Under the pieces are notes generated by a model. It searched no databases. It was not told where the DNA came from and saw nothing but the letters and a program-made list of their open reading frames with translations. Shown in pieces: positions 1 through 64,000 of a stretch of DNA of 64,000 nt; positions within the stretch are counted from its first letter, which is position 1; each line of letters opens with the position of its first letter. Made by a program: the position numbers and the translations under genes. This stretch comes from Thermoleophilia bacterium SCSIO 60948. Lineage in GTDB: Bacteria; Actinomycetota; Thermoleophilia; Solirubrobacterales; 70-9. The stretch spans positions 310,001 to 374,000 of the forward strand of contig CP053031.1 of assembly GCA_021496505.1 (NCBI GenBank), written 5' to 3'.

Positions 1-319
1 AGCGCAGCTCGTCCTTGATGCAGCGGTTGATCGCGCCGGAGCCCGAGCCGTACTCACGCTGGAACTCGGCCGGCTCGGTCCGGCGGTCCGACTTGCACTC
101 GCGACGGGCCTCGCGCTTGTCGCGGCGAGCGCACTCCTTGATGGCGGCCTTGCCGGTGCCGTACTGGCGCTGGAACTCGCGCGGCTCCTCGCGGCGGTCC
201 TGCTTGCACTCCTGCTTGGCGATCTGATCGATGCCGGCCGCCGTGGCCTGCGACGGGATCGCTGCGATCGCGCCGATGGCGAAGATCGTGGCGAGGATCG
301 CGGCGATTGACTTCTTCAT
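1..319 (-). CDS. Secreted cysteine-containing repeat protein (3' end outside window)
   Basis: Partial gene entering from the left edge, open to position 2. The start ATG at 319 follows a GGAGG eight bases upstream. A Sec-type signal peptide (KK n-region, Ala/Ile-rich core, cleavage likely after an A-x-A near residue 27) is followed by two copies of a roughly 37-residue unit: E-C-K-x-D-R-R, then E-P-x-E-F-Q-R-x-Y-G, then A-I-x-x-C. The paired cysteines suggest disulfides in an exported protein. I recognise no named family. A direct-repeat operator at 375-394 lies just upstream, so it is probably a target of the adjoining two-component system. Confidence 0.7.
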   Translation of the reverse strand, partial: MKKSIAAILATIFAIGAIAAIPSQATAAGIDQIAKQECKQDRREEPREFQRQYGTGKAAIKECARRDKREARRECKSDRRTEPAEFQREYGSGSGAINRCIKDELR

Positions 320-374
320 CTGTTGCCTCCTGGGGACTCCGGGTTGACGTCGAGGCGGCAACCTATGGAGGGCC

Positions 375-394
375 CGATTAGAGGACGATGAGAG
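375..394 (-). promoter_or_regulatory. Direct-repeat operator, likely OmpR/PhoB-type response-regulator site
   Basis: On the minus strand two half-sites CTCT(C/A)ATCG are spaced 11 bp start to start, the geometry of OmpR/PhoB-class dimers. The site overlaps the stop codon of the kinase gene and lies 56-75 bp before the exported-protein ATG at 319. A near-identical site with the same flank (TCCATAG, then TTGCCG) precedes the PepSY gene at 3121-3140. Binding by the neighbouring regulator is inferred. Confidence 0.6.
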
Positions 395-1787
395 GCTCCG
401 GCGCTGGGATCCGCAGCCAGACGCGGGCGCGTTCGGGATCGATCCCCGCCTCGCCGCCGTGCGCTTCGGCGATCGCCGAGACGAGCGAGAGACCGAGCCC
501 GCTGCCGCCGCGGGCGCGCGCCTCGTCGGCGCGGGTGAAGCGCTCGAACGCACGCTCGCGGAAGGCTTCGGGGAACCCGGATCCCTCGTCGCTGACGGAG
601 ATCTCGGTCGCCGCGCCGGCGCGGCTGAACTCGACGGTCACGGTTCCGGCACCGTGGCGCAGCGCGTTGTCGACGAGGTTCGAGAGCGCCTGCTCGAGTC
701 GCGCCTCGTCGGCGTCGAGCGCGTCGCTCAACGCGTCGCCCCGGATCTCGATCGAGCGGCCGGCCTCGGCGGCGCGGCGCTCGAAGCGCCCCGCGATCCG
801 CTCAGCCAGATCGCCGGCTGCGAGCGGCGCTCGGCGCAGCGGCAGCCCGCCCTGATCGGAGCGGGCGAGCACGAGCAGGTCCTCGGCCAGCGCGACGAGC
901 CGGTCGGTCTCCTCGGCGGCCGAGCTCAGCGCCTCGGTCAGCTCCTCGCGACTGCGCCCCGCCGCGAGCGCCATGTCGATCTCCATCTTCAGGATCGAGA
1001 GCGGCGTGCGCAGCTCGTGGCTCGCGTCGGAGACGAATGAGCGCTCGCGCTCGAACGCGAGCTCGATCCGGGCCAGCATCTCGTTCAGCGTCGTGCCGAG
1101 GCGCCCGATCTCGTCGTTCGCGGCGCCGACCGGAAGCCGGCGCGCCGAGCCCGGGCCGGCCGCCGGCCCGGTCGCGATCCCCTCGGCCTCACGGCGCATG
1201 CGCTCGACCGGTCGCAGTGCCGCGGCCGCCACCCCGTAGGCCGCGGCCGCGGCGAGCAGGAGGGCGATGGGCCCACCGATCAACAGCTTCGAGCCGAGGT
1301 CGGAGACCGTCGCGTCGCGCTCGGCGACCGACGCGCCGACGATCACCGTGTAGGTGACGCCGTCGTCGCGCGTGTCGGCGGCGACGATCCGAAGGCCGGT
1401 GTCGCCGGGCGCGATCGTCACCTCGCGCGTGCCGCCGCTCGCGACGAGCGAGTCGGCCTGGTCGGGGTCGAGCAGCGGTGTCTCGGTCAGGTCGGGATCG
1501 GTCGAGTCGGCGACGCTGCCGTCCGGGCGCAGGACCTGGACGAAGCCCTCCTGATCGACGCGCTCGAGGACGTCGCGACGTGGGTCGCCGAGGTCGTCGC
1601 CGTCGTCGACGACGATCGCGACCACGCCTGCGAGCCGCGCGCGGAGCTCGCGGTCGATCGCGGAGTCGAGCCCGTCGCGGGTCGACGCGTAGACGAAGAT
1701 CCCCGTGATCCCGAGCACGACCGCCATCACGAGCGCGAAGGCCAGCGCGAGCCTGACGCGGATCGGCATCCGGCGGATCGCGCTCAC
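378..1787 (-). CDS. Sensor histidine kinase (HAMP, HisKA, HATPase_c)
   Basis: 469-residue membrane kinase. TM1 spans about residues 11-34, an extracytoplasmic sensor region 35-165 and TM2 about 168-191, then a HAMP linker. The H-box SHELRTP places the phospho-accepting His at 257. The N-box has N370 and N374, G1 is D400-x-G402, and the G2 Gly-rich motif is 427-433, so the ATPase looks complete. It overlaps the upstream response regulator by 4 bp (ATGA), implying translational coupling. The signal is unknown; an adjacent PepSY protein and repeated operators on both sides suggest an envelope-stress or cation-type circuit, which is inference. Confidence 0.93.
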   Translation of the reverse strand: MSAIRRMPIRVRLALAFALVMAVVLGITGIFVYASTRDGLDSAIDRELRARLAGVVAIVVDDGDDLGDPRRDVLERVDQEGFVQVLRPDGSVADSTDPDLTETPLLDPDQADSLVASGGTREVTIAPGDTGLRIVAADTRDDGVTYTVIVGASVAERDATVSDLGSKLLIGGPIALLLAAAAAYGVAAAALRPVERMRREAEGIATGPAAGPGSARRLPVGAANDEIGRLGTTLNEMLARIELAFERERSFVSDASHELRTPLSILKMEIDMALAAGRSREELTEALSSAAEETDRLVALAEDLLVLARSDQGGLPLRRAPLAAGDLAERIAGRFERRAAEAGRSIEIRGDALSDALDADEARLEQALSNLVDNALRHGAGTVTVEFSRAGAATEISVSDEGSGFPEAFRERAFERFTRADEARARGGSGLGLSLVSAIAEAHGGEAGIDPERARVWLRIPAPEPLIVL

Positions 1788-2497
1788 GCCCCGTCCCCGT
1801 CGTCAGCGGCCTCGCTCCGGCCGACGCTGTCGGCGCGCAGCCGGTAGCCGACGCCGCGCACCGTCTCGAGCGAGCGGGTCCCGAACGGGACGTCGATCTT
1901 CTCGCGCAGGTATTTCACGTAGACGTCGACGACGTTCGAGCGGTTCTCGTACGCCGAGTCCCAGACGTGCTCGAGGATGTGGAAGCGGCTGAGCGCCTCG
2001 TCGGGGGCTCGCATGAACGTCTCGAGGATCGCGTACTCGCGCGCTGAGAGCTCGATCGGGGTCCCGGCCCGTGTCACCTCGCGGCTCGCCGGGTCGAGTC
2101 GCAGGTCGCCCGAGCTGAGGACCGCCGGGCGCGCCTGCGATCCGCGGCGGACCAGCGCCCGCAGACGCGCGAGCAGCTCGGGGAGCGCGAACGGCTTGGT
2201 CAGGTAGTCGTCGGCGCCGGTGTCGAGCCCCTCGACGCGGTCCTCGACCTCGCCGCGCGCGGTGAGCATCACGACCGGCGCCCAGACCTCGTCCGCGCGC
2301 AACCGGCGGCAGACCTCGAACCCGTCGATCCCCGGCAGCATCACGTCGAGGACGATCGCGTCGTAGGCCGTCGAGCCGGCCATCCACAGCGCGTCCTCGC
2401 CGTCGGGCGCGACGTCGGCGGCGACGCCGGCCTCCTCGAGGCCGCGCTTGACGAGCGCGGCCAGCTTCGGTTCGTCCTCGACGATCAGTACTCGCAT
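1784..2497 (-). CDS. OmpR/PhoB-family response regulator
   Basis: 237 residues. An N-terminal receiver domain shows E7/D8 in the acidic pocket, phospho-acceptor D51 and the conserved Lys at 101 (LTKPF). The C-terminal winged-helix DNA-binding domain (about 125-225) carries the R-E-Y motif and the VDVYVKYLR recognition-helix region typical of this class. It is first in a two-gene operon with the histidine kinase (4-bp overlap). Probable binding sites are the 11-bp-spaced direct repeats at 375-394 and 3121-3140, which flank the operon and front two exported-protein genes. Confidence 0.94.
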   Translation of the reverse strand: MRVLIVEDEPKLAALVKRGLEEAGVAADVAPDGEDALWMAGSTAYDAIVLDVMLPGIDGFEVCRRLRADEVWAPVVMLTARGEVEDRVEGLDTGADDYLTKPFALPELLARLRALVRRGSQARPAVLSSGDLRLDPASREVTRAGTPIELSAREYAILETFMRAPDEALSRFHILEHVWDSAYENRSNVVDVYVKYLREKIDVPFGTRSLETVRGVGYRLRADSVGRSEAADDGDGA

Positions 2498-2520
2498 CGA
2501 TCAGGCCTCGCAAGCGAGAA

Positions 2521-2553
2521 GCATCCCGCGTCTCATTGTGAGCCGCGGGATGC
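2521..2553 (-). terminator. Hairpin between PepSY gene and response regulator
   Basis: Perfect 10-bp inverted repeat (GCATCCCGCG at 2521-2530, CGCGGGATGC at 2544-2553) with a 13-nt loop. It lies after the PepSY gene stop and before the regulator ATG. On the minus strand the stem is followed by TTCTC, not a long U tract. It may terminate the PepSY transcript or attenuate read-through into the kinase operon. Confidence 0.5.
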
Positions 2554-2592
2554 ACCCCGTGGGTCTGGGAGCGGCGTCGCGGCCGCGCCGTG

Positions 2593-3051
2593 TCAGTCCT
2601 CGTAGGGCTGGTTCGGGACCTCGTCGAACCGCTCGTCGAGGGCGATGTCGACCTCGGAGCCGTCGTCGCGGACGACCTCGGCCTCGTAGCGCTCGCCCGG
2701 GTCGTCGGAGAAGCTCAGGTCGGTGATCGTGCCGCCGCCGGCGATCTGCAGCACAGCCCGCTCGGCCTGCGCGCGCTCGCCGGCGGGAATCGGCTGGTCG
2801 TCGACGTCGACGCCGCCGGTCTCGACGTCCGCCGCGTCGGCCACTTCGCCGGCGTCATCGGGGTCGATGGCGCCGCCCTGCGCAGCGTCGCCGGGCGCGG
2901 CGCTGGTCGGGGCCGACCCCGCCTGCTCGACGTAGACCGTCTCCTCGGCGTCATTGTCGTCGTCGCCGATCAGGCTGGCGCCGATGCCGCCGATCACCGC
3001 GGCCACGATCAGGGCCACCGCTCCGATACCGATCATCGCTGCCTTGCTCAT
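2593..3051 (-). CDS. PepSY-domain membrane-anchored protein
   Basis: 152 residues from the ATG at 3051, chosen because AGGAGG lies seven bases upstream; a longer frame starts at 3090 without such a site. One N-terminal TM helix (about residues 4-28) anchors an acidic linker rich in Asp/Glu/Ala. The C-terminal roughly 65 residues match the PepSY pattern (A-x-x-A-x-x-x-A-G-G-G-T-I, then Y-E-A-E-V-x-x-D-D-G and V-D-I-A-L-D). PepSY domains commonly lie outside the membrane and modulate proteases or sensor kinases. Position upstream of a kinase operon and an operator at 3121-3140 suggest a regulated partner of that system. Confidence 0.8.
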   Translation of the reverse strand: MSKAAMIGIGAVALIVAAVIGGIGASLIGDDDNDAEETVYVEQAGSAPTSAAPGDAAQGGAIDPDDAGEVADAADVETGGVDVDDQPIPAGERAQAERAVLQIAGGGTITDLSFSDDPGERYEAEVVRDDGSEVDIALDERFDEVPNQPYED

Positions 3052-3120
3052 TTCCTTGCCTCCTGAAGTCGTGCTGGGGGACGCGGCCACACGGCCACGG
3101 TCGGCAAGCTATGGAGGCCC

Positions 3121-3140
3121 CGATTAGAGGGCGATTAGAG
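3121..3140 (-). promoter_or_regulatory. Direct-repeat operator upstream of PepSY gene
   Basis: Two perfect copies of CTCTAATCG (minus strand), 11 bp start to start, 70-89 bp before the PepSY ATG. Downstream of it TCCATAG is shared with the site at 375-394 and may form part of the promoter. Repetition of the arrangement in front of two genes around one OmpR-type system supports an operator role. Confidence 0.65.
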
Positions 3141-3160
3141 CCCCCGGCGGCAAGCGAAGC

Positions 3161-3352
3161 CCGCCCGCCCCAGCGACGAAGTCGCGGGAGCAGGCCCGAC
3201 GACCTTGCCTCGCGGCAACACACCCAAACCCGGTGGAAGCGGACGCGAAGCGGAGTCCGCCCGCCCCAGCGACGAAGTCGCGGAAGAAGCGCCGACGACC
3301 TTGCCTCGCGGCAACACACCCAAACCCGGTGGAAGCGGACGCGAAGCGGAGC
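3161..3352. repeat. Two tandem copies of a 96-bp intergenic repeat
   Basis: Copy 1 (3161-3256) and copy 2 (3257-3352) are nearly identical, differing mainly around 3187-3197. Each contains small perfect hairpins: GCGAC-GAA-GTCGC and TTGCC-TCGC-GGCAA. The period is divisible by three, so all frames look open, but there is no ribosome site or recognisable protein. It lies between the operator and tRNA-Thr(CGT). Confidence 0.85.
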
Positions 3353-3373
3353 ATTCCACCGGCGTCATCTAAG

Positions 3374-3447
3374 AGCCGGAGACGGGATTCGAACCCGTGA
3401 CCCCCGCTTTACGAGAGCGGTGCTCTGGCCAACTGAGCTACTCCGGC
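3374..3447 (-). tRNA. tRNA-Thr (CGT)
   Basis: Cloverleaf readable on the minus strand: acceptor GCCGGAG/CTCCGGC, D arm with AGCTCAGTTGG, anticodon stem CCGCT/AGCGG around loop CTCGTAA (anticodon CGT, codon ACG), T arm GGGTTCGAATCCC, discriminator T. CCA is not encoded. The last 10 bases of the GroES-like gene overlap its 5' part. Confidence 0.95.
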
Positions 3448-3773
3448 GCGACGCGGGAGTCTAGAGGCGGCTGTGCCTCCTCGAGCACTCCGAGCAGCTC
3501 GCCGACGCGGCAGACGAGAAGCCGTTCCTCGTCGACCTCGACCCAGTTGCCGGCGCTCGCCGGGAAGACGACGTGATCGCCGGGGTTGACCGGCATCCGA
3601 ACGCCCGCGCCCTCCCACCAGTCGAGACCGGGCCCGACGGCGAGGACGATCCCGTGCTGCGGCGGCGGCTCGCGCGTGCCCTCCGGCACGACGAGACCGG
3701 AACGCCGAACCCTGTCGGGCTCGAGCTCCTTGATCGTGACGCGGTCGAATATCGGTCGCAGGTGGTTTCGCAT
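3438..3773 (-). CDS. GroES-like co-chaperonin (Cpn10 fold)
   Basis: 111 residues from the ATG at 3773. It follows the Cpn10 pattern: R-P-I-F-D-R-V near residues 5-11, S-G-L-V-V-P-E before a loop, G-x-V/I-L-A-V-G-P-G, then V-N-P-G-D-H-V-V-F, and a C-terminal R-L-L-V-C-R-V-G-E-L. The mobile loop (R-E-P-P-P-Q-H-G) is short and unusual, and the tail is about 14 residues longer than a standard co-chaperonin. No groEL is adjacent. Its TAG stop (3438-3440) lies inside tRNA-Thr. It may be a divergent Cpn10 with a specialised partner rather than the housekeeping GroES. Confidence 0.75.
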   Translation of the reverse strand: MRNHLRPIFDRVTIKELEPDRVRRSGLVVPEGTREPPPQHGIVLAVGPGLDWWEGAGVRMPVNPGDHVVFPASAGNWVEVDEERLLVCRVGELLGVLEEAQPPLDSRVAPE

Positions 3774-3825
3774 CGGCGCTTGCGTCGCTGTGGTGGGGTC
3801 GGTGCGGCTGGGATAGTGCCGAGCC

Positions 3826-4863
3826 GTGACGACGCTCTCGATCGTAGTCGTGACCTGGAACGGAGCCGACGCCATCGGGGCGACGCTGCGCGCCGTCGCG
3901 AGCGAGCTCGAGCCGGGCGACGAGCTGATCGTCTGCGACAACGCATCGGCCGACGACACGGTCGCTTCGGCCCGCGAGGCGGCGCCGGAGGCGAGCGTGA
4001 TCGAGACCGGCGCCAACCTCGGCTTCCCGGCCGCCTGCAACCTCGGCGCCGAGCGAGCGCGGGGCGATCTGCTCTGCTTCCTCAACCCCGACGCGGTCGT
4101 CCAGCCGGGGTTCCGAGCGGCGATCGTCGCCCCGGCCGCCGAGCCGGACGGGCCCGGCGCCTGGCAGGCGCTCGTGACCTCGGAGGGTGGGGGCGTGGTC
4201 AACACCCGCGGCGGCGTCGTTCACTTCACCGGCATCGCCTGGGCCGGGGGCGCCGGCGAGCCCGTCCCGGGCTCGACCCGGGAGATCGCGGCGAGCGAGC
4301 CGGGGTTCGTCTCCGGTGCCGCGCTTGCGATCGGTCGCGATCTGTTCGCCGAGCTCGGCGGGTTCGCGGCCGGCTTCTTCCTCTACCACGAGGACGTCGA
4401 CCTCTCGCTGCGGGTCCGGCTGGCCGGCCGTCGGCTCGCCGTCGCCCCCGACGCGCGCGTCGACCACGACTACGACTTCGACAAGGGCCTCGCGAAATGG
4501 CGTCACCTCGAGCGAAATCGCTGGGCGACGATCGTGCGCACCTACCCCGGCGCGCTGCTCGCGCTGCTCGCCCCGGCGCTGCTCGCGACCGAGCTCGCGC
4601 TGCTCGCGGTCGCGGCGGCCGGTGGCTGGCTGCCGCAGAAGCTCGGCGCGGCCGGCGACCTCGCCCGCTCGCTGCCGCGGCTGCTCCGCGAGCGGCGCAC
4701 GATCGCGGCGACGCGGCGGGTGTCGGCGAGCGAGTTCGCGTCCGGGCTCACCCCCGGGCTCGACTCGCCCTACCTCGGGGCGGCCGCGCGCCTACCGCTG
4801 CTCGGTGGAGGCCTGCGGGTCTACTGGCGCGTCGTCCGCGCCGTGCTCGCGCTCCGGCGCTGA
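3826..4863 (+). CDS. Family 2 glycosyltransferase (rhamnosyltransferase-like)
   Basis: 345 residues from a GTG start. A GT-A fold is shown by S-I-V-V-V-T-W-N at residues 5-12, D-N-A-S at the nucleotide-binding edge, G-F-P-A-A-C-N-L-G, the metal-binding region L-N-P-D-A, and Y-H-E-D-V-D-L-S-L-R, where the catalytic base is expected. A hydrophobic C-terminal stretch (about 240-270) may be membrane-associated. Substrates cannot be read from sequence. It converges on, and overlaps by 72 bp, the DUF2304 gene. Likely cell-surface glycan synthesis. Confidence 0.85.
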   Translation: MTTLSIVVVTWNGADAIGATLRAVASELEPGDELIVCDNASADDTVASAREAAPEASVIETGANLGFPAACNLGAERARGDLLCFLNPDAVVQPGFRAAIVAPAAEPDGPGAWQALVTSEGGGVVNTRGGVVHFTGIAWAGGAGEPVPGSTREIAASEPGFVSGAALAIGRDLFAELGGFAAGFFLYHEDVDLSLRVRLAGRRLAVAPDARVDHDYDFDKGLAKWRHLERNRWATIVRTYPGALLALLAPALLATELALLAVAAAGGWLPQKLGAAGDLARSLPRLLRERRTIAATRRVSASEFASGLTPGLDSPYLGAAARLPLLGGGLRVYWRVVRAVLALRR

Positions 4864-5298
4864 GCCGTTACCGGAGCCCTTCGGCGACAGCTCGCCACGC
4901 GCCGCGCGCAGCTCGGTGTCGAGACGAGCGTTGTCCTGGGCGAGCATCTTCGTCTCCTCGCTGAGCCGCGAGATCGCGACGGAGAAGTGGAGCAGCAGCA
5001 CGAAGCCGACGCCGAGCGACGCCGCGAAGAGCAGGTTCGAAGGCGTCTTGATCCCGACGAGACCAGCGACCTCGGCCAGCAGATCGGTCCAGATGACGAG
5101 CACGACGAGCGTCGCCGTGAGGATCATCCACAGCAGCGCGTAGCGCTCGACGAGCCGGCGGCGCCGGACGAGCTCGAGCACGAGCAGGAGCAGCGCGACC
5201 GCGCCGATCAGCGCGAAGATCTGGAACGTCCCTGAGAGGCCGTTGTTCGCGCGCAGCTGCGCGAGCTCGAGCAGCGCCGTGAGGCCGGTCGGGTTCAC
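4792..5298 (-). CDS. DUF2304-family membrane protein
   Basis: 168 residues with three hydrophobic segments (about 24-40, 55-75, 88-110). The DUF2304 signature is visible: R-R-R-R-L-V-E-R-Y-A-L-L-W after the first helix, N-L-L-F-A near the third, and L-L-L-H-F-S-V-A-I-S-R-L-S-E-E leading into a short coiled coil. The tail is Ser/Gly/Glu-rich and disordered. It overlaps by 4 bp the upstream dolichyl-phosphate-mannose-synthase-like gene; this pairing is a common one, and DUF2304 proteins probably hold the transferase at the membrane or assist it. Confidence 0.85.
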   Translation of the reverse strand: MNPTGLTALLELAQLRANNGLSGTFQIFALIGAVALLLLVLELVRRRRLVERYALLWMILTATLVVLVIWTDLLAEVAGLVGIKTPSNLLFAASLGVGFVLLLHFSVAISRLSEETKMLAQDNARLDTELRAARGELSPKGSGNGSAPEREHGADDAPVDPQASTEQR

Positions 5299-6140
5299 GC
5301 GGTCGGCTCCGTCCGCGACTCCGACATCGGGCGCCTCGGGGTCGGCGGCTCGTCGTCGCCGGCCTTGTGGCGCGAGGTCGGCACGGGTCGCTTTCGAAAC
5401 AGGCCGACGAACAGGGCCAGCAGGACCTTCGCCATGTAGTAGGCGCTGCGCGGATAATCGATCGACGAGCGCCCGAACCCGCGCGCGTTCATCCGCACCG
5501 GGACCTCGTGGATCCGCAAGCGGTTGGCGTGCAGCATCAGCAGCGCCTCGACCTCGGGGTAGTCGTGCGGGTAGTCGCGCGCGAACAGGTCGATCCCGCG
5601 GCGGTTGGTCATCCGAAAGCCCGACGTCGGGTCGGTGATCCGCTGGCGGATCAGCACGGTGAGCACGACCGAGAAGACGAGGTTGCCGAGCCGGCGGCCG
5701 AGCGGGACCTTGTAACCGGGGTCCTCGCGGAAGCGCGAGCCGTAGACCATGTCGGCCTGGCCCGAGACCTGGAGCGCCTTGACCATCTCGGGCAGGTACT
5801 CGGGCTTGTGCTGGCCGTCGCCGTCGACCTGGACGGCGACGTCGTAGCCCTCGCGCAGCGCGTACTTGTAGCCCGACTGCATCGCGCCACCGATCCCGAG
5901 GTTGAACGGGTGGCGGATGACGACGGCGTTCTCGCCCTCGGCCTCGGCGACGGTGTCATCGGAGGAGCCGTCGTCGACCACGACGACGTCGAAGCCCGGC
6001 GCCACGCGGCGAATGTCGCGGATGACGCGCGCGATCATCCCGGCCTCGTTGTAGGCGGGCACGATCGCGAGCTTTCGCAGCTCGGGCGAGGGGTCGGTTC
6101 GGTTCTCGAGGTCGGTGTCGGTCACGGCGGGCGTGGGCAA
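5295..6140 (-). CDS. Polyprenyl-phosphate glycosyltransferase (GT2, DPM1-like)
   Basis: 281 residues. The GT-A core shows A-I-V-P-A-Y-N-E-A-G near residue 25, V-V-V-V-D-D-G-S-S-D-D-T, N-L-G-I-G-G-A-M-Q-S-G, the metal-binding D-G-D-G-Q-H and T-D-P-T-S-G-F-R. This matches synthases that transfer hexose from a nucleotide sugar to polyprenyl phosphate, although no C-terminal TM pair is present as in GtrB. It is first in an operon with the DUF2304 gene, which may supply membrane attachment. Divergent from the TMEM175-like gene, with about 85 bp between. Confidence 0.88.
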   Translation of the reverse strand: MPTPAVTDTDLENRTDPSPELRKLAIVPAYNEAGMIARVIRDIRRVAPGFDVVVVDDGSSDDTVAEAEGENAVVIRHPFNLGIGGAMQSGYKYALREGYDVAVQVDGDGQHKPEYLPEMVKALQVSGQADMVYGSRFREDPGYKVPLGRRLGNLVFSVVLTVLIRQRITDPTSGFRMTNRRGIDLFARDYPHDYPEVEALLMLHANRLRIHEVPVRMNARGFGRSSIDYPRSAYYMAKVLLALFVGLFRKRPVPTSRHKAGDDEPPTPRRPMSESRTEPTA

Positions 6141-6224
6141 CCTTCAGGCGAAAGGTGTCAGTCCCGCAGGGTAGAGCGCCGAAGCCGGGCACAGGCGACC
6201 AGGGGCAGGGAATCGGCGCGCGTC

Positions 6225-6932
6225 GTGCAACCCTTCGGCGTGGCGGGCGAGCGCTCGACAACCGAGGCGGTCGACGACGAAGGGACGCCGTGGAGCGGGA
6301 TCGACGGCGACCGCGTCATCTCGTTCTCCGACAACGTCTTCGCGTTTGCGGCGACACTGCTGGTGCTGTCGATCGACGTCCCGTCGAGCGGCAGCGGACT
6401 CGGAGACGCGCTGCTCGAGGAGTGGCCGAACCTGTTCGCCTACGGACTCTCGTTCGCGATCCTCGGCAACTTCTGGATCGACCACCACAAGCTCTATGGA
6501 CGGCTTCGAAGCGTCGATGGCAAGTCGCTGTGGATATCCCTGCTCTACCTCGCGATGATCGCGCTCGTCCCGTTCTCGTGCGAGCTGATCGGCGAGCACG
6601 GCGACACGTCGGTCGGCGTATCCGTCTATGCGGTGAACATCGTCGCCGTGACGCTCGCGTTCGCGGCGATCTGTCGCCACGCCGTCGCGACCGGCGAGAT
6701 CTCCGGCGGTCCGGAGGGCGTGCGGGTGATCGAGGCGACCGCGTTCGCCGGGATCGTCCTCGCGGTGATCTTCGCCGCCTCCGCGGTGCTGGCGATCTTC
6801 GTCTCGCCCGAGGTGGCGACCTGGAGCTACTTCTCGATCTTCCTGATCCTGCCGGGCTCGATGCGGATCTGGCGCCGTAGGCGCGGTTACGAGGACGACC
6901 CCGGCAGGCTCAGTCGCCGCGCCCCGCGGTGA
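6225..6932 (+). CDS. TMEM175-like (DUF1211) integral membrane protein
   Basis: About 235 residues. The GTG at 6225 is preferred because the frame then stays clear of the divergent transferase and GGCAGGG lies upstream; a GTG at 6240 is equally possible. The family signature R-x-x-x-F-S-D is intact (R-V-I-S-F-S-D), followed by about six hydrophobic helices, and N-F-W-I-D-H-H-K-L-Y at the end of the second. Bacterial members form potassium-selective leak channels. It converges with the thioesterase gene (23-bp overlap). Confidence 0.85.
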   Translation: MQPFGVAGERSTTEAVDDEGTPWSGIDGDRVISFSDNVFAFAATLLVLSIDVPSSGSGLGDALLEEWPNLFAYGLSFAILGNFWIDHHKLYGRLRSVDGKSLWISLLYLAMIALVPFSCELIGEHGDTSVGVSVYAVNIVAVTLAFAAICRHAVATGEISGGPEGVRVIEATAFAGIVLAVIFAASAVLAIFVSPEVATWSYFSIFLILPGSMRIWRRRRGYEDDPGRLSRRAPR

Positions 6933-7356
6933 TCTGCTCGCGCTCGGCGAGCCGGTTCGAGCGTCGCAGCTCGGCCTCGCGGCGCCGGCGCTCCTCGAGC
7001 TCGGTCGCGATCTCGAGCGCCGGGATCGGCGCGGGGCGACCGTCCTCGTCGAGCGCGACCATCGTCAGGTAGGCGGTCGATGTGTGGCGCTTGTTGCCGG
7101 GGTCGGAGTAGGGGCTCTCGGCCTCGACGCGGACCCCGACCTCCATCGAGCTCCGCCAGGCGGCGTTGACCGAGCCGAGGCAGGTCAGCAGGTCGCCGAT
7201 CCCGACCGGCGCGATGAAGGTCATCCGGTCCATCGCCGCCGTCACTACGCGAAGGCCGCTGTGGCGCAGCGCGACGAGGCCGGCCGTGTCGTCGCACATC
7301 TTCATCACGGTTCCGCCGTGGACGAAGCCGGCGTTGTTGGAGTCCGTCGGCGTCAT
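6910..7356 (-). CDS. Acyl-CoA thioesterase (hotdog fold)
   Basis: 148 residues. The family core is at the very start: M-T-P-T-D-S-N-N-A-G-F-V-H-G-G, with the Asn/Asp and HGG region that forms the active site, then A-A-M-D-R-M-T-F-I-A-P-V-G-I-G-D and a second strand set. Most relatives have 5-15 residues before this block, and the frame remains open upstream without ATG, GTG or TTG, so an unusual start may be used. The C-terminal tail is a charged helix rich in Glu/Arg. It hydrolyses acyl-CoA esters in the cytoplasm; chain-length preference is unknown. Confidence 0.82.
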   Translation of the reverse strand: MTPTDSNNAGFVHGGTVMKMCDDTAGLVALRHSGLRVVTAAMDRMTFIAPVGIGDLLTCLGSVNAAWRSSMEVGVRVEAESPYSDPGNKRHTSTAYLTMVALDEDGRPAPIPALEIATELEERRRREAELRRSNRLAEREQITAGRGD

Positions 7357-7409
7357 CCAGCGCGCCAGCGTCGAGCGCGAGAGCGAGACCGGACGTGACC
7401 CCTCGGGGC

Positions 7410-8048
7410 TCAGGAGCCCGAGTCCTGTGAGGCCGAGTCCTCGGGCGGCGTCGTGGCCGAGTCGGGCGGGAGCGGCTCGACGATCGCGTCGGGCACGACG
7501 TCGGCCGGCGCCTCGCCTTGGATCTCGCGGACGATCGCCTGGTGCTGGGCCGAGCTCGAGACGATCTCGCCGAACGTGCGCACGAGGCTCGGGCTCTCGA
7601 CGTCGGGCGCGCCGTCGAGCAGCACCGTGATCAGCCGCGCCTCGAGCTCGATCGCGCGCCCGAGCAGGTCGTCGAGGCTCGGCGAGCCGCCGAGGTCGGA
7701 GGTCAGGTCGGACTCGTCGAGCGCCGTCGGCGTCTCGGGCGGCTCGTCGGCGCTGCCGAGCTCGAACGCGTTCTCGAGCGCCTCGGCCTGGGCATCGGAC
7801 TGGACACCGAGCCGGACGAGCGCGGTCGCGTCGGCTTTCGGCTGCTTCTGGTTCGAGGCCTCGGCGTAGACGACGGGGAGCGCGCGGGCTATCTCCGTCG
7901 CGTCGAAGAGCGCCTCGCTCGGGTCGAAGCCGGAGCTCTGCGCGAGCGCCGCCGCCGGGCGCGCGAGCGCGATCGCGCCGGCGCCGATCGCGGCTCCGCG
8001 CAGCGCGTCACGTCGCGAGATCGGGCTCGTCGGGCGGGTCTCAGCCAC
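7410..8048 (-). CDS. Tat-exported ferritin-like protein
   Basis: 212 residues from a GTG at 8048, which overlaps the stop of the upstream gene (GTGGCTGA). A twin-arginine signal is clear: S-R-R-D-A-L-R-G near residue 12, followed by an Ala/Gly-rich core and A-L-A-Q. The mature part is predicted mostly helical and acidic, with helix segments around A-R-A-L-P-V-V-Y-A-E-A and G-R-A-I-E-L-E-A-R-L that resemble ferritin-like four-helix proteins. The tail is Pro/Ser/Asp-rich. It is the second of two translationally coupled ferritin-like genes. Metal ligands are not certain, so function is open. Confidence 0.7.
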   Translation of the reverse strand: MAETRPTSPISRRDALRGAAIGAGAIALARPAAALAQSSGFDPSEALFDATEIARALPVVYAEASNQKQPKADATALVRLGVQSDAQAEALENAFELGSADEPPETPTALDESDLTSDLGGSPSLDDLLGRAIELEARLITVLLDGAPDVESPSLVRTFGEIVSSSAQHQAIVREIQGEAPADVVPDAIVEPLPPDSATTPPEDSASQDSGS

Positions 8049-8688
8049 CTTCGGCCTCCCCCGCGGAGTCCGAGGAGCCCGAGGACGCAGACGACTCAGG
8101 CCCGGCGCCGAGCGTCGAGCGCGACTCGGCCTCCGCGTACTCCTCCTCGCTCGGCTCGCCGAGCGGAGTCTCCTCGCCACCGGTCACGAACGCGAACTGG
8201 GCCTGCTCCTCGCCCAGCAGCCCGTTCAGCACCGCGAGCTGCTGCGCGTCGTTGGCCATCACGCCGATCACGGGGGCGCGGCGATCGGACGTCAGGTCCC
8301 CGGCGACGTCGCGATGCGTCGCGATCGCGTCGCTGAGCGCGGCCGCGGCCGCCTCTGGCCCGGACCCGTTGCCGGTGCCGCCGGACTCCTCGGACGAGGC
8401 CTCGCCACCGGCGTCGGCGATCAGGTCCTCGAGCGCACTGATGTGCTCCTCGACCTGACGGGTGAAGATCGACAGCTGCTCTGACTCCTGCGCACCGGCG
8501 CCCGACGAGCCGCCGTAGGCGGCCAGCACCGTGCGCTCGGCGGCGAGCGAGCGATCGAGCAGTTCGGCGTCGCGCGAGTCGGAGGCCTCCGGAGCCTGGA
8601 CGCCGCAGGCGCTCAGGACCACGGCGCCCGAACCGGCGGCGCCGGTCGCCAGCAGCTTGCGGCGCGTGAGCGGTGCGGGGGCGGCCAT
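8041..8688 (-). CDS. Tat lipoprotein, ferritin-like
   Basis: 215 residues from the ATG at 8688. The Tat motif R9-R10-K-L-L is followed by a lipobox L-S-A-C with lipidated Cys28. The mature protein shows four predicted helices with spaced Glu/His residues (A-E-R-T-V-L-A-A-Y; Q-V-E-E-H-I-S-A-L-E; A-T-H-R-D-V; L-G-E-E-Q-A-Q-F), the pattern of a ferritin-like fold. The tail is Ser/Glu/Gly-rich. It overlaps the next Tat ferritin-like gene by 8 bp, so both products probably act together at the cell surface. Confidence 0.75.
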   Translation of the reverse strand: MAAPAPLTRRKLLATGAAGSGAVVLSACGVQAPEASDSRDAELLDRSLAAERTVLAAYGGSSGAGAQESEQLSIFTRQVEEHISALEDLIADAGGEASSEESGGTGNGSGPEAAAAALSDAIATHRDVAGDLTSDRRAPVIGVMANDAQQLAVLNGLLGEEQAQFAFVTGGEETPLGEPSEEEYAEAESRSTLGAGPESSASSGSSDSAGEAEGG

Positions 8689-8754
8689 CGAGGCCGGGAC
8701 GATATTCGAACCCCGCCCCGCCGCCCGCCGCGACCCTGCCAAGCTGCGGCGTCG

Positions 8755-9450
8755 ATGGCCTTTCGAGCCGACACGGTCGATGCGGCCCTGGCCGAGGAGA
8801 TCCACGGCTGCAGCCGCTGCCCGCGGCTCGTCGAGTGGCGCGAGGCGTGCGCGGCCGACCCGCCGCGTCGCTACCGCGGCGAGCGCTACTTCGCGCGTCC
8901 GCTCGAGGGGTTCGGGGACCCGGAGGGCGGGATCGTCGTCGTCGGGCTCGCGCCGGCGGCGCACGGCGGCAACCGGACCGGGCGCGTCTTCACGGGCGAT
9001 CGCTCGGCCGACTGGCTGTTCGCGGCGATGCACCGCGCCGGGCTCGCCAACCAGGCCGAGTCGGTGAGCCGCGACGACGGCCTCGCGCTCGACGGCGTCT
9101 ACGTCTCGATGGTCGTGCGATGCGCGCCGCCGGCGAACAAGCCGACCCCCGAGGAGCGCGACAACTGTCTGCCCTACCTCGAGTCCGAGCTCGCGCTGTT
9201 GCCCGGCGCCCGCGTCCTGTTGGCGCTCGGCGCCTTCGCGTGGGACGGGATCCTGCGCGCGCTGCGGGCTCGCGGCGAGCAGATCCCGTGGCCGAAGCCG
9301 CGCTTCGGCCACGGCGCCGAGGTCGAGGTCGGCGCCCTCACCGTGCTCGGCTGCTTCCACGTCTCGCAACAGAACACGTTCACCGGGAAGCTGACGGAGC
9401 CCATGCTCGACGCGGTGTTCGCCCGCGCCCGCGAGCTCGCCGCGCCGTAA
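8755..9450 (+). CDS. Uracil-DNA glycosylase, family 5 (UDGb)
   Basis: 231 residues. Four cysteines placed for an iron-sulfur cluster (C19-x2-C22, C123, C138) mark the family 4/5 group. Motif A is G-L-A-P-A-A-H-G-G-N-R-T-G-R (residues 64-77), with Ala-His in place of the Asp/Glu-containing family 4 version, and the C-terminal motif is H-V-S-Q-Q-N (202-207). Family 5 enzymes excise uracil and other deaminated bases in base excision repair. It is divergent from the ferritin-like pair and only 12 bp before pgsA. Confidence 0.92.
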   Translation: MAFRADTVDAALAEEIHGCSRCPRLVEWREACAADPPRRYRGERYFARPLEGFGDPEGGIVVVGLAPAAHGGNRTGRVFTGDRSADWLFAAMHRAGLANQAESVSRDDGLALDGVYVSMVVRCAPPANKPTPEERDNCLPYLESELALLPGARVLLALGAFAWDGILRALRARGEQIPWPKPRFGHGAEVEVGALTVLGCFHVSQQNTFTGKLTEPMLDAVFARARELAAP

Positions 9451-9462
9451 CCTAGGCCGCCC

Positions 9463-10056
9463 GTGGTCCCGCTGAACCTGCCGAACATCCTGACGATCGG
9501 CCGGATCTTCCTGATCCCGGTGATCGTCGTCCTCATCCTCGGAGGCTGGGAGTGGGGAGACGAGGCCGGGGCGATCCTGTTCGCGCTCGCCGCGGCGACC
9601 GATGGCCTCGACGGCTACATCGCGCGCCGCAACCAGGACGTGACGACGTTCGGGAAGCTGATGGACCCGCTGGCCGACAAGCTGCTGATCGTCGCCGTCC
9701 TGATCGCGCTCGTCTCGCTCGACGAGGTCGCGGCCTGGGTGGCGATGATCATCATCGCCCGCGAGCTCGCGATCACCGGGCTTCGCTCGCTCGCCGCCGA
9801 GCAGGGGATCGTGATCGCCGCGAGCTGGATGGGCAAGGTCAAGACCTCGCTCCAGATCCTCGCGATCCTGCTGCTGATCTGGCTCGGCGGAGACGAGCTC
9901 TGGGTCGAGCTCGTCGTCTACGCCGCGGTCGCCGCGACCCTGATCTCGGGCGCCGACTACTTCTTCGACATGCGACGGGTGTTCGTGGTCGAGGACGAGG
10001 AGGGCGAGTCGGATCGCGTCGCGACCGGCTCGGCGGGCCCGGGCGGGACGATCTAG
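9463..10056 (+). CDS. pgsA: CDP-diacylglycerol--glycerol-3-phosphate 3-phosphatidyltransferase
   Basis: 197 residues from GTG, an integral membrane protein with about five helices. The CDP-alcohol phosphatidyltransferase signature is complete: D47-x2-D50-G-x2-A54-R55-x8-G64-x3-D68-x3-D72. The N-terminal L-P-N-I-L-T-I-G-R and size fit PgsA, which makes phosphatidylglycerol phosphate from CDP-diacylglycerol. Other CDP-alcohol transferases share the motif, but similarity to PgsA is strongest. It converges on folE2 with a 4-bp overlap. Confidence 0.9.
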   Translation: MVPLNLPNILTIGRIFLIPVIVVLILGGWEWGDEAGAILFALAAATDGLDGYIARRNQDVTTFGKLMDPLADKLLIVAVLIALVSLDEVAAWVAMIIIARELAITGLRSLAAEQGIVIAASWMGKVKTSLQILAILLLIWLGGDELWVELVVYAAVAATLISGADYFFDMRRVFVVEDEEGESDRVATGSAGPGGTI

Positions 10057-11099
10057 GAGGAGGGCGCCTCGAGCCACTCGCGCCGCGTCATGTGGCGCGG
10101 TGAGTGCTCCCCGGTCGCGAGCTCGAGCGCGACCTCGGAGAGGAGGCCGTAGCGCTCGGCGATGACCGAGTGGCGGTGGATCGTCTCGAGGTTCTCCTGG
10201 CGCGCCCAGACGAAGCCGGCACCGGCGAGCTCGGGGAAGTCCGAGGCGACCCGGCGGATCATCTCGCGGACGACGTCCTCGACGAAGCGCGGCTGCATGT
10301 GCGCCTTCTCGACGACGCTCGCCTCGTCGGAGCGCTTCATCAGCTCGTAGATCTCCGAACTCATCGACGCCTCGACGATCGAGAGGATCTCGCGCGCGTC
10401 GACGTCGAGCTCGGCGCCCTCGGGGACGCCGAGATCGATCCGGCCGATCCCGCGCTGGTTGTGGGTCGCGACCGGGACCGCGCGGAAGATCCGCTCGATC
10501 TCGTCAGTGTCGAAGCCGTCGTCGATCAGACGCTCGCGAGCTCTGGCCGACAGAAGCCCCTGCGCGCACGGGCACGCGGTCATGCCCTGCGCCTCGACGC
10601 CGGCCATCCGCCGCGTGCCGCGTTCGGAGGCGACCGCGGTCCCGAAGATCCGGTAGATCTCCTGGCTCTCGAGGCCGGAGGCCGGAGCCTGCATCCGCTC
10701 CGGGTAGCGCGCCGCGATCGTGACCTCGGCGCGGCGGCCGTCCTGTCGCTCGCGGATCCGTTCGGCGATGTGAGCGGCCAGAGTCTCGACGCGCAGCGAC
10801 TCACCGAGCACGACGGAGTCGATCGCCTCGTTGACGATCTCCTCGAAGCGCGACATGTGGACGCCCGCCTGCTGCGGTCGCAGGTCGACGAGGCACTCGA
10901 GCTCGGCGAAGAAGAGGTCGGGGCCCTGGCCGCCGCCGGGCCCCTCGATCTTGATGACCTTCTCGACTCCGGTGACGCCGACACGGCTCAGGCTGACCTG
11001 GGTCGCCGGCAGTCCCGCCTGGACGTCGGGCTCACCGCTCGAGTCGAGGGCGGTTACGCCGGTGGCTGCGGGGGCGTGATCTTCGGCGCGGCTCGTCAT
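10053..11099 (-). CDS. folE2: GTP cyclohydrolase FolE2 (type IB)
   Basis: 348 residues from the ATG at 11099, which has AGGGG upstream; the frame is open further but has no ribosome site. Hallmarks are G-V-H-M-S-R-F, G-M-T-A-C-P-C-A-Q with the metal-ligand cysteine, A-T-H-N-Q-R-G and the late E-K-A-H-M-Q-P-R-F. It converts GTP to 7,8-dihydroneopterin triphosphate, the first step of tetrahydrofolate synthesis, with relaxed metal needs compared with FolE1. No other folate gene is adjacent. Confidence 0.92.
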   Translation of the reverse strand: MTSRAEDHAPAATGVTALDSSGEPDVQAGLPATQVSLSRVGVTGVEKVIKIEGPGGGQGPDLFFAELECLVDLRPQQAGVHMSRFEEIVNEAIDSVVLGESLRVETLAAHIAERIRERQDGRRAEVTIAARYPERMQAPASGLESQEIYRIFGTAVASERGTRRMAGVEAQGMTACPCAQGLLSARARERLIDDGFDTDEIERIFRAVPVATHNQRGIGRIDLGVPEGAELDVDAREILSIVEASMSSEIYELMKRSDEASVVEKAHMQPRFVEDVVREMIRRVASDFPELAGAGFVWARQENLETIHRHSVIAERYGLLSEVALELATGEHSPRHMTRREWLEAPSS

Positions 11100-11158
11100 G
11101 CCCCTGCGAAAGCTAGTCCCCAACCGAAGCCGGACCGAACCCTTTGCCTCGTAAACGG

Positions 11159-11189
11159 TTGTGCGAAACGTTTGCAATTCTTCGCACAA
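11159..11189. promoter_or_regulatory. Inverted repeat upstream of the sigma factor gene
   Basis: Perfect 9-bp arms TTGTGCGAA and TTCGCACAA separated by 13 bp, in the 192-bp gap between the divergent folE2 and sigma factor genes. The region is AT-richer than its surroundings. It could be an operator or a transcribed hairpin; no T-run follows. A weak TATCAT at 11208-11213 might serve as a -10 element for the sigma gene. Confidence 0.5.
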
Positions 11190-11291
11190 ATCCGTTCTGC
11201 GTTTCTTTATCATCCGTGACGCTGGTCGCTGGAGCCCACTTCGACGGCCGGGGGGATAGCGACTCGAGCAAACTCAGCGGGAGGGCTGAGA

Positions 11292-12440
11292 ATGGAAGAA
11301 ACACTGGCAGTGGAGCCGGGCACGGAAGCCGGCACCGTGGAGGGATTGCCGGGGGGAGACGCAGTCAGCGCGCTGCTGGCGACGGGCCGCGAGCGCGGCC
11401 ACCTCACCTTCGACGAGGTCTCGAAGGCGCTCGAGGAGGTCGAACTCGACAAGGACCAGGTGCGATCGCTGCACGCGTACCTGGTCGAGCATGGGGTCGA
11501 GGTCGTGGCCGACCGGGTGCCGGTCGCCGAACGCGGCTCGGGCAAGCCGTCGAAGAGCGCGGTTGCGGTGGTCGCTCAGCCGCCGCCCGCGAGCGGCGAC
11601 ATCGACCTGACGGTCGAGCCGACGCTCGACTCGTTGCGGCTCTACCTGAGCGCGATCGGCCGCGTCGAGTTGCTGACCGCGGCGCAGGAGATAGCGCTCG
11701 CGAAACGCATCGAGCGCGGCGACATGGGCGCCAAACAGCACATGGTCGAGGCCAATCTGCGGCTGGTCGTGTCGATCGCCAAGGGCTACCTCGGGCGCGG
11801 GCTGTCGCTGCTCGACCTGATCCAGGAGGGCTCTCTGGGGCTGATCCGCGCGGTCGAGAAGTTCGACTATCGGCGCGGATTCAAGTTCTCGACCTACGCC
11901 ACGTGGTGGATCCGCCAGGCGGTGACCCGGGCGATCGCCGACAAGGCGCGGACGATCCGGATCCCCGTCCACATGGTCGACAAGGTCAATCGCGTCGCGC
12001 AGGTCGAACGCCAGCTCGTCCAGAACCTCGGCCGTGAGCCGACGCCCGTCGAGATCGCGGGCGAGCTCGATTTCACGCCGTCGCAGGTGCGGGAGATCCA
12101 GCGGATCGCTCAGACGCCGGTGTCGCTCGACAAGCCGGTCGGCGAGGGCGACGACTCGTTGCTCGCCGACTTCGTCGCCGACGACTCGGTCGAGCCGTTC
12201 GACACCGCCAACGAGAAGCTCCAGCGCGACGACGTCCGCAGCGCGCTCGAATCGCTGCCGCCGCGCGAGCGTCAGGTGATCGAGCTCCGCTACGGACTCG
12301 CCGGCGGCGAGCCGCTGACGCTGGAGGAGGTCGGCAGGAGCTTCGGCGTCACCCGCGAGCGCATCCGTCAGATCGAGAACAGCACGCTCAAGAAGCTGAA
12401 GTACCTCCCCGAGGCGCAACGGCTCCGCGAGATCGCCTAG
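11292..12440 (+). CDS. RNA polymerase sigma-70 factor (RpoD/SigA type)
   Basis: 382 residues. An N-terminal region-1.1-like segment (about 28-70, D-E-V-S-K-A-L-E-E) precedes region 1.2 ([12 protein letters not shown]), region 2 with [20 protein letters not shown], region 3 with P-V-H-M and region 4 with [17 protein letters not shown]. All core-binding and -10/-35 reading regions are present, so it is a primary or closely related group 2 factor. Group membership cannot be settled without the rest of the genome. It is followed by a strong bidirectional terminator. Confidence 0.95.
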
Positions 12441-12469
12441 CGCTCGCGGGAGGTCGAGCGAGACCCCCA

Positions 12470-12512
12470 ACAACGCAAAGCGCCGGCGGGGAGGCCGCCG
12501 GCGCTTCGTTGT
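12470..12512. terminator. Bidirectional terminator between sigma factor and csbD-like gene
   Basis: Perfect 12-bp stem (12478-12489 with 12495-12506, Cys-loop-free GGAGG loop) extended by outer ACAACG/CGTTGT arms after a 2-nt bulge. It lies between convergent genes and has AT-containing flanks on both sides, as expected for termination in both directions. Confidence 0.8.
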
Positions 12513-12539
12513 CACGTGTGCGTGTGGGTGGGCTGACCG

Positions 12540-12707
12540 CTACTTGCGGCCCAGTGCGCCCTTGGCCTTGTCGGCGACGCTGTCGGCGGCGTCCTTGGCC
12601 TTGCCGGTCGCCTTGTCGACCTTGCCCTCGCGCTTGAGGTCCTTGTCGCCGGTCAGGGCTCCACCGGCTTCCTTGATGCGACCCTTCGCTTCGTCCTTCT
12701 CAGCCAT
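12540..12707 (-). CDS. CsbD-family small stress protein
   Basis: 55 residues, ATG at 12707 with AAGGAG upstream, TAG at 12540. The sequence is Lys/Asp/Ala-rich and matches the CsbD pattern: M-A-E-K-D-E-A-K-G-R-I-K-E-A-G-G-A-L, then G-K-x-D-K-A-x-G-K-A-K and repeated A-D-K-A-K. CsbD-like proteins are small, hydrophilic, general-stress induced and of unclear biochemical role. It is a single-gene unit convergent with the sigma factor gene. Confidence 0.88.
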   Translation of the reverse strand: MAEKDEAKGRIKEAGGALTGDKDLKREGKVDKATGKAKDAADSVADKAKGALGRK

Positions 12708-12767
12708 TTTCGAGCTCCTTCTTTCCTGGGAGAGACCCGGATGCTGTCCCGGGGATATGTGCCGGCC

Positions 12768-14759
12768 TCAGAGCCGGCGTGGAATCTGTATCCGGCGTAG
12801 AAGAGCGCTAAACGACGCGCCCGCACGGGTCCGCGGAAGTCGGACACCGCCGCCGCGTACCGTGTCGCGGCCGACCGAATCGCTCGCCCGGGACCCCGAT
12901 CCGGGACGCCCGGCGGTGCTGCGGCCGACCCGGTCGGACCCCCACGCGAGCAGGATCAGGAGCGAGAGCGTGATGAACAGGACGACGAGCGGCGCGACGA
13001 CCTTGAGCCAGGTGGCGACCCCCGCCTTCTGCTCGCGCTGGAGCAGCTCGATGTCGGGCTGGAGGTTCCGGGTAACGGTCTGACCCGGCGCGGGCGCCGG
13101 AACCTCTTCGGCCGGGATCGCGGGATCCTCGGGCAGGAACACGGGGGCCGCGATCAGCGAGTCGCCGTTGTGGATCCTCAGCATCGTCTTCCAGGTGCCG
13201 TCGATCGGAACGGGCTGGGGCGTGCGGTAGACGCCGGGCTCACCGGGGACCGCGGTCAGGTCCTCGACCTCGAGACCGCCGCCCTGCCAGGCGGTGGAGG
13301 TGACCCAGAGCGCCTCGTCGGCGACGGCGGCCGGGTCGAAGCGGACCTCGACGTCGGCGACCTGGCCGGTCGCGCCCTGTGTGGGTTCGGACAGGCGCAT
13401 CTCGGCCGTGACGCCGGTGAGGTCGTCGGTCCGCAGGCCGAACGCCGTGCCGACCATGACGAGGCCGAGCGAGCCGACGGCGAGCGCTGTCGCGAGACGG
13501 CGGCCGGGCATCTCGCCCGACAGCGCGCCGGCGAGCATCGCGCCGGTGACGCCGCCCGCCACGCCTGCCACGGTTGCGAGCGCGACGCCGGGGCCGATCA
13601 GGTCCGGGGTCCAGGCGATCGGCATCGCGAACTGACTCCACGCGTACTCGGCGGCGAAGCCGATCGTGCCGATCGCGAGGCCGCCGAGCGCGCCAAGCGT
13701 CAGCGCGGGGACGTTTCCGCGCAGTCGCATGAAGCCGAAGGCGATCGCCTCGACGAGGACCGCCTCGGCGAGGTAGAGCGGCAGGTGCGGGTCGGTCTGG
13801 CCGAAGACCGGGCCGACGAGCAGTGTCACCGTGCCGCGGATCGCGATGAAGAAGCCGGCGGCTGCGAGGGCGCCGCCCGGACCGATCCACAGGCGGGCGC
13901 AGACGAGCGCCATCGAGGCGGCGAGCGCGAGCATCATCGGCTCGAGCTCCAGCGCGAACTGCGGCACGCCGAAATCGAACTCGGCCTGGAAGGTCGAGAG
14001 GCCGATCAGAAGCGCGCCCATCAGACCGACGCGACGCGCCAGCACGAGGCGGGCGGTGATCCGCTGCTCGCGCGGTGCGGGGGCGGGGCGCTCGCCGGAG
14101 GCGATCTGCGCGTCGCGGTGGCGCACGCCCTCTACGACGAGGTTCGCCATGCCGATGACGGTCATCGTGGCGCCGCCGATCAGCATCAGATGGGTCGGGC
14201 CCCAGAGCGTGACGTCCTGGCCGAAGAGGCGGTGCCAGACGTCGTCGAGCGGGAACCCGATCAGCGCGAAGGCGCCACAGGCGGTGAGCATGATCCCGCC
14301 GACCGGCGCGTGCCAGTCTCGAGTCAGCCGGATGGCCGAGGGCCCGGGACGCTCGGTCGGCATGTAGACGGCGAGCATGCCGGCGGCGAGGACGCCGAAG
14401 AGGCCGGCGAGGATGAGGTAGTGGGCCGGATTGGCGAGCGGGCCCTCGTCGCGGCCGACGTCGATGTGCAGGGAGATGTCCCAGTACATGCCGAGCAGCG
14501 CGACGATCAGGGAGATCCCGGCCAGCCCGGTGGGAAGCGCAGCCCACGAGGGCAGGCCGGTCGCCTGCGAGGCACGCGCGCCGAGCGAGTGGAGGATGCG
14601 CCCGTGTCCGGCGCGGTGGCGCATGCAGACCCACGCGAGGACGCCGAAGATCAGCGAGGCCGCGACGGTGGCGATGACGATCTGGTCGATCGCCGCGCCG
14701 CCGGCCGGCTGGGTCTGGGCGAGGACGGTCGGGACGGAAAGCGCTCCTAAAGCTGCCAT
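12768..14759 (-). CDS. Large polytopic membrane protein with C-terminal exported domain (unidentified)
   Basis: 663 residues. About 11-12 hydrophobic helices fill residues 20-440, followed by a probable extracytoplasmic beta-type domain (about 445-560) and one last TM helix (about 590-612) with a basic cytosolic tail. Polar residues are buried in or next to helices: W-D-I-S-L-H-I-D-V-G-R-D and H-Y-L-I-L-A-G near 95-120, and D-D-V-W-H-R-L-F-G-Q-D, P-T-H-L-M near 180-205. These His/Asp clusters could bind metal or carry protons. I know no family name for it. It is divergent from a MerR regulator 95 bp away, which may control it. Confidence 0.7.
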   Translation of the reverse strand: MAALGALSVPTVLAQTQPAGGAAIDQIVIATVAASLIFGVLAWVCMRHRAGHGRILHSLGARASQATGLPSWAALPTGLAGISLIVALLGMYWDISLHIDVGRDEGPLANPAHYLILAGLFGVLAAGMLAVYMPTERPGPSAIRLTRDWHAPVGGIMLTACGAFALIGFPLDDVWHRLFGQDVTLWGPTHLMLIGGATMTVIGMANLVVEGVRHRDAQIASGERPAPAPREQRITARLVLARRVGLMGALLIGLSTFQAEFDFGVPQFALELEPMMLALAASMALVCARLWIGPGGALAAAGFFIAIRGTVTLLVGPVFGQTDPHLPLYLAEAVLVEAIAFGFMRLRGNVPALTLGALGGLAIGTIGFAAEYAWSQFAMPIAWTPDLIGPGVALATVAGVAGGVTGAMLAGALSGEMPGRRLATALAVGSLGLVMVGTAFGLRTDDLTGVTAEMRLSEPTQGATGQVADVEVRFDPAAVADEALWVTSTAWQGGGLEVEDLTAVPGEPGVYRTPQPVPIDGTWKTMLRIHNGDSLIAAPVFLPEDPAIPAEEVPAPAPGQTVTRNLQPDIELLQREQKAGVATWLKVVAPLVVLFITLSLLILLAWGSDRVGRSTAGRPGSGSRASDSVGRDTVRGGGVRLPRTRAGASFSALLRRIQIPRRL

Positions 14760-14854
14760 GGGGCGATGTTACATCAAAACATGACACATAGATCCGTAGC
14801 ATCCATCACGCAAGCGGGATGCGAGGATGGAAGCGTGAGGAAGGCGAAGCGCGG

Positions 14855-15679
14855 GTGAGTAGGGAGCCGAAGGCTGAGTCGATGACGATCGACGAACTCG
14901 CGCGCCGGACCGGAATGACGGTCCGAAACATCCGCGCCCACCAGTCCCGCGGACTGTTGCCGCCGCCCGAGGTCAAGGGGCGGACCGGCTACTACGGAGA
15001 GGACCACGCGGCGCGGATCGAGCTGATCCAGGAGCTCCAGGGCGACGGGTTCAACCTCGAGTCGATCCGCCGGATCCTCGAGGGCGCGCACCCCGGGACT
15101 GAGCTGCTCGACTTCACGCGGGCGATCCGGGCGCCGTTCGAGGAGGACGAGGAGCCGGAGATCATGCCGCTCGCCGAGCTGATCGAGCGCTGGGAGCTCA
15201 AGCCGGACCCGAAGCTGATCACGGCGGCCGAGGACGTCGGCCTGCTGCGGATCCTCGACGCTGAGCGGACCGAGGTCCTGAGCCCGCGGCTGTTCCGGGC
15301 CGCCGACGAGCTGGCGCGGCTGGGTGTGCCACCGACGGTCGCCATCGCGCTCGCGAAGGACACGCAGAAGCATTCGCGCGCGGTCGCCCGCAGCTTCACC
15401 AGGTTGTTCCTCGAGCACGTCTGGGAGCCGTTCGACGAAGCGGGCCGGCCGGAGGAGCGCTGGGCGGAGATCCGCGAGTCGATCGATCGCCTGCGCCCGA
15501 TCGCCTCCGAGGCGCTGCTCGCGATCTTCCAGCCGGCGATGACCGAGACGGTCGAGGAGGCCTTCGGACGCGAGTTCGGGGCCAGGGGACGCTCACGGGA
15601 TGGCTCTTCGGGCGACTACGGAACCTCGCACTCCTCGAAGTCACGCAAGTCCTCGAAGCGCTCGAGCCGCAAGCGCTGA
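14855..15679 (+). CDS. MerR-family transcriptional regulator
   Basis: 274 residues from the GTG at 14855, chosen for GAGGAAGG ten bases before; ATG starts at 14819 and 14882 are alternatives. The MerR helix-turn-helix and wing are clear: M-T-I-D-E-L-A-R-R-T-G-M-T-V-R-N-I-R, then S-R-G-L-L-P-P-P and G-Y-Y-G. The conserved E-L-I-Q-E-L-Q-x-D-G-F-x-L-x-x-I follows. The C-terminal part is a long helical domain with no metal-binding cysteines, ending in a Ser/Lys/Arg tail. It probably regulates itself and the divergent membrane protein. Confidence 0.85.
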   Translation: MSREPKAESMTIDELARRTGMTVRNIRAHQSRGLLPPPEVKGRTGYYGEDHAARIELIQELQGDGFNLESIRRILEGAHPGTELLDFTRAIRAPFEEDEEPEIMPLAELIERWELKPDPKLITAAEDVGLLRILDAERTEVLSPRLFRAADELARLGVPPTVAIALAKDTQKHSRAVARSFTRLFLEHVWEPFDEAGRPEERWAEIRESIDRLRPIASEALLAIFQPAMTETVEEAFGREFGARGRSRDGSSGDYGTSHSSKSRKSSKRSSRKR

Positions 15680-15734
15680 GCGGCGCCGCGGCGCCGATTC
15701 GGCCGGGCTCGCGCGGTCGCGCCGGGGGGCCGGC

Positions 15735-16073
15735 TCAGTCGCCTCGGACGTAGGGGTTGTAATCCGGGTCCGTGCCGGCGCGCTGGTCGGGCTCGTAGGG
15801 GGAAGCTGCACGATCATCGGCATCGATCGGCTCGGTCCACGGCGCCGCGGCGCCGCCGGCCTCGTCGACGGCGCCATCGGACCCCCGCTCGACGGTCCCA
15901 CCGAGCCTGCCGGTCATGAACATCGCCCCGAAGATGATGTCGCAGCCTCCGACCGCGATCAGCGACGCCCAGATCGGATCGACCGCGGTCCCCAGCGCGA
16001 GCCCGGCGATCAGGAAAGCCGCGCCGGCGGCGATCAGGACGGCTCCAACGAGTCGCTGGGAGGAGGTGGGCAT
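15735..16073 (-). CDS. Small two-helix membrane protein (hypothetical)
   Basis: 112 residues. Two adjacent hydrophobic helices (about 8-28 and 33-55) are followed by an acidic, Pro/Ala-rich cytosolic or exported tail ending in D-P-D-Y-N-P-Y-V-R. It has G/C-ending codons and does not overlap the neighbours, which supports a real gene. It is convergent with the MerR gene; a perfect GGCGCC-GC-GGCGCC palindrome at 15682-15695 between them may terminate transcription. I do not recognise a family. Confidence 0.6.
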   Translation of the reverse strand: MPTSSQRLVGAVLIAAGAAFLIAGLALGTAVDPIWASLIAVGGCDIIFGAMFMTGRLGGTVERGSDGAVDEAGGAAAPWTEPIDADDRAASPYEPDQRAGTDPDYNPYVRGD

Positions 16074-16082
16074 GGCGGCAGG

Positions 16083-16277
16083 CTAGGTGTCGGGCTCCGC
16101 GACGTCCAGTTGGCGCTGGGAAGGCGAGCGGTCGCTTGTCGCCGCGCCGAGGCTCTCGGCGCGAGTCACCCGTAGCACCCCGTCGTCGGTCGCCTCGTAG
16201 AGCAAGCGATCACCGACGTTCAGTCCCGCGGCGTCGAAGGCGTTGCGGGGGATCGTCGTGAATCGTCTCCGAGACAC
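16083..16277 (-). CDS. AbrB/SpoVT-like DNA-binding domain
   Basis: 64 residues if a GTG at 16277 is used; the same frame is open upstream through tRNA-Tyr into the nuclease frame. The domain pattern is T-V-S-R-R-R-F-T-T-I-P-R-N, D-A-A-G-L-N-V-G-D-R-L-L-Y and D-G-V-L-R-V-T-R. Such swapped-hairpin domains bind DNA as dimers and often act as transition-state regulators or antitoxins. There is no clear ribosome site at the GTG. A short Ala/Ser/Gln-rich tail follows. No toxin gene is visible nearby apart from the nuclease frame. Confidence 0.6.
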   Translation of the reverse strand: MSRRRFTTIPRNAFDAAGLNVGDRLLYEATDDGVLRVTRAESLGAATSDRSPSQRQLDVAEPDT

Positions 16278-16865
16278 GGTCGTGGTGCCACGAGCTATGA
16301 CCGGCCGATCCCCGCGATCACGGTACGGGGAGTCTGAGAGTGGGGGAGGTGGGATTCGAACCCACTCAGGCTGAGCCACTGGCTTTACAGGCCAGCTCAC
16401 CTCTCCAGCTGTGACGCTCCCCCGAGCGAGCGGCGATTCTAGGCATCGGGATCGCGGCTTCAGCGGCGAGCCCGACTCGACCTCGAAAGACGAGTATTTC
16501 CTGCCGCCGAGAGTCAGGCAGGAAGTCGCCTCGACTTCATGGGTCGGAATGGCCCACCTGCGTCCGTCGCCGACATGCACGAACAAGACGTCACAGCGTC
16601 CAGGGTCGAAGTACTTGACGCGCCCGTTCCAGCTCTGGTTGCCGCCGAGGGTCGCGATCTGAACCTGCCACCGACCGCCGGGCTGCTTGTAGGTGCCGGT
16701 CTTGACCTCGACCCGGAGCGTCCGGGTGTCGATCGTCGCGATGAAATCGACGTCCGGGCTGTGGCCGAGCGGGGTGTAGACGTGCGCGCCCTGTTCGGCG
16801 AACCACTGCATCGCCGACAGTTCGCCTATGTCGCCCTGCTCGCGTGGTTTGAGGTGCTTGGCCAT
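16083..16865 (-). CDS. PD-(D/E)XK nuclease frame reading through tRNA-Tyr into AbrB-like domain
   Basis: From the ATG at 16865 (GAGG just upstream) the first about 140 residues look like a PD-(D/E)XK endonuclease of the group-I-intron-associated type: G-D-I-G-E-L-S-A with E15, P-D-V-D-F with D40, and V-E53-V-K55 as the catalytic E-x-K, then W-x-V-Q-I and Y-F-D-P-G-R-C-D-V-L-F-V. The frame has no stop before tRNA-Tyr, which would encode about residues 148-175, and continues into the AbrB-like domain to 16083. A 260-residue fusion is possible on paper, but tRNA processing should cut the message, so two products or a nuclease without a normal stop is likelier. Confidence 0.65.
   Translation of the reverse strand: MAKHLKPREQGDIGELSAMQWFAEQGAHVYTPLGHSPDVDFIATIDTRTLRVEVKTGTYKQPGGRWQVQIATLGGNQSWNGRVKYFDPGRCDVLFVHVGDGRRWAIPTHEVEATSCLTLGGRKYSSFEVESGSPLKPRSRCLESPLARGSVTAGEVSWPVKPVAQPEWVRIPPPPLSDSPYRDRGDRPVIARGTTTVSRRRFTTIPRNAFDAAGLNVGDRLLYEATDDGVLRVTRAESLGAATSDRSPSQRQLDVAEPDT
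16341..16423 (-). tRNA. tRNA-Tyr (GTA)
   Basis: Minus-strand cloverleaf with acceptor GGGGGAG/CTCCCCC, anticodon stem CTGGC/GCCAG around loop CTGTAAA (anticodon GTA), a long class II variable arm (GTGGCTCAGCCTGAG) as expected for bacterial tRNA-Tyr, T arm GGGTTCGAATCCC and discriminator A. CCA is not encoded. It lies inside an uninterrupted protein frame on the same strand. Confidence 0.95.
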
Positions 16866-16972
16866 GACCTCGAAGCTAGGCCGCGGGCCGGCGTCAAACC
16901 GCTCGAATAAGCCAAAAACAGGCCGAAGGCACAGAATCGGCATGCATCCGTTTCGCAGCCGGCACGCGCGCG

Positions 16973-17419
16973 TCACGAATCGCTGACTCGCGCGCTCGCC
17001 ACGAGGTGGCTCATGACGATCTGCGAGCGCGTGCGCTCGACGCGACCGTCGCGCTGGAGGTCGATGATCAGCCGCTCGAGGTCGGCGTTGTCCGCGGTCC
17101 GCACCCTGGCGATCGCGTCGGCCTCGCCGGTCACCGACCACGCCTCCGCCACCTCGGGGTGCTCGCGAAGCGCCTCGGCGACCTCGCCGAGCGTCGTGCC
17201 GGCGCGGAAGAAGAGCTCGACGAGCGCCTCGGTCGAGGCACCCATCGCAGCGTGGTCGACGACGGCCGTGAAGCCCTCGAGCGCGCCCGTCGCCCGCAGC
17301 CGGTCGACCCGTCGCTTGACCGCGGGGGCACTCAGCCCGACCCGCTCGCCGACGTCACCGAACGTCCGCCGCCCGTCCTCGACCAACAGCGCAAGTATTC
17401 GACGGTCCACGGCATCCAC
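16973..17419 (-). CDS. Lrp/AsnC-family transcriptional regulator
   Basis: 148 residues. The N-terminal helix-turn-helix begins M-D-A-V-D-R-R-I-L-A-L-L-V-E-D-G-R and continues V-G-L-S-A-P-A-V-K-R-R-V-D-R-L; the C-terminal alpha-beta ligand-binding (RAM) domain includes V-A-E-A-W-S-V-T-G-E-A-D-A-I-A-R-V. Members sense amino acids and act locally or globally. It is divergent from the DUF6421-like gene, with 72 bp between that hold a near-palindromic TTATTGCGCAGAA (17428-17440), so local control of that gene is likely. Confidence 0.9.
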   Translation of the reverse strand: MDAVDRRILALLVEDGRRTFGDVGERVGLSAPAVKRRVDRLRATGALEGFTAVVDHAAMGASTEALVELFFRAGTTLGEVAEALREHPEVAEAWSVTGEADAIARVRTADNADLERLIIDLQRDGRVERTRSQIVMSHLVASARVSDS

Positions 17420-17427
17420 ACGCAGGA

Positions 17428-17485
17428 TTATTGCGCAGAAGAGTCACAGACCGGCATTGATTGGACACACGAGCCCGCCTACGAT
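17428..17485 (+). promoter_or_regulatory. Lrp-type operator candidate and promoter of the DUF6421-like gene
   Basis: TTATTGCGCAGAA (17428-17440) is an imperfect palindrome around TGCGCA. Downstream, TTGATT (17457-17462) and TACGAT (17480-17485) are separated by exactly 17 bp, a good sigma-70 spacing. The predicted start of transcription (about 17491-17492) coincides with the ATG at 17492, and no Shine-Dalgarno is present, which points to a leaderless message. Confidence 0.5.
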
Positions 17486-17491
17486 CGCTGG

Positions 17492-19612
17492 ATGAGTATC
17501 GCCGAGGCCGCTGCGCCGACTTTCCCCGCCCATCCGAAGCTCGCGACCGTCCTCTTCGACGAGTCGCACTCGGAGGCCTGGACGGTCCGCCGCGACGTCG
17601 CGGAGCGCATGCAGCCATCGCACCCCGGCGACTCCTCACTCTCGCTCGCGGCGAACGCGCTCGCCGACCGCGACTTCGAGGTCGCCGTCCACGCTGAGGG
17701 CGCGCTCGACGAGTCCGCGCTCGAGCGCGCGGCGGTCCTCGTCATCGCCCACCCCTCCGAGCCGCAGTGGGAGGCGACGACCGGTGTCGGCTCGCCCGTC
17801 TTCAACCCCGAGGAGCTCGACGCGATCGAGTCGTTCGTCCGCGCCGGTGGCGGCCTCGTCGTCCTCGGGGAGACCGAGCAGGCGAAGTACGGCTCGAACC
17901 TCAACGACCTCCTCGGCCGCTTCGGCATCACCCTCGCCAACGCCACCGTCCAGGACTACGAACACCACCATCACGCCCCCTCGTGGGTCCTCGCCGACCT
18001 CCCCGCCGCGGCGCCCTCGGCGGGCTCGGACCTGCTCGCCCGCGTCGACGGCGCATGCTTCTATCGCGCCGGCGCTCTCGAGCTCCGAAACGGCGCCACC
18101 GCGATCGCCCGCGCCCATCGCACCGCCTCGCACCCCGGCGCGCCGCTGCTCGCCGTCGCCGAGCACGGTGCCGGCCGGGTGGTCGCTTGTGCGGACTCCG
18201 ACCTCTTCGGCGACGACTGCATCGACGAGCTCGGGCACCGCGAGCTGTGGCAGAACATCGTCTACTGGGCGGCTCGCCCGTCCTTCGCGAGGGCCGACGA
18301 GCCGACGCGGAGCCCGGCTGCCGCCGACCCGCAGTGGCACGCTCTCAAGGCCGCCGTATCCGAGCTCCGCGAGCTGCAGAACCCCGACGGCTCGGTCGAC
18401 ACCGACGCCCACGAACCCGCGCGCCTGCGCGAGCTCGTCGACCGGATCGCGATGAGCGCCGCCGCGCTCGAGCCGCACTTCGCGCACCAGCACGACTACA
18501 TCGAGGCGCTCGCCGCCGACCTCGAGACCTGGGTCGATGGCGGGTTCGCCAAGCCCGACTTCAGCCGATCGATCGAGGCCTTCCGCCCCGAGCAGCGCCG
18601 CGAGGACGGCATCGAGCACCTCGTCGTGTTTCCCATGTACAAGCAGAACGCCTCGCCCGACACCTGCTTCGAGGCGCTGATCGTCCGCGTGCCGTGGCCC
18701 GAGTGGATCGAGCGGATCGAGGCCGAGCGCTACGACAACGCGAAGTTCCTCCCGGTCACGTTCGTCGACCGCACGGCCGGCTACGACTCGGAGTGCGCGG
18801 TCCTGTTCCCTGAGACCTTCGCCGCCGCCGGTCGTCCCGAGGCGCACTTCGGCGCGATCTTCTGCGACCGCGAGGCCGAGCGCTTCCGCCGCGTCTGCGG
18901 TCGCGCCGCCGAGCTGCTCGAGCTGAACCTCCCGCCCGATGCCGCGGCGCTGCTCGCCTCGCCCGAGCTCTCGCGCGACGCCTACATCCTCTGGGATCTC
19001 GTCCACGACCGCACGCACATGCGCGGCGACCTGCCGTTCGACCCGTTCATGATCCGCCAGCGCAGCCCGTATTGGATGTACGCGCTCGAGGAGCTCCGCT
19101 GCGATCTGACCGCGTTCTCCGAGGCCGCGCGGATGGAGCGCGAGGGCTTCCGCTTCGCCCGCTACGCGCAGTACGCGATCGTCTTCGACCGCCTGTTCCG
19201 GTTCCCGGTCACCGGCGAGCGCAAGCGCAACTACGACGGGCTCGGCGGCCAGCTGCTGTTCGCCTACCTGCACCGCGAGGGCTACCTGCACTGGACCGAC
19301 AACCGGCTGACGATCGACTGGAACCGCCTCGTCGAGGGCGTCGAGGGACTGCGCGCGGAGGTCCAGGACCTCTACCACTCGGGCATCGACCGCTCGAAGC
19401 TCGGGCAGTGGATCGCCGCGCACGACCTCGTCTCGCGCTACGTCCCCGCGGCCGAGGACTCGGTCTGGGACTCGGGCCACCGCGACCTGCCGAAGGTCGA
19501 GGAGCCCAAGCAGCTCGTCGACCTCGTCCTCCCCGACGAGTTCCCGCTGTCGCTCTTCTACGCCGGTCTCAAGCCGAAGCTCGCCGACGCGCTCGCGACG
19601 CCGGCGAGCTGA
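17492..19612 (+). CDS. DUF6421-family protein with N-terminal GATase1/DUF4350-like domain
   Basis: 706 residues from the ATG at 17492; the open frame extends further left but overlaps the Lrp gene. The N-terminal about 265 residues have a class I amidotransferase-like layout (A-T-V-L-F-D-E-S-H near residue 15, F-V-R-A-G-G-G-L-V-V-L-G-E and a late A-G-R-V-V-A-C-A-D-S-D-L-F), without a clear Cys-His-Glu triad. The rest matches DUF6421: V-V-F-P-M-Y, F-V-D-R-T-A-G-Y-D-S-E, then H505-D-R-T-H509-M-R-G-D-L-P-F-D and E-E-L-R-C-D-L, a possible metal site. The chemistry is unknown. Probably controlled by the divergent Lrp regulator. Confidence 0.75.
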   Translation: MSIAEAAAPTFPAHPKLATVLFDESHSEAWTVRRDVAERMQPSHPGDSSLSLAANALADRDFEVAVHAEGALDESALERAAVLVIAHPSEPQWEATTGVGSPVFNPEELDAIESFVRAGGGLVVLGETEQAKYGSNLNDLLGRFGITLANATVQDYEHHHHAPSWVLADLPAAAPSAGSDLLARVDGACFYRAGALELRNGATAIARAHRTASHPGAPLLAVAEHGAGRVVACADSDLFGDDCIDELGHRELWQNIVYWAARPSFARADEPTRSPAAADPQWHALKAAVSELRELQNPDGSVDTDAHEPARLRELVDRIAMSAAALEPHFAHQHDYIEALAADLETWVDGGFAKPDFSRSIEAFRPEQRREDGIEHLVVFPMYKQNASPDTCFEALIVRVPWPEWIERIEAERYDNAKFLPVTFVDRTAGYDSECAVLFPETFAAAGRPEAHFGAIFCDREAERFRRVCGRAAELLELNLPPDAAALLASPELSRDAYILWDLVHDRTHMRGDLPFDPFMIRQRSPYWMYALEELRCDLTAFSEAARMEREGFRFARYAQYAIVFDRLFRFPVTGERKRNYDGLGGQLLFAYLHREGYLHWTDNRLTIDWNRLVEGVEGLRAEVQDLYHSGIDRSKLGQWIAAHDLVSRYVPAAEDSVWDSGHRDLPKVEEPKQLVDLVLPDEFPLSLFYAGLKPKLADALATPAS

Positions 19613-19655
19613 CCGCGGTCACGGGCCGGCCGCGCGCGGCGTCCCGGCGGCGCGC

Positions 19656-20207
19656 TCAGGCGCCGACGATCAGTTCGGTCACGAGCCCTAGGACCTCGGC
19701 GCGGCTTCGCTCGCCGTGCCCGGCGGTGATGAAGTGCTCGCCGATCACGGCGGCGAAGGCGAGCGTGCTGCGCGCCTCGACCTCGTCGGGGTCCGCGTAA
19801 AGGGTCGCGAACTGCGAGCGCAGGTAGCCGAGGCGCTGCTCGTCGACGCCATGTAGGCGCCCCGCGACACCTGGGTCCGTCCGCGCCCAGGCCCGGACGG
19901 CGAGGTCGATCGGCAGCAGCTCGTCCGAGAAGGTCAGCGCGCCGGCGCGGCGGATCCGCTCGCCCGCCTCGCCGCCCTCGGACTCGACCAGGGCCACGAC
20001 GTCATCGACGCTGCGTCGCTCCCACTCGTCGAGAAGCGTCGCGAGAAACGCGTCGCGGCTACCGAAGCGTCCATAGAACCCGCCCTTCGTGACACCGAGT
20101 CGCGTTGCGAGCGGCTCGACCCGAACGGCGTCGGGCCCGCCGGCGACCAGCCCTTCGAAGCCGGCCTCGACCCAGCGCTCATGCGAGGTCACGGTCGCCG
20201 CCGGCAT
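19656..20207 (-). CDS. TetR-family transcriptional regulator
   Basis: 183 residues from the ATG at 20207. The N-terminal helix-turn-helix is typical: L-A-T-R-L-G-V-T-K-G-G-F-Y-G-R-F-G-S-R-D-A-F, followed by a helical ligand-binding domain of C-terminal TetR_C type. A perfect 14-bp palindrome lies 7 bp upstream of its start in the gap to the divergent DUF2867-like gene, so autoregulation and control of that gene are likely. Ligand unknown. Confidence 0.88.
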   Translation of the reverse strand: MPAATVTSHERWVEAGFEGLVAGGPDAVRVEPLATRLGVTKGGFYGRFGSRDAFLATLLDEWERRSVDDVVALVESEGGEAGERIRRAGALTFSDELLPIDLAVRAWARTDPGVAGRLHGVDEQRLGYLRSQFATLYADPDEVEARSTLAFAAVIGEHFITAGHGERSRAEVLGLVTELIVGA

Positions 20208-20213
20208 CGATGT

Positions 20214-20227
20214 ATACGCTAGCGTAT
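20214..20227. promoter_or_regulatory. Perfect palindromic TetR operator
   Basis: ATACGCT/AGCGTAT, a perfect 14-bp palindrome, AT-richer than surroundings, sits between divergent TetR and DUF2867-like genes. Palindromes in this place are the usual TetR self-operator. Confidence 0.65.
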
Positions 20228-20300
20228 GCTTCGGCGAACCGGGCGAAAGAGCCGACTCGGACGAGCGACGGCGTCGGCCCGACCGGCGCGGAGGTGCCAG

Positions 20301-20801
20301 ATGCGAACCACCGCAGGACCGAGCCGACGTGAGGCGCGCCCGTCTGCGACCGCCCCCTCGGGCTCGTCGCGCTCGGCCCACGCCGACCCGATCGCCGACT
20401 TCGGGCCCGACTACCTCGACCGGTTCTCGGTCGGCGCCGACCCACGCGACCTTCCAGCGCGTGACTGGGCGCGCCGCTCGCTCGCCGGCGCCGAGGCCGC
20501 GAATGCCGCGTTCGGCCGCCTCGTCTGGGGCGGGCTGCTCGGCTTCGATCTCGACCGCGGCGCCCCCGGGACGATGTTCGGCTGGCGGGTCACCGGCGAC
20601 TCCCCCGACGAGCTCGTCATCGACACCGACGGCTCACGGATGGCCGGCCGGATGGTCTTCGCGCACTTCGAGGGCGAGCTCGTCTGGACGACGATGCTGC
20701 GCTTCCATGGCTCGGCGGGGCGTCGCATCTGGGGCGTCGCGGGCAACGCCCATCGCTTCATCGCACCGCGCGCGCTCGAGTCGGCGAAGCCGTCGCGCTA
20801 G
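20301..20801 (+). CDS. DUF2867-like protein
   Basis: 166 residues from the ATG at 20301, chosen for GGAGGT six bases upstream; a start at 20226 lies inside the operator. A Ser/Arg-rich leader precedes A-D-P-I-A-D-F-G-P-D-Y-L-D-R-F, then W-A-R-R-S-L-A-G, G-L-L-G-F-D-L-D, W-R-V-T-G-D-S-P-D-E and a final V-A-G-N-A-H-R-F-I-A-P-R, which resembles DUF2867 or polyketide-cyclase-like helix-grip proteins. No catalytic residue is identifiable. It is likely repressed by the divergent TetR, and its stop overlaps the acetyltransferase gene by 4 bp. Confidence 0.7.
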   Translation: MRTTAGPSRREARPSATAPSGSSRSAHADPIADFGPDYLDRFSVGADPRDLPARDWARRSLAGAEAANAAFGRLVWGGLLGFDLDRGAPGTMFGWRVTGDSPDELVIDTDGSRMAGRMVFAHFEGELVWTTMLRFHGSAGRRIWGVAGNAHRFIAPRALESAKPSR

Positions 20802-21421
20802 CGCGGCTCGCGCCACATGCGCCAGAGCGTCGGTCCGTCGTCGGGCAGTGCGAACTCCTCGAAGACCTCGAAGCCGTGGCGCACGTAGAGGTCGCGACTC
20901 CGCGCGGAGCTCGCCGTGAGGTGCGCCGGCGCCTCCGCGGCGTCGACCTCGGAGAGCTTCGCCTCGAGCAGTGCCGAGCCGATCCCGCGGCTGTGGGCCG
21001 CCGGGTCGACGCCGATCACGTCGAGGTACCAGTAGGGCTGGTCCGGCAGGCCGGCGAGCAGCTTCGCCTCGGTGCGGACCGATCGCAGCGGTCGGCGCCC
21101 GAACACCCGCAGTGCCATCGGCAGCTGGCGCAGGCCCGTCCAGCCGCCGATCGGATAGCCGCCCGGCGGCGCCCAGAGCGCGGCGCCGCGCCCGGCGGCG
21201 CTGAACACCTCGCCGATCTCGAAGTAGTCGCGAACGACGCGTCTGAACAGCACCGGCAGCAGTCGCGGCCGGTGCTCCTCGGGAACGAGATGGAGCATCA
21301 CCGCGTCCGTGGAGAACGCCGCCGCGAGCGTCGTCACGAGCCGCGGCAGCTCGGCGTGGTCGGTCACGCGGCCGACCGTCGCCGATTCACCCGCGGTCCC
21401 CGCTCCGGCGGTCGCGCCCAT
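20798..21421 (-). CDS. GNAT-family N-acetyltransferase
   Basis: 207 residues from the ATG at 21421. The C-terminal half has the acetyl-CoA-binding motif A: Y-L-D-V-I-G-V-D-P-A-A-H-S-R-G-I-G-S-A-L-L (R-G-x-G-x-A pyrophosphate loop), followed by A-H-L-T-A-S and R-D-L-Y-V-R-H-G-F-E-V, the usual motif B. The N-terminal half is variable. Substrate unknown. It lies 22 bp after purE on the same strand, possibly read through from it. Confidence 0.88.
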   Translation of the reverse strand: MGATAGAGTAGESATVGRVTDHAELPRLVTTLAAAFSTDAVMLHLVPEEHRPRLLPVLFRRVVRDYFEIGEVFSAAGRGAALWAPPGGYPIGGWTGLRQLPMALRVFGRRPLRSVRTEAKLLAGLPDQPYWYLDVIGVDPAAHSRGIGSALLEAKLSEVDAAEAPAHLTASSARSRDLYVRHGFEVFEEFALPDDGPTLWRMWREPR

Positions 21422-21443
21422 CGCTCCCGGCTCCGGCCGCGAC

Positions 21444-21956
21444 TCAGGTCTCGCGGTCGGCGAGCTCCGCCGCGACCGAGCGGTCTCCGTCGAACGCGAT
21501 CCGGCGGAGCTGCTCGCGGTAGGCGATGAGGCGCTCAGCCAGTCCGGCGTCCGAGACCGAGAGGATGCGGGCGGCGAGCAGGCCGGCGTTCTTGCTCGCG
21601 CCGATCGCAACGGTGGCGACCGGGATCCCGGCCGGCATCTGGACGATCGAGAGCAGCGAGTCGAGTCCGTCGAGGTTTCGAAGCGGCACGGGCACGCCGA
21701 TCACGGGCAGGTGAGTCGTCGCCGCCAGCATGCCCGGCAGATGGGCGGCACCACCGGCACCCGCGATCAGGACCTGGAGACCGCGGTCGGCGGCGCTCTC
21801 GCCGAACTCGATCATCTCGCCCGGGGTCCGGTGGGCGGACACGACCCGAACCTCGGAGGACACCCCGAACTCGTCCAGGACGTCGACGGCACCGCGCATC
21901 GTCGGCAGGTCGGAGCTCGAGCCCATGACCACGCCCACGCTCACCCGTTCGCTCAC
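21444..21956 (-). CDS. purE: N5-carboxyaminoimidazole ribonucleotide mutase
   Basis: 170 residues from a GTG at 21956 that overlaps the purK stop (GTGA). PurE hallmarks are [10 protein letters not shown] near the start, V-V-S-A-H-R-T-P with the catalytic His, [13 protein letters not shown] and P-V-I-G-V-P-V. It converts N5-CAIR to CAIR in purine synthesis. Size and the coupled PurK indicate the class I enzyme. Confidence 0.96.
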
Positions 21957-23131
21957 GCTTCCCCTCCCGTCTCGAGGATCGCGGCGCAACGCCGCGCGTT
22001 GTCTTCGGCCGCGTCCAGCGTCGGGCCGAGTGCGGTCACGTGCCCGATCTTGCGGCCGGCGCGCACCTCCTTACCGTAGAGGTGCGGGTGGGCGTCGGGG
22101 ACCGCCAGCACTCGCGGGAGTCCACGCGCCAGATCCGTCTCGGGCGCCCCGAGGACGTTCGCCATCACCGCGGCGGGAGCCCGGAGCGTCGTCTCGCCGA
22201 GCGGCCAGCCGAGGACCGCTCGCAGATGGTTCTCGAACTGCGACGTCGCGCAGCCCTCGATCGTGAGGTGTCCCGAGTTGTGCGGTCGCAGCGCGAGCTC
22301 GTTGATCAGCAGCTCGCCGGTCTCCTCGACGAAAAGCTCGACCGCCATCACCCCGACCAGGCCGATGCGCTCGGCGATCGCCTCACCCAGCTCGCGGCAC
22401 TGACCGGCCAGCGCGTCGGGGACCGGCGCCGGGGCGAGCGCGCGCACGCAGATCCCGTCGCGCTGGACCGTCTCGATCAACGGGTAGGCGACGAGGTCGC
22501 CGTCGACCCCTCGCACGATCATCTGTGAGAGCTCTTGCCTGAGCGGGATCCGGCGCTCGGCGATCCACTCGCCCCGCGACGGGAAGACCTGGTCGAGCTC
22601 GGCCTCATCGGCCATCAGGACGCCCTTGCCGTCGTAGCCCCCGCGGGTGGCCTTGAGGACCAGCGGCCAGCCCCACCGCTCGCCGAACACCCTGGCCTCG
22701 TCGGGGCCGGAGACCGGCGCGAAGTCCGGCACCGCGAACCCGGCGCGCTCGAACTCGGTGCGGGCGTGGAGCTTGTCTTGCGCGAACTGCTTGGCCTCGG
22801 CGCCGGGCCGGACCGCGAAGCCTTCACGCTCGAGCTCGACGAGGTGGTCGTGCGGCACGTGCTCGTGGTCGAAGGTGATCACGTCGCACTCGGCCGCCAG
22901 CGCTCGGAGCGCCTCGAGATCGTCGGGTGAGCCGATCCGGGTCGCCGGCGCGACCGCCGCCGCCGACTCGTCGGGCGCGGTCGCAAGCGGCACCAGCTCG
23001 ACGCCGAGCGCGATCGCCGCCTGCTGGGTCATCCTCGCGAGCTGCCCCCCGCCGACCATGCCGACCCGCGCGGTCACGCCGGGGGCGGAGCGCGCGCGCC
23101 GAGCTGTGGTTTCGATCGGATCGGATGCCAT
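21953..23131 (-). CDS. purK: 5-(carboxyamino)imidazole ribonucleotide synthase
   Basis: 392 residues from the ATG at 23131; further upstream frame is not conserved. ATP-grasp enzyme with [12 protein letters not shown] at the N terminus, T-F-D-H-E-H-V, Q-D-K-L, the Gly-rich loop T-R-G-G-Y-D-G-K-G and the late [20 protein letters not shown] metal site. It makes N5-CAIR from AIR, bicarbonate and ATP, and is coupled to purE (4-bp overlap). Confidence 0.96.
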
Positions 23132-23258
23132 CGGGGGTGCGCGGGAAGCCCGAGCGGCTCCTAAATCTACGGCTCCCCGCCGCCCCGGCCGGGCCTGCGG
23201 CGCCGCATCGGCCCGGTGCGCCAACGCGGCCCGGCGGGCCCGGCTAGCCTCTGGCGCA

Positions 23259-23975
23259 GTGGACGCGCTGGCGGGCAGGACGATCGTGATCACCGGTGTC
23301 GGCGGCGGCCTCGGCCCCGCGGTCGCCGAGCGCTTCGCCGCCGAGGGCGCCAACCTCGCGGTCTGCGATCGCACGGCCGAGCTCGCGCTCGCGGCCGTCG
23401 ACGGACTCGGCCTGCCGGAGGAGCGGCTCATGGCGAGCGAGGTCGACCTGCTCGACGCCGACGCGACCCGCGCCTGGGCCGGCGAGATCGAGGCGCGCTT
23501 CGGGCGCGCCGACGCGCTGCTCCACCTCGTCGGCGGCTGGCGCGGCGGCGACCCGCTGCCGACCGCGCCGATGGAGGACTACGAGTGGCTCCACGACCTG
23601 CTCGTCCGCACGACCCAGCACGTCACGCGCGCCTTCCACGACCAGCTCGCCGCCAGCGATCACGGCCGCTTCGCGATCGTCTCCTCCTCCCAGGCGGCCA
23701 AGCCGGCCGGGACGAACGCCGCCTACGGCGCGACGAAGGCCGCCGCGGAGGCATGGACCCTCGCGCTCGCCGACTCCTTCCGCGAGGCCGACTCGGCCGC
23801 GACCGCGAACATCCTCGTCGTCAACGCGATCGTCACGCCGAAGATGCGCGAGGAGTCGCCCGACAAACCGTTCAAGACCTTCACCTCGACCGAGGACATC
23901 GCCGACGGGCTCGCCTACCTGTGCTCGGACGCGGCGGCGAAGATGAACGGCCAGCGACTCTCGCTCCACCGCTGA
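23259..23975 (+). CDS. Short-chain dehydrogenase/reductase
   Basis: 238 residues from the GTG at 23259; the open frame runs left into purK but lacks any domain. The Rossmann motif T-G-V-G-G-G-L-G (TGxxxGxG), then V-D-L-L-D, H-L-V-G-G-W, S-S-S-Q-A-A and the catalytic Y-G-A-T-K are all present, so it is an active classical SDR using NAD(P)H. Substrate unknown. Divergent from purK and convergent with the phosphatase-family gene. Confidence 0.88.
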   Translation: MDALAGRTIVITGVGGGLGPAVAERFAAEGANLAVCDRTAELALAAVDGLGLPEERLMASEVDLLDADATRAWAGEIEARFGRADALLHLVGGWRGGDPLPTAPMEDYEWLHDLLVRTTQHVTRAFHDQLAASDHGRFAIVSSSQAAKPAGTNAAYGATKAAAEAWTLALADSFREADSAATANILVVNAIVTPKMREESPDKPFKTFTSTEDIADGLAYLCSDAAAKMNGQRLSLHR

Positions 23976-24005
23976 CCCGAGCCGGCCGCGCCCCGCAGCG
24001 GGCCC

Positions 24006-25016
24006 TCAGTCCCCGGCGCCGGTGTCCGGCAACGTGAGGGTCGCGAACACCGCGCGGTGGTCGGTCCCGTCGACGCTCGCGGTTCCGTAGCCCGATACGC
24101 CCGCCCGCTCGCTCACGAGCAGGTGGTCGATAGTGACGGGCGGATAGACCGACCCGACCGGCCAGGTGGGCGCGAGGCCGGCGCCGTCGGCGTCGGCGGC
24201 GTCGACGTAGCCGCGGTCGATCACGTCGCGAAGCTGCGCGTGGTCGAGCGTCGCGTTGAAGTCGCCGGCGAGCAGGCTGAACGTCGTGGGCTGGCGGCTC
24301 GCCGGGGGCAGCGCGGCGAGGCCGTCGATCCAGCGCGGGGTCCACGAGGCGTGGACGGGTGGGCGGACGTGGACGGCCGTCGTGTCGAGCCGCGCGCCGC
24401 CCGGTAGGCGAATGAGCGCGCGCGCCTGGGGCTCGTCGAGGATCGCGGGCGCGACTCCGGGCAGCGGCTCGAGCGGGTGGGTCGACCAGATCGCGGTCCC
24501 GCCGGCGCCGGCGGAGACGTTGCGCTCGCTGTGTGCGAGCAGTTCGTCGATGCCGCCGCGCTCGAGCGCCTCGGCCGCGGGCGCGTCGATCTCCTGCAAC
24601 GAGACCACGTCCGGCCGCTCGCGCTCGATCAGGTCGATGACCGCGCGCGGATCGGCGCGGCCGAACTCGAGGTTGAGGCTGAGGACCCGGACCTCCATCC
24701 CGGCGACGTCGCTCGAGCCCGAGACCTGCCGCGGCACCACCGCGACGGCGACGAGCCCGAACGCCGCCAGCGCGAGCAGCGCCGGCGCGCGCCGGCGCGC
24801 GACGAAAGCGACCACTCCGACGAGGAGCGCGGCGGCGCCGACATAGGGCGTAACCGCGATCAGGACGGTCAGCGGATAGCCGACGTCGACGCCCGCGACT
24901 CGCAGCAGAGCGGTCGCCAAGCACGCCAGCGCCGCCGTCCAGAGGACGACGGCGAGCGCGAGCGCGGCGAACCTGCGCGCCCCATCTCGGACGCCTGCAG
25001 AGCCCATGTGCCGCAT
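24006..25016 (-). CDS. Membrane-anchored endonuclease/exonuclease/phosphatase-family protein
   Basis: 336 residues. Three hydrophobic helices occupy about residues 15-95, then an extracytoplasmic EEP domain. Its motifs are L-N-L-E-F-G (metal Asn), D-V-V-S-L-Q-E-I-D (catalytic Glu), H-V-R-P-P, L-A-G-D-F-N-A-T and the final D-G-T-D-H-R-A-V with the general base pair Asp-His. Relatives cleave phosphodiesters in lipids or nucleic acids; the target here is unknown. An ATG at 25007 is an alternative start. Confidence 0.85.
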   Translation of the reverse strand: MRHMGSAGVRDGARRFAALALAVVLWTAALACLATALLRVAGVDVGYPLTVLIAVTPYVGAAALLVGVVAFVARRRAPALLALAAFGLVAVAVVPRQVSGSSDVAGMEVRVLSLNLEFGRADPRAVIDLIERERPDVVSLQEIDAPAAEALERGGIDELLAHSERNVSAGAGGTAIWSTHPLEPLPGVAPAILDEPQARALIRLPGGARLDTTAVHVRPPVHASWTPRWIDGLAALPPASRQPTTFSLLAGDFNATLDHAQLRDVIDRGYVDAADADGAGLAPTWPVGSVYPPVTIDHLLVSERAGVSGYGTASVDGTDHRAVFATLTLPDTGAGD

Positions 25017-25100
25017 CTAACCCGGACTCCGTAAGCCTCGGTTTAATCGCCGGCCGCGCGGCCCCCGCGAGCGCTCCGAGCCGCGCTACGGTCTCGGTCG

Positions 25101-25910
25101 ATGTCGGAGCTCGCGCTCTACATAAAGGAAGGCCCGCACGCCGGCGAGGAGCACCTGATCGACGGCGATCTCGTGCTCGGACGCGAGGCGTCGAGCGTCG
25201 ACGTGCTGATCGACGACAAGGGGGTCTCGCGCCGCCACGCCTCGGTCATGGTCGAGGGCGCGACCGCCGTCCTTCGCGATCTCGACTCGTCCAACGGCAC
25301 CTACGTCAACGGCGAGATGGTCGACGCGCCGCGGCGCCTGCGATCGGGCGACGTGATCCAGGTCGGCCAGACCGAGATCGAGCTGCGCTCCGGCGCCGAC
25401 ACGACCCGCGTGATCGCACCGGCCGCCGCCGCCTCGCCGACCGAGATCGTCACCCCGCCCTCCAACCGCCCCGCTCCGCCGCCCCCCGCACCGCCGCCGG
25501 CCCCGATCTACACGGGTGGCCAGGACTCGCGCCGCCCGGCCGAGCCGGTCGCCGACGACCGCGGTCAGATCGACGACGAGGAGAACTGGCCGGCGGTCGC
25601 GGCGATCTGCGTCGGTGCGCTGGCGCTCGGCCTGCTGATCGTCTCGTTCGGCGCGCTGTTCCCGTTCTCGCTCGCGATGGGGATCGGGGCGATCATCGCC
25701 GGGCGCTTCGGCAAGCGGATGGTCACCAGCGGTCGCAGCACCCGCTTCTACGGGCTCGCGCGCTGGGGCGGGCGCCTCGGCTGGTGGTCGGTCGTGCTGA
25801 GCATCATCGCCCTGATCCTGCTCGTCGTCGTCGCGCGCCTGCTCGACATCGCCGGCGACAACCTCGGCGACCTGATCGATCAGGCCGAGCAGGCGATCCA
25901 GGACCTCTGA
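25101..25910 (+). CDS. FHA-domain membrane protein
   Basis: 269 residues. An N-terminal forkhead-associated domain (about residues 20-95) shows L-G-R-E, G-V-S-R-R-H-A and D-S-S-N-G-T-Y-V-N-G, the phosphothreonine-binding residues. A Pro-rich linker (about 110-145) leads to two C-terminal TM regions resembling DUF4190 (N-W-P-A-V-A-A-I-C; G-A-I-I-A-G-R). It likely docks a Ser/Thr-phosphorylated partner at the membrane; no kinase gene is adjacent. Only 4 bp separate it from the next gene, so both form an operon. Confidence 0.88.
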   Translation: MSELALYIKEGPHAGEEHLIDGDLVLGREASSVDVLIDDKGVSRRHASVMVEGATAVLRDLDSSNGTYVNGEMVDAPRRLRSGDVIQVGQTEIELRSGADTTRVIAPAAAASPTEIVTPPSNRPAPPPPAPPPAPIYTGGQDSRRPAEPVADDRGQIDDEENWPAVAAICVGALALGLLIVSFGALFPFSLAMGIGAIIAGRFGKRMVTSGRSTRFYGLARWGGRLGWWSVVLSIIALILLVVVARLLDIAGDNLGDLIDQAEQAIQDL

Positions 25911-25914
25911 TCCG

Positions 25915-27027
25915 GTGAGCATCGAGAGCGAAGCGACGCCCGGCTCCGAGCACGCGACAAGGGTCTCCGACCGCGCCGAGCCGCGCGGGTTTGCATCCGA
26001 CAATCACGCCGGCGCCCACCCCGAGGTCCTCGCCGCGCTCAACTCCGCCAACACCGGCTACGCCTCCGCCTACGGCGACGACGCCTGGACCGAGGCCGCG
26101 CGCGAGGTGTTCCGCGACCAGCTCGGCCCCGACGCCGAGGCGTTCTTCGTCTTCAACGGCACCGCCGCCAACGTGCTCTCGCTCGAGGCCGTCGCGCCAC
26201 GCTCGCGCCAGGCGGTCATCTGCGCCGAGTCCGCGCACCTGAACGTCGACGAGGCTGGAGCGCCCGAGCGCCACGCCGGGCTCAAGCTGCTCGCCCGCCC
26301 GACCCCGCACGGCAAGCTCTCTGTCGCCGACATCGCGCACTGGGACGGCAACCACGGCGACGTCCACCGCGGCCAACCGATCGCGGTCACGATCACGCAG
26401 TCGACGGAGCTCGGAACGGTCTATTCGCTCGACGAGATCCGGGCCCTCGCCGACGCCGCGCACGAGCGCGACATGCTGCTCCACATCGACGGCTCGCGGA
26501 TCGGTAACGCCGCGGCATCGCTCGGCTGCACGTTGCGCGAGACGACCACCGACGCCGGCGCCGACGTGGTCTCGTTCGGCGGCACGAAGAGCGGGATGGT
26601 CTTCGGCGAGGCCGTCGTGTTCCTGCGGCCCGGCCTGTCGGATCTGTTCGAGGTCGGCCGCAAGGCGGGGATGCAGCTCGCCTCGAAGATGCGCTTCGTC
26701 GCGGCCCAGTTCGAGGCGATGCTCGGGCCGTCGGAGCTCTGGCTGCTCGGCGCGACCCACGCCAACGAGATGGCGGGCCGGCTCGCCGCGGCCGTGCGCG
26801 ACCTCGACGGGCTCGAGATCACGCACCCGGTCGAAGCCAACGCCGTGTTCGCGACGCTGCCTCAGACCGCGATCGACCGGCTCCACTCCGAGCTCGGCGA
26901 GCACGCGTTCTACGTCTGGGACTTCGACACCCGCGAGGTGCGCTGGATGTGCTCGTGGGAGACGACCGCCGAAGACGTCGACCGCTTCGCCGAGCGCGTC
27001 GCGGCGGCGCTCGGCCAGGACGGCTGA
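25915..27027 (+). CDS. PLP-dependent low-specificity threonine aldolase-like enzyme
   Basis: 370 residues from GTG. It matches the beta-eliminating lyase/threonine aldolase group: F-A-S-D-N-H-A-G-A-H-P near residue 24, Y-G-D-D-A-W-T, F-V-F-N-G-T-A-A-N, E-S-A-H, H-I-D-G-S-R-I-G-N-A and the PLP lysine in S-F-G-G-T-K-S-G. It probably cleaves threonine/allo-threonine to glycine and acetaldehyde. A-N at the N-terminal loop and the length are usual for the family. Confidence 0.9.
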   Translation: MSIESEATPGSEHATRVSDRAEPRGFASDNHAGAHPEVLAALNSANTGYASAYGDDAWTEAAREVFRDQLGPDAEAFFVFNGTAANVLSLEAVAPRSRQAVICAESAHLNVDEAGAPERHAGLKLLARPTPHGKLSVADIAHWDGNHGDVHRGQPIAVTITQSTELGTVYSLDEIRALADAAHERDMLLHIDGSRIGNAAASLGCTLRETTTDAGADVVSFGGTKSGMVFGEAVVFLRPGLSDLFEVGRKAGMQLASKMRFVAAQFEAMLGPSELWLLGATHANEMAGRLAAAVRDLDGLEITHPVEANAVFATLPQTAIDRLHSELGEHAFYVWDFDTREVRWMCSWETTAEDVDRFAERVAAALGQDG

Positions 27028-27040
27028 AGCCCCGCGCGGG

Positions 27041-27259
27041 CTAGCCGGCGCGCGAGCGCGCGGCGACGCTCTGCTCGAGCTCGGTCAATGAGAGCGTCAG
27101 CGCCACCCGCTGCTCGACGCTCAGGCGCTCGTCCTCGACGAGCGGCCAGAGCAACGACAGCGCGCCGTGGTCGAGACTGAAGACCGGCTCCTCGCGAACC
27201 ACGAACGCCGGCGCTCCGGCGTCCCTCTCGCACGCATCCCTGGTTCGCATCGGCGGCAT
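27041..27259 (-). CDS. Small hypothetical protein
   Basis: 72 residues, no recognised family. It has G/C-ending codons, is acidic and helical (L-S-V-E-Q-R-V-A-L-T-L-S-L-T-E-L-E-Q-S-V) and lies in a gap between the aldolase and tRNA-Thr with no competing gene. No strong ribosome site is seen, so it might also be a chance frame. Confidence 0.4.
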   Translation of the reverse strand: MPPMRTRDACERDAGAPAFVVREEPVFSLDHGALSLLWPLVEDERLSVEQRVALTLSLTELEQSVAARSRAG

Positions 27260-27345
27260 TGTTCAGGAAACCCTGAGCCGATGTGCCGGTTCGCTGACCG
27301 CGGCTTCCGGGGCGGCCGATGCGCCGCTAGAGTCCGCCGCTCCAA

Positions 27346-27418
27346 GCCCGGATAGCTCAGTTGGTAGAGCACCTCCATGGTAAGGAGGGGGTCACCGGTT
27401 CAAGTCCGGTTCCGGGCT
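27346..27418 (+). tRNA. tRNA-Thr (GGT)
   Basis: Acceptor GCCCGGA/TCCGGGC, D arm AGCTCAGTTGGTAGAGC, anticodon stem CCTCC/GGAGG around ATGGTAA (anticodon GGT, codons ACC/ACU), T arm CCGGTTCAAGTCCGG, discriminator T. CCA is not encoded. It is the second tRNA-Thr in the window and differs in sequence from the CGT isoacceptor. Confidence 0.95.
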
Positions 27419-27431
27419 CCTCGAGGGATTT

Positions 27432-27450
27432 ACGCGAGGCGCCCTCGCGT
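27432..27450. terminator. Hairpin between tRNA-Thr and TetR gene
   Basis: Perfect 8-bp arms ACGCGAGG/CCTCGCGT with a CGC loop, directly after tRNA-Thr and ending on the last base of the convergent TetR gene. Probably ends transcription from one or both sides; no clear U-run. Confidence 0.45.
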
Positions 27451-27998
27451 CAGCCGACGAGTCGCGCGATCGCCCGCTCGAGCGCGCCCTTGTCGAGCGT
27501 TCCGCTGATCACCGCGGCGGTCAGGTAGCCGTCGAGAAGCGCAGTGATCGAGGTGGCCGCCTCGGCGCCGGCCAGCGGCTCGATCAGCTCGTGGAGCGAG
27601 TCCGTCCATTCGCGCGCCGCCTCGCGCAGCCGCTCGTCGCGCGCCGAGGCCATATAGACCTCGAGGTCGATCAACGCGGCGTCGCGATCGGAGTCGAGGT
27701 AGCGCTCAGCGGCAGCCGCGATGGCCGGGGCGAGATCCTCGGCCGTGCGCACCCGCTCGGCCACGCCCGCCACCCACTCCGCCGACTCGCGCCGAGCGAG
27801 CTCGACGGCCTCGCCGAGCAGGTCGGGGAGGGTGGGGAAGTAGTAGGTCGTCGAACCGAGAGGGACGTCGGCGAGCTCGGCGATCCGGCGGTGCGTGACG
27901 TTGTCGTAGCCGTAGCGCGCGATCGCCTCGAGCGCGGCCGCGACGATCGCGCGCCGGCGCGCCTCGGGGTCGCGGCCGGCGCCGGCGCGAGAGCTCAG
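27450..27998 (-). CDS. TetR-family repressor of SMR efflux operon
   Basis: About 182 residues. No ATG/GTG is available near the N terminus; the coordinate uses a CTG at 27998 overlapping the SMR stop (CTGA), which is a guess. The helix-turn-helix is clear: A-I-A-R-Y-G-Y-D-N-V-T-H-R-R-I-A-E-L-A-D-V-P-L-G-S-T-T-Y-Y-F, followed by a helical effector domain. It is second in the operon after the SMR gene, and the tandem palindromes at 28348-28375 are its likely operator. Confidence 0.82.
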   Translation of the reverse strand: MSSRAGAGRDPEARRRAIVAAALEAIARYGYDNVTHRRIAELADVPLGSTTYYFPTLPDLLGEAVELARRESAEWVAGVAERVRTAEDLAPAIAAAAERYLDSDRDAALIDLEVYMASARDERLREAAREWTDSLHELIEPLAGAEAATSITALLDGYLTAAVISGTLDKGALERAIARLVG

Positions 27999-28315
27999 TG
28001 CGATCCCGAGAGGTTGAGCAGCACGACGCCGGAGGCTACGAGCAGGACGCCGCCGAACTTCGCGAGCGTCGCCGCCTCGCCGAGCGCGAGCACCCCGATC
28101 GTCGCGATCGCCACTGTGCCGACGCCCGCCCACACCGCATAGGTGAACCCGATCTCGAGCTCACGGACGACCTGGGTCAGCAGGAATATCGACAGCGCGT
28201 AGGCACCGAGCATCGCGACCGTCGGCAACGGCCGGGTGAGCCCCTCGGTCGCCTTGAGCAGGCTGCTTCCGAAGACCTCGAGGGCGATGGCGATGGCGAG
28301 CAGCAGGTACGGCAT
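27995..28315 (-). CDS. Small multidrug resistance (SMR/EmrE-like) transporter
   Basis: 106 residues, four TM helices. SMR hallmarks: A-I-A-L-E-V-F-G-S-S-L-L-K with the essential membrane Glu at about residue 13 in helix 1, and G-F-T-Y-A-V-W-A-G-V-G-T in helix 3. Such proteins act as dimers exchanging protons for cationic drugs or guanidinium. It is first in an operon with a TetR regulator. AAGGGA precedes the ATG, and a double palindrome lies 33-60 bp upstream. Confidence 0.93.
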   Translation of the reverse strand: MPYLLLAIAIALEVFGSSLLKATEGLTRPLPTVAMLGAYALSIFLLTQVVRELEIGFTYAVWAGVGTVAIATIGVLALGEAATLAKFGGVLLVASGVVLLNLSGSH

Positions 28316-28347
28316 GAGGGGAATCCCTTCCTCTCGTTGAGTCGAGG

Positions 28348-28375
28348 TGTACGAACGTACATGTACAAGTGTACA
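28348..28375 (-). promoter_or_regulatory. Two abutting palindromic operators upstream of SMR gene
   Basis: TGTACGAACGTACA (28348-28361) is directly followed by TGTACAAGTGTACA (28362-28375): two 14-bp TGTAC-N4-GTACA sites with no gap. Such a double site upstream of an efflux-TetR operon suits cooperative binding of two repressor dimers. Confidence 0.75.
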
Positions 28376-28413
28376 TCGAGCTTGGCGAGGCGCGGTGGGG
28401 CGCGAGGCGATCG

Positions 28414-28450
28414 CTCGAGGTTGACGCTTGTGTGAAAGGTCAAGCTCGAT
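28414..28450. repeat. Left hairpin bounding the AbiEi/DUF559-like gene
   Basis: 37-nt imperfect inverted repeat with arms around TCGAGGTTGAC and GTCAAGCTCGA. It matches the right hairpin (29390-29426) at 27 of 37 aligned positions in the same orientation. The GTG start at 28432 falls in the middle of it. Confidence 0.7.
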
Positions 28451-29400
28451 CTCGGCTGAGCCCGTCCGCGCTCGACGCGCGGATCGAGTCGGCCGCGCGG
28501 CCGCAGCGCGGGGCGGTCCGGCGCAGCCAGCTGTTGGCCGCGGAGGTTCTGCCGCAGTCGATCGACACTCGGGTTCGGGCCGGCCGCCTGATCGTGTTCG
28601 CGCGCGGCATCTACGTCCTGGCGTCCGCCCCGGACCGTGAGGAAGCCGAGGCGATGGCTGCACTGCTCTGGGCCGGGGACCGGTCGGCGCTCAGCCACCT
28701 CGCCGCTGCGCGATTGGATGCTCTCCCGATCCCCGATCGGCTGTTCGCCGAACCGCGATTCCCGATCGACGTGACGGCTCAGGGTCTACGCAGGGCGAGG
28801 CGGCGCCGCGTCCGGGTCCATTCGACCAAGCTCGCCTCGGACGAGACCAAGGGCAAGGGGCCGCTGCGCCTGACCCGAGCCCTGCGGACGATCGCTGACC
28901 TCTCGCCGTTGATGGGCGCGCGGGAGGTCGAGCAGACCGTCGCCACGTGTCTGAGACGGGGGATGTTCGACCGCGAGGCGATCTCACTCCACGTCGAGCG
29001 CCACCCGCGCACCGCCGGCACGGCGGCGATGCGTCCCTTCCCATCGAGTGTCCCGGCGATGACTCGATCTGAGGCCGAGGAGTTGTTACGGGCGCTCCTG
29101 TCTGCCGCCGGAGAGCCGCCTCCGCGGATGAACCATCGAGTCGAGGGCAGGGAGGTCGATGCCTTCTGGCCGCGAGAGCGACTCGTGATCGAGGTCCAGA
29201 GCAGGCAGTGGCACGGCGGCGAGCACGCGCTCGAAGCCGACGCCGAGAAGGCCGCTCTGCTCGCCGCGCTCGGCTACGTGGTCCTCCCGGTGACCGCCAC
29301 CCAGCTGATCAAGAGCCCCGCCTCCGTAACGAGCTGCGTGATCCACGCCCTCACGCGCCTTCGCCAGGGCCCGGCCGCGCGCGGTTCAGATCGAGGTTGA
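28432..29400 (+). CDS. AbiEi-antitoxin-like / DUF559 endonuclease-fold protein
   Basis: 322 residues from the GTG at 28432; an ATG at 28369 is in frame but lies in the SMR operator. The N-terminal half looks like the AbiEi winged-helix domain (R-R-S-Q-L-L-A-A-E, G-R-L-I-V-F-A-R-G-I-Y-V-L, A-L-S-H-L-A-A-A-R-L). The C-terminal about 100 residues look like the Vsr/PD-(D/E)XK-related DUF559 type: V-D-A-F-W-P, L-V-I-E-V-Q-S-R-Q-W-H-G-G-E, L-A-A-L-G-Y-V-V-L. E-V-Q replaces the usual E-x-D/K. Start and stop lie inside two similar hairpins, suggesting a mobile cassette. No partner toxin gene is adjacent. Confidence 0.78.
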   Translation: MKGQARSRLSPSALDARIESAARPQRGAVRRSQLLAAEVLPQSIDTRVRAGRLIVFARGIYVLASAPDREEAEAMAALLWAGDRSALSHLAAARLDALPIPDRLFAEPRFPIDVTAQGLRRARRRRVRVHSTKLASDETKGKGPLRLTRALRTIADLSPLMGAREVEQTVATCLRRGMFDREAISLHVERHPRTAGTAAMRPFPSSVPAMTRSEAEELLRALLSAAGEPPPRMNHRVEGREVDAFWPRERLVIEVQSRQWHGGEHALEADAEKAALLAALGYVVLPVTATQLIKSPASVTSCVIHALTRLRQGPAARGSDRG

Positions 29401-29427
29401 CCTTTCGCGGAAGCGTCAACCTCGATC
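29389..29427. repeat. Right hairpin bounding the AbiEi/DUF559-like gene
   Basis: Perfect 13-bp arms GATCGAGGTTGAC (29389-29401) and GTCAACCTCGATC (29415-29427). The gene's TGA (29398-29400) is inside the left arm. It could act as a terminator, but its kinship with the left hairpin suggests a boundary repeat. Confidence 0.8.
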
Positions 29428-29528
29428 GGATCCCTTCGTCGACCCCGGGCGCCCAGGGCGGCAGTCCGGCAGGCGAGCTGAACCCCACCCGCCACCGCTC
29501 GCCCCCCGAATCCGCCAAGATCACCCCG

Positions 29529-30365
29529 ATGCGCCTGGGCACCGCGATCACTCCCGACGAGACCGTGCCGGTCCTCGTCACCGACGCCGGGCTGCACCCG
29601 CTCGAGGGCCGGCCGAGCCTCCTCGACTGGATCGCCGGGCCGCGCGAGGAGCTCGAGGACGCCGCGATCGCGGCGCAGCGCGCGCCGCACCTGCACGGCG
29701 CCCGGCTGACCGCGCCGATCCGGCCGCCGAAGATCGTCGCGATCGGGCTGAACTACCAAGACCACATCCGCGAGCAGGGGGCCGATGCGCCCGAGCGCCC
29801 GCTCGTCTTCGCGAAGTTCCCGTCCTGCGTCATCGGCGACGGCGATCCGATCCCGATCGACCCCGAGGTCACCGGGAAGGTCGACTGGGAGGTCGAGCTC
29901 GGCGTCGTCGTCGGGAGTCCGATCACGCGGGCGAGCGAGGACGAGGTCATGGACTCGGTCTTCGGCTACACGGTCGCCAACGACGTCACCGCTCGCGACC
30001 TCCAGCGCTCGGACCGCCAGTGGACGCGCGCGAAGAGCCTCGACGGCTTCTGCCCGCTCGGACCCGTCGTCGTCACAGCCGACGCGATCTCTCAACCACA
30101 GAACCTGAAGCTGCGCACGAAGGTCAACGGCGAGACGATGCAGGACTCGTCGACCTCCGAGATGCTCTTCGGGATCGCGAAGCTCCTCGCCTACTGCTCG
30201 CACGGATTCAGCTTCGAGCCCGGCGACCTGCTGCTGACCGGCACGCCCTGGGGCGTCGGCGCGTACATGGATCCGCGTCGCTTCCTCGCGCCGGGGGACG
30301 AGGTCGAGGTCGAGGTCGAGGCGATCGGGTCGCTGACGAACCCGGTCGTCGCGGTCGGCGACTAG
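29529..30365 (+). CDS. Fumarylacetoacetate hydrolase-family enzyme
   Basis: 278 residues from the ATG at 29529. The FAH fold is supported by V-A-I-G-L-N-Y-Q-D-H near residue 73, K-F-P-S-C-V-I-G, the metal-binding D-W-E-V-E-L-G-V-V (Glu, Glu) and Y-T-V-A-N-D-V-T-A-R-D, with G-D-L-L-L-T-G-T-P-W-G-V-G near the end. Members hydrolyse or decarboxylate acyl-pyruvates and related catabolic intermediates; the substrate cannot be fixed. It converges with a TetR gene (4-bp overlap). Confidence 0.9.
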   Translation: MRLGTAITPDETVPVLVTDAGLHPLEGRPSLLDWIAGPREELEDAAIAAQRAPHLHGARLTAPIRPPKIVAIGLNYQDHIREQGADAPERPLVFAKFPSCVIGDGDPIPIDPEVTGKVDWEVELGVVVGSPITRASEDEVMDSVFGYTVANDVTARDLQRSDRQWTRAKSLDGFCPLGPVVVTADAISQPQNLKLRTKVNGETMQDSSTSEMLFGIAKLLAYCSHGFSFEPGDLLLTGTPWGVGAYMDPRRFLAPGDEVEVEVEAIGSLTNPVVAVGD

Positions 30366-30982
30366 ACGGCCGGTTCCGGGTCGCGGGCCCGCGCCATCGC
30401 ATCGGCGAGGTGGCGGGTCAGGACGTCGAGCGACTCGTTCTCGAACGGCACGTTCATCGAGACGTGCAGGTAGAGGAACCGGGCGAGCAGCATGAAGCCG
30501 ATCCGCACCTCCTCGATCGCGAGCGGCGAGGGTTCGTGGCCGAGCCGTCGCGTCTCAGCGAGGAAGGCCTCCGCGGCCATGAACTGAACATCGACGAGCT
30601 CCGCCGCGAGCTTTCGCTGGTCCGTCCGGTACTCGATCGAGATCACGGTCAGGCTGCTGTTGCCCTGCCAGCGCTCGACGATCCGGTCGAGCCAGCGGCG
30701 GACCTCTGCCGTGTTCGCCGGGTCGATGTTGGCGAGCTCGATCCAGAGATCGGTCAGCGTCGCGAGCTCGTCGACCGCGATCGCGTTGGCGAGCTCGGCG
30801 CGCGAGGCGAAGTGGAGGTAGAAGGTCGAGCGGCCGATCCGGGCGCGCTCGGCGACGTCCTCGATCGACATCGCCTCGAATCCGGACTCGGCGATCAGCT
30901 CACGCGCCGCGGCGGTGATCCGCTTGCGCGTCTGGCGAGCGCGGGCGCCGGCGTCGGCCTCGGTGGCGGTGCCCCGGGTCAT
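30362..30982 (-). CDS. TetR-family transcriptional regulator
   Basis: 206 residues. Helix-turn-helix: I-T-A-A-A-R-E-L-I-A-E-S-G-F-E-A, I-E-D-V-A-E-R-A-R-I-G-R-S-T-F-Y-L-H-F-A-S-R. A long helical ligand domain follows. Its gene faces away from the flavin monooxygenase across a 396-bp gap that carries three inverted repeats, so it may regulate that gene. Similar in pattern to the TetR at 37036-37638. Confidence 0.9.
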   Translation of the reverse strand: MTRGTATEADAGARARQTRKRITAAARELIAESGFEAMSIEDVAERARIGRSTFYLHFASRAELANAIAVDELATLTDLWIELANIDPANTAEVRRWLDRIVERWQGNSSLTVISIEYRTDQRKLAAELVDVQFMAAEAFLAETRRLGHEPSPLAIEEVRIGFMLLARFLYLHVSMNVPFENESLDVLTRHLADAMARARDPEPAV

Positions 30983-31378
30983 CTCCTGTGCCCCATGCCC
31001 TGCGCGCGCGGCTGGACGCAGCCTCCGAGCCAGTCCGTCCCGGGCCCGACCGAGTACCCCCCGACTCCCATGGTCAGGGAACTTTACGCCATGCCTGAAA
31101 CCGGTTCAGCCAGTCCTGGGTGTGGACCCGGCGCACCCGGCCGGTCCCGCGCGGGCGCCGCACTGGCAAATCGATTCGGCGCCGTCGCGTCCGGCTCGGG
31201 ACCGCGGCAGCGGTCGCGCCCCCTCGGAAGTTAGACTCGCGTCCACTAACTGAACGGGCGTTGGCAAGGGGGTCACGCCTGTCAGTCAGATGCGAATCGG
31301 TCGGCGCCTCGCGCGCCGCCGGTTCGCGACGCCGAGATCAGCTTCTGGAAATCCTGCGTTCCAGATACGCTGGGGGTC
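30983..31378. promoter_or_regulatory. 396-bp divergent intergenic region with inverted repeats
   Basis: Between TetR and the monooxygenase. It holds CTGAA-ACCGG-TTCAG (31095-31109, with a perfect AACCGGTT core), AGTTAG-N11-CTAACT (31229-31251) and CTGGAA-N8-TTCCAG (31345-31364). The last ends 14 bp before the monooxygenase ATG. These are candidate operators or promoter elements; no protein or RNA gene was recognised. Confidence 0.45.
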
Positions 31379-32704
31379 ATGAGCGAGCGCGTCTGCGTCA
31401 TCGGTGCCGGGTCCTCAGGCATCGCCGCGTGCCAGGTCTTCGGCGAGCGCGGGATCGAGTACGTGTGCTTCGAGAAGGGCTCCCACATCGGTGGCAACTG
31501 GCGCTACCGAAACGACAACGGGCAGTCCGCCGCCTACCGCTCGCTTCACATCAACACCCCCCGCTCGATGATGAGCTACCGGGCCTATCCGATGCCAGAG
31601 GACTATCCGGTCTACCCGGACCACTTCCGGATCGCGAGGTACTTCGACGACTTCGCCGATCGCTTCGGCATCCGCGAGCACATCCGCTTCCGCACCGAGG
31701 TGACCGATGCGCGTCCGCGCGGCGACGGGACCTGGAGCGTCAGCTGGCGCGACGCCGACGGCGAGGAGGGGACCGAGGAGTTCAGCGCCGTGGTCGTCGC
31801 CAACGGGCATCACTGGGACCCGCGCTGGCCCGACCCGGCCTACCCGGGCGCCGATGAGTTCACCGGCGAGCAGATGCACGCCCATGCCTACGACGAGCCG
31901 AGCCAGCTCGAGGGCAAGCGGGTGCTGGTCGTCGGGCTCGGCAACTCGGCCTGCGACATCGCGGTCGAGTCCTCGCGCCACGCCGAGCAGACCCTGCTCT
32001 CGGTCCGCACGGGCAACTGGGTGCTGCCGAAGTACCTGCTCGGCAAGCCGACCAACGACCTCAACGGGCCGGCCGCCGCGAAGGTGCCGCTGGCGGTCAA
32101 GAAGCGCGTCACGACGCGTCTGATCCGGACGGTCGTCGGCGACATGTCCGACTACGGCCTGCCCCAGCCCGAGCACAAGGTCGGTGAGCAGCACCCGACG
32201 CTGTCGAGCGACCTGCTCTCACGCCTCGGCCACGGTGAGCTCGAGGTGCGGAAGAACATCGATCGCTTCACCGGCGGCAAGGGCGTTCGGTTCACCGACG
32301 GCACGACCGACGAGGTCGACCTCGTCATCTACTGCACGGGCTACAAGATCACCTTCCCGTTCCTCGATCCCGAGATCGAGTCGGCGCCCGACAACGAGAT
32401 CAACCTCTACCGGCGCGTGGTGTCGGTCGAGAATCCCGGGCTCTACTTCGTCGGGCTGATCCAGCCGCTCGGCGCGACGATGCCGATCGCCGAGGGGCAG
32501 TCGAAGTGGATCGCGGACCTGCTCGAGGGCCAGGTCGTGCTGCCGTCGACCGATGAGATGCGAAAGGCGATGCGAGACGCCGCCGCCGCGATGCGAAAGC
32601 AGTACACGGCGTCCAAGCGCCACACGATCCAGGTCGACTTCTATCCCTACATGGCCGAGATCGAGCGCGAGCGCCGCGAGCACCGGGTCGGCCAGCCGGC
32701 CTGA
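31379..32704 (+). CDS. Flavin-containing monooxygenase (class B)
   Basis: 441 residues. Two Rossmann motifs: V-I-G-A-G-S-S-G at about residue 7 (FAD) and V-V-G-L-G-N-S-A near 182 (NADPH). The FMO/BVMO fingerprint F-x-G-x-x-x-H-x-x-x-Y is present as F-T-G-E-Q-M-H-A-H-A-Y. H-I-N-T-P and the L-P-K-Y-L region also match FMOs. It oxygenates soft nucleophiles or ketones using NADPH and O2; substrate unknown. Probably under the divergent TetR. Confidence 0.9.
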   Translation: MSERVCVIGAGSSGIAACQVFGERGIEYVCFEKGSHIGGNWRYRNDNGQSAAYRSLHINTPRSMMSYRAYPMPEDYPVYPDHFRIARYFDDFADRFGIREHIRFRTEVTDARPRGDGTWSVSWRDADGEEGTEEFSAVVVANGHHWDPRWPDPAYPGADEFTGEQMHAHAYDEPSQLEGKRVLVVGLGNSACDIAVESSRHAEQTLLSVRTGNWVLPKYLLGKPTNDLNGPAAAKVPLAVKKRVTTRLIRTVVGDMSDYGLPQPEHKVGEQHPTLSSDLLSRLGHGELEVRKNIDRFTGGKGVRFTDGTTDEVDLVIYCTGYKITFPFLDPEIESAPDNEINLYRRVVSVENPGLYFVGLIQPLGATMPIAEGQSKWIADLLEGQVVLPSTDEMRKAMRDAAAAMRKQYTASKRHTIQVDFYPYMAEIERERREHRVGQPA

Positions 32705-32847
32705 GCAATCCGTTTCGCAGGGTGTTTCGCGGGTGTGAATCCGTGTCAAACACCTAGTCGACCACTGCCCAGGTGCGGCGAGGATGTCGCCCGAGTCGCG
32801 CGCGTGGTCCGTCCCCACGCGCCGACTCGACGGCATCCGGGGGCAGC

Positions 32848-34014
32848 TTGCGGCGAGGACGTACAGATCAGGTCGATCGGGGGAGACGCTTTCGGGCGTA
32901 TCTGCTGGGGGCGCTCGCGACCGCCTGGGTCGCGCTGCCGGCCGAGGCGACGACGCGCGGTCCCCAGCCCGGCGACGGCATCGATCTCGGGATCGCCTTC
33001 ACGACCGAGGGGCTCGGGAGCGCCGAGCTCGCGAGCACGATCGAGACGCTGCGCGTCGGAGTCTCGTGGGGAGCGGTCCAGCGCAGTTGCCGGGCGATCC
33101 ACCGAGGCCGCTTCGACTGGCGGCGAAGCGACAGGACGATGCGCCGGGCGCTCGCCGCGCAGCGTCCGATCCTGCTCACGCTGGCCGGCGCGCCGCGGTG
33201 CGCCGCCGCGATCGAGCGCGGCCACGCGCATCAGCCGAAGCGCCGCTACACGGGAGAGTTCGCGACCTTCGCGGCTCGGGTCGCCGAGCGCTACGGACCC
33301 GGAGGCACCCTCACCACCGAGCTCGGCAGCTGCTGCGGGGCCACGCGGCTCGAGGTCTGGAACGAGCCGAACATCCGCAACCACTGGGCGCACCCGAGCC
33401 CCGGGAGCTACGCGCGGCTGTTCGGAGCGGTTTCGGAGCGTGTCCGCCGCAGCGCCGTGGGCGAGGGGGTCGAGCTCGTCACCGGCGGCCTCGCCGCGTC
33501 GAGCGCGACGAGCTACGCGCGGCGGCTGCTCTCGATCCGCAGCGTCCGCCGGCGCGCCGACGCGATCGGACTGCACACCTACACCCCCAGCCCCGAGCAG
33601 TCGCTCGGGCTGATCGCCGCGATCCGCCGCAGGATGAACGCCGCGGGTCGCGGCGCCACGCCGATCGTCGTCTCCGAGCACGCGTGGAGCACCTGCCCGC
33701 GACCCGCGCCCGGGCGCTATCGGGGCAAGTGCACGAGCGCCCCGAACCAGGCGACGATGCTGCGCGAGTACGTCGACGGCCTGCGACTCAGGCCGGAGCT
33801 CGGGGTCGATTCATTCCTCTGGTACACGCCGCAGGACCTCGGCCGCGAGTCCAACGCGGGCCGCTGCCCGTCATCGCCGAAGTTCTTCTACGGGCTGTTC
33901 GACCTCGCCGGGGATCCGAAACCGGCGTGGTGGGTCTGGCAGGGGCTCGTCCGCAAGCTGGGGCCTTCGAGGATGGAGCCGGTCGAGCGCCACCGCCAAC
34001 GGGGCTGCGGATGA
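32848..34014 (+). CDS. Secreted clan GH-A-like glycoside hydrolase, paralogue 1
   Basis: 388 residues from a TTG at 32848, chosen for the upstream CCGGGGG and the typical signal peptide it gives (Arg-rich start, A-Y-L-L-G-A-L-A-T-A core, cleavage near P-A-E-A); GTG at 32773 is an alternative. TIM-barrel marks: V-W-N-E-P-N with the acid/base Glu (codon 33364) and V-V-S-E-H-A-W with the nucleophile Glu (codon 33676), then F-L-W-Y-T-P-Q-D. Conserved cysteines suggest disulfides. It is the first of three tandem paralogues; substrate unknown, presumably a surface or environmental glycan. Confidence 0.82.
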   Translation: MRRGRTDQVDRGRRFRAYLLGALATAWVALPAEATTRGPQPGDGIDLGIAFTTEGLGSAELASTIETLRVGVSWGAVQRSCRAIHRGRFDWRRSDRTMRRALAAQRPILLTLAGAPRCAAAIERGHAHQPKRRYTGEFATFAARVAERYGPGGTLTTELGSCCGATRLEVWNEPNIRNHWAHPSPGSYARLFGAVSERVRRSAVGEGVELVTGGLAASSATSYARRLLSIRSVRRRADAIGLHTYTPSPEQSLGLIAAIRRRMNAAGRGATPIVVSEHAWSTCPRPAPGRYRGKCTSAPNQATMLREYVDGLRLRPELGVDSFLWYTPQDLGRESNAGRCPSSPKFFYGLFDLAGDPKPAWWVWQGLVRKLGPSRMEPVERHRQRGCG

Positions 34015-34054
34015 GCGCGGTCAAGCGCCGGTCTCGCGACGCCGAAGGAGGGAC

Positions 34055-34546
34055 ATGACCAGCTCAGCTCGGCGGCGCCTGCCGCAAGCGCTCCTCGCCA
34101 TCGTCGCCTGCGTCCTCGCGACGCTCGGCCTCGGCCTCGCGAGCGCCGTGGGCGGTCCCGCGAGCCCGGTCGTGCCGACCGGCACCACCGGTCCCGGGCC
34201 CGATCCCGACCCCGAGCTGACGGCGAGGCCCGGCAAGGGACGCGAGGGTGATCGCGGCACGCGTGTGGTCAGGGTCAAGCTTCGCCTCAGCGCGCCGATG
34301 GCCGCCGACGGCGACGTCACCTACAAGCTGGTGCCTGGCAGTGCGAAGCGCGGCAAGGACTTCAAGGGCCGCGGCGGCAAGGTGCGCCTGCGCGCCGGCC
34401 AGACGAAGGCGAAGCTGCCGGTGAAGGTCCGCGGTGACCGCCGGCACGAGCGAAAGCGCGAGCGACTGGGCGTCAAGCTCACCAAGTCCTCGGGCGTCAC
34501 GATCGTCAGGTCGCGCTCGAGCGTCACGATCATCGACGACGACTGA
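34055..34546 (+). CDS. Secreted Calx-beta-like domain protein
   Basis: 163 residues, ATG with a strong AAGGAGGG upstream. A signal peptide (A-L-L-A-I-V-A-C-V-L-A-T core) and a Pro/Gly/Thr-rich linker (about 36-65) precede one Calx-beta-like unit: V-V-R-V-K-L-R-L-S-A-P, D-G-D-V-T-Y, A-K-R-G-K-D-F, K-V-R-L-R-A-G-Q, and the end V-T-I-I-D-D-D. Highly basic in the middle. Such domains can bind calcium and occur in adhesins. It sits between glycosidase paralogues 1 and 2 in the same direction. Confidence 0.75.
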   Translation: MTSSARRRLPQALLAIVACVLATLGLGLASAVGGPASPVVPTGTTGPGPDPDPELTARPGKGREGDRGTRVVRVKLRLSAPMAADGDVTYKLVPGSAKRGKDFKGRGGKVRLRAGQTKAKLPVKVRGDRRHERKRERLGVKLTKSSGVTIVRSRSSVTIIDDD

Positions 34547-34620
34547 GCCGTGCCGCGGCCGGTCGGCCGCGAGGTAGCCTGCCACGCGTCACGAAGTACC
34601 TCGAGCGAGGAGCCACACCC

Positions 34621-35757
34621 TTGCGCGCGAAAGTCCGCCTCACCCTGCTCAGCCTCCTCGCCCTCGCCGGGCTCGTCGCGTTCTCCGGCGCGCCCGCCAG
34701 CGGACAGGGGGGTGAGGCCGACCCGGATCTCGGAATCGTCTTCGAGTCCGACGGCCCGCGGATCGCCGGCTTCGGACCGGTCGTCGACCTCGTCCGCGGC
34801 CGTGCCTCGTGGGAGCGCGTTCAGCCGAGCTGCCGGGCGATCAAGCGCGGCACCTACGACTGGGAGCGCACCGACAACGTCATCGGCAACTTTCTCGCGA
34901 CCGACAAGCCGATTCTCCTGACGCTCCGCGGCGCTCCGCCCTGCGCCGCCGAGAAGGCACACGGCGATTCGTTCCAGCCCAAGCGCGAGTACTGGGACGA
35001 GTTCGCCGAGTTCGCCCGCCGGGTGATGGTGCGCTACGGGCCGGGCGGCAGCGTGACGCTCGCGTCCGGCAGCCTCGGCGGCGGCGTCACCGAGCTCGAG
35101 GTCTGGAACGAGCCGAACATCCGCGACTCCTGGGCACGACCTGACGCGAAGGTCTATTCGAAGTTCCTCGCCAAGGTGAGCGAAACCGTCCGCGCGACAC
35201 CGCAGGCGACCGGCGTCGATGTCCTCGTTGGCGGTCTCGCGGCCGTGAAGGCGAAGGAGTTCGTGCGCGACCTCTACAAGGTCCCGGGCGTCGAGGACGA
35301 CTTCGACGCGCTCGGCCTCCACACCTACTCGCCGACGCCGCGCGAGTCGCTCGCGATCGTCCGCACGACCCGCGCGCAGATGAACCGCGCCGGCGACGGC
35401 GACACCCCGATCGCGATCTCCGAGCACGCCTGGAGCACGTGCGCGAAGCCGTCCCCGAACCGCTTCCGCGGCAAGTGCACGACGGTGCCCGCTCAGGCGA
35501 AGAAGCTCCAGGGCTACGTCAACGGCCTGCGCGCCGACCCCTCGCTCGGGGTCTCCTCGTTCCTCTGGTACACGCCGCAGGACATCGCCAAGCCCTCGAA
35601 CGAGCGTCGCTGCCCGACATCGCCGAAGTTCAACTACGGCTTCTTCACCCTCGAGGGCGACCCCAAGCCCTCGTGGGACGTCTGGCAGAGCCTCGTCGGC
35701 GCATCAGGTCCAGAGTCGCTCGGACCGGTCGGCAAGCATCGCCAAGGCGGGTGCTGA
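34621..35757 (+). CDS. Secreted clan GH-A-like glycoside hydrolase, paralogue 2
   Basis: 378 residues from TTG, with GAGGAG eight bases upstream and a Sec signal (V-R-L-T-L-L-S-L-L-A-L-A core). It parallels paralogue 1 throughout: P-S-C-R-A-I-K-R-G, P-I-L-L-T-L-R-G-A-P-P-C-A-A-E, acid/base E in V-W-N-E-P-N-I, nucleophile E in A-I-S-E-H-A-W-S-T-C and S-F-L-W-Y-T-P-Q-D. Catalytic residues are intact, so active hydrolysis or transglycosylation is expected outside the cell. Substrate unknown. Confidence 0.85.
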   Translation: MRAKVRLTLLSLLALAGLVAFSGAPASGQGGEADPDLGIVFESDGPRIAGFGPVVDLVRGRASWERVQPSCRAIKRGTYDWERTDNVIGNFLATDKPILLTLRGAPPCAAEKAHGDSFQPKREYWDEFAEFARRVMVRYGPGGSVTLASGSLGGGVTELEVWNEPNIRDSWARPDAKVYSKFLAKVSETVRATPQATGVDVLVGGLAAVKAKEFVRDLYKVPGVEDDFDALGLHTYSPTPRESLAIVRTTRAQMNRAGDGDTPIAISEHAWSTCAKPSPNRFRGKCTTVPAQAKKLQGYVNGLRADPSLGVSSFLWYTPQDIAKPSNERRCPTSPKFNYGFFTLEGDPKPSWDVWQSLVGASGPESLGPVGKHRQGGC

Positions 35758-35832
35758 GCACGTCGGAGGGATGGTGAAGTCCCTCCCCTGGGGTGGCCTC
35801 GAAGGCCGCCCGCCGCGCTTGACTCGGCTCCC

Positions 35833-37020
35833 ATGCCGACCGACCTTCGCCGCCGCGCCCTCGGCGCGCTCACGCTCGCTCTCCTCGCCACGCTGATCGG
35901 CGCCGGCTGCGGCACCGCGAAGGGCGACGGGACGGGCGGGCGCTCCGCGCAGGCCGGGGAGGACGGGCTCGAGCTCGGGATCGTCCTGCCGAGCGACTTC
36001 ACCGCGACCGAGCAGCTCGCGCCGGCGCTCGACGTCGCGCGGGTTCGGATCGTCTGGAACCGCGCGCAGCCGAACTGCCGTCTGATCCGTCGTGGCGAGT
36101 ACCGCTGGGGCGCGCTCGATCGCGACCTCGGCCGGTTCACCGGACGCGGCGTGCCGCTCGTCGTGACGATCCGCGGCACCCCTGACTGCGCGGCCGAGAA
36201 GCTCGACGGCGAGGCGCGGGAGCCGAAACCGAAGTACCGCGACGACTTCGCGCGCTTCGCAGCGCGCGCGGCGGTCCGCTACGGGCCCGAGGCCGAGCGC
36301 GGAGGCGCTGACGGCTGCTGTGGCATCGAGCAGCTCGAGATCTGGAACGAGCCGAACATCCAGGCGGGCTGGTCGAAGCCGAACGGGCGCGAGTACGGAC
36401 GCTTCCTCGAGCTCGTCTCGCGCAAGGTCCGCGCCGCGGACACCGGAGGGGAGATCCGAATCGTCAGCGGTGGACTGGCCGCGGCCGAGGCGGTGCGATT
36501 CACGCGCGAGATGTTCTCGCTGCGCGGGATCGAAGCGGCGTTCGACGACTACGGCCTCCACACCTACAACCCGACCCCGGAGGCGGCGCTGAAGCTCGTC
36601 GCGGGGGTGAGGCGTCAGATCGAGCGCTCGGGTGAGAGCACGCCGATCGCGATCACCGAGCACGGCTGGAGCACGTGCCCACGGCCATCGAAGACGTTCA
36701 ACCGCGGCAAGTGCACCACGCCGGGTGGGCAGGCGTCGATGCTCGCCGACTACGTCGCGGGCCTGCGCGAGCGCCAGGGGCTCGGCGTCGACAAGTTCCT
36801 CTGGTACACGCCGCAGGACGTCGCCCGGAGCTCGAACGCCAAGCGCTGCCCGACCTCGCCGAAGTACTGGTACGGGTTCTTCGACCGCGAGGGAGCGGCG
36901 AAGTCCTCGTGGGAGCGCTGGGTCGAGCTGATCGGCGGGGGCGACGCGGCGCCGAGCGAGTTGCCGCCAACGGCGCGAGGGACGTTGCGGAACTGCGACG
37001 GCGACAAGCTGTCGGACTGA
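35833..37020 (+). CDS. Lipoprotein clan GH-A-like glycoside hydrolase, paralogue 3
   Basis: 395 residues. Unlike its two neighbours it has a lipobox, L-I-G-A-G-C, at the end of the signal peptide, so it should stay anchored on the membrane. Core motifs repeat those of the other two: P-N-C-R-L-I-R-R-G, I-W-N-E-P-N-I, A-I-T-E-H-G-W-S-T-C, F-L-W-Y-T-P-Q-D, with C-C-G near the barrel as in paralogue 1. Tandem duplication with division into secreted and anchored forms is likely. It converges with a TetR gene. Confidence 0.85.
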   Translation: MPTDLRRRALGALTLALLATLIGAGCGTAKGDGTGGRSAQAGEDGLELGIVLPSDFTATEQLAPALDVARVRIVWNRAQPNCRLIRRGEYRWGALDRDLGRFTGRGVPLVVTIRGTPDCAAEKLDGEAREPKPKYRDDFARFAARAAVRYGPEAERGGADGCCGIEQLEIWNEPNIQAGWSKPNGREYGRFLELVSRKVRAADTGGEIRIVSGGLAAAEAVRFTREMFSLRGIEAAFDDYGLHTYNPTPEAALKLVAGVRRQIERSGESTPIAITEHGWSTCPRPSKTFNRGKCTTPGGQASMLADYVAGLRERQGLGVDKFLWYTPQDVARSSNAKRCPTSPKYWYGFFDREGAAKSSWERWVELIGGGDAAPSELPPTARGTLRNCDGDKLSD

Positions 37021-37035
37021 GCGGACGTAGATCGG

Positions 37036-37638
37036 TCAGTCCGAGCCGGCCCGGGCTCGCTCGAGCGCGAGGCGCAGGTGCGCCGACAACCCGTCGCGCC
37101 AGCCCTCCGGCGGATCGTTGCCGAGGCTCGCGTAGACGAGCATGAACTGCATCAGCAGTGTCGCCGCGATCGCCAGCTCTGCCTCGGCGTCGGCTGCCGG
37201 TTCTTGCCCGGCGTCGCGGATGCCGGCGAGGCTGCGGGCGACGATCGTCCTGTGCGAGGCGTCGAGCCACTGCGACTGCTCGTGCGGGTGCACGGCCAAC
37301 GCTGTTATCTCGAGGAAGCGCTGACAGCGCGCAAAACGCTCCTCGCACTCGAAGATGAAGTCCTCCATCGCCGGCCCGTCGGACGGGTCGATCACCCCCA
37401 GGCCGCCGACAAGCTCGATCAACCCCTCGGTCTCGTGGCCGGCGATCTCGCGGTAGAGCTCGGCCTTGCTCTCGAAGTGCAGGTAGAACGTCGTCCGCCC
37501 GACCTCGGCGCGGCGCGAGACCTCGTCGACCGTGATCTCCTCGTAGGAGAGCGTCTCGAGGAGATCGCGAGCGGCGGAGACGAGTCGCTCTCGCGTCTCC
37601 CTCGCCTGATCTTCTCGGGCCACGGTGCCCCCGGTCAT
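37036..37638 (-). CDS. TetR-family transcriptional regulator
   Basis: 200 residues from the ATG at 37638, supported by AAGGGGGAT upstream. Helix-turn-helix: L-E-T-L-S-Y-E-E-I-T-V-D-E-V-S-R-R-A-E-V-G-R-T-T-F-Y. The effector domain is helical with a hydrophobic C-terminal helix. It resembles the TetR at 30362-30982. Its targets are not evident; the glycosidase genes converge on it and the polysaccharide genes lie upstream in the other direction. Confidence 0.88.
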   Translation of the reverse strand: MTGGTVAREDQARETRERLVSAARDLLETLSYEEITVDEVSRRAEVGRTTFYLHFESKAELYREIAGHETEGLIELVGGLGVIDPSDGPAMEDFIFECEERFARCQRFLEITALAVHPHEQSQWLDASHRTIVARSLAGIRDAGQEPAADAEAELAIAATLLMQFMLVYASLGNDPPEGWRDGLSAHLRLALERARAGSD

Positions 37639-38008
37639 CGGCCGATCCCCCTTCGGTCGAGACGAAGCTAACGGGTCGCGGATACCGGTGACTCCACTTA
37701 GCGCCGCGCGCCGCCGGGCGGGAGCACGCCCAAGATGGTCGTCACAGTCCAAACGCGGATGGCTAAAGGTCCCCCGGCGATCTGCCGATTAGATTCGGAG
37801 CGGTGATCGGGAGGTCAACGGTTTTCCGGCTACGAGAAGTAGTTCCGATCGAACCTTCTGGCCCGTGGTGCGGTTCGGAAACACTATGGTTGACGGTCCG
37901 TTCAGTCATGCGCCTGCGGTACCGGCGCAAGATGCCTGAACACTTGGTATTTGTAGAGCACCGCTTCAACCGATCAGTTGAAGCGATCTCCACCGATCGC
38001 CCCAAAAA
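37639..38008. promoter_or_regulatory. 370-bp regulatory gap before the polysaccharide locus
   Basis: AT-richer than the flanks. It contains a perfect inverted repeat GCTTCAAC-N6-GTTGAAGC (37963-37984), ending 24 bp before the sugar-transferase start, and a TTGACG (37890-37895) that could be a -35 element without an obvious partner. Likely the main promoter/operator region for the locus; no gene was recognised. Confidence 0.5.
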
Positions 38009-39535
38009 GTGCCGGAAACGACCGATATTGAGAAGCCCGGGGCCGCGCGTCAGCCTCTCTTTCGAAGGTTCTCAACGCGTTTGACGTCGCCGGCGACACC
38101 GCCGGCCGAACGGTCCGCACGGCGCTTTGCTCTGCTGCAGCGGGTCCGCCTTGCGAGCAATACGCGGCCGTACTACATGCGTCGCGTCCTGGCGGGCTCG
38201 GACATCGCTGCGGTCGCGAGCTCTTTCATCGCCTGCGCGCTCCTCGAGCGCGTCACGAGCTTCCAGGCGTCGCCCGACAATCCGTGGCTCGTCCTGCCCC
38301 TCGCCCTCGTCGCCTGGACGTTTCTCGCGGGGATCACGGCGATGTACCACGTCGACGACCGCCGGATCGACTGTTCGAGCTCAGAGGAGATGTTCCCGGT
38401 CGCGCAGCTGGTCGCGCTGTGGATCTGGATCGTGCTTGGCGCAGACGCGCTCTTGACCCCGAACGGTGCCCCAACCGTAACGGCTGCGATAACCCTCGGA
38501 CTGGTGGCGGCCCCGATGATCCTTCTGTTCCGCGCCGCCTCACGGCGCTGGGCATACCGCCGCAGCTGGTACCGCCAGTCGGCTCTGATCGTGGGAACGC
38601 ACGTCGACTGCGAGCGCGTGCGACGAACTCTCGCTAGGCACCCGGAGTACGCGGTGGCGATCGCTGGCGAGCTTCATCCGACTGCGAGCAGCGACCCCGA
38701 CTCGAGCGTCCCGAGCCTCATCGACTTCATGGCCGATCACGAGGTCGACCGCGTGATCTTCGCGAGTAACTACGAAGGCCTTGACGAGCGCACCGGTGCT
38801 CTCCGCTTCTTGGCCGAACGCGGCGTCAAAGTCGACCTGGTCCCGGGCGACTCCGATGCGTTCCGTCACGATGCCGAACTTCACCACATTGAGGGACTGC
38901 CGCTACTGACCCTCCCGAACACGAACCGGGCGCGTTCGGCCGAAGCGATCAAGCGATTCGTCGACCTCGGGGCTGCATCCGTCGGCCTCGTGCTGCTGAG
39001 TCCCGTATTCCTCGTCTCGGCCGCCGCGATCAAGCTTGGCAGTCGAGGACCCGTCCTCTTCCGCCAGACCCGTGTGGGAAAGGGGGGCGAGCCCTTCGAG
39101 GTCCTCAAATTCCGGACCATGGTCGCTGACGCCGAAGAGCGTAAGGCCGGGCTCGATCAGATGAACACGCGCACCGACGGAATGTTCAAGATCTCAGACG
39201 ACCCGCGGATCACCGGCGCCGGCAATTCCCTTCGCAAGTACTCGCTCGACGAGCTACCGCAGCTCATCAACGTGTTGCGAGGCGAGATGAGTCTCGTTGG
39301 ACCGCGACCGCTCATCCCGGAGGAGAGCGTCCTGGTGAGCGCTCATTTCCGTGCCCGGTTTGATGTCCGTCCGGGGATCACCGGTCCGTGGCAGGTTCTC
39401 GGCCGCAGCGATATTCCCTTCGATGACATGGTGAAGCTCGACTACACCTATGTCATCAATTGGACCCTCGTCGAGGACCTGAAGCTGATGGCGCGAACGG
39501 TCGGCGCCATGGGCGGCGGCCGCGGCGCTTACTGA
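38009..39535 (+). CDS. Polyprenyl-phosphate sugar-1-phosphate transferase (priming transferase)
   Basis: 508 residues from GTG without a clear ribosome site. About four TM helices (residues 65-185) and a cytosolic nucleotide-binding-like region (about 190-300) precede the bacterial sugar transferase domain: an amphipathic re-entrant helix ([10 protein letters not shown]), [38 protein letters not shown] and R-P-G-I-T-G-P-W-Q. It moves a sugar-1-phosphate onto undecaprenyl phosphate, starting repeat-unit synthesis. First gene of the locus. Confidence 0.93.
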
Positions 39536-39548
39536 CGCTCGAAGTCAG

Positions 39549-40628
39549 ATGCGTCTCAAGGGCCTGATCCTCTCCGGCGGCGCCGGCACGCGCCTGCGCC
39601 CGATCACCCACACCTCCGCGAAGCAGCTCGTCCCGGTGGCCAACAAGCCCGTGCTCTTCTACGGGATCGAGGCGCTGGTCGACGCGGGCGTCACCGAGAT
39701 CGCGATCGTGATCGCGCCGCAGACCGGCGAGGAGATCCGCGAGGCGGTCGGTGACGGCTCCGAGTTCGGCGCCCGGATCACCTGGATCGTCCAGGACGCC
39801 CCGCGCGGGCTCGCCCACGCGGTGCTCTGCGCGGAGGAGTTCGCGGGCTCAGATCCGATCTGCATGTACCTGGGCGACAACCTGCTTCGCGACGGGATCA
39901 GAGAGCTCGCCGACTCCTTCCGCGGCTCGGAGCCCGACGCCTCGATCCTGCTCACCCGCGTCCCCGACCCCGAGCACTACGGCGTCGCCGAGCTCGACGA
40001 GACCGGCGAGCGCGTCGTCTCACTCGTCGAAAAGCCCGCCGACCCGCCGTCTGACATGGCGCTCGTCGGCGTCTATCTGTTCGGCCCGGCGATCTTCGAG
40101 GCCGCCAAGGCCATCGAGCCCTCCGGGCGCGGCGAGCTCGAGATCACAGACGCGATCCAGCGCCTGATCGACTCCGGCCGCCGCGTCGAGTCCCACACCG
40201 TCTCTGGCTGGTGGAAGGACACGGGCCAGCTCGGCGACATGCTCGAGGCAAACCGCCTCGTCCTCTCTGACATCGAGCGCTCCACCGAGGGCGCCGAGCT
40301 CATCGACTCCAAGCTCGAGGGCCCGGTCCGCATCGATCCGGGCGCTCGCGTCGAGCGCTCGCTTATCAGAGGCCCCGCGGTGATCGGATCGGGCGCTCGG
40401 ATCATCGACGCCTACGTCGGCCCCTACACCTCGATCGCGAGCGACTGCGTCGTCTCAGCGGCCGAGGTCGAGCACTCGATCCTGCTCGCCGGCTCGCGGA
40501 TCGAGGACGTCTCGACCCGCGTCGAGGCCAGCCTGCTCGGCCGCGACGCCCGCCTGGCGCAGTCCGAGCGGCGGCCGCGGACGATCCGCACGATCCTCGG
40601 CGATCGCTCTGAGGTCGAGGTCTCGTGA
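39549..40628 (+). CDS. rmlA: Glucose-1-phosphate thymidylyltransferase (long form)
   Basis: 359 residues. Nucleotidyltransferase core G-L-I-L-S-G-G-A-G-T-R-L-R-P at residues 5-18, K-Q-L-V-P-V-A-N-K-P, Y-L-G-D-N and V-E-K-P. The C-terminal about 110 residues are a left-handed beta-helix (repeated hexapeptides V-I-G-S-G-A-R), as in the actinobacterial and archaeal long RmlA type. It makes dTDP-glucose from dTTP and glucose-1-phosphate. Overlaps rmlB by 4 bp (GTGA). Confidence 0.92.
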   Translation: MRLKGLILSGGAGTRLRPITHTSAKQLVPVANKPVLFYGIEALVDAGVTEIAIVIAPQTGEEIREAVGDGSEFGARITWIVQDAPRGLAHAVLCAEEFAGSDPICMYLGDNLLRDGIRELADSFRGSEPDASILLTRVPDPEHYGVAELDETGERVVSLVEKPADPPSDMALVGVYLFGPAIFEAAKAIEPSGRGELEITDAIQRLIDSGRRVESHTVSGWWKDTGQLGDMLEANRLVLSDIERSTEGAELIDSKLEGPVRIDPGARVERSLIRGPAVIGSGARIIDAYVGPYTSIASDCVVSAAEVEHSILLAGSRIEDVSTRVEASLLGRDARLAQSERRPRTIRTILGDRSEVEVS

Positions 40629-41626
40629 CCCTCCTCGTCACAGGCGGCGCCGGGTTCATCGGCTCGGCGTTCGTTCGCGAGCGTCTCCTTTCGCACCCCG
40701 ACGAGGAGATCCGCGTCCTCGACAAGCTGACCTACGCCGGGCGGCCCGAGAACCTGCCGCTCGAAGACGAGCGCCTCTCGCTCGTCGAGGCCGACATCGC
40801 CGACCCCGCAGCCGTGCGCCAGGCGATCGAGGGCTGCCGCGCGCTCGTCAACTTCGCCGCCGAATCCCACGTCGACCGCTCGATCGAGGCACCGGGCGAG
40901 TTCATCCAGACCGACGTCTACGGCACCTACGTCCTCTGCGAGGCCGCACGCGACCGGGGCATCCGCCACCTGCAGATCTCGACCGACGAGGTCTATGGCT
41001 CGATCGAGGAGGGCTCGTTCACCGAGTCCTCGCCGCTCGATCCCTCCTCGCCCTACTCGGCCTCGAAGGCCGGCGGCGATCTCATCGTCTCGGCCTTCCA
41101 CCACACCTACGGCCTCGACGCGCTGATCTGCCGCGCCTCGAACAACTACGGCCCCAGACAGCACCCCGAGAAGCTGATCCCATTGGTGGTCTTGAACGCG
41201 ATGGCCGGCGACTCGCTCCCGGTCTACGGCGACGGCATGCAGGTCCGAAACTGGCTCTTCGTTACCGATTTCGCCAAGGCGATCTCGCTCGCGCTCGAGT
41301 CCGGTGAGGCGGGCCGCGTCTATAACGCCGGCGGCCCCGACGAGATGGCCAACATCGATGTCGTCCGGCGCGTCATCGAGCTCGCGGGCGGCGACGAGTC
41401 GCTGATCGACTACGTCCGCGACCGCCCCGGCCACGACCGCCGCTACTCGCTCGGCTCCGAGCGCATCCAGGCCGAGCTCGGCTGGCGCGCCGAGGTCGGC
41501 TTCGACGAGGGCATCCGCCGCACCTTCGATTGGTACGAGGCCAACGAGAGCTGGTGGGGCCCGATCCGCTCGGGCGAATACCGCGAGTACTACGAACGGC
41601 ATTACGGGCGGGCGCTGGGCGGGTGA
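40625..41626 (+). CDS. rmlB: dTDP-glucose 4,6-dehydratase
   Basis: 333 residues from GTG. Extended SDR with T-G-G-A-G-F-I-G-S at residue 6, A-A-E-S-H-V-D-R-S, T-D-E-V-Y-G-S with the catalytic Asp/Glu, Y-S-A-S-K, and N-N-Y-G-P-R-Q-H-P-E-K-L-I-P. It turns dTDP-glucose into dTDP-4-keto-6-deoxyglucose. No rmlC or rmlD is in the window, so the product may go to rhamnose made elsewhere or to another 6-deoxysugar. Its TGA overlaps the next ATG by one base. Confidence 0.95.
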   Translation: MTLLVTGGAGFIGSAFVRERLLSHPDEEIRVLDKLTYAGRPENLPLEDERLSLVEADIADPAAVRQAIEGCRALVNFAAESHVDRSIEAPGEFIQTDVYGTYVLCEAARDRGIRHLQISTDEVYGSIEEGSFTESSPLDPSSPYSASKAGGDLIVSAFHHTYGLDALICRASNNYGPRQHPEKLIPLVVLNAMAGDSLPVYGDGMQVRNWLFVTDFAKAISLALESGEAGRVYNAGGPDEMANIDVVRRVIELAGGDESLIDYVRDRPGHDRRYSLGSERIQAELGWRAEVGFDEGIRRTFDWYEANESWWGPIRSGEYREYYERHYGRALGG

Positions 41627-42888
41627 TGGTCTCGGTAGGGATCATCGGCCTCGGCTACGTCGGCCTGCCGCTCGCCGTCGAGTTCGCCGAGGCGGGCGTC
41701 GAGGTGACTGGCGTCGACGTCTCGGCCGAGCGGGTCGAGCGACTCGCGCGCTCCGAGTCCGACATCGAGGACATCCCCTCCGAGCGCCTGGCCGGGTCGG
41801 CCGAGCGCCTGGAGTTCTCGACCGACTACGCCGCGCTGTCGGAGGCCGACGCGGTCCTGATCTGCGTGCCGACCCCGCTGACGCTCGGCCGCGAGCCCGA
41901 CCTCTCCTACGTGACCGACGCGACCGAGCGGCTGGCCGAGGTGCTCGCCCCGGGCGCGCTCGTCGTGCTCGAGTCGACGACCTACCCCGGCACGACCCGC
42001 GAGCGCCTCGCGCCGATCCTCGAGGCGGCCGGTCACACGCTCGACTCCGGCCTCGGGCTCGCCTTCTCGCCCGAGCGGATCGACCCCGGCCGCTCCGACC
42101 ACACGCTTCGCACGACGCCGAAGGTCGTCGGTGGGATGACGCCGCGGTGCACCGAGCGCGCCGCCGAGATCTACCGCCTCGTCTGCGACGAGGTCGTGTC
42201 GGTCTCCTCGCCCGAGGTCGCCGAGATGACGAAGCTGCTCGAGAACATCTACCGCGCGGTCAACATCGCGCTCGTCAACGAGCTGGCGCAGCTGACCGAC
42301 CGGATGGGGATCTCGATCTGGGAGGTCGTCGAGGCCGCGGCGACCAAGCCGTTCGGCTTCCAGCGCTTCGACCCGGGACCGGGCATGGGCGGCCATTGCC
42401 TGCCGGTCGACCCCTTCTACCTCTCCTACCTCGCGCGCCGGCTCGACTCCTACACCGAGTTCGTCGAGCTGGCCGGGAAGTTGAACCAAGCGCAGCCTTA
42501 CTGGTGCGTGGGTCTAATCCGGAATGCCCTTAACGAGGCCGGGAAACCAGTTCGAGGAGCGGACGTCCGAATCATCGGCGTCGCCTACAAGGGCGGGGTC
42601 GGCGACCTGCGCGAGTCGCCGGCACTCAAGATCATCGAGGAGCTAAAGGCGCTCGGCGCCGACGTCTCCTACTCGGACCCGCACGTCCCCGAGCTCGACC
42701 GCTTCGGCCTCAGCTCGAGCTCGCTCACCGCGGGCATCGCCGACTGCGACCTCGCGGTGATCGTCACCGCGCATCCCGGGATCGACTGGGCGAAGGTCGC
42801 CGACGTAGCCCCTTTGCTGCTCGACCTGCGCGGCGTGACGAGAGACGTCGGGACCCAGAACATTAGGCGCCTCGGCGAAGGCCTCTAA
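41626..42888 (+). CDS. Nucleotide-sugar 6-dehydrogenase (UDP-sugar to uronate)
   Basis: 420 residues. N-terminal NAD fold G-I-I-G-L-G-Y-V-G-L-P-L-A, then S-P-E-R-I-D-P-G, S-P-E-V-A-E-M-T-K-L-L-E-N, and the active-site Cys in G-M-G-G-H-C-L-P-V-D-P. The HCLP form and length resemble the UDP-N-acetyl-hexosamine dehydrogenases WbpA/WbpO/WecC rather than plain UDP-glucose dehydrogenase. It gives an activated uronic acid. Codons between about 42480 and 42590 are clearly less GC-rich than on either side. It overlaps the convergent kinase gene by 4 bp. Confidence 0.9.
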   Translation: MVSVGIIGLGYVGLPLAVEFAEAGVEVTGVDVSAERVERLARSESDIEDIPSERLAGSAERLEFSTDYAALSEADAVLICVPTPLTLGREPDLSYVTDATERLAEVLAPGALVVLESTTYPGTTRERLAPILEAAGHTLDSGLGLAFSPERIDPGRSDHTLRTTPKVVGGMTPRCTERAAEIYRLVCDEVVSVSSPEVAEMTKLLENIYRAVNIALVNELAQLTDRMGISIWEVVEAAATKPFGFQRFDPGPGMGGHCLPVDPFYLSYLARRLDSYTEFVELAGKLNQAQPYWCVGLIRNALNEAGKPVRGADVRIIGVAYKGGVGDLRESPALKIIEELKALGADVSYSDPHVPELDRFGLSSSSLTAGIADCDLAVIVTAHPGIDWAKVADVAPLLLDLRGVTRDVGTQNIRRLGEGL

Positions 42889-44375
42889 CGGTCGGACGCG
42901 GGAGCGTAGTCGTAGGTCGCCGACGAGGTTTTAGTTCGATTGACGACGACGCCGAGCGCTTGCGCGGACAGCTCACCTAGCTGGAAACTAAGGTGGCCAG
43001 CATCCTCGCGGGTGGTCTTGCCCGCTTGTGCCACGACCAAAACTCCGTCCGCGAGCCGGGTTACTGGGATCGCGTCTGCAATCACCGGCAGCGGAGGAGT
43101 ATCGATTAGCACCAGGTCGTAGTCGGCTCGGAGCCGTTCAAGCAATCGGCGCATTCCATCGCTGCCTAGAAGCTCAGCGGGATTGGGCGGAACTCCACCT
43201 GAAGGTATTACGTCGAGCCGACCGTCCACGCTTGCGGACTCCTCCATAGCGATCGACTTGATGGTTCGCGGGAGCGCGGACTGCTCAGTGAGAACATCGG
43301 AGAGACCCGGTAGAGGCTCAAGGTCGTACCGCTCGGCCACTACGGGGCGATGGAAGTCTGCTTCGACGAATATGGCGTGCAAGCCCGCCTCGGCGGCGGA
43401 CCGCGCAAGGTTCCAAGTCACGGTCGACTTGCCGTCGCCCGGAGCAGCCGAGGTGACTAGCACCGTCTTGATCTCGCGATCGACATTGAAGTACCTGAGC
43501 CTCGTCCGGATGAGGCGGAACGCTTCAGAGTCGGCGTAGTCGAGGTGGTCCTGTGGGTTCGCCTGCGCCAAATACTTGCTGGACCCGACTATCCCAAGAA
43601 GCGGAAGATTCAGCCCGCTCGCGATCTCCTCCGGATCGCGAAGCCTCCTGTCCAAACGGTCCACGAGCAGCGTCAGCAGTACTCCAGCTACGAGTCCGAA
43701 AACGCCGCCCAGAAGCAAATTTTGCTTGACGTTCGGGGTCGCGGGCGAGTCCGGCAGATCAGCTTCCTGGACTATCTCGGAGTTGCCCGTCTGCAACGCT
43801 TCGAGCGTGGAGAGCTGACCGATCTGCTCTTGAAGCGCCTGCCCTTCTTCACTCTCTTGATCTTCGACGCTGAGTGAATCGAAGTCGTTCTCGACCAGAC
43901 GCCGGGCGTCTGCCACCTGGGCTCGGTCCGCAGCTCTTCGAAACCGGACGTAGTTGCTGACGAAAGCATTCGCTAGCTCCTGCGCTTCCGCCGGGCTTCC
44001 ACGTGTAGCGACCACAGTGACAAGGTCGGATTGGCCTTCGCTATTGATATCGATGCTCGTCCCAACCTCCGATCCGGACAGGGAGCCGAGGTCGGCCGCA
44101 GTCCGATCGGCAACGACGTCCAACGAGACAAGTTCGACGTTGGTGGCGGCGTCGCGGGAAGGGTCCCGCGCCTGCACCACAGAGCTCCCGAAAAGTTGCT
44201 GGTCGAAGCCCGCATCCCGGAAGAGAAGCGAAGCTTCGCTCGAGTAGAGCGGCGCCTGCAACGCTGAGATCAATCCCGCTGCGCAGAGCCCCCCGATTAT
44301 CGCGGCGACTACGACATACCACCGGCGGCGCAGGGCACGGAGGAACCAGGGCGTCGCGGAAGAGGCGCGTTCCAA
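42885..44375 (-). CDS. Wzz/BY-kinase polysaccharide co-polymerase
   Basis: 496 residues from a TTG at 44375 with AGGA nine bases upstream; the longer open frame runs across the divergent gene. TM helices at about 22-42 and 220-240 bracket an extracytoplasmic Wzz-type domain. The cytosolic BY-kinase domain has Walker A S-A-A-P-G-D-G-K-S-T, Walker A' F-V-E-A-D-F-H and Walker B L-V-L-I-D-T-P-P. The tail has few tyrosines (T-Y-D-Y-A-P) instead of a long cluster. It sets chain length by cyclic autophosphorylation. No phosphatase gene is adjacent. Confidence 0.9.
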   Translation of the reverse strand: MERASSATPWFLRALRRRWYVVVAAIIGGLCAAGLISALQAPLYSSEASLLFRDAGFDQQLFGSSVVQARDPSRDAATNVELVSLDVVADRTAADLGSLSGSEVGTSIDINSEGQSDLVTVVATRGSPAEAQELANAFVSNYVRFRRAADRAQVADARRLVENDFDSLSVEDQESEEGQALQEQIGQLSTLEALQTGNSEIVQEADLPDSPATPNVKQNLLLGGVFGLVAGVLLTLLVDRLDRRLRDPEEIASGLNLPLLGIVGSSKYLAQANPQDHLDYADSEAFRLIRTRLRYFNVDREIKTVLVTSAAPGDGKSTVTWNLARSAAEAGLHAIFVEADFHRPVVAERYDLEPLPGLSDVLTEQSALPRTIKSIAMEESASVDGRLDVIPSGGVPPNPAELLGSDGMRRLLERLRADYDLVLIDTPPLPVIADAIPVTRLADGVLVVAQAGKTTREDAGHLSFQLGELSAQALGVVVNRTKTSSATYDYAPASDR

Positions 44376-44442
44376 GCGAACGATCCTAACGAACCCGGCA
44401 ACAACCGCGCGGCACGTGAGCGCATGTTCATATGCTCCGTGT

Positions 44443-45396
44443 ATGGCCCGAGAAGTGCCACCGACTGTCGATGCCGCCCTGATCACCTGGAATAGCCACC
44501 GCGTTGTAACGGGGCCCCTCGCTGGTCTCTTGTCAGACAGTTTGCGTACGAACCTGATCTTGGTTGATAACAATTCATCCGACAAATCAGTATCTCTGGT
44601 GGAGAACAGCTGGTCGGGTTCATTGACAAAAATTGAGAACGCGACGAACGTAGGATTCAGCCGGGCGCTCGCCCAGGCGTTCGCCGCTGGTTCGGGTGAA
44701 TACTTCTTGATGATCAATCCAGACATCACGCTGAAACCCGACGTCATCGAGCACCTGGTCAGAGCGCTTGAGCAGAATCCGCAGTTCAATGCCGCCGGCC
44801 CTCGCATCACCCGGCCTGACAGTTCCGAGGAGTACGCTGCTGCCCGGCGGCTGCCAGGTATCGGTTCCGAGCTGGCTCGAGCTCTGATGCTGCATCGGCG
44901 CCTCCAGGGGACCCGTCTCGACCCATACAGCTTTCCTAGCTCTACTTACGCGCGCTCGCGGCCGGTGCCGTGCCTTTCCGGATCTCTGATGTTGATTCGA
45001 CGATGCGCGCTTGAGAACGCCGGGGGCGTCGACACGCGCCTCTTCATGTACTTCGAGGACCTGGACCTGTGCAAGAAGCTTGGAGGGGAGGACGGACGCC
45101 TTCTGTACTGCGCAGAGGTTCGCGCAGAACATGTGTACGCCGGTAGCAGCGAACGGACCCCGGAAATCGATGCCTGGCTACAGGTTCAGAGCGAGGCCGC
45201 GCTCGGCCTCTACTTCGAGACGTATGCGTCGGCCGGCTCGCGAGTGGTCCAGCGGCTCATAGCGATCTTCGGTGCCCTACTTCGACTTCTCGGTGCCCGA
45301 GTCAGTTCACGACTTTCGCGTGAAGGTGTGCGCGCTCGGTTGCGGTGGCTACTCCTCAGGCGCGAGACCCCCATGCCGGATGGGCTAAGAGGGTGA
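44443..45396 (+). CDS. Family 2 glycosyltransferase (rhamnosyltransferase-like)
   Basis: 317 residues from the ATG at 44443; a GTG at 44416 is in frame. GT-A features: A-A-L-I-T-W-N-S-H near residue 11, L-V-D-N-N-S-S-D, N-V-G-F-S-R-A-L-A, I-N-P-D-I-T-L-K-P-D, S-L-M-L-I-R-R and M-Y-F-E-D-L-D-L-C-K. It most likely adds one sugar to the lipid-linked repeat. Codon choice is much less G/C-ending than in the first 42 kb. Divergent from the BY-kinase gene. Confidence 0.87.
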   Translation: MAREVPPTVDAALITWNSHRVVTGPLAGLLSDSLRTNLILVDNNSSDKSVSLVENSWSGSLTKIENATNVGFSRALAQAFAAGSGEYFLMINPDITLKPDVIEHLVRALEQNPQFNAAGPRITRPDSSEEYAAARRLPGIGSELARALMLHRRLQGTRLDPYSFPSSTYARSRPVPCLSGSLMLIRRCALENAGGVDTRLFMYFEDLDLCKKLGGEDGRLLYCAEVRAEHVYAGSSERTPEIDAWLQVQSEAALGLYFETYASAGSRVVQRLIAIFGALLRLLGARVSSRLSREGVRARLRWLLLRRETPMPDGLRG

Positions 45397-45406
45397 CCAC
45401 CGAGGG

Positions 45407-46426
45407 CTACTCAGTACCTCGCTTCGAAAGTCTTCCAGTCATAACAAGCTCGGAGTATCGGCGAGTCGCGCGCGCCGTCCACCATTGCCATAATGGAGCG
45501 GCGATTCGACTAAACACTAGAACCCACCACGGGGCGCCTAGCCGGGAAGCTCCTACTACCAAACCGAGGCTCGCGCCAAGTTCGAGCGAAGGGCTTGCGT
45601 ACGCCTGCGTCGGAATTGAGTCTGAGGTCAGGCCCGACTGATGAAAGCATCCCCGAAGGGACCGCTCAGTGAAAATGACGCGGTGGCGAGGGGGGTCCAG
45701 ATGAACCCAGTTAGGTCCGAACACGCGAGCTCCGTATGACTCACCGTTAGGCGTCGCGCACCATATCGACCCGCCCTCGGACAGAACGGCGACGCAGTCC
45801 ACCAAAAGCTGACATGGATCGTCGACGTGTTCGATGACGTGGTTGAGGGTGATCAGGTCGTATCTCCTCCCTTGAGTCGACAAGTCCCTCAGTTCTGACG
45901 CCGACACGCGTCGACCGGCCTTCTGCGCCCTCTCAACTGCCGTCTGATCTACTTCTATCCCCTCGGCGTCCCACCCAAGTCGATTCAGAGTGTCGACGAA
46001 CGTACCGTCACCGGCACCGACATCAAGAATGGTCTGCGACCCCGCTCCCTTCTCGAGTCCCCTCAAGCCGCGAACGAGACTGGCGCGGCGACTGGGAAGT
46101 AGTCGGAGAAGGAGCGCTATGATGCGGTTAGTCACGCCGCCGGACCCGAGTAGCCCATGCAGGGCAGCCATGCGCGCAGTTTCACGGACTCGCGCAAGCG
46201 TTCTTGTTTTGGCGCCGTCGTGGTGCGTGTAGTACTGACCATACGCGCTACGCAATTCGTGTTTACTCAGGGCGGACGCTGTCAGTGATCCGCATGCTCC
46301 GCACCGGAAAATGTCGAAGTCACCTTCGATCGCCGCGAAGTTGCGGTCTCGAAGTCCGCTGTAGAGCGGCAAGATCGAGGCCCTCGCTCCGCAGATACGA
46401 CAATCCGCCAGTCTCGGGTCATTCAT
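45407..46426 (-). CDS. Class I SAM methyltransferase with N-terminal zinc ribbon
   Basis: 339 residues. C9-x2-C12 and C42-x2-C45 form a zinc ribbon, then the SAM site I-L-D-V-G-A-G-D-G-T-F, I-E-V-D at the second strand and N-H-V-I-E-H-V-D-D-P. Proteins of this layout methylate sugars or sugar-linked intermediates in surface glycan clusters. A hydrophobic segment (about 280-310) may touch the membrane. It follows the flippase by 4 bp on the minus strand. Confidence 0.85.
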   Translation of the reverse strand: MNDPRLADCRICGARASILPLYSGLRDRNFAAIEGDFDIFRCGACGSLTASALSKHELRSAYGQYYTHHDGAKTRTLARVRETARMAALHGLLGSGGVTNRIIALLLRLLPSRRASLVRGLRGLEKGAGSQTILDVGAGDGTFVDTLNRLGWDAEGIEVDQTAVERAQKAGRRVSASELRDLSTQGRRYDLITLNHVIEHVDDPCQLLVDCVAVLSEGGSIWCATPNGESYGARVFGPNWVHLDPPRHRVIFTERSLRGCFHQSGLTSDSIPTQAYASPSLELGASLGLVVGASRLGAPWWVLVFSRIAAPLWQWWTARATRRYSELVMTGRLSKRGTE

Positions 46427-46430
46427 ATAG

Positions 46431-47876
46431 TCAGGATCTTAGTGAGTTAATGATTGACACGACCGCGCTCCGAAAGGTCGACGACCAAAGCATGACGAGA
46501 GGCAAGTACGTAGCCGCGAACACGGTCGCGATTAGAAGCATCCCGGCCGAAGACCTTTGCGCGCCGATGAGGGACGCAATCAGCACGAAAGTGGCGACAA
46601 GAACGGCTCCAGCTACTATCGGAGCAGAAAGTGCTCGAAGAATAGGTCCTCGGAGCTTAGGCCTCTGTCTGATGCGCAGGGTGATGCAACCTACGACTCC
46701 GATTCCGGCCGCGACACTAAATGCAACGGCGAGATCGTACAGGCTTAGGGGGTTGAGGAGCACCAGAAGGGCAAGCATTGCGACCGCTTCAACTCCGTGA
46801 ACTTTAAGGACACTTCTAGAGTCGCCGCTGGCCTTCCAGGCCTCGGTAAAGCCGTTGGATACGATCCTCCCTCCGCAAAACACCGCAAGTAGGGCCGCCA
46901 CAGCCCCCGCAGGTTCCCAGATATCGCCGAAGGCGACGACCGCGAGCGATGGTCCTGCGATAACGAGCGTGCCGGCTAGCACGACCGCAGCCACGGCAAC
47001 AACCTCAAGCGAACGGACCCACGCGCGGAGTGCGCGCTCCGGGTCTGCGGCTAGGCTGCTCAGTGCAGGAAATAGGACGTATCCGCCGGCTGAAACCATC
47101 AACTGCAGCGGGACGGTCGCCAAGCGCTCGCCGTAGCGAAACTGACCAACAGCGCCAACTTGTCCGCCTCGTCCGAGCAAAGCCACCGCAGCTTGATCGG
47201 TGACGCGAGTGACGATCGCGGCGGCAAAGATCATTCCCGAGTAGCCGACCAGGTCTCGCCAGACCTTGTACGAAGACTCTTTCAGTCTTGGGACCCATCC
47301 GGCGAATCCCCAGGACAACAAAACCTCTGACAGGGCCCACGCGTAGTAAGCCCAAATGAGGCTGTCGAGTCCGCCGCCGGTCTGAAGACCGACGACCGTA
47401 ACTATCGCAAACGCGACGCTCCCGATGGGTTCAACTACAAGGCGGCGTAGGAAGGAGAGTCGTCTCTGGAGTAGGCCGCTCGGAACGATTGCTAACGCCC
47501 GGATGAAGATGACCCCAGACATCGCCTGTGCCGTGCTTCCCGCTTCGGCGCTGTCGAAGAAGGTGGTGACTGCCGGAGCGAGCGCGAGCGACGCGGCTGA
47601 TAGAAGAGCTCCGGCGCCGGCCGTCGCCACGAATGCAGTCGATGCGACCTTGCCAATCGGATGCCGCTTCTCGCTGACGACCGCCGCGAGCATCCCGGAT
47701 TCCGTCACCAGAACCCCGACCTCCACTGCGAGTACTCCCACTGCGAACGCACCGAATTGCTCCGGCGATAGCTCACGAGCTATCAGCGCATACACACCGA
47801 AGAAGATGACTCTCGACAGGCCGTAGCCGACGAACGCTAAAGCGCTTCCGCGGACGACCTTCCCCGTTAGGCTCAT
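46431..47876 (-). CDS. Wzx-type lipid-linked oligosaccharide flippase
   Basis: 481 residues, about 13-14 TM helices, MOP-superfamily pattern starting with G-S-A-L-A-F-V-G-Y-G-L-S-R and followed by A-L-I-A-R-E-L-S-P-E-Q-F-G. It should move the undecaprenyl-linked repeat across the membrane. The start ATG is close to the divergent polymerase-like gene (9 bp between coding regions), so the two share a very small promoter space. Confidence 0.88.
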   Translation of the reverse strand: MSLTGKVVRGSALAFVGYGLSRVIFFGVYALIARELSPEQFGAFAVGVLAVEVGVLVTESGMLAAVVSEKRHPIGKVASTAFVATAGAGALLSAASLALAPAVTTFFDSAEAGSTAQAMSGVIFIRALAIVPSGLLQRRLSFLRRLVVEPIGSVAFAIVTVVGLQTGGGLDSLIWAYYAWALSEVLLSWGFAGWVPRLKESSYKVWRDLVGYSGMIFAAAIVTRVTDQAAVALLGRGGQVGAVGQFRYGERLATVPLQLMVSAGGYVLFPALSSLAADPERALRAWVRSLEVVAVAAVVLAGTLVIAGPSLAVVAFGDIWEPAGAVAALLAVFCGGRIVSNGFTEAWKASGDSRSVLKVHGVEAVAMLALLVLLNPLSLYDLAVAFSVAAGIGVVGCITLRIRQRPKLRGPILRALSAPIVAGAVLVATFVLIASLIGAQRSSAGMLLIATVFAATYLPLVMLWSSTFRSAVVSIINSLRS

Positions 47877-47885
47877 CGGCTTCTG

Positions 47886-49172
47886 ATGCTCTCAGCACCG
47901 CGCGCGCAAAGACCCCGAGGATATTGGTGGGGCGCCCCGATCGGGATACTCGCGGGAGGCGCGGTGGGTGGCGCGGCGGTGCTCGCGCCGGTAGCAGCAG
48001 CCATTCTCGTTCTAGCGCTCGTCAGTGGCGTCATCATCGCGAGGTCGTCGACGGACCTTCTAGCGAGCGCTGTGGTCGCGGCCTTGCCTTGGACCGTGGC
48101 GTACGATTCCGTACTTCCCCCTCAGGTGGGTACCGTAGCCGCTCTCGCCTTTCTTGGTCTGGGCATGTTGACATTTGAGCGGCGCCGCAGGGTGAGTCTG
48201 GCGTTGGTGGCGGCTGCGATGGTGTTCTCTGTTGCTGCCGCGTATCACTTCGCAGGTTTTGACGCGACAGACGATGTAGTGCAGCTCACGAAGTATCTCG
48301 GGTTCGTGGTCGCCATCTATCTCGTTACGGCGACCGACGTGGCGCGGCGCATTGCCCCCTATAGGAGAGCGATCCTCGTTTCGGGCGCGCTAGCCGTTCT
48401 CTCGGCTGTTGGTCTGTCACTTACCGGCACAGTCGTAGGAGTCGACTACTACGGCCTCGGAGAAGCTACAGGCTTTGCGACGTCACCCCATCAGCTGGCG
48501 CTCGTCGGGCTGCTGGTAGGGGGCGCCCTAGCATCTCGGTCCATCGACTGGCTCCAACGCTCTGGCGGCTTGCTGGTGGCGATTGTCGCTGCGGTCGCTA
48601 CGGGGGTTCGGCAGGCTTTGGTAGCTGCTGGCGCGATGGTCGTCGCTTTGGTGTGGCGGGAGCGCGGGATACAAGTGCTAGGCCTAATCGCTGCGATCAC
48701 CATGCTGGTTTTAGTCTCGGGAACGGCGTCGGCCCTGGAAACACGGCTCACGACGGCGACCAGCCAAGATGCCCTCGACGCGGGCGGTGCGAATGTTGCA
48801 GGCGTCCAGGGCCTCGTCGAGTCTCGGTCTACAATCTGGCTTGCCGCGTTGGACGGTTGGCGCGACTCGGACGGGCCGACGGTTTGGATCGGGGCCGGCG
48901 CAAACAGCGTCCAGGAGTTTGAGCTGGAGCGACTTGGTGTACCGTTTGTCGCCCACAGTGACGCTATTGAAGTAATAGTGCAGCTGGGTGTGCTCGCGTC
49001 GCTGGCGTGGGCAATACTTTGGGCTATCCTGTTCCGGTCCGGAGCGGATCCAGTTGTTCTGATTCCGCTCTTAGTGTTCGCAGTCTTGAACGGCGTTATC
49101 GGCTACTTCGCTCCTCTCGTATTCGGTTTAGCCATAGCAGCGCACGACCGACCGGCACGACTCAGGACGTAA
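47886..49172 (+). CDS. Wzy/O-antigen-ligase-like membrane protein
   Basis: 428 residues with about 11 TM helices. A large outside loop (about 285-345) carries S-R-S-T-I-W-L-A-A-L-D-G-W-R-D and G-A-G-A-N-S-V-Q-E, the kind of loop seen in Wzy_C/WaaL proteins (R...W followed by G-x-G). A late H-S-D-A-I-E-V-I-V-Q-L-G matches the usual H-x-x-x-L/E region. It probably polymerises repeats outside the membrane. Ends 2 bp before the next gene. Confidence 0.8.
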   Translation: MLSAPRAQRPRGYWWGAPIGILAGGAVGGAAVLAPVAAAILVLALVSGVIIARSSTDLLASAVVAALPWTVAYDSVLPPQVGTVAALAFLGLGMLTFERRRRVSLALVAAAMVFSVAAAYHFAGFDATDDVVQLTKYLGFVVAIYLVTATDVARRIAPYRRAILVSGALAVLSAVGLSLTGTVVGVDYYGLGEATGFATSPHQLALVGLLVGGALASRSIDWLQRSGGLLVAIVAAVATGVRQALVAAGAMVVALVWRERGIQVLGLIAAITMLVLVSGTASALETRLTTATSQDALDAGGANVAGVQGLVESRSTIWLAALDGWRDSDGPTVWIGAGANSVQEFELERLGVPFVAHSDAIEVIVQLGVLASLAWAILWAILFRSGADPVVLIPLLVFAVLNGVIGYFAPLVFGLAIAAHDRPARLRT

Positions 49173-49174
49173 GG

Positions 49175-50149
49175 ATGTATCGCTGCGAAGCCTGCAAGAG
49201 TCCGCGGAGTCTGACGGCCGCTGGGATGTGCGCGGTCTGCAACGCTAAGCCGCGCGATGGAACAAGCGTCATCGATCTTGTGCCCCAGACCTCGACCGAC
49301 CTAATCCGCGAGCGAGCTCACTACGATGAGTATTACCGTGCATCGCCACTCAGACCCGCTAACAACGAGTGTGACGATCTAGAAGCCTTATGGGCGTCCG
49401 CGTATTACCCATTTAATACCAAGGTGTGGAGTCGTGTGGCGGAGGCGCAGCCAGAACGAATACTTCTTCTGGGGAACGGGGGCTCTCCGAAGGAATTGAT
49501 GTTTCTGCGCTTGGAGCCGCAAACACTCGTGTACTCCGATCTATCGCCTCACGGGTTGACAAGTGTCCAGGACGCGTATCCGTCCCTATCGAGGGATGCG
49601 AGAATCTTTTGGGCCGCCGTAGATGCGCAGCAACTGCCGTTCGGGCGCGAATCCTTCGATCTGGTCTATGGCTATGCATTCGTGCACCATCTCCCCTCCC
49701 TGGCCGGTTTCCTCCGAGAGGTCGATCGGGTTCTTACGCCGGAAGGGCGAGCGGTGTTTTTTGATGACGCCTTCGCGCGCGACTGGCAGCGCTTCAAGCT
49801 CGGCGTCGGCAGACCGCTAATGCGCTACTTCCACCGTCAGGAACCGGTATCGCCCGAAGACTTGCGAGCGACGGAAGCTGGCGGCTTCTCGGCGGCCGAT
49901 CTGGAACCGCTAGCCAAGAGGCTGGGCCGACCCCTTGCGTTTGAGACAGACGGATGTCTGCACTACTTGTTCACGCGCGCATCCGAGCGGCTGCCGCCCC
50001 GGTTTGCCTGGCGTTGGTTGGCGCGGCGGGATGGGTTTCTCGCGGGCCTGATCCGGCTCGATCGCTGGCTCGCCAAGCGGAGCACCATATTTGCGAGGAA
50101 CCAGATCAGAGCGATCTGGGGTCTCGGGCCCCGACGAGTCGGAAACTAG
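49175..50149 (+). CDS. SAM methyltransferase with N-terminal zinc ribbon
   Basis: 324 residues from the ATG at 49175. C4-x2-C7 and C19-x2-C22 make a zinc ribbon; the methyltransferase fold has I-L-L-L-G-N-G-G-S-P-K-E (a variant of the GxGxG loop), Y-S-D-L-S, and L-V-Y-G-Y-A-F-V-H-H-L-P. Probably modifies a sugar or lipid-linked sugar of the locus. In tight operon with the polymerase-like and heparinase-fold genes. Not closely similar to the other zinc-ribbon methyltransferase. Confidence 0.78.
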   Translation: MYRCEACKSPRSLTAAGMCAVCNAKPRDGTSVIDLVPQTSTDLIRERAHYDEYYRASPLRPANNECDDLEALWASAYYPFNTKVWSRVAEAQPERILLLGNGGSPKELMFLRLEPQTLVYSDLSPHGLTSVQDAYPSLSRDARIFWAAVDAQQLPFGRESFDLVYGYAFVHHLPSLAGFLREVDRVLTPEGRAVFFDDAFARDWQRFKLGVGRPLMRYFHRQEPVSPEDLRATEAGGFSAADLEPLAKRLGRPLAFETDGCLHYLFTRASERLPPRFAWRWLARRDGFLAGLIRLDRWLAKRSTIFARNQIRAIWGLGPRRVGN

Positions 50150-50174
50150 GGCGTTGCCGGAGCGTCTCGGTTGG

Positions 50175-51962
50175 ATGACTTCGCGTTTGCGGGCCATGTC
50201 GGCGCGTGAGGTGGCGTGGCGTGCCGTCCGACTCACGTGGTTACCGATCCTCCGGGCTCGCATCGGTGCTGCTCCGTTTGATAGCGAAGTCTCATACCAA
50301 CGGTGGGCATCTGAGATCGGACGCGTAACTGGCTCGTACCAAGGCGACTCCGATACCGATTCGCGGGCGCAAACGTGGCAAGTTCGGAATGGCTACCGAA
50401 CACTTTGGGGGCGCACAGTCCACGAGAGCGAGACGCAGCGCCTAGCCCGTCGGCACCGGATCGAGCTAGAGCGTCTGTATCACCTTCCGCAACTAGCCAG
50501 AGAGGCAGGTCTGGATCGCGCTTCGGTGGTCGCCCAGGTCCGCAGAGACGTCGGCGAAGTCCTAACGGTGCACAGGGGAGTCGGTGAGTCGGGCTTCGAG
50601 TCCGCGATGAGACTCATCGCAATAGCTTGGGCTACGCCGGATCTGCGTAGGCTGGGCGTCCCGACCAGCGAGATCAGTTCATGGTTGATGACGCTCGCGA
50701 CGCAGATCTACTTGGGGCCGTCGCGCTTCTCATCGGCGAACAATCATCGTCTGGGTGAACTCACTGCCCTCCTCATAGCTCGGACGCTATGCGTGCGCAC
50801 GCAAGAAGTCGCATCACTGCGGGACGAGCTATATGTCACGTTCGAATCCCTCTTTAACTCTGACGGGTCCGGTACCGAGGAAAGCCCTGCCTACGCGGCT
50901 TTTGCCATCGATCTGATGGCTTTGGGAGGTATGGCACTTACTTGCTTGACCGGCCAATCCCCGGCTCAGCCCCCGAACTGGGCGGTTGCCTTGAAGTGGA
51001 CCGCTGATCTCTGGGCTCACGATAGACCCCTTAACGTCGGCGACGACTCCGACGATCGAGTTCTGCGAGTTGTCTACTTCGACGATGTCAGGCGTCCCGG
51101 GACCGCGGCGCTCGTGCCTCGAGGCTGGACGCTTCCCAGCGGTGAGGCGGCATCTTCACCGCCGATTCGGACGTACCCAGTAGGGCGTCACGGCTTAATG
51201 AGGCGAGACTTCGACGGTGCGGAGGTCAAGGCGGTGCTCCTAGCAGGACAACTTGGACATGGAGACTTGGCAGCGCACGGACACGCCGATCAGCTGAGCG
51301 CAGTTCTGGCCGTCGGAGGACGAGAATTTCTAACTGACTCCGGAACTGGGACATACGAGAACTCTCCTTCTCGCCGCGCCCTGCGAGAGTCGGCTGCACA
51401 CAACGTGATCATGGTGGGGCGTGCTAGTCAAGCGCGGTCGGCTGGGCCGCACCTGTGGCGGCGGACTTACGGCCCCGGGGAGATCGACGTCGTCGATAGC
51501 GGCAACGGTGCTATTGGGCAGGTGCTGATAGCTCAGCGCCGAATCGCCGAGGCTCCTAAGAACCATGGATACCACCGGCGGACTTTGCTGTACCTAGAAC
51601 CCGCGAACAGCTTTGTCATTCTTGACGATGTCCGCGTAGCTAACTCGGCACAAGTCGAGCTGGTCTGGCATGTCCAGACGGATGGCTGGGACGACCTTCC
51701 GTTCTCGCCGCGCTTGCTCATCAACACGGTCGAACCAGCCGCGAGTCGGTCGACGAACGCCCCCATCTCGCCGCGGTTCGATTCCTTCCGTTGCGTCGAA
51801 CGGCGAGCGACGGAGGTGTTCGGACGCCGCGCTCGCTTCGCGACCGTCGTAGATCTCTATGGAAGAATCGCCGACGTCACCGTGACAGCGCACGATCTCA
51901 AGATCGTGGTCGCGGCTGGAGAAACAGTGCGAGTCGAGCTGCCGAGGAGGGCCATCCTATAA
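50175..51962 (+). CDS. Heparinase II/III-family polysaccharide lyase
   Basis: 595 residues from the ATG at 50175. The N-terminal part is an alpha/alpha toroid with S-A-N-N-H-R-L-G-E-L, E-S-P-A-Y-A-A-F; the C-terminal beta domain has the hallmark H-G-D-L-A-A-H-G-H-A-D-Q-L-S, L-T-D-S-G-T-G-T-Y and S-A-A-H-N-V. No signal peptide is visible, as is common for such genes in EPS clusters. Members cleave uronate-containing polysaccharides by beta-elimination. Its role may be trimming or editing the polymer. The stop is followed at once by the asnB-like ATG. Confidence 0.87.
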   Translation: MTSRLRAMSAREVAWRAVRLTWLPILRARIGAAPFDSEVSYQRWASEIGRVTGSYQGDSDTDSRAQTWQVRNGYRTLWGRTVHESETQRLARRHRIELERLYHLPQLAREAGLDRASVVAQVRRDVGEVLTVHRGVGESGFESAMRLIAIAWATPDLRRLGVPTSEISSWLMTLATQIYLGPSRFSSANNHRLGELTALLIARTLCVRTQEVASLRDELYVTFESLFNSDGSGTEESPAYAAFAIDLMALGGMALTCLTGQSPAQPPNWAVALKWTADLWAHDRPLNVGDDSDDRVLRVVYFDDVRRPGTAALVPRGWTLPSGEAASSPPIRTYPVGRHGLMRRDFDGAEVKAVLLAGQLGHGDLAAHGHADQLSAVLAVGGREFLTDSGTGTYENSPSRRALRESAAHNVIMVGRASQARSAGPHLWRRTYGPGEIDVVDSGNGAIGQVLIAQRRIAEAPKNHGYHRRTLLYLEPANSFVILDDVRVANSAQVELVWHVQTDGWDDLPFSPRLLINTVEPAASRSTNAPISPRFDSFRCVERRATEVFGRRARFATVVDLYGRIADVTVTAHDLKIVVAAGETVRVELPRRAIL

Positions 51963-53798
51963 ATGTGCGGTTTCGTAGGAGCCGTAGGTCCTGGAGTCGG
52001 CGCTCGACTCGGAGCCAATCTGGAGGACGCCGCAGCCACGCTACGGCACCGCGGGCCGGACGATGGCGGTTGCTATCGCTCCTCGGACCTGCTTTTGGGC
52101 CACCGGCGCCTTGCGATAATCGACCCCGCTGCGGGCCAGCAGCCGATGATCGATGCTAGCGGTCGTTACGTCGTAGCGTTCAACGGCGAGATCTGGAACT
52201 TTCGCCATCTACGCGGCGAGCTGCAGACGCTGGGGTTCGAGTTTCGCACGCGGAGCGATACGGAGGTCGTCCTCCACGGGTTCGCAGCGTGGGGTTCGGA
52301 GCTGCCGAAACGACTGGATGGGCAGTTCGCCCTAGCTGCATGCGACACGCGGGACGCGACTTATCTTTTCGCGCGCGACCAGGCCGGCGAGAAGCCCCTT
52401 TTCGTCCGCTACGGGGGGTCGGAGCTCGTCTTCGGCTCGTCGGCCAAGGCAGTACTTGAGCTTGCCGGTTCTCAGCCTCGCCTAGACCTCTCGGCAGTTG
52501 CTGAGTACCTGCGTAGACGGTACGTCAACGGCCGTTCCCTGCTTGAGGGTGTCGCCGAGGTGGAGCCGGGGTGCCAGCTCGTGATCCGAAATCAAGTGAG
52601 CGAGAGGTCGGTGTTCTCCGCATGGCCCACGATTGATCGCGCCGCGTCGCCGTCGCTCTCAAAGCTTGATGCCTTGCTTCGCTCTGCTGTAGAGAAGAGA
52701 ACGATGTCAGATGCGGGGCTCGGAGTGTTTCTCAGCGGAGGAATTGATTCGGCCATCGTTCTGAGCTACCTGGAGGAAACGCTTGGACCCGGGGTCCCGA
52801 CCTTTACGGTCGGGTTCGAGGACACTATGTTCGACGAACGAGGGCCGGCTCGTCGCGTTGCGGACCGATACAAGACTGAGCATCACGAGGTCGTCGTCGA
52901 TCGATCGGCCTTCGTGGAGGCCCTCTTTGAACTCGCACCAAAGCGGGACGAACCGGTAGCTGAGCCATCGGAGTGCGCCCTCTTCCAGCTGGCGCGGGCC
53001 GCGCGTCAGGTCACAAGCGTGGTGCTCGGGGGCGACGGCGGAGATGAGCTATTCGGCGGTTACCCCAAGTACCGCGCCGAGCTCGCGCTTCGACGCGCCC
53101 CATGGCTGGCGACTGCGGGACGCGCAGCCGGACCGGTGCTCGGCCGGGTTCGTTCGCATCGTCGACTTGGCCGAGCGGTGGGAACGCTCGCGATTCGTGA
53201 ACCGATGAGTCGCTGGGAAGCCTGGTTCCGAACCTTTGCGTGGAATGAGATAGAGGCTTTGTGCGGTCGCGAGGCCACAGCTACTGCTGCGGAGCGCATT
53301 CGCTCCGAGTATTCAGCAGTCTGCGACGACGCACGCTTTAGCTCCAGGGCGCATCAGCAGCAGCTCCTTGATCTTCGAACGTACTTACCGTCCAATATGC
53401 TCAGGCGCACGGATCGGGTCCTCATGGCGGCGTCCGTGGAAGGTCGGACGCCGCTTGTCGACGCCGATCTTGGGCGCGCAGTCGCTCGCTCCCACGCCGA
53501 TGCCAGGTTCTCGCTCTTCAGCTCTAAGAGGCAGCTACGCGAGATCGCGAGCCTTCGATTGCCGAGAGAGGTCCTTCGACAACCCAAGAAGGGGTTCGGC
53601 CTCCCGCTCGACGAGTACGTTCGGAATGACCCAGAGAGGCGCATTGTCTCCGTGGGAATGAATGGAGCTGCCGTGGAGCGCGGGATCCTAGAATCAGATG
53701 CTTTGACTCGCCTGAGTCAGAGCCAGAATGACAGTGATTACTCACTGAAGGCGTTCACCCTCGCCTGTTTCGAGCTCTGGTGCAGGGCTACGCTTTGA
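51963..53798 (+). CDS. Glutamine-dependent asparagine-synthase-family amidotransferase
   Basis: 611 residues. Cys2 is the N-terminal nucleophile (M-C-G-F-V-G); R-H-R-G-P-D-D, L-G-H-R-R-L-A-I-I-D and F-N-G-E-I-W-N complete the glutaminase. The synthetase domain has the ATP loop F-L-S-G-G-I-D-S, and G-G-D-G-G-D-E-L-F-G-G-Y. Free asparagine synthesis is possible, but in a glycan locus such enzymes (for example WbpS) amidate uronic acids; I infer that role here. It starts at the very end of the lyase gene and overlaps the GT4 gene by 19 bp. Confidence 0.9.
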   Translation: MCGFVGAVGPGVGARLGANLEDAAATLRHRGPDDGGCYRSSDLLLGHRRLAIIDPAAGQQPMIDASGRYVVAFNGEIWNFRHLRGELQTLGFEFRTRSDTEVVLHGFAAWGSELPKRLDGQFALAACDTRDATYLFARDQAGEKPLFVRYGGSELVFGSSAKAVLELAGSQPRLDLSAVAEYLRRRYVNGRSLLEGVAEVEPGCQLVIRNQVSERSVFSAWPTIDRAASPSLSKLDALLRSAVEKRTMSDAGLGVFLSGGIDSAIVLSYLEETLGPGVPTFTVGFEDTMFDERGPARRVADRYKTEHHEVVVDRSAFVEALFELAPKRDEPVAEPSECALFQLARAARQVTSVVLGGDGGDELFGGYPKYRAELALRRAPWLATAGRAAGPVLGRVRSHRRLGRAVGTLAIREPMSRWEAWFRTFAWNEIEALCGREATATAAERIRSEYSAVCDDARFSSRAHQQQLLDLRTYLPSNMLRRTDRVLMAASVEGRTPLVDADLGRAVARSHADARFSLFSSKRQLREIASLRLPREVLRQPKKGFGLPLDEYVRNDPERRIVSVGMNGAAVERGILESDALTRLSQSQNDSDYSLKAFTLACFELWCRATL

Positions 53799-54919
53799 AG
53801 CGGACGGTCCTGCATTCTGAAGGCGCGACGCCCCGGGAGAAGTTGGTAGGTCTGGTGTCGCCGCTACCACCTGAAATTGGTGGAGTCGCCAGTGTCGCTG
53901 ATGCACTGTTGAGGGCGGGACCGAGAAACGGAATGTCTTATGTGCCGTTCTCGGTCCCGCCCACCTCACGGGATCGTATTGGCGGTGGTCTCCCTACCTT
54001 GCGTGGCGCCGCTCGACAGGGACTGCGCTTAGCCGCGTTCCTTCGTTGGCTCAGTAACCGAGGGCCGAACTTGATCCATCTCATGCTCTCGTCGACACGG
54101 CCGGGGCTCCTGCGGGATGGGCTAATGGCGGCGATGGTCAGATTGAGCGGTAGATCGTGTATCTGTCACATTCATGTCGTTCGAGAGTCGGGGCTCCGTC
54201 CTTGGGTGTACCGTCTCTTGCAAGCGGCGGGGTGCCATTTCGTTGCGATTACCACGGTTGGACAGAACACACTCGCTAGCCGAGGTGTTGACGCTCGCCT
54301 GATCCGTAATCCGTGCAAAGATGCGTTTCTCGACCTGAAGTCGCGCCTTCCCAACTCCGACGTTCAGGCCGAGCGAATCTTGTTCGTCGGTGCTTTTGGT
54401 CCGAGTAAAGGGTGTCTAGAGATTGTGGACGCGCTAGCCGGTCCCCACCTGCGACGATCATCCAGCGTACTTCGCATCATCGGCCCCCCCGAGTCTTCGA
54501 GGGCTGCAAACACGATTGAGCGGCAGGCTCTGCGGAATGGTGTGAGGGATCGCGTTGAATTCGTGCCAGCCATCACGGATCCGACTCAGCTACGGACGGA
54601 GTACATGGGCGCGACCGTGTTCTGTCTACCGTCACATCATGAAGCGTCGCCCATTACGGTTCTCGAGGCAATGATGATGGAGTTGCCGGTCGTTGCCACG
54701 CCCGTGGGAGGCATACCCGAGCTGGTGGTGGATGGGGAGTCTGCGGTTCTGGTCCCAATCGGCGACTCAGGGGCGCTAGGAGCCGCGCTTGCAAGCCTCT
54801 TAGAAGCGCCGGCACGACGCCGCTCGCTTGCTCGAGCGGCACGACGCGCAGCGGTTCAGGCCGCCCACCCCGATCTGATCGCTAGGCAGTGGAGGGAGCT
54901 CTATGACCGATTCAAGTGA
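53780..54919 (+). CDS. Family 4 glycosyltransferase
   Basis: 379 residues from GTG (a TTG at 53795 is an alternative). GT-B fold: G-L-V-S-P-L-P-P-E-I-G-G-V-A at the N-terminal domain, I-L-F-V-G-A-F-G-P-S-K-G near residue 195, and the retaining E-x7-E motif region P-S-H-H-E-A-S-P-I-T-V-L-E-A-M, followed by P-V-V-A-T-P-V-G-G-I-P-E. Transfers a sugar during repeat-unit assembly; donor unknown. Overlaps the upstream and downstream genes, so they are translationally linked. Confidence 0.9.
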   Translation: MQGYALKRTVLHSEGATPREKLVGLVSPLPPEIGGVASVADALLRAGPRNGMSYVPFSVPPTSRDRIGGGLPTLRGAARQGLRLAAFLRWLSNRGPNLIHLMLSSTRPGLLRDGLMAAMVRLSGRSCICHIHVVRESGLRPWVYRLLQAAGCHFVAITTVGQNTLASRGVDARLIRNPCKDAFLDLKSRLPNSDVQAERILFVGAFGPSKGCLEIVDALAGPHLRRSSSVLRIIGPPESSRAANTIERQALRNGVRDRVEFVPAITDPTQLRTEYMGATVFCLPSHHEASPITVLEAMMMELPVVATPVGGIPELVVDGESAVLVPIGDSGALGAALASLLEAPARRRSLARAARRAAVQAAHPDLIARQWRELYDRFK

Positions 54920-55679
54920 TGTCCTGCGAGAACCCAGGACTGCCGTCGTTCTTGGGTGGCCGGTGCTCGCCCGGAGCACGCCGGATACAGCGCGGCTGCT
55001 TCTTCAACACCGGACCGCCGGTACGCAGGTTCAGACCTCGCTCAACGCAGCGAAGGTCGTTCGGGCCCGGGACGATCGAGAGCTCAGACAAGCGATGGCA
55101 AGTAGCGACGTCATTTCGGCCGATGGGCAGTCGATCGTCTGGGCGGCGCGCCTTCTCGGCGGGAGGCTGCCGACGCGAGTGCCTGGGATTGACCTGTTCG
55201 AGGAGTTACTCGCCCAGTTGGACAAGCAGGGAGGTAGGGCATTCCTTCTAGGAGCTCGCGAGGAGGTGTCGGAGAAGGCCGCGCTTGAGCTATCGAAGCG
55301 TTACCCGAACGTGGGATTGTCGCGCCAGCACGGCTACTTCGACCCCTCCGATGCCGCCGGGATTGTCGCGAACATCCGCGCTTTCGGCCCCGATGCATTG
55401 TTCGTCGCCATGGGAACCCCCGATAAAGAACTCTGGATTCATAGGTACGGTCGCTCGACGGAGGCCGGGGTAGTGATGGGGGTCGGTGGCAGCCTCGATG
55501 TGGTCGCGGGTGAAGTCCGTCGCGCCCCCCGGTGGCTCCAAGTTCTCGGCCTCGAGTGGTTCTTCCGGCTCGCGCAGGAGCCGCGGCGCCTCCTCCGCCG
55601 ATACGCAAGCACTAACACAGCGTTCTTGTGGATGGTCCTCTGCGCGCGGCTTCGCCGCGGCTCGCCGCCGCAGACTTAG
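54903..55679 (+). CDS. WecG/TagA/CpsF-family glycosyltransferase (GT26)
   Basis: 258 residues. Typical motifs are T-S-L-N-A-A-K-V-V, S-A-D-G-Q-S-I-V-W-A, R-V-P-G-I-D-L, F-L-L-G-A, F-G-P-D-A-L-F-V-A-M-G-T-P-D-K-E, G-V-G-G-S-L-D-V-V-A-G and R-A-P-R-W, with a basic C-terminal tail that docks to the membrane. WecG/TagA enzymes add ManNAc(A) to a lipid-linked sugar, usually as the second residue. With the WbpA/WecC-like dehydrogenase, a ManNAcA-type unit is a reasonable guess. Confidence 0.92.
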   Translation: MTDSSDVLREPRTAVVLGWPVLARSTPDTARLLLQHRTAGTQVQTSLNAAKVVRARDDRELRQAMASSDVISADGQSIVWAARLLGGRLPTRVPGIDLFEELLAQLDKQGGRAFLLGAREEVSEKAALELSKRYPNVGLSRQHGYFDPSDAAGIVANIRAFGPDALFVAMGTPDKELWIHRYGRSTEAGVVMGVGGSLDVVAGEVRRAPRWLQVLGLEWFFRLAQEPRRLLRRYASTNTAFLWMVLCARLRRGSPPQT

Positions 55680-55740
55680 AATCGGCGCGACCTGGAGGCT
55701 CGCCGTCAGCCTTCTGTCGTCGGTTGCGTAAAGGGTCCTA

Positions 55741-56958
55741 ATGAGCGGTTCCAGTCTCCTCGGGGTGCGCATCACTCGATTCGCTACCACGAGCCTCCTT
55801 GTCGCGATCTCGTACTGCCTTTGTTTTGCGAGCTCTGCAGACAGTCGCGTGAGCCGGCCCGTAACCGGCTTCGCGGACCTCCTGTTTCGTTCGTCTGACG
55901 AGTCTGTGCGAGATAAGTGGACGTCTCGGGCGCGAACCGCAAACGCGAGTTATGCGCGTCTGATGATCCCTTGGTCGACCATTGCGCCCAGTCAGCCAGT
56001 AGCGCCCCGTAATCCGCTGGACCCGGCGTATCGCTGGTCAGAGTTCGACAACGCCGTCCAGTCGTCTCGCGCCAACGGTTTACGCGTCATGTACACGGTT
56101 CTCCACGCCCCGTCCTGGGCGGAAGGGTCTGGGAAACCGTCGGGTGTTACCCCCGGGTCTTGGAAGCCGGATCCGAGGGCGCTCGGCGACTTCGCCCACG
56201 CGGTTGCCGAGAGATACTCGGGTCGGACCGCCGGACTTCCACGTATTCAAGCGATGCAAGCTTGGAATGAGCCCAACCTCTCAACTTACCTCGCGCCTCA
56301 GTATCGAAAGAACAGGAACTTGAGTGCGACACACTACAAGCGCATGCAGAACGCCTTCTTCGAGGGAGTCAAGTCCTCAAGTACGAGTATTGACGTTGTG
56401 TCGGCCGGCACCGCGCCATACGGCGATCCGCCGGGTGGGGAACGCACCCGGCCCCTGACCTTCTGGAGGAAGGTCTTCTGCCTGCGAGGAGGTCAGCAGA
56501 AGCTAAGGCCAGCACGGTGCAAGAATAAGCCGCGGCTGGATGTTCTAGCGCATCATCCCATTAACACTTCGGGGGGTCCCCGCCGGAGTGCAATTAATCC
56601 TAACGATGCCTCGACACCGGACTTCGGACAGGTACGCAAGATAATGCGGGCTGCCGAGCGCGGCCGGAATGTTTTTCCCAAAGGTAGACACGACCTATGG
56701 GCGACCGAACTGTGGTGGGACAGCAACCCACCTTCTCGTTCAGGCGTTGGCCTGAAGAAGCAGGCTCGCTATTACCGTCAGGCTCTGCCGCTCCTGGCGC
56801 GACAAGGGGCGAAGGTCGTGATGGGTTTGGCGCTTCGTGACTACGCCAGAAGTGGGACGTCGCGAGGCGACGCCTCGGGCATCTATCGGGCCAACGGGAA
56901 ACGGAAGCCATCACTTGGAGCCTGGCGGTCAGCATCCCGAAGAATGGGCGCGCGTTGA
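55741..56958 (+). CDS. Secreted clan GH-A-like glycoside hydrolase of the polysaccharide locus
   Basis: 405 residues with an N-terminal signal (L-L-V-A-I-S-Y-C-L-C-F-A core). TIM-barrel family with M-Q-A-W-N-E-P-N-L (acid/base Glu), A-H-H-P-I-N, and L-W-A-T-E-L-W-W-D (probable nucleophile Glu). It shares the W-N-E-P-N motif with the tandem trio at 32.8-37.0 kb but is otherwise distant and of lower GC. It may process the exported polymer. Basic C-terminal end. Confidence 0.8.
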   Translation: MSGSSLLGVRITRFATTSLLVAISYCLCFASSADSRVSRPVTGFADLLFRSSDESVRDKWTSRARTANASYARLMIPWSTIAPSQPVAPRNPLDPAYRWSEFDNAVQSSRANGLRVMYTVLHAPSWAEGSGKPSGVTPGSWKPDPRALGDFAHAVAERYSGRTAGLPRIQAMQAWNEPNLSTYLAPQYRKNRNLSATHYKRMQNAFFEGVKSSSTSIDVVSAGTAPYGDPPGGERTRPLTFWRKVFCLRGGQQKLRPARCKNKPRLDVLAHHPINTSGGPRRSAINPNDASTPDFGQVRKIMRAAERGRNVFPKGRHDLWATELWWDSNPPSRSGVGLKKQARYYRQALPLLARQGAKVVMGLALRDYARSGTSRGDASGIYRANGKRKPSLGAWRSASRRMGAR

Positions 56959-57001
56959 CAACGCAACATCGGGCTCGCAATCGTAGGTAATCCTGGGAGC
57001 G

Positions 57002-59017
57002 ATGCAGTCCATCGAGACCAATATCGATCGAACCGGTCGCGGTCGCGGCACTACGCTCGTAAACAGAGGCACTGCGCGGGCCTTTGTCCGTGCCGTTCTC
57101 GCATCCTTGTTGCCTGCGCTGCTTGTTGCGTATCTCTCTCTGCGAGGCGGTGGATATGACTCGATCGTTCGGGGTGAAGTCGGAGTCGCGGTCTGGTGGA
57201 TCGTTCTCATCGGAGCGGTCGTCGGCGCCCTCCCTCTGGCTCGGGTGCCTCGGGCTGGCTGGATCGGACTAGCGCTCTTCGCCGCCTTCTGCGTCTGGAC
57301 CACGCTCGGCGTCGCGTGGTCGGAGAGCGCCGAACGGTCGGTCGCCGAGATGGGGCGTGTAGCGGCTTACCTTGGTGTCTTCACGGTCGCGCTATTCGCG
57401 CAGGCCCGACATGGGCTGCGTCGCACTGTTTTTGGCATCGGCGTCTCCGTAGGCGTAATCGGAGTGCTCGCCGCACTTTCCCGCTTTCAGCCGGGCTGGT
57501 TTCCGGCTAACGAGACCGCGCAGATCTTGGACGGGAGCGAGGCGCGGCTCAGCTACCCGCTCAATTACTGGAATGCCGTTGCGACACTGATGGCGATCGG
57601 CATCCCGCTTCTCCTCGTGATCGCCGATCGGGCACGGTTCGTTGCTACACGAGCCCTCGCCGTCGCCACCATCCCGATGCTGTCGTTAGCGGCCTTCTTC
57701 ACTCTGTCGCGCGGCGGCGCGATCGAGGTTGCCGTGGGTCTGGCCGCACTCATTGCCCTGTATCCGCGTCGCCTCGCGCTGGCGCCAGGGATCACCCTTG
57801 CTGCGCTCGGAAGTGCCCTGCTCATCGTCGCTGCCTCTCAGCGCGACGCGCTCGAATCGGGTCTCGCGTCGAGCGCCGCCGCCTCTGAAGGCAGCGAGAT
57901 GCTTGCGCTCGCCGCCGTCACCTGCTTCGGGGTCGGTCTCGTCTATGCCGCATATGCAACAGCTGCCAGGTACGGCTTGGGCCCGAAGCTAAGAGTTTCG
58001 CGAAAGGCGACAGGCGTCGCGTGGGCGGCGACGCTGCTTATCGCGATCGTGGTTGGTCTAGCCGCGGGTGGAGGCGGGTTCATCGGCGACCGTTGGGAAG
58101 AATTCAAGACTCCCGCCCCCGAGGTGAATGACGAGGCCGCGCGATTCCAGAGCTTCAGCGGCAGCGGCCGGATCAATCTCTGGAACTCGGCGATCGACGC
58201 GAACAAGACCGAGCCCCTGACAGGAATTGGTCCTGGCACCTTCGAGTACTGGTGGTCACGCGATACGGAGAACCACTACGGGGGATTCGTGCGAGACGCC
58301 CATTCCCTCTATCTCGAGACGCTGGCCGAGCTCGGAATCGTCGGGTTGGTCTTACTGCTGGCCTTCGTCGGTGGCCTCGGTGCCCTTGGCATCTCGCGAT
58401 TGGCTCGCGGCCGCGATGTCGAGCGCCGGGCGATGCTCGCCGCGGCTCTCGCCTCCCTCGCCGTCTTCTTCGTCGCCGCCGGCGTGGACTGGATGTGGGA
58501 GATCCCCGTCCTGCCTGTTATCGCGCTGCTACTCGCCGCCGCGGTCCTCGGTCCGAGCGCCCTGCCCCGAAGTGGACGTCGAACCTCGCGGTTCGCCCCC
58601 GTCGGTCGCGCGCTGGCGCTACGGGTCGGTCTCGTCGTCGCGAGCATTCTCGGTTTGGTTGCGATCGCGATTCCCCTGGCGAGCGATACCGCGATCGACG
58701 AAAGCGAGGCCGCGGTGAACTCCGGCGCCATTCCGACGGCTCTCGAGGAGGCCGGTCGCGCGGTGAACATCGAGCCTTATGCCGCCGGCCCTGAGCTGCA
58801 GCGGGCGATGGTGCTCGAGCTCGATGGCGACATCCCAGCCGCCATTTCCGCCGCCGAGGCCGCAACGCGGGACGAGCCGACGAACTGGCGCAACTGGCTC
58901 GTGCTCTCGCGACTCGAGGCGAAGGCGGGCAACGCGGAGGCCTCCGTTGACGCGTACCGCCAAGCTCGAGACCTGAACCCGAACTCGCCCTTGTTCCAGC
59001 CGACCCCGGAGGGTTGA
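57002..59017 (+). CDS. O-antigen ligase/polymerase-like membrane protein with C-terminal TPR-like region
   Basis: 671 residues. About 12-13 TM helices; a large outer loop (about 370-435) has G-S-G-R-I-N-L-W-N-S-A, P-L-T-G-I-G-P-G-T-F-E and D-A-H-S-L-Y-L-E-T-L-A-E-L-G, the classic Wzy_C signature with catalytic Arg and His. After the last TM pair, about residues 560-671 form helical tetratricopeptide-like repeats. Could ligate or polymerise the glycan. GC content is closer to the chromosome than in the genes just before it. Confidence 0.85.
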   Translation: MQSIETNIDRTGRGRGTTLVNRGTARAFVRAVLASLLPALLVAYLSLRGGGYDSIVRGEVGVAVWWIVLIGAVVGALPLARVPRAGWIGLALFAAFCVWTTLGVAWSESAERSVAEMGRVAAYLGVFTVALFAQARHGLRRTVFGIGVSVGVIGVLAALSRFQPGWFPANETAQILDGSEARLSYPLNYWNAVATLMAIGIPLLLVIADRARFVATRALAVATIPMLSLAAFFTLSRGGAIEVAVGLAALIALYPRRLALAPGITLAALGSALLIVAASQRDALESGLASSAAASEGSEMLALAAVTCFGVGLVYAAYATAARYGLGPKLRVSRKATGVAWAATLLIAIVVGLAAGGGGFIGDRWEEFKTPAPEVNDEAARFQSFSGSGRINLWNSAIDANKTEPLTGIGPGTFEYWWSRDTENHYGGFVRDAHSLYLETLAELGIVGLVLLLAFVGGLGALGISRLARGRDVERRAMLAAALASLAVFFVAAGVDWMWEIPVLPVIALLLAAAVLGPSALPRSGRRTSRFAPVGRALALRVGLVVASILGLVAIAIPLASDTAIDESEAAVNSGAIPTALEEAGRAVNIEPYAAGPELQRAMVLELDGDIPAAISAAEAATRDEPTNWRNWLVLSRLEAKAGNAEASVDAYRQARDLNPNSPLFQPTPEG

Positions 59018-59021
59018 CGCG

Positions 59022-59285
59022 ATGAGTGACCCGCGATTGAGCCGCGAGGACCCAGAGTCGGACCCTCAGCTAGCGGAGCTGGGCCATCGCCTTCGAGCTG
59101 AACGCGCTGTGCCGCGACCGGCGTTCCGTGGTGACCTCGGCCGACGTCTGTCGGCGATGGAGGCGCGTGGCAGCGGCGTAAGTCTGCGAGCGATCAAGCT
59201 CCGCATCGCGGCTCTCGCGTCCTCGGGCGGCGCTCTGCTCGCGCTGGCGTTCGCCGGGGTGCTCGGCGCCGGCCCGCTCGCCTGA
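59022..59285 (+). CDS. Small single-TM protein, possible anti-sigma factor
   Basis: 87 residues, GAGGG before the ATG. A charged N-terminal half (L-A-E-L-G-H-R-L-R-A-E-R, P-R-P-A-F-R-G-D-L-G-R-R-L) precedes one hydrophobic helix (about 62-85). The P-R-P-x-F-R-x-x-L pattern before a TM segment is seen in some actinobacterial anti-sigma-like proteins. It precedes an ECF sigma gene by 70 bp, which is the basis for the guess; no zinc-binding HxxxCxxC is present. Confidence 0.55.
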   Translation: MSDPRLSREDPESDPQLAELGHRLRAERAVPRPAFRGDLGRRLSAMEARGSGVSLRAIKLRIAALASSGGALLALAFAGVLGAGPLA

Positions 59286-59355
59286 TCCGGCCGCGCTCAG
59301 AGAGTCTCGACTGCTGCGCGACGATGGCTTTGTGTGCGCGATGATCGGCGTCTAG

Positions 59356-59904
59356 ATGGACCCGGCCGGCGAGCGCAGCGACTTCTCCTCCGTCTACGAG
59401 GACCACATCTGGACGGTCTACGCCTTCTTCGGCTACCGGGTGCGCTCACGCCCGCTGGCCGAGGACCTGACCCAGACGACGTTCGAGCGGGCGCTGAAGG
59501 CCTGGGACCGCTACGACGCTTCGCGAGCCAGTCACCAGACGTGGCTGCTCGCGATCGCCCGAAACCTGCTCATCGACGATTCGCGGCGCAAGCAGCCAGC
59601 GGCTCCGTCGAGTCGCGAGCCCGACGAGGAGCTCGAGTCGATCGGATCCTCCGACGGCGATCCGGGGGCCAGCGAGGTTGATCTCGGGCTCGCCTCGGAC
59701 CTTCAGGCAGCCGTTGAGAGTCTCGGTGAGCGCGAGCGCGAGTTGATCGCGCTTCGCTTCGGGGGCGACCTCAACGGCCCGGAGATCGCAGAGCTCACCG
59801 GCCTGACGCTCTCCAACGTGCAGCAGATCCTTTCGCGCGCTCTGCGACGGATGCGCACGACGCTCGCCGAGCACGAGGGCGTCGCGTCCCGGCAGGGCCC
59901 GTAG
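59356..59904 (+). CDS. ECF-type RNA polymerase sigma factor
   Basis: 182 residues. Region 2 includes Y-A-F-F-G-Y-R-V, A-E-D-L-T-Q-T-T-F-E-R-A-L and W-L-L-A-I-A-R-N-L-L-I-D; an acidic linker (about 85-110) leads to region 4: L-G-E-R-E-R-E-L-I-A-L-R-F and G-L-T-L-S-N-V-Q-Q-I-L-S-R-A-L-R-R-M-R. Regions 1 and 3 are missing, as is normal for the group. It may direct the exported-protein genes downstream. Confidence 0.92.
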   Translation: MDPAGERSDFSSVYEDHIWTVYAFFGYRVRSRPLAEDLTQTTFERALKAWDRYDASRASHQTWLLAIARNLLIDDSRRKQPAAPSSREPDEELESIGSSDGDPGASEVDLGLASDLQAAVESLGERERELIALRFGGDLNGPEIAELTGLTLSNVQQILSRALRRMRTTLAEHEGVASRQGP

Positions 59905-59976
59905 ACCGCGCCCGCCCTCTGTGAGGGTTTGCTCAAGAAGCGTCAGCCTCGCCGGGTTCGGGCCGTAAGGGAACCC

Positions 59977-60582
59977 ATGCGCAAGATTTCGATTGTCACT
60001 GCCTCGATCCTCGCTCTGCTGGTTGCCGCGCTCGGGATGCCCGCGATCGCCTCGGCCCAGGGGAACTCCGCCGGCGATCAGTACGAGGAGAACGTCCCGA
60101 ATCCCGGCGGCGAGGGCAACGGCAACAACAACGGTGGAAACGGCTCGAACAACGGCGGAGGGGGCGGTAGCTCCGACGACGGTGGCTCGTCGCTTCCGCC
60201 CGGCGTGGCCGAGGATCTCGCCGAGCAGGGCGATGACGGCGCCGCGGCGGCCGCGCTGGCCGAGCAGGGCCCTGATTCTCCGATCTCCAGTGGGGGCGGC
60301 GAGGACTCGAAGTCCGGTAAGGGCGGCGACGATGATTCCGGCAGTGGTGGTGGCGACTCGGACGACTCCGACGGTTCGGCGGCTGCAGGCGCCAGCGGTA
60401 GCGACTCTGGTTCGGGTGGCGGATCGCCTGTGACCGAGGTCGCCCAGGCGGCCACGGGAACGGATGGCGACGGAGGCGGCACCGGGTTGCTGCTCCCGAT
60501 CATCATCGGCATCGCGCTGATCGGTGGGGTCGCCTACCTCGTCATCAGTCGGCGCGGCGGCGGTACGCCTGACCCCGCCTGA
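59977..60582 (+). CDS. Exported Gly/Ser/Asp-rich protein with C-terminal membrane anchor
   Basis: 201 residues from the ATG at 59977, preferred for AAGGGA upstream and the clean signal peptide (I-V-T-A-S-I-L-A-L-L-V-A-A, cleavage at A-S-A-Q). The middle is low-complexity: Asn/Gly, then Gly/Ser/Asp runs. The end is one TM helix (L-L-L-P-I-I-I-G-I-A-L-I-G-G) and R-R-G-G. No sortase motif is evident. A flexible wall-spanning stalk or regulator is possible; function unknown. Confidence 0.72.
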   Translation: MRKISIVTASILALLVAALGMPAIASAQGNSAGDQYEENVPNPGGEGNGNNNGGNGSNNGGGGGSSDDGGSSLPPGVAEDLAEQGDDGAAAAALAEQGPDSPISSGGGEDSKSGKGGDDDSGSGGGDSDDSDGSAAAGASGSDSGSGGGSPVTEVAQAATGTDGDGGGTGLLLPIIIGIALIGGVAYLVISRRGGGTPDPA

Positions 60583-60709
60583 CTGCTAGCGACGTCGGTC
60601 TTAAACCAGTCGCGGCGCGTGACTGTCAGTCCACACGCTTAGGTTTCGTATAGGTGGTCAGTATCACTCGACCAACCTCACGTGAGAGCGGAAGGACGCT
60701 GGAAGAAAC

Positions 60710-61114
60710 ATGAAGAAGATGATGCTGATCATCGGAGTGCTGGTCGTGTCGCTGGGCGTCACGGCGGCGGTCCAGGCAAAGCCGAAGAGTGACTTCAAGA
60801 CGAAGGTCACCATCAAGTCCGATAACTCGGGACCGTACTCCGAGGGATTCACCGGCAAGGTCAGAGCGAAGGGCCCGGGTCCAGCGGGACTGAAGCGTCA
60901 GTGCAAGGCAGGACGCCGTGTCACCGTCGTGCTGCGAGGCAGCGGCCCAGTCGGTAGTGACGTCACGAACCGCCGCGGCCAGTACGCCGTTCCGGCCCGG
61001 GGTGACTACGCCGAGCCCGGTCGCTATTTCGCCAAGGCCAAGCGCAAGAGCCTGCGCGGCCCGCGAGACTGCAAGCCCGGCAAGTCGCGGACGATCACGG
61101 TCGCTGGCGCCTAG
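60710..61114 (+). CDS. Small exported protein, paralogue A
   Basis: 134 residues. Signal peptide with M-L-I-I-G-V-L-V-V-S-L-G-V core and A-V-Q-A cleavage. The mature part is beta-rich and basic: F-K-T-K-V-T-I, F-T-G-K-V-R-A, C-K-A-G-R-R-V-T-V, G-R-Y-F-A-K-A, C-K-P-G-K-S-R-T-I-T-V. Two cysteines probably form a disulfide. The gene at 62992-63384 encodes a clear paralogue with the same ending. Role unknown. Confidence 0.72.
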   Translation: MKKMMLIIGVLVVSLGVTAAVQAKPKSDFKTKVTIKSDNSGPYSEGFTGKVRAKGPGPAGLKRQCKAGRRVTVVLRGSGPVGSDVTNRRGQYAVPARGDYAEPGRYFAKAKRKSLRGPRDCKPGKSRTITVAGA

Positions 61115-61133
61115 CAGCCACCGAACCGCATAG

Positions 61134-61195
61134 CCGCTCGAAGATCGAGCGGATCGGTCGAGACCTCGTTCGCGCAGGCAGCGCGGTGGGGTCTC
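61134..61195 (+). terminator. Two successive hairpins after small exported protein A
   Basis: First: perfect CCGCTCGA-AGA-TCGAGCGG (61134-61152). Second: outer arms GAGACC (61160-61165)/GGTCTC (61190-61195) followed by TTCC. Together they likely end the upstream transcript. Confidence 0.55.
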
Positions 61196-61249
61196 TTCCG
61201 TTGCAAGATTGAAAGCCGTACTGTTGCGGCGATGAGACGGGGGGATCCA

Positions 61250-61951
61250 GTGCAATTCAGATCGCGCACGGCGCTCTGCGGTGCAGCGGCGATGTTCCTT
61301 CTCTGCGGTGTGGTTGTGACCGCCGAGGCCGACGTCAGGCCGATCTCTCCGAGTGACTACGACGAGTACCGAGATTGCTTCCGCGACATCGACGGAGTCG
61401 CGCTGCAAGGCGACGGCGAGAACGACCGAGTAGTCGGTACGCGGCGAAACGACTTGCTCAAGGGCGGAGGCGGAGGCGACCTGATCTACGGTCGCGGCGG
61501 CGATAACTGCCTCGAGGGTGAGAACGGCCGCGACACCATACGCGGCGCGAGTGGGAACGACGCAATTCGGCTCGGCGCGGGCGACGACTTCGCCAGCGCC
61601 GGCGGCGAAGTCGATCAGGTGAACGGTGGCAACGGCGCCGATCGGCTGTCAGGCGAGGGCGACTCCGACCTGATGAACGGAGCGGGGGGCGCCGATTTCC
61701 TGTTCGGCGGACCGAAAGGAGACGTCCTCGGCGGAGGCTCGGGCGCGGACGCGATCAGCGGCGGTGTGGGCGCGGACAACCTGGCCGGTGGATCGGGCGG
61801 CGATGCGATCGAAGGCGGCGGCGGGAAGGACACGGTCGATGTCTCCGACGGTGCTCGTGACATCGTCGACTGCGGCGGCGGCCGCGACCTCGTCTTCGTC
61901 GATCACCGCGATCGAGTGGCTCGCGACTGCGAGCGCGTGAAGCGGGGCTAG
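61250..61951 (+). CDS. Secreted RTX-like calcium-binding repeat protein 1
   Basis: 233 residues from the GTG at 61250, chosen because GGGGGG lies just upstream; the ATG at 61232 is also in frame. Signal peptide with A-L-C-G-A-A-A-M-F-L-L-C core. From about residue 60 there are repeated G-G-x-G-x-D nonapeptides (N-D-L-L-K-G-G-G-G-G-D, G-G-A-D-F-L-F-G-G), the parallel beta-roll pattern that binds calcium. A cysteine-containing end, I-V-D-C-G-G-G-R-D ... D-C-E-R-V, is shared with the next gene. Sec export, not type I secretion, is expected. Confidence 0.83.
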   Translation: MQFRSRTALCGAAAMFLLCGVVVTAEADVRPISPSDYDEYRDCFRDIDGVALQGDGENDRVVGTRRNDLLKGGGGGDLIYGRGGDNCLEGENGRDTIRGASGNDAIRLGAGDDFASAGGEVDQVNGGNGADRLSGEGDSDLMNGAGGADFLFGGPKGDVLGGGSGADAISGGVGADNLAGGSGGDAIEGGGGKDTVDVSDGARDIVDCGGGRDLVFVDHRDRVARDCERVKRG

Positions 61952-62102
61952 GGCTCCGGAGCTGACCGGCGCGCGCCTCGCGCCGCGCCCCTAGCCTGCA
62001 CCGCTACTCCGAACGCCCATCGGTGTTTGGGGGGTCGTTAGTCGGGGGCAACTTCGGGCGCGTCACACGCTCTTGTGCCTCCTGTCACCGGGAGACATTG
62101 TT

Positions 62103-62849
62103 TTGAGGAAGTCATCGGCGGCCGCCGCTGCCACCGCGCTCTGTGCGCTCGCGATCGCGGTTCCCGCAGGCGCGGTCGTCACGCCGATCCCGCCCGGCGG
62201 TGACTACTACGAGGAGGCGTGTCCGAAGCCGATCAACGGCGTGGCACTCCAGTCAGACTCCGCTCCGGACAGGGTCATCGGCACTCCGAAGCGAGACCTG
62301 CTCAAAGGCGGAGGTGGCAACGACATCGTCTCCGGCCTGGGCGGAATCGATTGTCTCTACGGAGGCCCGGGGTCCGATCTCGTCGACGGCGGCCCGGCTC
62401 CCGACCTCGGTCTGCTCGAAGGGGGCGACGACGAGTTTCGGGGCGAGGGTGGCTCGGATGCTTCACGCGGTGGCGGCGGCGATGATTTGATGATCGGCGC
62501 CGGCGGCCGCGACACGCTGATCGGCTCGCCTGGTGACGACCAGATCAACGGCGGCTCGGGTTCCGACGGTCTCGCGGGCGAGGCCGGCGCGGACAGCCTC
62601 GTCGGAGGGCCAGGAGACGAGGTGATCATCGCCGGATTCGGCAAGGACGCAGTCCGCGCCGGTGGAGGCAATGACCGTGCCTACACCGAGGACGGTCAGC
62701 GCGATCAGGTCAACTGCGGCGGGGGTCGCGACAAGGCGTTCGTCGACCGCCGCGACCGCGTCTCGCGCAACTGCGAGCGGGTTTCCGTCGGCGCCGGGAA
62801 GGGCAAGGCAAGCGCACCCGCGCTGAGGCTTACGTTGATCTCGCCTTAA
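62103..62849 (+). CDS. Secreted RTX-like calcium-binding repeat protein 2
   Basis: 248 residues from a TTG at 62103 that directly gives a signal peptide (R-K-S-S-A-A-A-A-A-T-A-L-C); GGGAG lies upstream. Alternative in-frame start at 62073. RTX nonapeptides (G-G-G-G-N-D-I-V-S-G-L-G-G) fill about residues 60-205. The N-terminal I-N-G-V-A-L-Q-S-D and C-terminal V-N-C-G-G-G-R-D-K-A-F-V-D match RTX protein 1, so the two arose by duplication. Confidence 0.82.
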   Translation: MRKSSAAAAATALCALAIAVPAGAVVTPIPPGGDYYEEACPKPINGVALQSDSAPDRVIGTPKRDLLKGGGGNDIVSGLGGIDCLYGGPGSDLVDGGPAPDLGLLEGGDDEFRGEGGSDASRGGGGDDLMIGAGGRDTLIGSPGDDQINGGSGSDGLAGEAGADSLVGGPGDEVIIAGFGKDAVRAGGGNDRAYTEDGQRDQVNCGGGRDKAFVDRRDRVSRNCERVSVGAGKGKASAPALRLTLISP

Positions 62850-62991
62850 GACGCTCGACAGTCGGCGATCAATCGGCGTGGAGGCAGCGTTCGGGATTTA
62901 TGTTTGCTGAACGTATGTCACCAAGTCGGCCCATGGATGGAGTCTGGTGAGGCGACGACACCCCCCAACCCGTACACGGAACGGAGAACCG

Positions 62992-63384
62992 ATGAAGAGA
63001 CTTGCGATTCTGGGGCTGGCCATTCTGGTCTGCTTCGGAGCGGTGAACATCGCCACCGCGAAGCCGGGCAAGAAGTTCGAGACTCGGGTGAGCATTGGGA
63101 CCGAGCGCGAGAACGGAAACGTCATCGCCTTCAAGGGCAACGTCCGCTCGAGCAAGGAGCGCTGCGAGATCGGCCGGGTTGTCCGGATCATCAAGCGCGG
63201 CGACGGTGAGATCGGTCGTGCTCGCAGCGATCAGCGTGGCCGCTACCGGGTTGCCTTCGGCGGCGAGGACGAGTACGCCGAAAACGGCCGCTACTTCGCC
63301 AAGGCCTCGCCGAAGTTCCTGAACAAGAGCGGTAACACCCGTCTCTGCAAGGTCGGCAAGTCGCGGACGATCACCGTCGGCTAA
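62992..63384 (+). CDS. Small exported protein, paralogue B
   Basis: 130 residues from the ATG at 62992 with CGGAGA upstream. Signal peptide core L-A-I-L-G-L-A-I-L-V-C-F. It repeats the pattern of the gene at 60710-61114: F-E-T-R-V-S-I, F-K-G-N-V-R-S, C-E-I-G-R-V-V-R-I, D-Q-R-G-R-Y-R-V, G-R-Y-F-A-K-A and C-K-V-G-K-S-R-T-I-T-V. It closes a mirror-like set of four exported proteins. Confidence 0.75.
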   Translation: MKRLAILGLAILVCFGAVNIATAKPGKKFETRVSIGTERENGNVIAFKGNVRSSKERCEIGRVVRIIKRGDGEIGRARSDQRGRYRVAFGGEDEYAENGRYFAKASPKFLNKSGNTRLCKVGKSRTITVG

Positions 63385-63390
63385 CGACCG

Positions 63391-63456
63391 CCGCCCGCGG
63401 GCGGCACAAGCATCTGCTCGAGACGGGCGTCGGTCACCAGGCTGGCGCCCGTTTTC
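63391..63456 (+). terminator. Palindrome and rho-independent terminator after paralogue B
   Basis: CCGCCCG-CGGGCGG (63391-63404) is a perfect palindrome just after the stop. Then arms ACGGGCG (63423-63429) and CGCCCGT (63446-63452) are followed by TTTC, a usual terminator layout. The remaining gap to 63629 shows no other gene; it presumably holds the rpmG promoter. Confidence 0.65.
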
Positions 63457-63629
63457 GTTCCGGCTCCCGATCACGGCCACGAATCGCCTGCCGCGCCTCG
63501 CCTCGGGCTCGCTATCCTGAGCCGCAGCCTCACGTTCGATGTCACGATGGACATCGGCCGCGGAGGTCTTTTTTCTGTCAGGACCGTCGCGACGCCAAGC
63601 GACGGCAATGACCCGAAGAGGAGCAGCCC

Positions 63630-63794
63630 GTGGCTCGCGGAGACGTTCGAATCGCCGTCACACTCGCCTGCGAGGAGTGCAAGCGGCGCAATTACCAGAC
63701 CAACAAGTCGCGCCGCAACACGCCCGACCGCGTCGGCCTGCGCAAGTACTGCCGCTGGTGCGGCCACCACACGGCGCACCGCGAGACCCGCTAG
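63630..63794 (+). CDS. rpmG: 50S ribosomal protein L33
   Basis: 54 residues from GTG with GAGGAG seven bases upstream. It has [12 protein letters not shown] near residues 6-17, [23 protein letters not shown] and H-T-A-H-R-E-T-R. C-x2-C and C-x2-C make this the zinc-binding form. Component of the large ribosomal subunit; rpmG before secE is a classic order. Confidence 0.96.
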
Positions 63795-63815
63795 GCGCCG
63801 GAGCCTCCGACCCGG

Positions 63816-64000
63816 ATGGCGAAGTCCCGCGCACAGCGAAAGGCCGAGCAGCGTAAGCGCGCTGCGGCCGAGGCCCGCCGCAAGGAGGGCCAGGCACAGC
63901 ACGACACGGAGGTCGGTCGCTCGGCCGACGTCGACGAGGCCGAGCTCGCCGAGCGCGGCGTCGACCTCGATCAGCTGAGGGGAAAGCCCGGCGAGCAGCC
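63816..64000 (+). CDS. secE: Preprotein translocase subunit SecE (N-terminal part)
   Basis: Runs off the right edge. The first 61 residues are a charged extension (M-A-K-S-R-A-Q-R-K-A-E-Q-R-K-R, then an acidic stretch D-V-D-E-A-E-L-A-E) with no TM helix yet. Actinobacterial SecE proteins often have such an extension, and position directly after rpmG is the main evidence. The TM helix should come just beyond the window. Confidence 0.72.
   Translation, partial: MAKSRAQRKAEQRKRAAAEARRKEGQAQHDTEVGRSADVDEAELAERGVDLDQLRGKPGEQ

What the first reader, a model, noticed from the sequence alone, without database searches (positions are those of the whole stretch)
16083..16865. PD-(D/E)XK nuclease frame runs uninterrupted through tRNA-Tyr into an AbrB-like domain
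Seen: one minus-strand frame of 260 codons contains a nuclease (D40, E53-x-K55), the complete tRNA-Tyr as codons about 148-175, then an AbrB/SpoVT-like domain. Known: nucleases of the I-Ssp6803I type target tRNA genes; AbrB domains often pair with toxins. Inference: either a nuclease that settled against a tRNA and lost its own stop, or a deliberate arrangement in which tRNA processing trims the nuclease message.
Basis: partly seen in the sequence, partly recalled or inferred. Interest (0 to 1): 0.65.

Follow-up and report, generated by a model that had tools for sequence, protein, structure and literature searches.

The report
Selfish nuclease gene wrapped around tRNA
In a soil actinobacterium the only tRNA-Tyr gene found in the genome sits, in reading frame, in the middle of a gene for a homing-type DNA-cutting enzyme, and the same trick recurs in relatives with a different tRNA, which suggests a family of selfish genes that spread by replacing an essential tRNA with their own copy.

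Summary
Window 16865-16083 (-) is one 260-codon frame: PDDEXK_5 nuclease (PF11645; best structural match I-Ssp6803I), then a complete sense tRNA-Tyr, then an AbrB/MazE-type domain. Across the order this nuclease clade abuts tRNA-Tyr in 32 of 32 testable loci. In the window's own family the frame continues into the AbrB domain in 8 of 8 loci with an intact 3' half, although spacers differ in length and the tRNA is 82 or 83 nt. AbrB occurs only at nuclease-bearing or nuclease-remnant loci (10) and in 0 of 33 other tRNA-Tyr loci of the family. In other families the nuclease has its own stop and no AbrB. The tRNA-Tyr allele has been replaced together with the cassette. Independently, a sister group wraps tRNA-Ala(GGC): nuclease, tRNA-Ala and a Phd/YefM-type domain are in frame in 16 of 17 loci. 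Best reading: a free-standing homing endonuclease that carries its own, probably resistant, copy of the tRNA gene it targets and has split its reading frame around that copy. Cleavage and translation through the tRNA are inferred, not shown. Precedent for a tRNA nested in a bacterial ORF is selB/selC; a tRNA as inter-domain linker appears new.

The parts
16083..16865 (-). single 260-codon ORF: nuclease - tRNA-encoded linker - AbrB/MazE-type domain (ATG 16865, stop TAG 16085-16083)
16452..16865 (-). PD-(D/E)XK nuclease domain, PDDEXK_5/PF11645, residues 1-138, catalytic D40, E53, K55
   Evidence: Foldseek best hit 2OST, E 5e-7
16340..16423 (-). tRNA-Tyr(GTA), sense to the ORF, codons about 148-175; mature part 16341-16423 (83 nt); the only tRNA-Tyr pattern match in the genome
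16436..16441 (-). TAGAAT, -10-like box of the tRNA inside the nuclease's C-terminal codons (read in frame as CTA GAA T)
   Evidence: conserved position in relatives
16152..16298 (-). AbrB/MazE-type domain, residues 190-238
16873..16878 (-). TAGCTT, -10-like box 7 nt before the ATG (leaderless mRNA inferred); many relatives carry CGAACGTATGTTCG here
15580..17000 (-). span in which the window departs from its congener G024 at this syntenic locus (flanks 81% and 75% identical outside it; the cassette core inside it 69%)

Best explanation
A selfish, free-standing homing endonuclease of the I-Ssp6803I fold lives at the tRNA-Tyr gene. Its one ORF is split around the tRNA: nuclease domain 5', then the tRNA-Tyr sequence read as about 28 linker residues, then a small AbrB/MazE-type DNA-binding domain 3'. 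Shown by comparison: constant linkage to tRNA-Tyr; conserved single frame through the tRNA; co-occurrence of the two halves; replacement of the resident tRNA allele along with the cassette; patchy distribution with many decayed copies. Inferred: the full-length protein is translated through the tRNA from a promoter distinct from the tRNA's own. It cuts cassette-free tRNA-Tyr alleles, and break repair copies the whole cassette in, so the essential tRNA gene is swapped for the element's own resistant copy. The C-terminal domain gives target binding and/or autorepression, as the tethered DNA-binding domain of I-TevI does. Keeping both halves on either side of the tRNA means a working nuclease cannot be inherited without the matching tRNA copy, and RNase P/Z processing keeps nuclease output low.
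For: Fold and family: PF11645 over cut-off, PDB profile best hit 2OST I-Ssp6803I, E 4e-5, Foldseek 2OST, E 5e-7. Linkage: 32/32 testable loci at tRNA-Tyr, 29 of them same strand with the tRNA 3' of the nuclease. Frame: u+t and v both multiples of 3 in 8/8 loci with 8 distinct 3' spacers and tRNAs of 82 or 83 nt; no start codon after the tRNA in G021, G024, G043. Co-occurrence 10 vs 0 of 33. Ordinary tRNA-Tyr of the family has a TAA in the frame the 82-nt cassettes use; cassette tRNAs do not. tRNA replacement: G027/G028, same genus, flanks 86% identical, tRNAs 68%; G000/G043, different genera, tRNAs 87%, with stems intact. Coding constraint. Recurrence at tRNA-Ala(GGC) with a Phd/YefM-type domain, 16/17 in frame. 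SOS-type boxes before most relatives, matching those before lexA- and dinB-like genes.
Against: No expression, ribosome-profiling or cleavage data exist here. The window copy itself lacks the SOS-type box. The tRNA should be a strong structure and a processing substrate, which argues against efficient translation through it. The nuclease tree is weakly resolved and does not show one origin of the fused form. Three relatives lie downstream of tRNA-Tyr in the opposite orientation without AbrB. The window's AbrB match is below Pfam's cut-off. In the sister tRNA-Ala group many frames run through the tRNA and end a few codons later without any domain, so running into the tRNA does not always mean a fusion.
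Confidence: 0.62

Rival explanations
1. Two gene products: the nuclease is translated up to the tRNA and ends on a processed, stop-less message, while the AbrB domain is translated separately, for example as a regulator or antitoxin of the nuclease.
For: tRNA processing should cut the message at both ends; the tRNA has its own promoter-like box that could feed the 3' part; AbrB/MazE and Phd/YefM are the DNA-binding parts of type II antitoxins.
Against: No in-frame start after the tRNA in several loci; separate genes need not keep the nuclease frame, yet 8/8 and 16/17 do.
Confidence: 0.15
2. A toxin or defence nuclease that attacks tRNA-Tyr itself (RNA), made safe by carrying a recoded, immune tRNA-Tyr; the C-terminal domain restrains it.
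For: The cassette tRNA is strongly diverged yet structurally sound; antitoxin-type domains are attached.
Against: Closest solved relative is a DNA homing endonuclease; no PADLOC match for the window protein; patchy, decaying copies at one locus look like homing.
Confidence: 0.13
3. Accident: GC-rich DNA keeps frames open, and a nuclease gene beside a tRNA happens to run into an unrelated AbrB-like frame.
For: About 10% of random frames in the window stay open for 260 codons; linkers alone are open with probability about 0.55-1.0.
Against: Phase kept through indels in 8/8 loci; AbrB never found without the nuclease; the same design at tRNA-Ala; pS above pN in the AbrB core in all 28 pairs, reversed in the two other frames.
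Confidence: 0.03

Closest known systems
I-Ssp6803I (PDB 2OST), PD-(D/E)XK homing endonuclease of a group I intron in a cyanobacterial tRNA-fMet gene
   Same: Same fold and Pfam-type nuclease, a tRNA gene as genomic home (structure; intron and target: own knowledge and references cited in PMC3984707)
   Different: No group I intron here (Rfam); gene free-standing, ORF runs through the tRNA and carries a second domain
SegB-type free-standing homing endonucleases of T-even phages
   Same: Free-standing nuclease linked to tRNA genes, cuts within tRNA genes, drives inheritance of the tRNA region (PMC13096335, PMC2988022)
   Different: GIY-YIG fold, phage tRNA arrays, no tRNA inside the ORF
selC (tRNA-Sec) nested in the selB ORF, Alphaproteobacteria (Mukai 2021, PMC8124441)
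   Same: Complete sense tRNA inside a bacterial ORF, frame kept, tRNA processing and translation proposed as alternatives
   Different: There the tRNA is a C-terminal extension of a host elongation factor; here it is an internal linker between two domains of a mobile nuclease, with tRNA-Tyr and tRNA-Ala
I-TevI
   Same: Catalytic nuclease domain tethered by a long linker to a DNA-binding domain that also autorepresses (PMC2988022)
   Different: Different folds; linker not encoded by a tRNA; resemblance in domain layout only
tRNA-Pro-like sequence nested in octocoral mitochondrial mutS
   Same: Putative tRNA inside a protein-coding gene (PMC11353228)
   Different: Mitochondrial, a different gene, not a mobile nuclease of this kind

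Membership tests
PD-(D/E)XK homing endonucleases of the I-Ssp6803I type (PF11645) | sequence profile over the curated cut-off | tested here: met
   33.2-35.1 bits vs cut-off 26.1
PD-(D/E)XK homing endonucleases of the I-Ssp6803I type (PF11645) | same fold | tested here: met
   Foldseek best four hits are chains of 2OST, nuclease part of the model mostly above pLDDT 90
PD-(D/E)XK homing endonucleases of the I-Ssp6803I type (PF11645) | catalytic D ... (E/Q)xK conserved | tested here: met
   D40 and K55 at least 90% conserved in 23 sequences, E53 is E or Q
PD-(D/E)XK homing endonucleases of the I-Ssp6803I type (PF11645) | encoded in a group I intron (true of I-Ssp6803I itself, not of all PF11645 members) | tested here: not met
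   Rfam finds only three tRNAs in the window; the gene is free-standing
Free-standing (intronless) homing endonucleases | patchy gene at a fixed site, with empty and decayed alleles in relatives | tested here: met
   12 of 50 family genomes, several frameshifted or truncated copies, empty syntenic loci
Free-standing (intronless) homing endonucleases | co-conversion of target-gene sequence with the nuclease gene | tested here: met
   tRNA-Tyr allele replaced while flanks stay collinear and similar
Free-standing (intronless) homing endonucleases | site-specific cleavage of cassette-free alleles and biased inheritance | not testable with these tools
   needs biochemistry and crosses
tRNA nested in a protein ORF (selB/selC type) | whole sense tRNA within one conserved reading frame | tested here: met
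tRNA nested in a protein ORF (selB/selC type) | tRNA forms the C-terminal extension of the protein | tested here: not met
   a conserved domain follows the tRNA
Type II toxin-antitoxin (MazE/AbrB antitoxin) | separate antitoxin ORF beside a toxin ORF | tested here: not met
   no own start in several loci and in frame with the nuclease; no toxin family among the neighbours scanned

The most novel reading that the evidence does not exclude
A class of selfish nuclease genes that have split themselves around the very tRNA gene they target: the functional protein exists only when ribosomes translate the tRNA sequence as a linker, so no recombinant can keep the nuclease and lose its resistant tRNA. 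The design arose at least twice, with tRNA-Tyr plus an AbrB-type domain and tRNA-Ala(GGC) plus a Phd/YefM-type domain.
Probability: 0.5. Interest if true: 0.92.

Novelty: new variant of a known kind. Interest (0 to 1): 0.8.

Why it matters
If translated as inferred, the same bases serve at once as an essential tRNA and as the linker of a two-domain enzyme. It shows how a homing element can tie itself to an essential gene so tightly that neither can be lost or separated. It also gives a system in which the competition between tRNA processing and translation of the same transcript can be measured directly, and it explains a group of nucleases found next to tRNA genes throughout the phylum.

Tried and rejected
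Structure from six sequences: mean pLDDT 48, not used. Viral contigs: no relatives of the tRNA-Tyr clade. Plasmids: none. Genome-contig scan: one locus only, which matches G024's contig in length and identity. SOS control as the explanation for the window copy itself: its promoter has no such box. Group I intron: no Rfam hit. Chance open frame: rejected on phase and co-occurrence. Defence system: no PADLOC hit for the window protein. Single origin of the fused form: neither shown nor ruled out by the tree.

Full report
What is there. The minus-strand frame 16865..16083 encodes 260 residues: a PD-(D/E)XK nuclease (residues 1-138), a complete sense tRNA-Tyr (codons 148-175) and an AbrB/MazE-like domain (residues 190-238). 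The window is G000:C1:310001-374000 of a single-contig 3.42 Mb genome, 97.65% complete. Only one tRNA-Tyr pattern match exists in G000.

An open frame is not enough. At 68% GC, 10% of random positions and frames in this window stay open for 260 codons. I therefore tested the arrangement by comparison.

Linkage. A profile of the nuclease separates a high-scoring clade from lower-scoring paralogues in 232 genomes of the order. Of 34 loci of the clade examined, two end at a contig edge; all other 32 abut tRNA-Tyr(GTA). In 29 of them the tRNA lies on the same strand 3' of the nuclease, usually 35-78 nt beyond the end of the profile match; three in genus g9 are convergent. Several copies are frameshifted or truncated but still at the tRNA (G026, G030, G021, G040, G057, G125 and others).

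Fusion. In the window's family (f1) I fetched 42 further tRNA-Tyr loci. The AbrB domain lies downstream of the tRNA in 10 loci including the window (G000, G021, G024, G026, G027, G028, G030, G041, G043, and weak remnants of both halves in G049). All 10 have a same-strand nuclease or nuclease remnant. It is absent from the other 33. In the 8 loci with an intact 3' half, the distance from the nuclease motif through the tRNA is a multiple of three, and so is the distance from tRNA to AbrB core. This holds although the 5' spacers are 74-92 nt, the tRNA is 82 or 83 nt, and all eight 3' spacers differ (39-96 nt); the decayed G030 breaks the rule. If phase were free, eight of eight for the 3' spacer alone would have a probability of about 1.5e-4 (own arithmetic; relatedness lowers the effective number). 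G021, G024 and G043 have no ATG, GTG or TTG between tRNA and AbrB. The commonest f1 tRNA-Tyr carries a TAA (D-loop GGTTAAAGG) in the frame that the 82-nt cassettes use; cassette tRNAs have GGTCAA- or GGAGAG-type loops and an open frame. The GGTCAAA type is, however, also normal in family f3. The nuclease shows pN below pS in all pairs, and so does the AbrB core in all 28 pairs, reversed when read in the other two frames; pS is near saturation. In f3 the nuclease has its own stop 14-38 nt before the tRNA in 7 of 8 loci measured, and no AbrB follows.

The cassette moves with its tRNA. G024 versus the empty G022 locus shows about 600 extra nt on the 5' side and about 276 on the 3' side of the tRNA, between collinear flanks. 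G027 and G028 are congeners with 86%-identical downstream flanks, but their tRNA-Tyr genes are only 68% identical; those of G000 and G043, different genera, are 87% identical. The stems of the diverged tRNAs are intact: 99.6% of cells paired, with changes on both sides at 11 of 23 pairs. The tRNA gene has thus been replaced with the cassette. In f3 the nuclease lies between about -37 and -19 of the empty tRNA-Tyr locus.

Recurrence. The lower-scoring paralogues, meant as a negative control, turned out to be tRNA-linked too: of 59 loci, 58 were testable and all have a tRNA within about 510 nt, 54 of them tRNA-Ala. At tRNA-Ala(GGC) the nuclease frame often runs through the tRNA (33 loci). In 17 a Phd/YefM-type domain follows (PF02604), in frame in 16, with no stop and almost no start codon in between. 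In 30 tRNA-Ala(GGC) loci of f1 the Phd-like domain occurs with a nuclease in 7, alone in 1, and neither occurs in 22. The window's genome carries such a cassette near C1:2,011,076 and a third, convergent nuclease at tRNA-Ala(TGC), C1:72,107. In a phylum-wide sample, all 15 loci examined outside the order lie within 421 nt of a tRNA, but none runs through it. Phage relatives also sit beside tRNA genes; in Escherichia phage UPEC06 the nuclease CDS ends directly before tRNA-Tyr.

Regulation. Most relatives have CGAACGTATGTTCG or a close variant overlapping a -10-like box a few nt before the start codon, implying a leaderless message. G000 has boxes of the same form in front of a LexA-like and a DinB-like gene, identified here by reading their sequences, so SOS control of most relatives is likely. 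The window copy has TAGCTT and no such box. The tRNA has its own -10-like TAGAAT inside the nuclease's last codons.

How it most likely works. The fold and family point to a homing endonuclease. Adjacency, replaced tRNA alleles, empty syntenic sites and decay fit homing into tRNA-Tyr. The split ORF ties nuclease and tRNA copy together. The role of the AbrB/Phd part, cleavage, resistance and translation through the tRNA are inferred. The layout resembles I-TevI, whose tethered DNA-binding domain both targets and autorepresses (PMC2988022), without homology.

Relation to what is known. A tRNA nested in a bacterial ORF was first reported for selC in selB (PMC8124441), as a C-terminal extension. 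SegB links homing to tRNA genes in phages (PMC13096335). PDDEXK_5 genes are counted as stand-alone homing endonucleases in Jug phages (PMC12363816). I found no report of a tRNA as an internal linker of a mobile nuclease in the library searched; preprints and subscription papers are mostly not held.

Noticed in passing
L121, L125, L131, L157, L159, L161, L165, L171-L174, L183, L184, L186, L189, L195: tRNA-Ala(GGC) sits in frame between a PDDEXK_5 nuclease and a Phd/YefM-type domain: a parallel to the window's cassette with another tRNA and another domain.
   Followed up: yes
G000:C1:72107-72502 (L122, L233) and G000:C1:2011013-2011255 (L195, L246): The window's genome has two more PDDEXK_5 nucleases, at tRNA-Ala(TGC) (convergent) and at tRNA-Ala(GGC) (partial nuclease match, with Phd-like domain).
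   Followed up: partly
L226-L244: All 15 PF11645 loci examined in other actinobacterial groups lie within 421 nt of a tRNA gene (Arg, Ala, Thr, Tyr, Pro).
   Followed up: partly
L250, L251, L252: Phage relatives lie directly before tRNA-Cys, tRNA-Tyr and tRNA-Pro; the gene is annotated only as hypothetical in the two annotated records.
   Followed up: partly
upstream of starts in L005, L008, L011, L024-L030, L033-L037, L040, L107: SOS-type box CGAAC-N4-GTTCG or a close variant overlaps the presumed promoter of many of the nucleases.
   Followed up: partly
L009, L010, L013: In genus g9 the nuclease lies downstream of tRNA-Tyr in convergent orientation, without AbrB, next to an ordinary tRNA allele.
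   Followed up: partly
window 15735-16073 (-): Small ORF just after the cassette, with no family above cut-off, lying in a stretch that does not align with the congener G024.
   Followed up: no
L176 (G019): The only tRNA-Ala(GGC) cassette whose Phd-like domain is out of frame with the nuclease; decay or assembly error not distinguished.
   Followed up: no
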